In this document: piece by piece, positions 1-10,800 of the stretch | Layout: each line of letters starts with the position of its first letter | How positions within the stretch are numbered: the stretch's first letter is position 1 | Made by a program: the position numbers and the translations under genes | Assembly (NCBI GenBank): GCA_947383065.1 | Contig: CANDCB010000013.1 | Location: 1-10,800 of the forward strand | DNA from: an uncultured Bacillota bacterium | Lineage (GTDB): Bacteria > Bacillota_I > Bacilli_A > RF39 > UBA660 | Length of the DNA stretch: 10,800 bases | Direction of reading: 5' to 3' | Notes under the pieces: model-generated | What the model saw: the letters and a program-made list of their open reading frames with translations, nothing else | Told to the model about the DNA's origin: nothing | Databases searched by the model: none

Positions 1-13
1 CCCCCACCACGTC

Positions 14-46
14 ACACTCTTTCCCTACACGACGCTCTTCCGATCT
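14..46 (+). other. Illumina sequencing adapter (assembly artefact)
   Basis: The stretch ends in GACGCTCTTCCGATCT and begins ACACTCTTTCCCTACAC, which together are the Illumina TruSeq read-1 adapter. Bases 1-13 are C-rich, unlike the AT-rich remainder, and are probably also library-derived. Genuine sequence probably starts at about 47. The window therefore begins at a contig end, and nothing can be said about what lies to the left. Confidence 0.97.
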
Positions 47-48
47 GT

Positions 49-73
49 GGAGCCTTTCGGCTCCTTCAGGGGG
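49..73 (+). repeat. GGAGCC hairpin followed by TTCAGGGGG
   Basis: A perfect 6-bp stem (49-54 with 59-64, loop TTTC) is followed directly by TTCAGGGGG at 65-73. The same arrangement, a hairpin ending in GCTCC(C) and then TTCAGGGGG, recurs at 3686-3717 beyond the right end of the putative element. In both copies CTCC(C) can instead pair with GGGG(G) around TTCA, so two mutually exclusive stems are possible. It may be a terminator-like or host intergenic repeat, or part of an attachment site. The function is unknown. Confidence 0.5.
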
Positions 74-288
74 ACTTTATTAGTAGTTTTTCCCACTTTA
101 CCACAGTTAATTTGAGTGCTTTTTAGCTTTTTATAGAACTTTAAAGATTTTTAAAATTTAAAATTATAAGTCATAAATAAGTCATAGAAATTTAATAATC
201 GTGTCAATTCTTACTGGTTTGATTAATATATAATATTATAGCATAATTACAGTAAAATTAAAGTAGTAATTTTGTTATTAACTATCTA
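74..288. other. Non-coding left flank
   Basis: AT-rich sequence with no convincing reading frame. It contains the paired ATAAGTCATA repeats listed separately. It is also the 3' flank of the minus-strand regulator, for which I see no clear GC-containing terminator here. Confidence 0.5.
166..186 (+). repeat. Left pair of direct repeats ATAAGTCATA
   Basis: ATAAGTCATA occurs at 166-175 and again at 177-186, an 11-bp period. The identical decamer pair recurs in the same orientation at 3606-3615 and 3618-3627, just after the integrase remnant. Paired short direct repeats near both ends of an element carrying a tyrosine recombinase fit recombinase or accessory-factor binding sites, or att-proximal repeats. 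That role is inferred, and no longer direct repeat marking an exact attachment core was found by eye. Confidence 0.6.
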
Positions 289-591
289 TTATTGCTCCTT
301 ATATCTTGGTGGATTAAGTATAGGTTCTTTTAAAAAGAAACAATTTAAGCTTACATCTAATACTCGAGCTAATCTATCAAGAAAAACTACTGATACCCCT
401 TGTTCTACACTTTTAGCAGTTAAGTTATATAACATATTTGGGCTACTGTCTATTTCCTCCGCTAATCTTTCAATAGTAACGAAGCCTTTATCATTCATTA
501 TTTTAGTGTTATTACAATGATAACGATAATAATTTATATTTTTGCCAATTAAAGTTAATAAATCTCTCTTATCTTTGTCGTTATAATTCAT
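289..591 (-). CDS. XRE-family transcriptional regulator
   Basis: A predicted small cytoplasmic DNA-binding protein of 100 residues. The pattern IGKNINYYR, then TIERLAEEIDSSPNMLYNL, then FLDRLARVLDVSLNCFF (roughly residues 15-85) follows the five-helix XRE/Cro-C1 helix-turn-helix fold. No effector domain is visible. I start it at 591 and not at the upstream in-frame ATG at 606, because GGAGG (596-600) lies five bases before the ATG at 591 and the ATG at 606 would precede that site. It is divergent from the 756-1928 operon. The intergenic region has two copies of TTAAGT-N5-ACTTAA, one just upstream of its own ribosome site, so autorepression plus control of the divergent operon is likely. The sensed signal is unknown. 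Confidence 0.75.
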   Translation of the reverse strand: MNYNDKDKRDLLTLIGKNINYYRYHCNNTKIMNDKGFVTIERLAEEIDSSPNMLYNLTAKSVEQGVSVVFLDRLARVLDVSLNCFFLKEPILNPPRYKEQ

Positions 592-604
592 ATTGCCTCC
601 ACAC

Positions 605-623
605 ATTAAGTAATTTACTTAAT
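605..623. promoter_or_regulatory. Operator 1: perfect 19-bp palindrome
   Basis: ATTAAGTAA-T-TTACTTAAT is a perfect inverted repeat with core TTAAGT-N5-ACTTAA (606-622). It lies between the regulator's ribosome site and its upstream DNA, a position suited to autorepression. It matches operator 2 at 687-703 in both arms and spacing. Binding by the 289-591 regulator is inferred from location. Confidence 0.65.
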
Positions 624-686
624 AAATTTCAGTATTATTATCCTCAAAAACTTTAATTTTAACCATAAATTAATCACTTAATTATT

Positions 687-703
687 TTAAGTCATTTACT
701 TAA
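687..703. promoter_or_regulatory. Operator 2: TTAAGT-N5-ACTTAA
   Basis: TTAAGT CATTT ACTTAA has the same arms and 5-bp spacer as operator 1. It lies seven bases upstream of the -35 element at 710-715, so a bound regulator could block or contact RNA polymerase at the operon promoter. A further ACTTAA half-site at 676-681 may be a degenerate third site. Confidence 0.6.
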
Positions 704-709
704 GCGTTA

Positions 710-737
710 TTGCTAAACATAAAATATATGTTATAAT
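710..737 (+). promoter_or_regulatory. Promoter of the RsgI-like operon
   Basis: TTGCTA (710-715), a 16-bp spacer and TATAAT (732-737), with TG at 729-730 giving an extended -10. The predicted transcript would start near 744, leaving only about 12 bases before the GTG at 756, so the ribosome site GAGGTGG (745-751) would sit almost at the 5' end of the mRNA. Confidence 0.65.
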
Positions 738-755
738 AATAATGAGGTGGTAAAT

Positions 756-1928
756 GTGGAAAAAGTATTTAAAAACAAAAAATTAATGTTAGGGATGTTA
801 TTGGCACTAATATTAATAATTTCGGTAATAACAAGCATAGTTTTATTAAGTGGAAAGGATAATGAAAAAGATAGTGATACTTCTATAAATAATTCAGTTG
901 AAAAAGAACAAAAAAACAAAGAAACATATTTAGTAATATCAATTAACCCTAAAATTATGTTACATCTTGATAATGCTGGGAAGGTCATAGAATTATTTCA
1001 GTTAAACAAGGATGCTGTTATATTCACTAATGATGAACTTGAAAATTTAGATTTAGATAATGCTATAGATAAAATTGTTACTATAGCACAAGATAATGGA
1101 TATTTGAAAGATGCTAAAGACATTTCTGTTTCAGTTTTAAACAATAATGTTAATAGCGATACTACAACATATATGAATAAGGTTGTAGAACAACTAGAAA
1201 CAAAAGTATTAAATGTTAAAAAAGAAGAAATTAGTTCAGAAGAACAAAAAACTATTGAGAGCACTATTGAAAACTATGTAGAGAAAAAAGTTGAAGATAA
1301 TACTTCTACTGAAAAACCAGACAATAAACCAGTACCTACACAAACCCCTACAACAACTAAAAATATTAACATAACTGAAAAAATTCCTTTTTCTAGTAAA
1401 AACGAAGAAGAAGTAAATATGTTAAGAGGTACTACTAAAATATCTCAAGAAGGACAAGAAGGAACTAAAACAACTACATATAAAGTTACTTATAATAGTA
1501 ATGGCAAAGAAATATCACGTAGCAAGATTTCTGAAAAGGTAACCAAACAACCTGTTACTCAAATTACAAAAGTTGGCATAAGTGATTATAATATTAACAC
1601 TGATGTAATTAGTAGTAATGGTAGTGGGATGATTTGTTTTGAAAATCAATTAATTATTTATGAAGATGGTTATAAAGAATGTGACGAAAGCCAAGTTACA
1701 AATTATTTTGCTTCAATTACATTAAAAAATAAAGAATACGTTTATTATATAGGTAATACTGATAATAGAGATTTAGTAAATATTAAGTCATTATTATCTG
1801 TTAGTAATGGTAAAATAAATTATGGTGGTAATACCTATGTTCTTGATGGAAGAAGCGGCTCTAATACACCAATACCATTAACATCTACTCTTTGCTCAAA
1901 ATATGGTCTATCTTGTGGTAGTTGGTAA
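756..1928 (+). CDS. Membrane protein with RsgI-like extracytoplasmic domain (1)
   Basis: 390 residues from a GTG at 756, chosen because GAGGTGG (745-751) is well spaced for it; an in-frame GTG at 747 overlaps that site. A short basic N-terminus precedes one membrane helix (about residues 10-32), and the rest is predicted outside the cell. Residues about 58-135 (YLVISINPKI, then GKVIELFQLNKD, then LDNAIDKIVTIAQDNGYL) follow the middle domain of anti-sigma factors of the RsgI family. In RsgI the conserved Asn-Pro is an autoproteolysis site; here it is N64-P65. A Thr/Pro/Lys-rich linker follows, then a C-terminal domain with several cysteines. The cytoplasmic anti-sigma domain of true RsgI is absent, so sigma-factor control by this protein alone is unlikely. 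It is the first gene of a two-gene operon; the ligand and role are unknown. Confidence 0.65.
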   Translation: MEKVFKNKKLMLGMLLALILIISVITSIVLLSGKDNEKDSDTSINNSVEKEQKNKETYLVISINPKIMLHLDNAGKVIELFQLNKDAVIFTNDELENLDLDNAIDKIVTIAQDNGYLKDAKDISVSVLNNNVNSDTTTYMNKVVEQLETKVLNVKKEEISSEEQKTIESTIENYVEKKVEDNTSTEKPDNKPVPTQTPTTTKNINITEKIPFSSKNEEEVNMLRGTTKISQEGQEGTKTTTYKVTYNSNGKEISRSKISEKVTKQPVTQITKVGISDYNINTDVISSNGSGMICFENQLIIYEDGYKECDESQVTNYFASITLKNKEYVYYIGNTDNRDLVNIKSLLSVSNGKINYGGNTYVLDGRSGSNTPIPLTSTLCSKYGLSCGSW

Positions 1929-1956
1929 TTTAAAAATTATATATAGGAGATAACAA

Positions 1957-2997
1957 ATGAAAAAAGAAAAAGTAATTGATGAAAAGCAACCAAAGAAGAA
2001 AAGAAAAATATTTAAGAAATTATTACTTGTTTTACTAATATTTGTTGGAATAGTTAGTATTTTCTTAATAGGAAAAAATATTTATTATAAAATTAATGAT
2101 AGTAAAATTATCAAGGTTATGGATAATTTAGAACAGGAGAGAGTTAGTTTGATTTTCATAGAGATTAACCCCTCATTTGTTCTAACTATGAAAAACAATA
2201 AAGTTGAAGATATAGCCTGTCTAAATGATGACTGTTTAAGTTTTTATGATGATATAGATGTTACTGGAAAAAATACAAATGATAGTATAGATTATCTTTA
2301 TAAACTTTCCAAAGATAAAGGTTTTGATACTTCAAAAGGAGTTAATATAAAAACTACTACTGAAATAGAAGTTAATCTTGATTATGTTAAGGTAGATTAT
2401 ATTGATGAAAATGTAAAAAATGAAATGCTATCAAATGTTTTGAATAATGATGATATAAAGGAAAATAACCAAAACGAAAACTATTATTCTAAACTTTGGG
2501 AAGAACTAAAAAAAGATGCTGATTATGGAAATGTTTATACTTGTAAAATGAATAATAAAGAGTTAGAATGTCATTTTATTGTAAGTTCTATAACCCCAAA
2601 TAATGGGATGGATAATAATAAGATAATTAAAACTTTTGATGTTTTAGATAAATTTAGTATTGACACTAAACGTGATAGAAATGATGTTTGGGGCATATAT
2701 ATAGACAATGTTTTGTATGAATATATGGAAGATACTTTGGTGGGTGGAGAAACTTTGATAATTCAAGATACATCTCCTGAATGTATAAATAAAACCTACG
2801 ACGAAGCAACAGATTCGTATATTCATACCAATATTTGTCCTCAAACTACCACTACTGCAAAAGAGCCTTTAAATCTTAAAATGGCTCTAGTAAAGGTAAA
2901 TAGTTCTATGTCTAATAATACTGTTGAATATTTGTATATCAAAGACCTAAACCTTTTAAATCCAGTTTCCAGTTTAAGTAATATTAATAAATATTGA
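1957..2997 (+). CDS. Membrane protein with RsgI-like extracytoplasmic domain (2)
   Basis: 346 residues; AGGAGA (1945-1950) is six bases before the ATG. A strongly basic cytoplasmic tail (residues 1-21) precedes a single membrane helix (about 22-39). Residues about 63-140 (VSLIFIEINPSFVL, then KVEDIACLNDD, then NDSIDYLYKLSKDKGF) repeat the RsgI middle-domain pattern seen in the upstream protein, including Asn71-Pro72. The 28-base gap to the upstream gene, shared topology and shared domain suggest the two are diverged paralogues that may act as a pair. It too lacks the N-terminal anti-sigma domain. The C-terminal 150 residues have no fold I recognise. Confidence 0.63.
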   Translation: MKKEKVIDEKQPKKKRKIFKKLLLVLLIFVGIVSIFLIGKNIYYKINDSKIIKVMDNLEQERVSLIFIEINPSFVLTMKNNKVEDIACLNDDCLSFYDDIDVTGKNTNDSIDYLYKLSKDKGFDTSKGVNIKTTTEIEVNLDYVKVDYIDENVKNEMLSNVLNNDDIKENNQNENYYSKLWEELKKDADYGNVYTCKMNNKELECHFIVSSITPNNGMDNNKIIKTFDVLDKFSIDTKRDRNDVWGIYIDNVLYEYMEDTLVGGETLIIQDTSPECINKTYDEATDSYIHTNICPQTTTTAKEPLNLKMALVKVNSSMSNNTVEYLYIKDLNLLNPVSSLSNINKY

Positions 2998-3011
2998 TAA
3001 ATCATTTCTAA

Positions 3012-3040
3012 AGTTAGGATTAGTCCTAATTCTTTTTATT
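3012..3040 (+). terminator. Terminator of the RsgI-like operon
   Basis: TTAGGA (3014-3019) pairs with TCCTAA (3024-3029) around a TTAG loop, extended by G-T and A-T pairs to 3012-3031, then CTTTTTATTTT. It lies 15 bases after the stop codon at 2995-2997. Confidence 0.65.
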
Positions 3041-3415
3041 TTGTATTACTCTTTATTAGAATTATTATGGTATATCATTTATAAGATATTGATTATGAAT
3101 AATATTTTTGAAGAAGTTAAACAATATAAGAATTCTAGTATGAAATGGTTTGTCTTTGGTAGTAAAGAATATGGATATGATTATCTTATAGCAAGCAAAG
3201 AAATAGACGAAAGAAACAATTACATATCTAAACTTGCTGAAATAAAACGTATAAGACATCATGATTTTAGACATAGTTGTGCTTCACTTCTTATCAATAA
3301 TAATGTTAATGTTACAATGGTTGCTAAATATCTTGGACACACAAAAGTTGAAGAAACATTAAATACCTATTCACATATGTTTGATAGTGCTTTAGACCAT
3401 GTACTAGATGTATAA
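3041..3415 (+). pseudogene. 5'-truncated tyrosine recombinase (integrase C-terminal fragment)
   Basis: Only the C-terminal part of the catalytic domain of a phage or transposon-type tyrosine recombinase remains. Counted from 3041, it has the HxxR box in RHHDFRHSCASLLI (H74, R77), the later histidine in YLGH (H100) and the nucleophile in NTYSHM (Y110). The arm-binding and core-binding domains and the first catalytic arginine are missing, and 124 residues compares with about 350-400 in intact relatives. The open frame begins at a TTG with no ribosome site; the first ATG is at 3095. It lies right after the upstream operon's terminator, so it is probably untranslated and inactive. Its position beside the right repeat pair marks the integrase end of the element. 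Confidence 0.85.
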
Positions 3416-3552
3416 ATACTTTAGATGATAATATTGACTTAAATAATATAATGACAACTACTGAAATAATAGAACATATTCATGAACTTACAAAAATTGA
3501 TAAAAATGTTGAACTATCTTTGGAGAAAAAAAGGATATTTTCATTAAGATAA
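3416..3552 (+). pseudogene. Possible frameshifted tail of the integrase
   Basis: Right after the integrase stop, the frame shifted by -1 is open and reads INTLDDNIDLNNIMTTTEII onward to a TAA at 3550-3552. This resembles the acidic and polar tails that often follow the catalytic tyrosine region, and the shift would join it to the preceding LDHVLDV without a gap. A single-base indel is a likely cause. An independent 33-residue peptide starting at ATG 3451 is possible but lacks a ribosome site. Confidence 0.35.
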
Positions 3553-3605
3553 AAATTATATAAAAATAATGGAACGCAACTTGAAATTTTAAAGTTTTTT
3601 AGGAA

Positions 3606-3627
3606 ATAAGTCATAGAATAAGTCATA
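3606..3627 (+). repeat. Right pair of direct repeats ATAAGTCATA
   Basis: Copies at 3606-3615 and 3618-3627, a 12-bp period, identical in sequence and orientation to the left pair at 166-186. They lie about 55 bases downstream of the integrase remnant and probably mark the right end of the element. Confidence 0.6.
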
Positions 3628-3685
3628 AACTAGTTACAAAAATTAGTGACTTTCTCTAAGCCCTTTGTTTTCGGGCAAAAAAAGT

Positions 3686-3777
3686 GGGAGCACATTAATC
3701 GTGCTCCCTTCAGGGGGTTTTGGTTGATTTACTTTCACATTAATCGTGAAAGTAACCAGCATGACATCTATCATGCT
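3686..3777. repeat. Three consecutive hairpins, two with the same loop
   Basis: Hairpin 1 pairs GGGAGCAC (3686-3693) with GTGCTCCC (3701-3708). Hairpin 2 pairs TTACTTTCAC (3729-3738) with GTGAAAGTAA (3746-3755). Hairpin 3 pairs AGCATGA (3758-3764) with TCATGCT (3771-3777). Hairpins 1 and 2 share the loop ATTAATC and the closing CAC/GTG although the rest of their stems differs; hairpin 3 has loop CATCTA. TTCAGGGGG follows hairpin 1, as at 65-73. Possible roles are an intergenic repeat family, protein-binding sites or a bidirectional terminator region. None is shown. Confidence 0.6.
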
Positions 3778-3921
3778 AATTAAATGATATATTATTTTGT
3801 TATCTTTGTCAATCAAAGTTTTAAAATTTTATCAAATAAAAGTAAAGGGGCTAAAATAAATTTTTTATGAAAATTTATTATTAAATTTTGTGTTACTAAA
3901 TATATTTAAAAATAAAACTTG

Positions 3922-3950
3922 TTGATATTTCTTTTTTTTAAGAGTATAAT
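3922..3950 (+). promoter_or_regulatory. Promoter of the riboswitch-metK transcript
   Basis: TTGATA (3922-3927), a 17-bp spacer and a perfect TATAAT (3945-3950). The predicted start, near 3957, falls just before the riboswitch aptamer. This is the best-formed promoter in the window. Confidence 0.8.
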
Positions 3951-3959
3951 ATTATTAAC

Positions 3960-4043
3960 ATCTTATAAAGAGCGATGGAGGGACTAGCCCTATGAAATCG
4001 CACCAACCTATTAAATTAGGTGGTAAAGCTAGAACGATAAGAT
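3960..4043 (+). ncRNA. SAM riboswitch (S-box / SAM-I clan, compact)
   Basis: The S-box core is clear: AGAG, then TGGAGGGACTAGCCCTATGAA, CCAACC and AGGTGGTAAAGC, closed by P1 (ATCTTAT 3960-3966 with ATAAGAT 4037-4043). CTAGC (3984-3988) is complementary to GCTAG (4028-4032), as expected of the P2-loop to J3/4 pseudoknot. The P4 hairpin of typical SAM-I aptamers seems absent, so this could be a shortened SAM-I or a SAM-I/IV-like variant. It precedes a SAM synthetase gene, giving feedback control by the product. The pseudoknot strand also overlaps a possible antiterminator (4027-4034 with 4047-4054), consistent with SAM-induced termination. Confidence 0.9.
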
Positions 4044-4078
4044 AACTTTTAGCTCAAGAAAGTTATCTTGGGTTTTTT
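4039..4078 (+). terminator. Riboswitch expression-platform terminator
   Basis: AAGATAACTTT (4039-4049) pairs with AAAGTTATCTT (4059-4069), an 11-bp stem followed by GGGTTTTTT. The alternative pairing AGCTAGAA (4027-4034) with TTTTAGCT (4047-4054) would disrupt it and use the strand that the SAM-bound aptamer needs for its pseudoknot. The stem also overlaps the 3' strand of P1 by a few bases, so the switch could instead depend on P1 competition. I favour SAM-bound equals off. Confidence 0.8.
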
Positions 4079-4102
4079 ATTTGATGGAGAAGGAGGAAAA
4101 TT

Positions 4103-4885
4103 ATGATTGAGAAAGTAAACCCATGTCATCCTGATAAGGTGGCAGATAGAATTGCTGGAGCTTTAGTTGATTTAGCATATTCTAAAAATGACAATTGTAA
4201 AATAGCAGTAGAAGTATTAATTGGTCATGGTAAATGTCATATAATAGCTGAAACTAGTGAAAATTTTGCAGTAGAAGAAGTTGACAAAATTGTGAAAAGG
4301 ATAGCAGGAGAAATTGAACTTGATTTAGTTGTAGTTAAGCAAGATGTTCATTTGGCAAATAATCAAAAAGGTCAAGTAAGATGTGGAGATAATGGTATTT
4401 TTAAAGGTGTTCCTTTAACAAAAGAGCAAAGAGAGTTATCAGCTATAGCTCATAACATTTTTGAAAAGTATCCTACGGATGGTAAATATATTTTGGATAA
4501 AGATAAGTTAATAATTTGCCAAAGTAATGCTAGTAATGAAGAACTTAGAGCATTATATCCTAATGCTATAGTAAATCCAATAGGTGAATGGACTGGTGGA
4601 ACAAATGTGGATACTGGTGCAACAAATAGAAAATTAGGTTCAGATATGGCAGATAGTATAACTGGTGGTGGCTTGCATGGTAAAGATTTATCAAAAGCTG
4701 ATGTTTCAATTAATATATATGCTTTTAAAAAAGCTCAAGAACTTAATAAAACTGTGGAATTAAGTTGTGCAATTGGTGATCAAATGATTGATAATATTCC
4801 ATATAGTGAAATCGTTAAACAAGCTAGAGAGTATATAAATAAAATAGGTGGGTTTGAAAAATTTGCGGAATGGGGACTTTATTAA
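4103..4885 (+). CDS. metK: Compact S-adenosylmethionine synthetase (MetK-like)
   Basis: Predicted to make S-adenosylmethionine from methionine and ATP in the cytoplasm. Active-site motifs of MetK are present: E3 and HPDK (9-12), matching the spacing of E. coli E8 and H14-D16; GDNG (95-98); GGTNVDTGATNRK (165-177), matching the D238, R244 and K245 segment; and GGGLHGKDLSKAD (188-200), with K194, K198 and D200 matching the later lysines and aspartate. It has 260 residues against about 380-400 in the family. The region between GDNG and NPIGEW is shortened, and the C-terminus stops soon after SCAIGDQ. Since the motifs are intact, this looks like a real short form and not a broken gene. AGGAGG lies just before the ATG, so the start is secure. 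The SAM riboswitch controls it, and a terminator overlaps its stop, so it is monocistronic. Confidence 0.8.
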   Translation: MIEKVNPCHPDKVADRIAGALVDLAYSKNDNCKIAVEVLIGHGKCHIIAETSENFAVEEVDKIVKRIAGEIELDLVVVKQDVHLANNQKGQVRCGDNGIFKGVPLTKEQRELSAIAHNIFEKYPTDGKYILDKDKLIICQSNASNEELRALYPNAIVNPIGEWTGGTNVDTGATNRKLGSDMADSITGGGLHGKDLSKADVSINIYAFKKAQELNKTVELSCAIGDQMIDNIPYSEIVKQAREYINKIGGFEKFAEWGLY

Positions 4886-4899
4886 AGAGTCCTTTTTTT
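4872..4899 (+). terminator. Terminator overlapping the metK stop codon
   Basis: GGACT (4874-4878) pairs with AGTCC (4888-4892), with partial pairing inside the loop, followed by seven T residues. The stop codon (4883-4885) lies in the loop, so coding sequence forms part of the hairpin. Confidence 0.75.
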
Positions 4900-4929
4900 C
4901 CATTATTTTAACTATTAATGTCTTATTTC

Positions 4930-4958
4930 TTGTTATAAGTTGTTTTTTATAGTATTAT
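4930..4958 (+). promoter_or_regulatory. Possible promoter for the 5043 gene
   Basis: TTGTTA (4930-4935), a 17-bp spacer and TATTAT (4953-4958). It implies an untranslated leader of roughly 75-80 bases, in which I see no recognised RNA element. The match is moderate, and other AT-rich -10-like sequences lie nearby. Confidence 0.35.
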
Positions 4959-5042
4959 AGATAAATATATTAAATGAATTAAATATAAATGAAAGGATTC
5001 AATTTATAGATTGTCTTTTATAAGGTTGAAAGAATAGATATT

Positions 5043-5765
5043 ATGGAAAATAATTTAGAAATTTTAGCAATACAGCATAATAAAAATGATTTAAATGAAG
5101 CTTTGAATAGAATTAGTTCTCCTGGTTCAAGTTTGGTTTTATTTACAAATCTTTTTTGTAAATTAAAAATGGGAAATGAGATGTTAAGAGGTTCTTTATT
5201 TGATACAGCTTTATATAGCGAAAATGATAATCTGCTTATTCTATTAATGAATCATGGACCAATAAAAGTTGATGAATTAAGAGAATGTTTAGATGAGAAA
5301 AAGTTACCATATCATGAGGTGAGTTTTACACGTAACTTAAATGAAAGAAAAAAGAAACAGAATTTGCCACATTTATATTTTGCTCATGATTGTTCAAGTC
5401 TTGAAAAAGTATTTAAAAAGAGTGGGGAAAAAAATGAATTTAGGGTTGCTGAATATTATCCTTTTTTATCTAGTAGTTTAGACTTAGGTTATGTTTTTAG
5501 TATAGATAGTATTGATAATAATTATTTACCTTTAGAGGCTAGAGATTATTGTTCAATTGAAAAACAAGTATTTCGTGGTTTAATTAGATTAAATGGTAAA
5601 GTGATTTTACTTATGCATAATCAAGAAAATTCTATTAGTGCTACGCAAGTGGGAAAAATTATGAAAAAATATGGTTTTTATTGTACAATTTTAGAGGATA
5701 GTGACTTTTCTCTGCATCATTTAAAGGGTAGAAGGTTGAGAAAAATGCCTAAAAAACATTATTAA
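5043..5765 (+). CDS. Protein of unknown function
   Basis: 240 residues, no family recognised. There is no signal peptide or membrane helix. The first 110 residues look like a mixed alpha/beta domain (LEILAIQHN, LVLFTNLF, NLLILLMNHG). The middle contains AEYYPFLSSSLDLGYVFSID and GLIRLNGKVILLMHNQ, and the C-terminus is strongly basic (LKGRRLRKMPKKHY), which might bind nucleic acid or another polyanion. The ATG has only weak ribosome-site matches (GAAAG about 11 bases upstream), but an in-frame TAG at 5007-5009 and the lack of upstream ATGs limit alternatives. It has its own terminator and lies between metK and the modification operon in the same orientation, so a role in that system is possible but unproven. 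Confidence 0.7.
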   Translation: MENNLEILAIQHNKNDLNEALNRISSPGSSLVLFTNLFCKLKMGNEMLRGSLFDTALYSENDNLLILLMNHGPIKVDELRECLDEKKLPYHEVSFTRNLNERKKKQNLPHLYFAHDCSSLEKVFKKSGEKNEFRVAEYYPFLSSSLDLGYVFSIDSIDNNYLPLEARDYCSIEKQVFRGLIRLNGKVILLMHNQENSISATQVGKIMKKYGFYCTILEDSDFSLHHLKGRRLRKMPKKHY

Positions 5766-5793
5766 GATATCTTAAACAAAGATATTTTTTTTT
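5764..5793 (+). terminator. Terminator after the 5043 gene
   Basis: ATATCTT (5767-5773) pairs with AAGATAT (5779-5785) around AAACA, followed by a run of T to 5793. It directly follows the stop codon at 5763-5765 and separates this gene from the downstream operon. Confidence 0.75.
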
Positions 5794-5812
5794 ATCTTCT
5801 ATATATAACTTA

Positions 5813-5870
5813 TATTCATAATATATATGAATAATATGCATTTTATTTATTTTTGCCATCTGCTTATAAT
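5813..5870 (+). promoter_or_regulatory. Probable promoter region of the modification operon
   Basis: A perfect TATAAT (5865-5870) lies 23 bases before the first ATG, with only a weak -35 (TTTATT, 5842-5847) at 17-bp spacing. Upstream lies the inverted repeat TATTCAT (5813-5819) / ATGAATA (5827-5833), which could be an operator or may be chance in AT-rich DNA. No SAM riboswitch precedes this operon. Confidence 0.4.
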
Positions 5871-5893
5871 TATTTGTAAGAGGTGATATATAT

Positions 5894-7234
5894 ATGAATA
5901 TTTTGGTAATTAATCCGCCTAATAAACCATTTACTAATAGTACTTTAATAGGTGAACCTTTAGATGTATTACAAATTGCTACAGTTATTAAAGAACGTTT
6001 TAGTAAAATTAATGTTCTTGATATGGATGTTCTTAGGATGGAAAATAATATAAATCAATATTTGGAAGATGAAAATATAATAGTTTTTGTTTATGATTAT
6101 CAAATTCCTTTACATACTTCAGCAACTATAAATAATATATATGAAATAATAAGGAATTTAAATAAAAAAGCAAAAGTTATAATGATTGGGAAAACTTCTT
6201 CTTATATTTATAAAGATTTTTTAGAAAATGGGATAGATATAGTTATTAAGGGTATTGCAGAAGATTTTATAAATGATGTTATTTCCAATGTAAATAATAT
6301 AAATAAATTAAAAAATATTCCTAATTTAGCATTTAAGGATAAAGGTAAAATTATTATTACTAAACAAGTTTTTAAAAGTAATAATTATTCTAAATTGCCT
6401 ATAGTTGAAAGAGATTTTATTGATTTAGCAAATTATATGGATACAAGAACAATTATAACTTCTCGCGGATGTAATGGATGTTGTAAGTTTTGTACTACAC
6501 CTTATTTTTTTAGGAAATGGAATGGAAAGTCTGCAAGAGTAGTAGTGAAAGAAATTGAGGTTTTAATAAAAAAATATAAGGCTAAACAAATTATGTTTTT
6601 GGATGATAACGCTATAGTTAATAAAGAACGGATGTTAAGAATATGTGAATTAATTAAGAAAAAAAATTTAAAGTGTTTGTTTGGAGTACTTGGAAGTATA
6701 AAGTGTTATGATAGAGATCTTTTAAAAATGATGTATAGTGTCGGTTTTAGATGGATTCATTTTGGTTTGGAGTCTGGAAGTTCTAAAATTTTAAAGAGTA
6801 TGAATAAAAATATGGATATTGCACAGGTAAAAGAAATTATAAAGGAAGTAAAGCAAATGGGTTATCGTGTTAGAACAAGTTTTATTTTAGATTATCCGGG
6901 AACTACTAAAGAAGATTTAAATAAAACTAGAGAATTATTAGGAGTTATTAAGCCTCATGAGGTAAGACTGCATTATTTAGCGTATCGTTATGGAACTCCT
7001 ATTAAAGAGGAATTTAATATTTTAAATAATACGCAATATATTCATAGCAATAAACCTAATGTTTTTAATTTGAAAATAATAGAAGAAGTAAAAAGGTTAG
7101 TAATTGATTTGAAAGAATATGGTTATGAAATTATTACTGATGATATAGATTGGAATAAATATAATAATCAAGATAAAAATGTTAAGATAGCTTCTTTTGT
7201 TCCGATAAAGTATGGGATGTGTTGGTATGAATAG
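5894..7234 (+). CDS. Radical SAM protein with B12-binding-like N-terminal domain
   Basis: 446 residues; AGAGGTGA is well spaced before the ATG. Residues about 1-140 resemble the Rossmann-like cobalamin-binding domain of B12-dependent radical SAM enzymes (ILVINPPN at the start, GEPLDVLQIATVIKE, VFVYDYQ, then AKVIMIGKTSS), but the DxHxxG motif that supplies the lower histidine ligand is not visible. The radical SAM domain follows, with C193-x3-C197-x2-C200 (in TSRGCNGCCKFCTTPYFF) to hold the 4Fe-4S cluster and cleave SAM to a 5'-deoxyadenosyl radical. Later it shows the family patterns QIMFLDDNAIV, RWIHFGLESGS and YRVRTSFILDYPGTT. The family includes methylases, methylthiolases and ring-forming enzymes; the reaction here is unknown. 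It is the first gene of the operon, overlapping the next by 8 bases. Confidence 0.85.
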   Translation: MNILVINPPNKPFTNSTLIGEPLDVLQIATVIKERFSKINVLDMDVLRMENNINQYLEDENIIVFVYDYQIPLHTSATINNIYEIIRNLNKKAKVIMIGKTSSYIYKDFLENGIDIVIKGIAEDFINDVISNVNNINKLKNIPNLAFKDKGKIIITKQVFKSNNYSKLPIVERDFIDLANYMDTRTIITSRGCNGCCKFCTTPYFFRKWNGKSARVVVKEIEVLIKKYKAKQIMFLDDNAIVNKERMLRICELIKKKNLKCLFGVLGSIKCYDRDLLKMMYSVGFRWIHFGLESGSSKILKSMNKNMDIAQVKEIIKEVKQMGYRVRTSFILDYPGTTKEDLNKTRELLGVIKPHEVRLHYLAYRYGTPIKEEFNILNNTQYIHSNKPNVFNLKIIEEVKRLVIDLKEYGYEIITDDIDWNKYNNQDKNVKIASFVPIKYGMCWYE

Positions 7235-8684
7235 AATAATAGGAATTACTGGAGGTATGGGATCTGGTAAAACGACTTTATCTAAAAAAATAATGCAAGA
7301 GAATGCTGATTTTATTTATATAGATGTTGATATTTTTAGACGTAATTTATTAAGAAATTCTGAATATGTTAATGAATTAAAAAAAGTAATACCTGAATTA
7401 AATAGTTATTATATGATAGATAGTTCTATTTTGAATAGATATATATATGGAAATGATGAATATATGAGAAGGTATAAAAAAATATTGTATAGATATTTAT
7501 TTAATTATTTAAGAACTTTTGAAGATAAGACAATATTAGTTGATTGGGCTTTAATTTTTAATGATAATTTGGAAGGATATTTTGATGAAATAATTTGTTT
7601 AGAAGCTAGTGAAAATGTTAGATTAGAGAGATTAAAAGATAGTGATTTAGATAAAAATGATATTTTAAAAAGATTTAGGTTGCAAACAATTTTAGATTGG
7701 GATGAGCGTAATTTAGATAATGTTTTATTTTTAAATAGTGAAAATGAAATTGATATGAATCAAATTAGGGAGTTTATTAATGGAATTTCTTGTAAATTTA
7801 CTTTACCTAATAATGAAGGGAAAGCAATTTGGGAGATAACACATAGATGTAATTATGGTTGCTCTTATTGTATATTTTCTTGTACTAAGAATTTTAAAGC
7901 ACAAGGTGAATTAACTACTGAAGAATGTTTTCATGTTATTGATGAATTATATAATAATGGTTTTAGGCATTTAAAAATTACGGGTGGAGAACCTTTTTTA
8001 AGAAAAGATATAATTGATGTTTTAAGATATGCTAGTACTAAATTAATTACTGATATTTCAACAAATGCTTCGTTATTAACAGAGGAAAAAATAAGGCAAT
8101 TAAATGAGTTAAGATTAAAAATGATACATGTAAGTTTAGATGGTAATTTAATTGAACATGAATCTGTAAGAGGGAAAAATACATATTGGCAGACTATAAA
8201 AGGTCTTGAAATGTTGAAATCGTCAACTAACAGAGTTCGTATTGGAGCAGTTATTCATGCTAATAATGAACGTAATTTAGAAGGTTTGGTAAAAGATTCT
8301 GAAAAACTTTTTGCTGATGAAATTATCTTTTCTATAATGGAACCTATATATGGACAAGATAGAAGTCTTTATAAAAAAAGACCAAATGAAGATTTAATTA
8401 ATGAATTAAATAAGTTGCAGGTATTATATGGAGGAAAAATTAAAGTAAATTATAATTTTGGTAAACAGACATATGTGGTTCATCGTTGCCCAGCTGGGGA
8501 TAAGTTTTTGTATATTAATAATTTGGGTCAAATAAGTCCATGTCCATGGATTCATGAAATTGATAAAAGTTGTATTTCTTCTTTGTCATTACGTAATCAA
8601 TCATTAGAAGAAATATTAAAAGATAAGAAACTCACCAAATTTTTAGAAGCTAAAAAAAGAGGATTGTGTTATGGGCAGATTTGA
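7227..8684 (+). CDS. Fusion of CoaE-like P-loop kinase and radical SAM/SPASM-like enzyme
   Basis: 485 residues from the ATG at 7227, where the frame begins MNRIIGITGGMGSGKTT just as dephospho-CoA kinases do; an in-frame ATG at 7212 would add only MGCVG. Residues 1-190 look like CoaE: Walker A G9-GMGSGKT16, YIDVDIFRR, LVDWALIFND, then a VRLERL and LDNVLFLN pattern. Residues about 200-485 are a radical SAM domain with C208-x3-C212-x2-C215, TGGEPFL (GGEP 253-256) and IHVSLDG. The tail has C421, C439, C449 and C481, like a reduced SPASM or twitch auxiliary-cluster domain, typical of peptide-modifying enzymes. I know no characterised enzyme with this fusion. It may phosphorylate one substrate and radical-modify the same or another. 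It overlaps both neighbours in the operon. Confidence 0.87.
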   Translation: MNRIIGITGGMGSGKTTLSKKIMQENADFIYIDVDIFRRNLLRNSEYVNELKKVIPELNSYYMIDSSILNRYIYGNDEYMRRYKKILYRYLFNYLRTFEDKTILVDWALIFNDNLEGYFDEIICLEASENVRLERLKDSDLDKNDILKRFRLQTILDWDERNLDNVLFLNSENEIDMNQIREFINGISCKFTLPNNEGKAIWEITHRCNYGCSYCIFSCTKNFKAQGELTTEECFHVIDELYNNGFRHLKITGGEPFLRKDIIDVLRYASTKLITDISTNASLLTEEKIRQLNELRLKMIHVSLDGNLIEHESVRGKNTYWQTIKGLEMLKSSTNRVRIGAVIHANNERNLEGLVKDSEKLFADEIIFSIMEPIYGQDRSLYKKRPNEDLINELNKLQVLYGGKIKVNYNFGKQTYVVHRCPAGDKFLYINNLGQISPCPWIHEIDKSCISSLSLRNQSLEEILKDKKLTKFLEAKKRGLCYGQI

Positions 8685-9480
8685 TAGTATTTATCTTTTT
8701 ACAACTGAAAATATTGCTGGTTATATGAGAGATTTAGATTTGACTGGTAAAAAAGTAGTAACTGTTACTGGGTCTACTGATCATATTATAAATATTGTTG
8801 CTAGAGGTGCAAAAGAAATTCTTACGTTTGATATAAATCCACGAGTTAAAGAGTATATGGATTTAAAGTTGTCAGCAATAAGAACACTTTCTTTTAAAGA
8901 GTTTGTATCATTTTTATTATTTGATTCACCTATGAGTTTTGCTTATGAAATAATTAAAGATTTACCTCTTTTAGAAAGTAGTAAAAGGTATTGGTTAAAT
9001 TTATTATCAACTTTTAATAACGATGGGTTGTTATTAAAATATTCGTCAATTTTTAATTTAAAATATTTTAATCCAAATAGTAAATTATGGCAAAATTTAT
9101 ATTTAGATGAACAAACTTATCTGGGTGTTCAAAAAAGATTAATGGATGTTGAAATTAAATATGTAAATTGTGATTTAAAAAAATTAGATTTAAAAGAAGA
9201 TTTTGATTATATGTTTTTGTCAAATATATCAGATTATATAAAAGATATGTATGAAGGTGGTCTTATAAGTTATAGGGAACTAATGAAAAAATTTCTTATG
9301 AAAGTGAAAACAATTTATATGGCTTATTTATATGATATAGGTAATAATAATCCTCGTAGTGAAATTGATGATTTAAATAATGTTAGTAGTTTATTTAGTA
9401 ATTATGAAGTAAAAAAATTTAAAAGTGCGCTAGAAACAAATGAATCTAAAGAAGATGGCGTAATAATTTTAAGGAAGTGA
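8671..9480 (+). CDS. DUF3419/BtaA-like SAM-dependent transferase
   Basis: 269 residues; GAGG is seven bases before the ATG, and the gene overlaps the previous one by 14 bases. Residues 12-75 (TTENIAGYMRDLDLTGKKV, then VTVTGSTDH at 30-38, FDINP at 53-57, and LSAIRTLSFKEF) follow the DUF3419 family, whose known member BtaA moves the 3-amino-3-carboxypropyl group of SAM to diacylglycerol. The VTVTGS loop and D54 fit SAM binding, and D179-YMFLSNISDY resembles the segment after the Rossmann core. It could be an aminocarboxypropyl transferase or a methyltransferase; sequence alone does not decide. No membrane segment is seen. The setting, with two radical SAM enzymes and a ligase, points to a protein or peptide substrate more than a lipid. 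Confidence 0.7.
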   Translation: MGRFDSIYLFTTENIAGYMRDLDLTGKKVVTVTGSTDHIINIVARGAKEILTFDINPRVKEYMDLKLSAIRTLSFKEFVSFLLFDSPMSFAYEIIKDLPLLESSKRYWLNLLSTFNNDGLLLKYSSIFNLKYFNPNSKLWQNLYLDEQTYLGVQKRLMDVEIKYVNCDLKKLDLKEDFDYMFLSNISDYIKDMYEGGLISYRELMKKFLMKVKTIYMAYLYDIGNNNPRSEIDDLNNVSSLFSNYEVKKFKSALETNESKEDGVIILRK

Positions 9481-9486
9481 TTAAAA

Positions 9487-10071
9487 ATGTCAGAGAGTAG
9501 AAATTGTGGTGAGAGTAGGTCTTATACACCTTCTTATGGACCTTATTCTGCATATTTTGGATCTGAGAGTAGACAAAGTTCTGAGAGTAGAGGGCTTTAT
9601 GAAAGTGTTGTTTTAACAAGTGAAAGTCATTTGGCTAGTGAAAGTGTATTTGAACCTTCTGAAAGTAGGTTACCTTCTGAAAGTTGTTCAGACGGATTAA
9701 GAAAATTTGGCAAAGTATCTGCTATGTTTGGTCAATTAAGATCATCGATATTAGTTAGGAATCAAGCTCCTGTTCAGTATAATACATTTGATGAAATTGA
9801 TACTTTAATAGAGCAACTAGAAATATCTATTCCTGTTCTTCAAAAATTAGAAGAAAGAGGAACTAGATATGAAAAAGCTTTACAAAGAAGAAAAGATCAA
9901 TTAGAAAGATTAAGACGAATCAAAGAAGATCGTATAATTAGTGAAATAGAAAAAGAAAGTGATTTATTTGAAGAAAAAATAGAAGGAATAAAGAGATTAA
10001 CTAAAAGCCCACTATCACCATTTGCTTCGAGGAGTTTTGAAAGTCATGATAGTGGGGAAAGTAGATGGTAA
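9487..10071 (+). CDS. ES-repeat protein, candidate substrate or carrier of the operon enzymes
   Basis: 194 residues, no known family. AGGAAG ends at the previous stop codon and is well spaced for the ATG. Residues 2-67 hold nine (S/G/Y)ES(R/H/V/C) motifs with glutamates at 3, 9, 27, 33, 39, 46, 52, 59 and 65, mostly 6 or 7 apart, with an 18-residue Tyr/Pro/Gly-rich gap (SYTPSYGPYSAYFG) after the second. Two more end the protein (E185, E191, then RW). Between them, residues about 70-175 form a hydrophobic then highly charged helical region, probably a coiled coil. There are only two cysteines and no signal peptide or membrane helix. The surrounding genes are enzymes, so it is the likely substrate: repeats as modified sites or loading points, coiled coil as recognition domain. 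A structural role is the main alternative. Confidence 0.8.
   Translation: MSESRNCGESRSYTPSYGPYSAYFGSESRQSSESRGLYESVVLTSESHLASESVFEPSESRLPSESCSDGLRKFGKVSAMFGQLRSSILVRNQAPVQYNTFDEIDTLIEQLEISIPVLQKLEERGTRYEKALQRRKDQLERLRRIKEDRIISEIEKESDLFEEKIEGIKRLTKSPLSPFASRSFESHDSGESRW
9490..9687 (+). repeat. Nine-copy ES-motif repeat array
   Basis: Each motif is encoded by GAG AGT (first four copies) or GAA AGT (last five), and the serine codon is AGT in every case. A tenth and eleventh copy (GAA AGT) lie at about 10036-10062 at the 3' end of the gene. The 6- to 7-codon spacing is irregular, so this is a protein-level repeat with some duplication and not a simple DNA satellite. Confidence 0.75.
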
Positions 10072-10072
10072 A

Positions 10073-10800
10073 ATGGAAAACATCTATAAAAATTTACATT
10101 CTAACCAAAAAATATTGATTTATGAAATGTTAAAAAGAGGTATTAATGTTGAAATAGTTAATGAACAATTAGAGCTTATTAAAGCTTCTTATAAGGGACA
10201 TGAAGAATTAATTTATGATCGTGATTCATCGATTGTTCCTTATAGTTTATCTGTTTTAGCAGGAGATAAAGGTCTTACTAAACAATTACTTTTTGCAAGT
10301 GGAATAAGTGTTCCAACAGGAGCTGTATTTAGTGCTAATTATCAAGTGGATTTTATTAAAGCTTTTGAAGTGTTAAATTGTTCTGTTGTTTTAAAACCAG
10401 TTTTTGGTTCACACGGTTATGATGTATATACTAATCTTAAAACAAAGGATGATGTCATAGAAGCGTTAGCTAAAATAATAAGGTCAAAAGGTCCCACAGC
10501 TAAAGTATTAATTGAGGAATATTTTGAAGCTCAAGAATATCGTGTTTTTGTAACTAAAAATCGTGACTTTGCGGTTTTGTTACGTGATCCTGCTCATGTT
10601 TATGGAAATGGAATAAATACTATTTCTGAATTAATTATGAGGGAAAATTATCGTCGAATGAACCCAAGAACAAATGCTTTATGTGAAATATTAATTGATG
10701 AAGAAATGTTTCGTTTTATATCTAAGAAAGGATTAAGTATGGATTATATTCCTAGAAATGGAGAAAAAGTGTATTTAAGACCAAATTCTAATGTTGCTAT
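10073..10800 (+). CDS. GshF/cyanophycin-synthetase-like ATP-grasp ligase (partial, 3' end beyond window)
   Basis: 242 codons are visible, open to the window end, starting one base after the repeat protein's stop. It matches the ATP-grasp half of bifunctional glutathione synthase GshF and the related domain of cyanophycin synthetase: residues 63-83 (AGDKGLTKQLL, ISVPTG), VVLKPVFGSHG (105-115) with K108 for ATP, EEYFEAQEYRVFV (148-160), RDPAHVYGNGINTISELI (171-188) and a segment ending in GEKVYLRPNSN. The glutamate-cysteine ligase half of GshF is absent. These enzymes activate a carboxylate with ATP and join it to an amine, so it could add amino acids to glutamate side chains or the C-terminus of the repeat protein, like RimK or LysX. 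An ordinary small-molecule ligase is also possible. Confidence 0.85.
   Translation, partial: MENIYKNLHSNQKILIYEMLKRGINVEIVNEQLELIKASYKGHEELIYDRDSSIVPYSLSVLAGDKGLTKQLLFASGISVPTGAVFSANYQVDFIKAFEVLNCSVVLKPVFGSHGYDVYTNLKTKDDVIEALAKIIRSKGPTAKVLIEEYFEAQEYRVFVTKNRDFAVLLRDPAHVYGNGINTISELIMRENYRRMNPRTNALCEILIDEEMFRFISKKGLSMDYIPRNGEKVYLRPNSNVA

What the first reader, a model, noticed from the sequence alone, without database searches (positions are those of the whole stretch)
5894..10800. Candidate new modification system built around an ES-repeat protein
Five consecutive overlapping or near-touching genes encode two different radical SAM enzymes, a CoaE-like kinase domain, a DUF3419-type SAM transferase, a repeat protein and a GshF-like ATP-grasp. 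The repeat protein has eleven ES motifs and no enzymatic motif. Known parallels in logic are the His-Xaa-Ser system (repeat target plus two radical SAM proteins) and amino-group carrier protein pathways (ATP-grasp loading a glutamate). Neither has this gene set, and I recognise no described system that matches.
Basis: partly seen in the sequence, partly recalled or inferred. Interest (0 to 1): 0.93.

Follow-up and report, generated by a model that had tools for sequence, protein, structure and literature searches.

The report
Glu-Ser repeat protein modification cassette
A conserved six-gene cassette in Bacilli encodes a protein whose predicted floppy tails carry many repeated Glu-Ser motifs, next to five enzymes that likely decorate those motifs chemically; if so, it would be a new variety of protein-modification system.

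Summary
Window 5894-10800 carries five overlapping or near-touching genes: a B12-type radical SAM enzyme, a CoaE-kinase/radical SAM/SPASM fusion, a DUF3419 protein, a Glu-Ser (ES) repeat protein and a cyanophycin-synthetase/GshF-type ATP-grasp cut by the window end. Seven related loci add a methyltransferase. Of 291 genomes in the relative's family, 7 carry the cassette, and all 7 have an ES-rich protein between DUF3419 and ATP-grasp. In those 291 genomes the CoaE-rSAM fusion and the close ATP-grasp subfamily were seen only there; DUF3419 relatives are common elsewhere. In 50 de-redundant ES proteins, 404 ES sites (3-13 each) are mostly [S/G]-E-S-R, often 6 apart. A model puts 11 of the window's 12 ES in disordered tails around a helical hairpin. 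Ser in ES uses both AGN and TCN codons, so the residue itself is kept. Most likely the ES sites are modified by the neighbouring enzymes; the chemistry (SAM-derived aminocarboxypropyl on Ser, ATP-grasp amide closure, radical C-H steps) is inferred and no product is known. Ten searches of openly licensed papers found no description.

The parts
5894..7234 (+). B12-type radical SAM enzyme, 446 aa; C-x3-C-x2-C and a C-terminal KYGMCWYE tail invariant in 5 aligned copies
7227..8684 (+). CoaE-like P-loop kinase fused to radical SAM/SPASM enzyme, 485 aa from the start shared with relatives (490 aa from 7212)
   Evidence: Walker A, CN(Y/F)xCxxC and C-x12-G-x4-C in 120 of 120 listed proteins, one of them the window's own
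8671..9480 (+). DUF3419 (BtaA-type) protein, likely a SAM-dependent transferase, 269 aa
   Evidence: PF11899 39.1 bits over its cut-off of 28.2, first third of the profile only
9487..10071 (+). Glu-Ser repeat protein, 194 aa, likely target of the enzymes
9487..9786 (+). N-terminal tail, residues 1-100, predicted disordered, 9 ES motifs
   Evidence: pLDDT 39-56 by blocks; positions
9787..10002 (+). predicted helical hairpin core, residues 101-172, one ES
   Evidence: pLDDT 93-96 over residues 101-170, helices 101-124 and 126-172
10003..10068 (+). C-terminal tail with 2 ES motifs, ending in GESRW
   Evidence: ES-x-W end in 58 of 83 homologues
10073..10800 (+). ATP-grasp ligase of the cyanophycin synthetase/GshF type, cut by the window end (343-351 aa in the six complete aligned relatives)

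Best explanation
The cassette encodes a Glu-Ser repeat protein and five enzymes that likely modify it repeatedly, with each Glu-Ser dyad in its predicted disordered tails the probable site of attack. Shown: the gene set and order, its conservation in seven further genomes, the constant ES dyads in shifting surroundings, and intact signature motifs in the enzymes checked. Inferred: the helical hairpin docks the enzymes and presents the tails. [quoted passage not shown] The ATP-grasp would then activate a carboxylate with ATP and form an amide, most simply between the Glu side chain and the new ACP amine (a Glu-ACP-Ser bridge) or by adding an amino acid. The methyltransferase and the two radical SAM enzymes would methylate or cross-link the result, the adjacent Arg perhaps included, and the CoaE-like kinase would phosphorylate a hydroxyl on the substrate. 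The modified protein itself, rather than small excreted peptides, is the likely product.
For: Co-occurrence: 7 of 7 cassette genomes among 291 have an ES-rich protein at the same place. 12 of 120 listed CoaE-rSAM proteins share the exact longest-contig length with one of 83 ES proteins, against a mean of 0.43 and a maximum of 3 in 120 shifted controls. Motif: 404 ES sites in 50 de-redundant proteins; position -1 is S or G in 307, +1 is R in 281; the middle of [SG]xxR windows is ES in 245 of 291, and the next commonest pair occurs 5 times; spacing 6 in 107 of 354. Tails predicted disordered, core helical. Ser of ES is encoded by AGN in 53 and TCN in 13 of 66 sites over 8 loci. Enzyme motifs intact in 120 of 120 listed fusions. 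PMC10685587 (passages): a gene annotated as DUF3419 was identified by homology as a putative betaine lipid synthase, whose two domains are an ACP transferase and a SAM methyltransferase; PMC10491745 (passages) names BtaA as an ACP transferase. Both enzyme types are in this cassette; that DUF3419 is the ACP-transferase part is recalled. PMC9062424 (passages): one radical SAM enzyme modifies a repeated TVGG motif several times in one precursor.
Against: No mass, structure or activity data exist. No Pfam RRE/PqqD-type match in the enzymes scanned (the NCBIfam lists for the rSAM enzymes were capped at 25). DUF3419 matches only the first third of the Pfam profile, has no PDB relative by sequence (nothing, nothing under E 0.78), and my fold model failed (pLDDT 32.7, 2 sequences), so ACP transfer is not shown; DUF3419 relatives occur widely without the cassette. 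SR is as strongly over-represented as ES in these proteins (z 22.2 and 20.0), so Arg may be part of the site or the real target. Ser codons at ES are biased to AGT (47 of 66, against 69 of 164 other Ser in the same genes, P 7e-5), so repeat growth at DNA level contributes to the pattern. 108 of the 120 listed CoaE-rSAM proteins have no length-matched ES protein; short contigs and divergent ES proteins (one was missed by the profile) may explain this but were not tested.
Confidence: 0.6

Rival explanations
1. The ES protein is a multi-core RiPP precursor: the ES units are modified and then cut out as short peptides that are exported or used as a cofactor.
For: Repeated motifs as in TvgA (PMC9062424, passages); the SPASM-type enzyme is nearest StsB in NCBIfam and SkfB in the PDB; in L011 a C39-peptidase ABC exporter follows the cassette and in L012 an ABC-2 transporter pair does.
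Against: No protease or exporter is shared by the loci: in L001, L009 and L013 the neighbours scanned have none and none was seen by eye in the ORF lists; the contigs of L010 and L023 are short. A predicted helical hairpin separates the two tails. No family match to a precursor.
Confidence: 0.2
2. The ES protein is a carrier or scaffold that is not itself permanently modified; the enzymes build a small molecule on it or beside it.
For: CoaE, BtaA-type DUF3419 and cyanophycin/GshF-type ATP-grasps are mostly small-molecule or polymer families (recalled); carrier logic is known for amino-group carrier proteins (recalled).
Against: A carrier needs one attachment point, but the proteins have 3-13 ES sites. 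The C-terminus, the usual attachment point of carriers (recalled), is not an ES-x-W end in 25 of 83 members, a few of which are truncated.
Confidence: 0.15
3. The system is a graspetide pathway: the ATP-grasp closes lactones or lactams directly between Glu and Ser side chains of neighbouring repeats.
For: Glu and Ser are usual graspetide ring partners (recalled); repeated cores occur in one cluster of graspetide precursors (PMC8939145, passages); successive ES motifs are often 6 apart.
Against: The ATP-grasp belongs with cyanophycin synthetase and GshF; none of its 14 and 10 listed NCBIfam matches is named as a graspetide ligase.
Confidence: 0.03
4. The kinase-rSAM fusion is a viperin-kinase relative that makes a modified nucleotide for defence.
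For: PADLOC matches: pVip 71.4 bits, pVip-kinase 41.4 bits over residues 2-306, VakA 18.9 bits; also PDC-M51A 39.8 bits for gene 1 and mad2 46.3 bits for the methyltransferase (these may reflect shared enzyme folds).
Against: StsB scores higher in NCBIfam (103.8 bits against viperin 58.2); C-x12-G-x4-C of SPASM type is in 120 of 120 listed homologues; the kinase part is CoaE-like; no PADLOC match for DUF3419, the ES protein or the ATP-grasp.
Confidence: 0.02

Closest known systems
TvgA/TvgB (poly-cyclopropylglycine RiPP)
   Same: a peptide-modifying radical SAM enzyme acts on a motif repeated several times in one ribosomal precursor (PMC9062424, passages)
   Different: TVGG motif, one rSAM enzyme, an Fe/ketoglutarate oxidase and two transporter proteins; no kinase, DUF3419, ATP-grasp or B12-rSAM in the cluster as described there
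His-Xaa-Ser system (HxsA/B/C/D)
   Same: repeat-bearing target with two radical SAM proteins (recalled)
   Different: HxsB model scores 57.6 against a cut-off of 370 bits; motif is ES-R, not HxS; gene set differs
Betaine lipid synthesis BtaA/BtaB (BTA1)
   Same: ACP transferase plus SAM methyltransferase; a DUF3419-annotated gene was identified as a putative synthase (PMC10685587, passages)
   Different: lipid substrate; here the DUF3419 match covers only profile positions 6-131 of 385 at most and the methyltransferase is a generic class I type
Cyanophycin synthetase and GshF (ATP-grasp domain)
   Same: same ATP-grasp subfamily, 183 bits to 7wac over 270 residues
   Different: stand-alone 343-351 aa ligase; below the equivalog cut-offs and matching only that part of the models
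Amino-group carrier protein pathway (LysW/LysX)
   Same: ATP-grasp beside a small protein (recalled logic)
   Different: LysX model 37.8 against 275.6 bits; many internal sites instead of one C-terminal residue
Prokaryotic viperin-kinase fusions
   Same: kinase domain in front of a radical SAM domain (pVip-kinase, 41.4 bits)
   Different: SPASM-type cysteines and a CoaE-like kinase here

Membership tests
RiPP pathway with radical SAM/SPASM maturase | SPASM/Twitch-type enzyme next to a small ribosomal partner | tested here: met
   SPASM 23.6 bits over its cut-off of 21.5; ES protein in 7 of 7 cassette genomes
RiPP pathway with radical SAM/SPASM maturase | RRE/PqqD domain in or near the enzymes | tested here: inconclusive
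   none in the Pfam lists; the NCBIfam lists were capped (25 of 30 and 25 of 88) and a divergent domain could be missed
RiPP pathway with radical SAM/SPASM maturase | protease and/or exporter conserved with the precursor | tested here: not met
   C39-ABC in L011 and ABC-2 pair in L012; none in the neighbours scanned of L001, L009 and L013; L010 and L023 contigs too short to tell
RiPP pathway with radical SAM/SPASM maturase | covalently modified ribosomal product | not testable with these tools
   needs mass spectrometry
His-Xaa-Ser system | HxsB-type maturase and HxS repeats | tested here: not met
   HxsB 57.6 of 370 bits; motif is ES-R
Graspetide | graspetide-clade ATP-grasp | tested here: not met
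   best families are cyanophycin synthetase, GshF and NAGGN synthetase
Amino-group carrier protein | conserved C-terminal attachment residue and a LysX-type ligase | tested here: not met
   25 of 83 lack the ES-x-W end, a few of them truncated; LysX 37.8 of 275.6 bits
DUF3419 (PF11899) | score over the curated cut-off | tested here: met
   39.1 (window), 43.0 (L001) and 45.8 (G272) bits against 28.2
BtaA-type ACP transferase | transfer of 3-amino-3-carboxypropyl from SAM | not testable with these tools
   fold model failed; no PDB relative
Cyanophycin synthetase or GshF | equivalog cut-off and partner domains | tested here: not met
   228.1 of 850 and 199.1 of 425 bits; ATP-grasp part only
Prokaryotic viperin | viperin equivalog score | tested here: not met
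   58.2 of 180 bits, NF038283

The most novel reading that the evidence does not exclude
Each Glu-Ser dyad is turned into a SAM-derived side chain: an ACP ether on Ser, tied back to Glu by the ATP-grasp and elaborated by two radical SAM enzymes. The cell would thus make a protein bearing up to a dozen copies of a non-ribosomal amino acid, possibly the first ACP modification of a protein and a new kind of multi-site scaffold.
Probability: 0.18. Interest if true: 0.92.

Novelty: new variant of a known kind. Interest (0 to 1): 0.77.

Why it matters
If true, it joins five enzyme types not known to me to work together on one protein, with a target whose modification sites can be read off its sequence. 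It would give DUF3419 proteins a protein substrate, extend kinase-rSAM fusions beyond viperins, and make a testable model from a gene set with no function that I could find described. It is not rare in public data: 120 full-length CoaE-rSAM fusions were listed out of 400 matches at E <= 1e-40, and 83 ES proteins were found (both searches scored only the candidates sharing most words).

Tried and rejected
MetK as part of the cassette: the short MetK upstream in the window and L001 is the only match in G001 and lies elsewhere in G260 and G272, so it is probably the housekeeping enzyme. Viral, phage or plasmid origin: no relative of the CoaE-rSAM or ES protein in viral contigs, none of the ES protein in phages; in plasmids 370 records match the radical SAM part, none over 80% of the query and none at 60% identity. 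L008 (G191:C3) was dropped as a false hit, by eye a RelB/DinJ-like ORF. G067 (L024) was dropped from the cassette count: two tandem radical SAM ORFs without the CoaE part. A purely DNA-level explanation of the repeats: rejected because Ser codons are of both AGN and TCN kinds, though the AGT bias and the window's 12 of 12 AGT suggest some repeat growth by DNA copying. Fold of the ES core: no meaningful PDB match, best E 1.7. DUF3419 fold: model unusable.

The searches behind 'no described system' were made, in a library of openly licensed PMC papers only; most subscription papers are not covered.
Full report
WHAT IS THERE. The window's second half holds five genes on the + strand, overlapping or nearly touching (gaps -8, -14, +6, +1 bases). 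Gene 1 (5894-7234) is a radical SAM enzyme nearest B12-type families such as TIGR04014, ApyD and BchE, all far below their cut-offs; nearest PDB sequence OxsB, E 4e-18. Gene 2 (7227-8684) is a CoaE-like P-loop kinase fused to a radical SAM/SPASM enzyme. Gene 3 (8671-9480) is a DUF3419 protein. Gene 4 (9487-10071) is the Glu-Ser repeat protein, with no match in Pfam, NCBIfam or PADLOC. Gene 5 (from 10073) is an ATP-grasp that runs off the window. No whole genome is held for the window.

RELATIVES. The repeat protein found 14 homologues in the protein database as a single query and 83 with a 20-row alignment. In species genomes the alignment found one locus, L001, in an uncultured Bacilli MAG. 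Of 291 genomes drawn from that family, the repeat-protein profile matched 6: G001, G143, G153, G191, G260 and G272; G191 also has a second, false match. All 6 have the same gene order, with a sixth gene, a class I SAM methyltransferase, after the ATP-grasp. Limits: the contig of G260 ends inside the CoaE-rSAM gene, so its B12-rSAM gene cannot be seen; the B12-rSAM of L011 and the CoaE-rSAM of L012 are frameshifted in these assemblies, and I cannot say whether that is assembly error or decay. The flanks differ from locus to locus by eye, apart from MetK and a 240-aa protein shared by the window and L001.

ENZYMES WITHOUT THE REPEAT PROTEIN? A CoaE-rSAM profile matched 8 of 291 genomes at E <= 1e-35: the 6 above, G121 and G067. 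G121's contig starts inside the gene and goes on with DUF3419, an 87-aa ES-rich protein that the repeat profile had missed, ATP-grasp and a methyltransferase cut by the contig end. G067 has two tandem radical SAM ORFs without the CoaE part in another setting. So 7 of 7 cassettes have an ES protein. The ATP-grasp profile matched 9 of 291 at E <= 1e-30: the same 7 at E <= 2e-159, and G097 and G158 with best E of 5e-48 and 4e-42. DUF3419 differs: 112 of 291 genomes match at E <= 1e-6, the 7 included. In 20 non-cassette loci that I fetched, no relative of the ES protein, the rSAM enzymes, the ATP-grasp or the methyltransferase reached E 1e-10, and the only ORF over the ES-density mark was a 63-aa fragment with 2 ES. 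Wider draws, which overlap the first, gave 6 of 385 in the order (E <= 1e-55), 3 of 395 in the class (E <= 1e-35: G001, G191 and G067) and 1 of 11 in the genus of G272, namely G272 itself. In the protein database 400 proteins score E <= 1e-40 with the CoaE-rSAM profile; the 120 listed cover the full query at 59% identity or more. Of these 120, 12 share their exact longest-contig length with an ES protein; 120 shifted controls gave a mean of 0.43 and a maximum of 3. This is indirect, and 108 of 120 have no such partner.

THE REPEATS. The window protein has 12 ES dipeptides; 4 of 20,000 shuffles of its composition reach 12. After removing near-duplicates from the 83 database proteins, 50 remain with 404 ES sites, 3 to 13 each, median 8. 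Before ES stands S (217) or G (90); after it R (281), then S 26, H 21, N 16. Counting ES sites selects for ES, so the fairer test is the [SG]xxR window: its middle is ES in 245 of 291 and the next pair occurs 5 times. In a 58-row alignment E3, S4, R5, E9, S10, R11, E27 and S28 are at least 90% constant, so Arg is nearly as constant as Glu and Ser in the first two motifs; over all 83 proteins SR is over-represented as strongly as ES. Successive ES are 6 apart in 107 of 354 cases (184 of 571 before de-redundancy). All 83 begin with Met, 0-2 residues and ES, but in L012 the repeats are at the C-terminal end only. The ES-x-W end is common (58 of 83) but not required. An AlphaFold2 model with 58 rows gives helices 101-124 and 126-172 at high confidence and low-confidence tails, which puts 9 ES motifs in the N-terminal tail, 2 in the C-terminal tail and 1 in the helix. 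In 8 loci Ser of ES is AGN in 53 and TCN in 13 of 66 sites. AGN and TCN are not joined by single silent changes, so selection is on the residue; but AGT is favoured at ES (47 of 66 against 69 of 164 other Ser), and all 12 in the window are AGT, which points to some repeat growth by DNA copying. Together: the ES-R motif is held while position, number and surroundings drift. That is the pattern of a short recognition or modification site in a disordered tail.

THE ENZYMES LOOK ACTIVE. Walker A, the radical SAM CN(Y/F)xCxxC and the SPASM-type C-x12-G-x4-C are in 120 of 120 listed CoaE-rSAM proteins. The ATP-grasp keeps KPxxGSHGYD in 7 of 7 and IIE(I/V)NT in the 6 complete copies. The DUF3419 proteins keep E13, S35, D37, D54, K66, D179, S184 and N185 in 29 of 29 aligned sequences, cassette and non-cassette; reading this as a SAM-binding pattern is recalled knowledge. 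Only the first third of PF11899 is matched (as a control the family rings in 1 of 14 well-known genomes), and neither the 7-row nor the 29-row profile finds a PDB relative.

HOW IT LIKELY WORKS. The simplest reading is that the ES sites are the substrate. PMC10685587 (passages) describes a DUF3419-annotated gene identified as a putative betaine lipid synthase, whose domains are an ACP transferase and a SAM methyltransferase; PMC10491745 (passages) lists BtaA among ACP transferases. Serine offers the same kind of hydroxyl as the lipid (recalled). A cyanophycin/GshF-type ATP-grasp joins carboxylates to amino groups (recalled), and ACP brings a new amine and carboxylate beside the Glu side chain. 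This would explain why Glu and Ser are kept as a pair. The radical SAM enzymes, kinase and methyltransferase are assigned only by type. I give 0.6 to 'ES sites of this protein are modified by these enzymes and the protein is the product', and about 0.18 to the specific ACP chemistry.

COMPARISON AND NOVELTY. It works like repeat-target radical SAM systems (TvgA/TvgB, PMC9062424, passages; His-Xaa-Ser, recalled), but fails the membership tests for His-Xaa-Ser, graspetides, amino-group carriers, cyanophycin synthetase and viperins. For RiPPs it meets the pairing of maturase and small ribosomal partner, but no RRE was seen and no protease or exporter is shared: L011 has a C39-ABC exporter and L012 an ABC-2 pair, while the scanned neighbours in L001, L009 and L013 have neither. 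PADLOC gives viperin and other defence-model matches to the radical SAM and methyltransferase genes, which I read as shared folds. Ten literature searches found no description of this gene set; the library is openly licensed papers only. I rate it a new variant of a known kind, with a real chance that the chemistry is new.

Noticed in passing
window 3960-4043 (+): SAM riboswitch (RF00162, 66.4 bits) just upstream of a short 260-aa MetK (4103-4885); same arrangement in L001 4202-4285.
   Followed up: partly
window 4103-4885: A 260-aa MetK, much shorter than the 377-position TIGR01034 model; its relative is the only match in G001 and is present, unlinked to the cassette, in G260 and G272.
   Followed up: partly
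L075 and L076 (G021:C25, G161:C7): Large tandem arrays of DUF3419-like genes: 16 and 22 hits within 20 kb; DUF3419 relatives occur in 112 of 291 family genomes. Function unknown.
   Followed up: partly
L011 5041-7155: C39-peptidase ABC exporter directly downstream of the cassette in one genome.
   Followed up: partly
L012 14763-15431: Fused ferredoxin-type and thioredoxin domains about 0.9 kb upstream of the cassette in one genome, a possible electron source.
   Followed up: no
L024 8833-12951: Two tandem radical SAM genes with neighbours that look by eye like glutamine synthetase, sugar kinase and, further on, HPr kinase; possibly a separate peptide-modification system.
   Followed up: no
window 747-1928 and 1957-2997: Two proteins with the RsgI middle domain, one also with a G5 domain.
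   Followed up: no
window 3041-3415: C-terminal fragment of a phage-type integrase.
   Followed up: no
window 5043-5765: Unknown 240-aa protein between MetK and the cassette; among the loci compared, a homologue sits at the same place in L001 only.
   Followed up: partly
window 5894-7234, end: KYGMCWYE tail with a Cys near the very C-terminus, invariant in 5 aligned copies of the B12-type radical SAM enzyme, reminiscent of tail motifs in the names of other B12-rSAM families.
   Followed up: no
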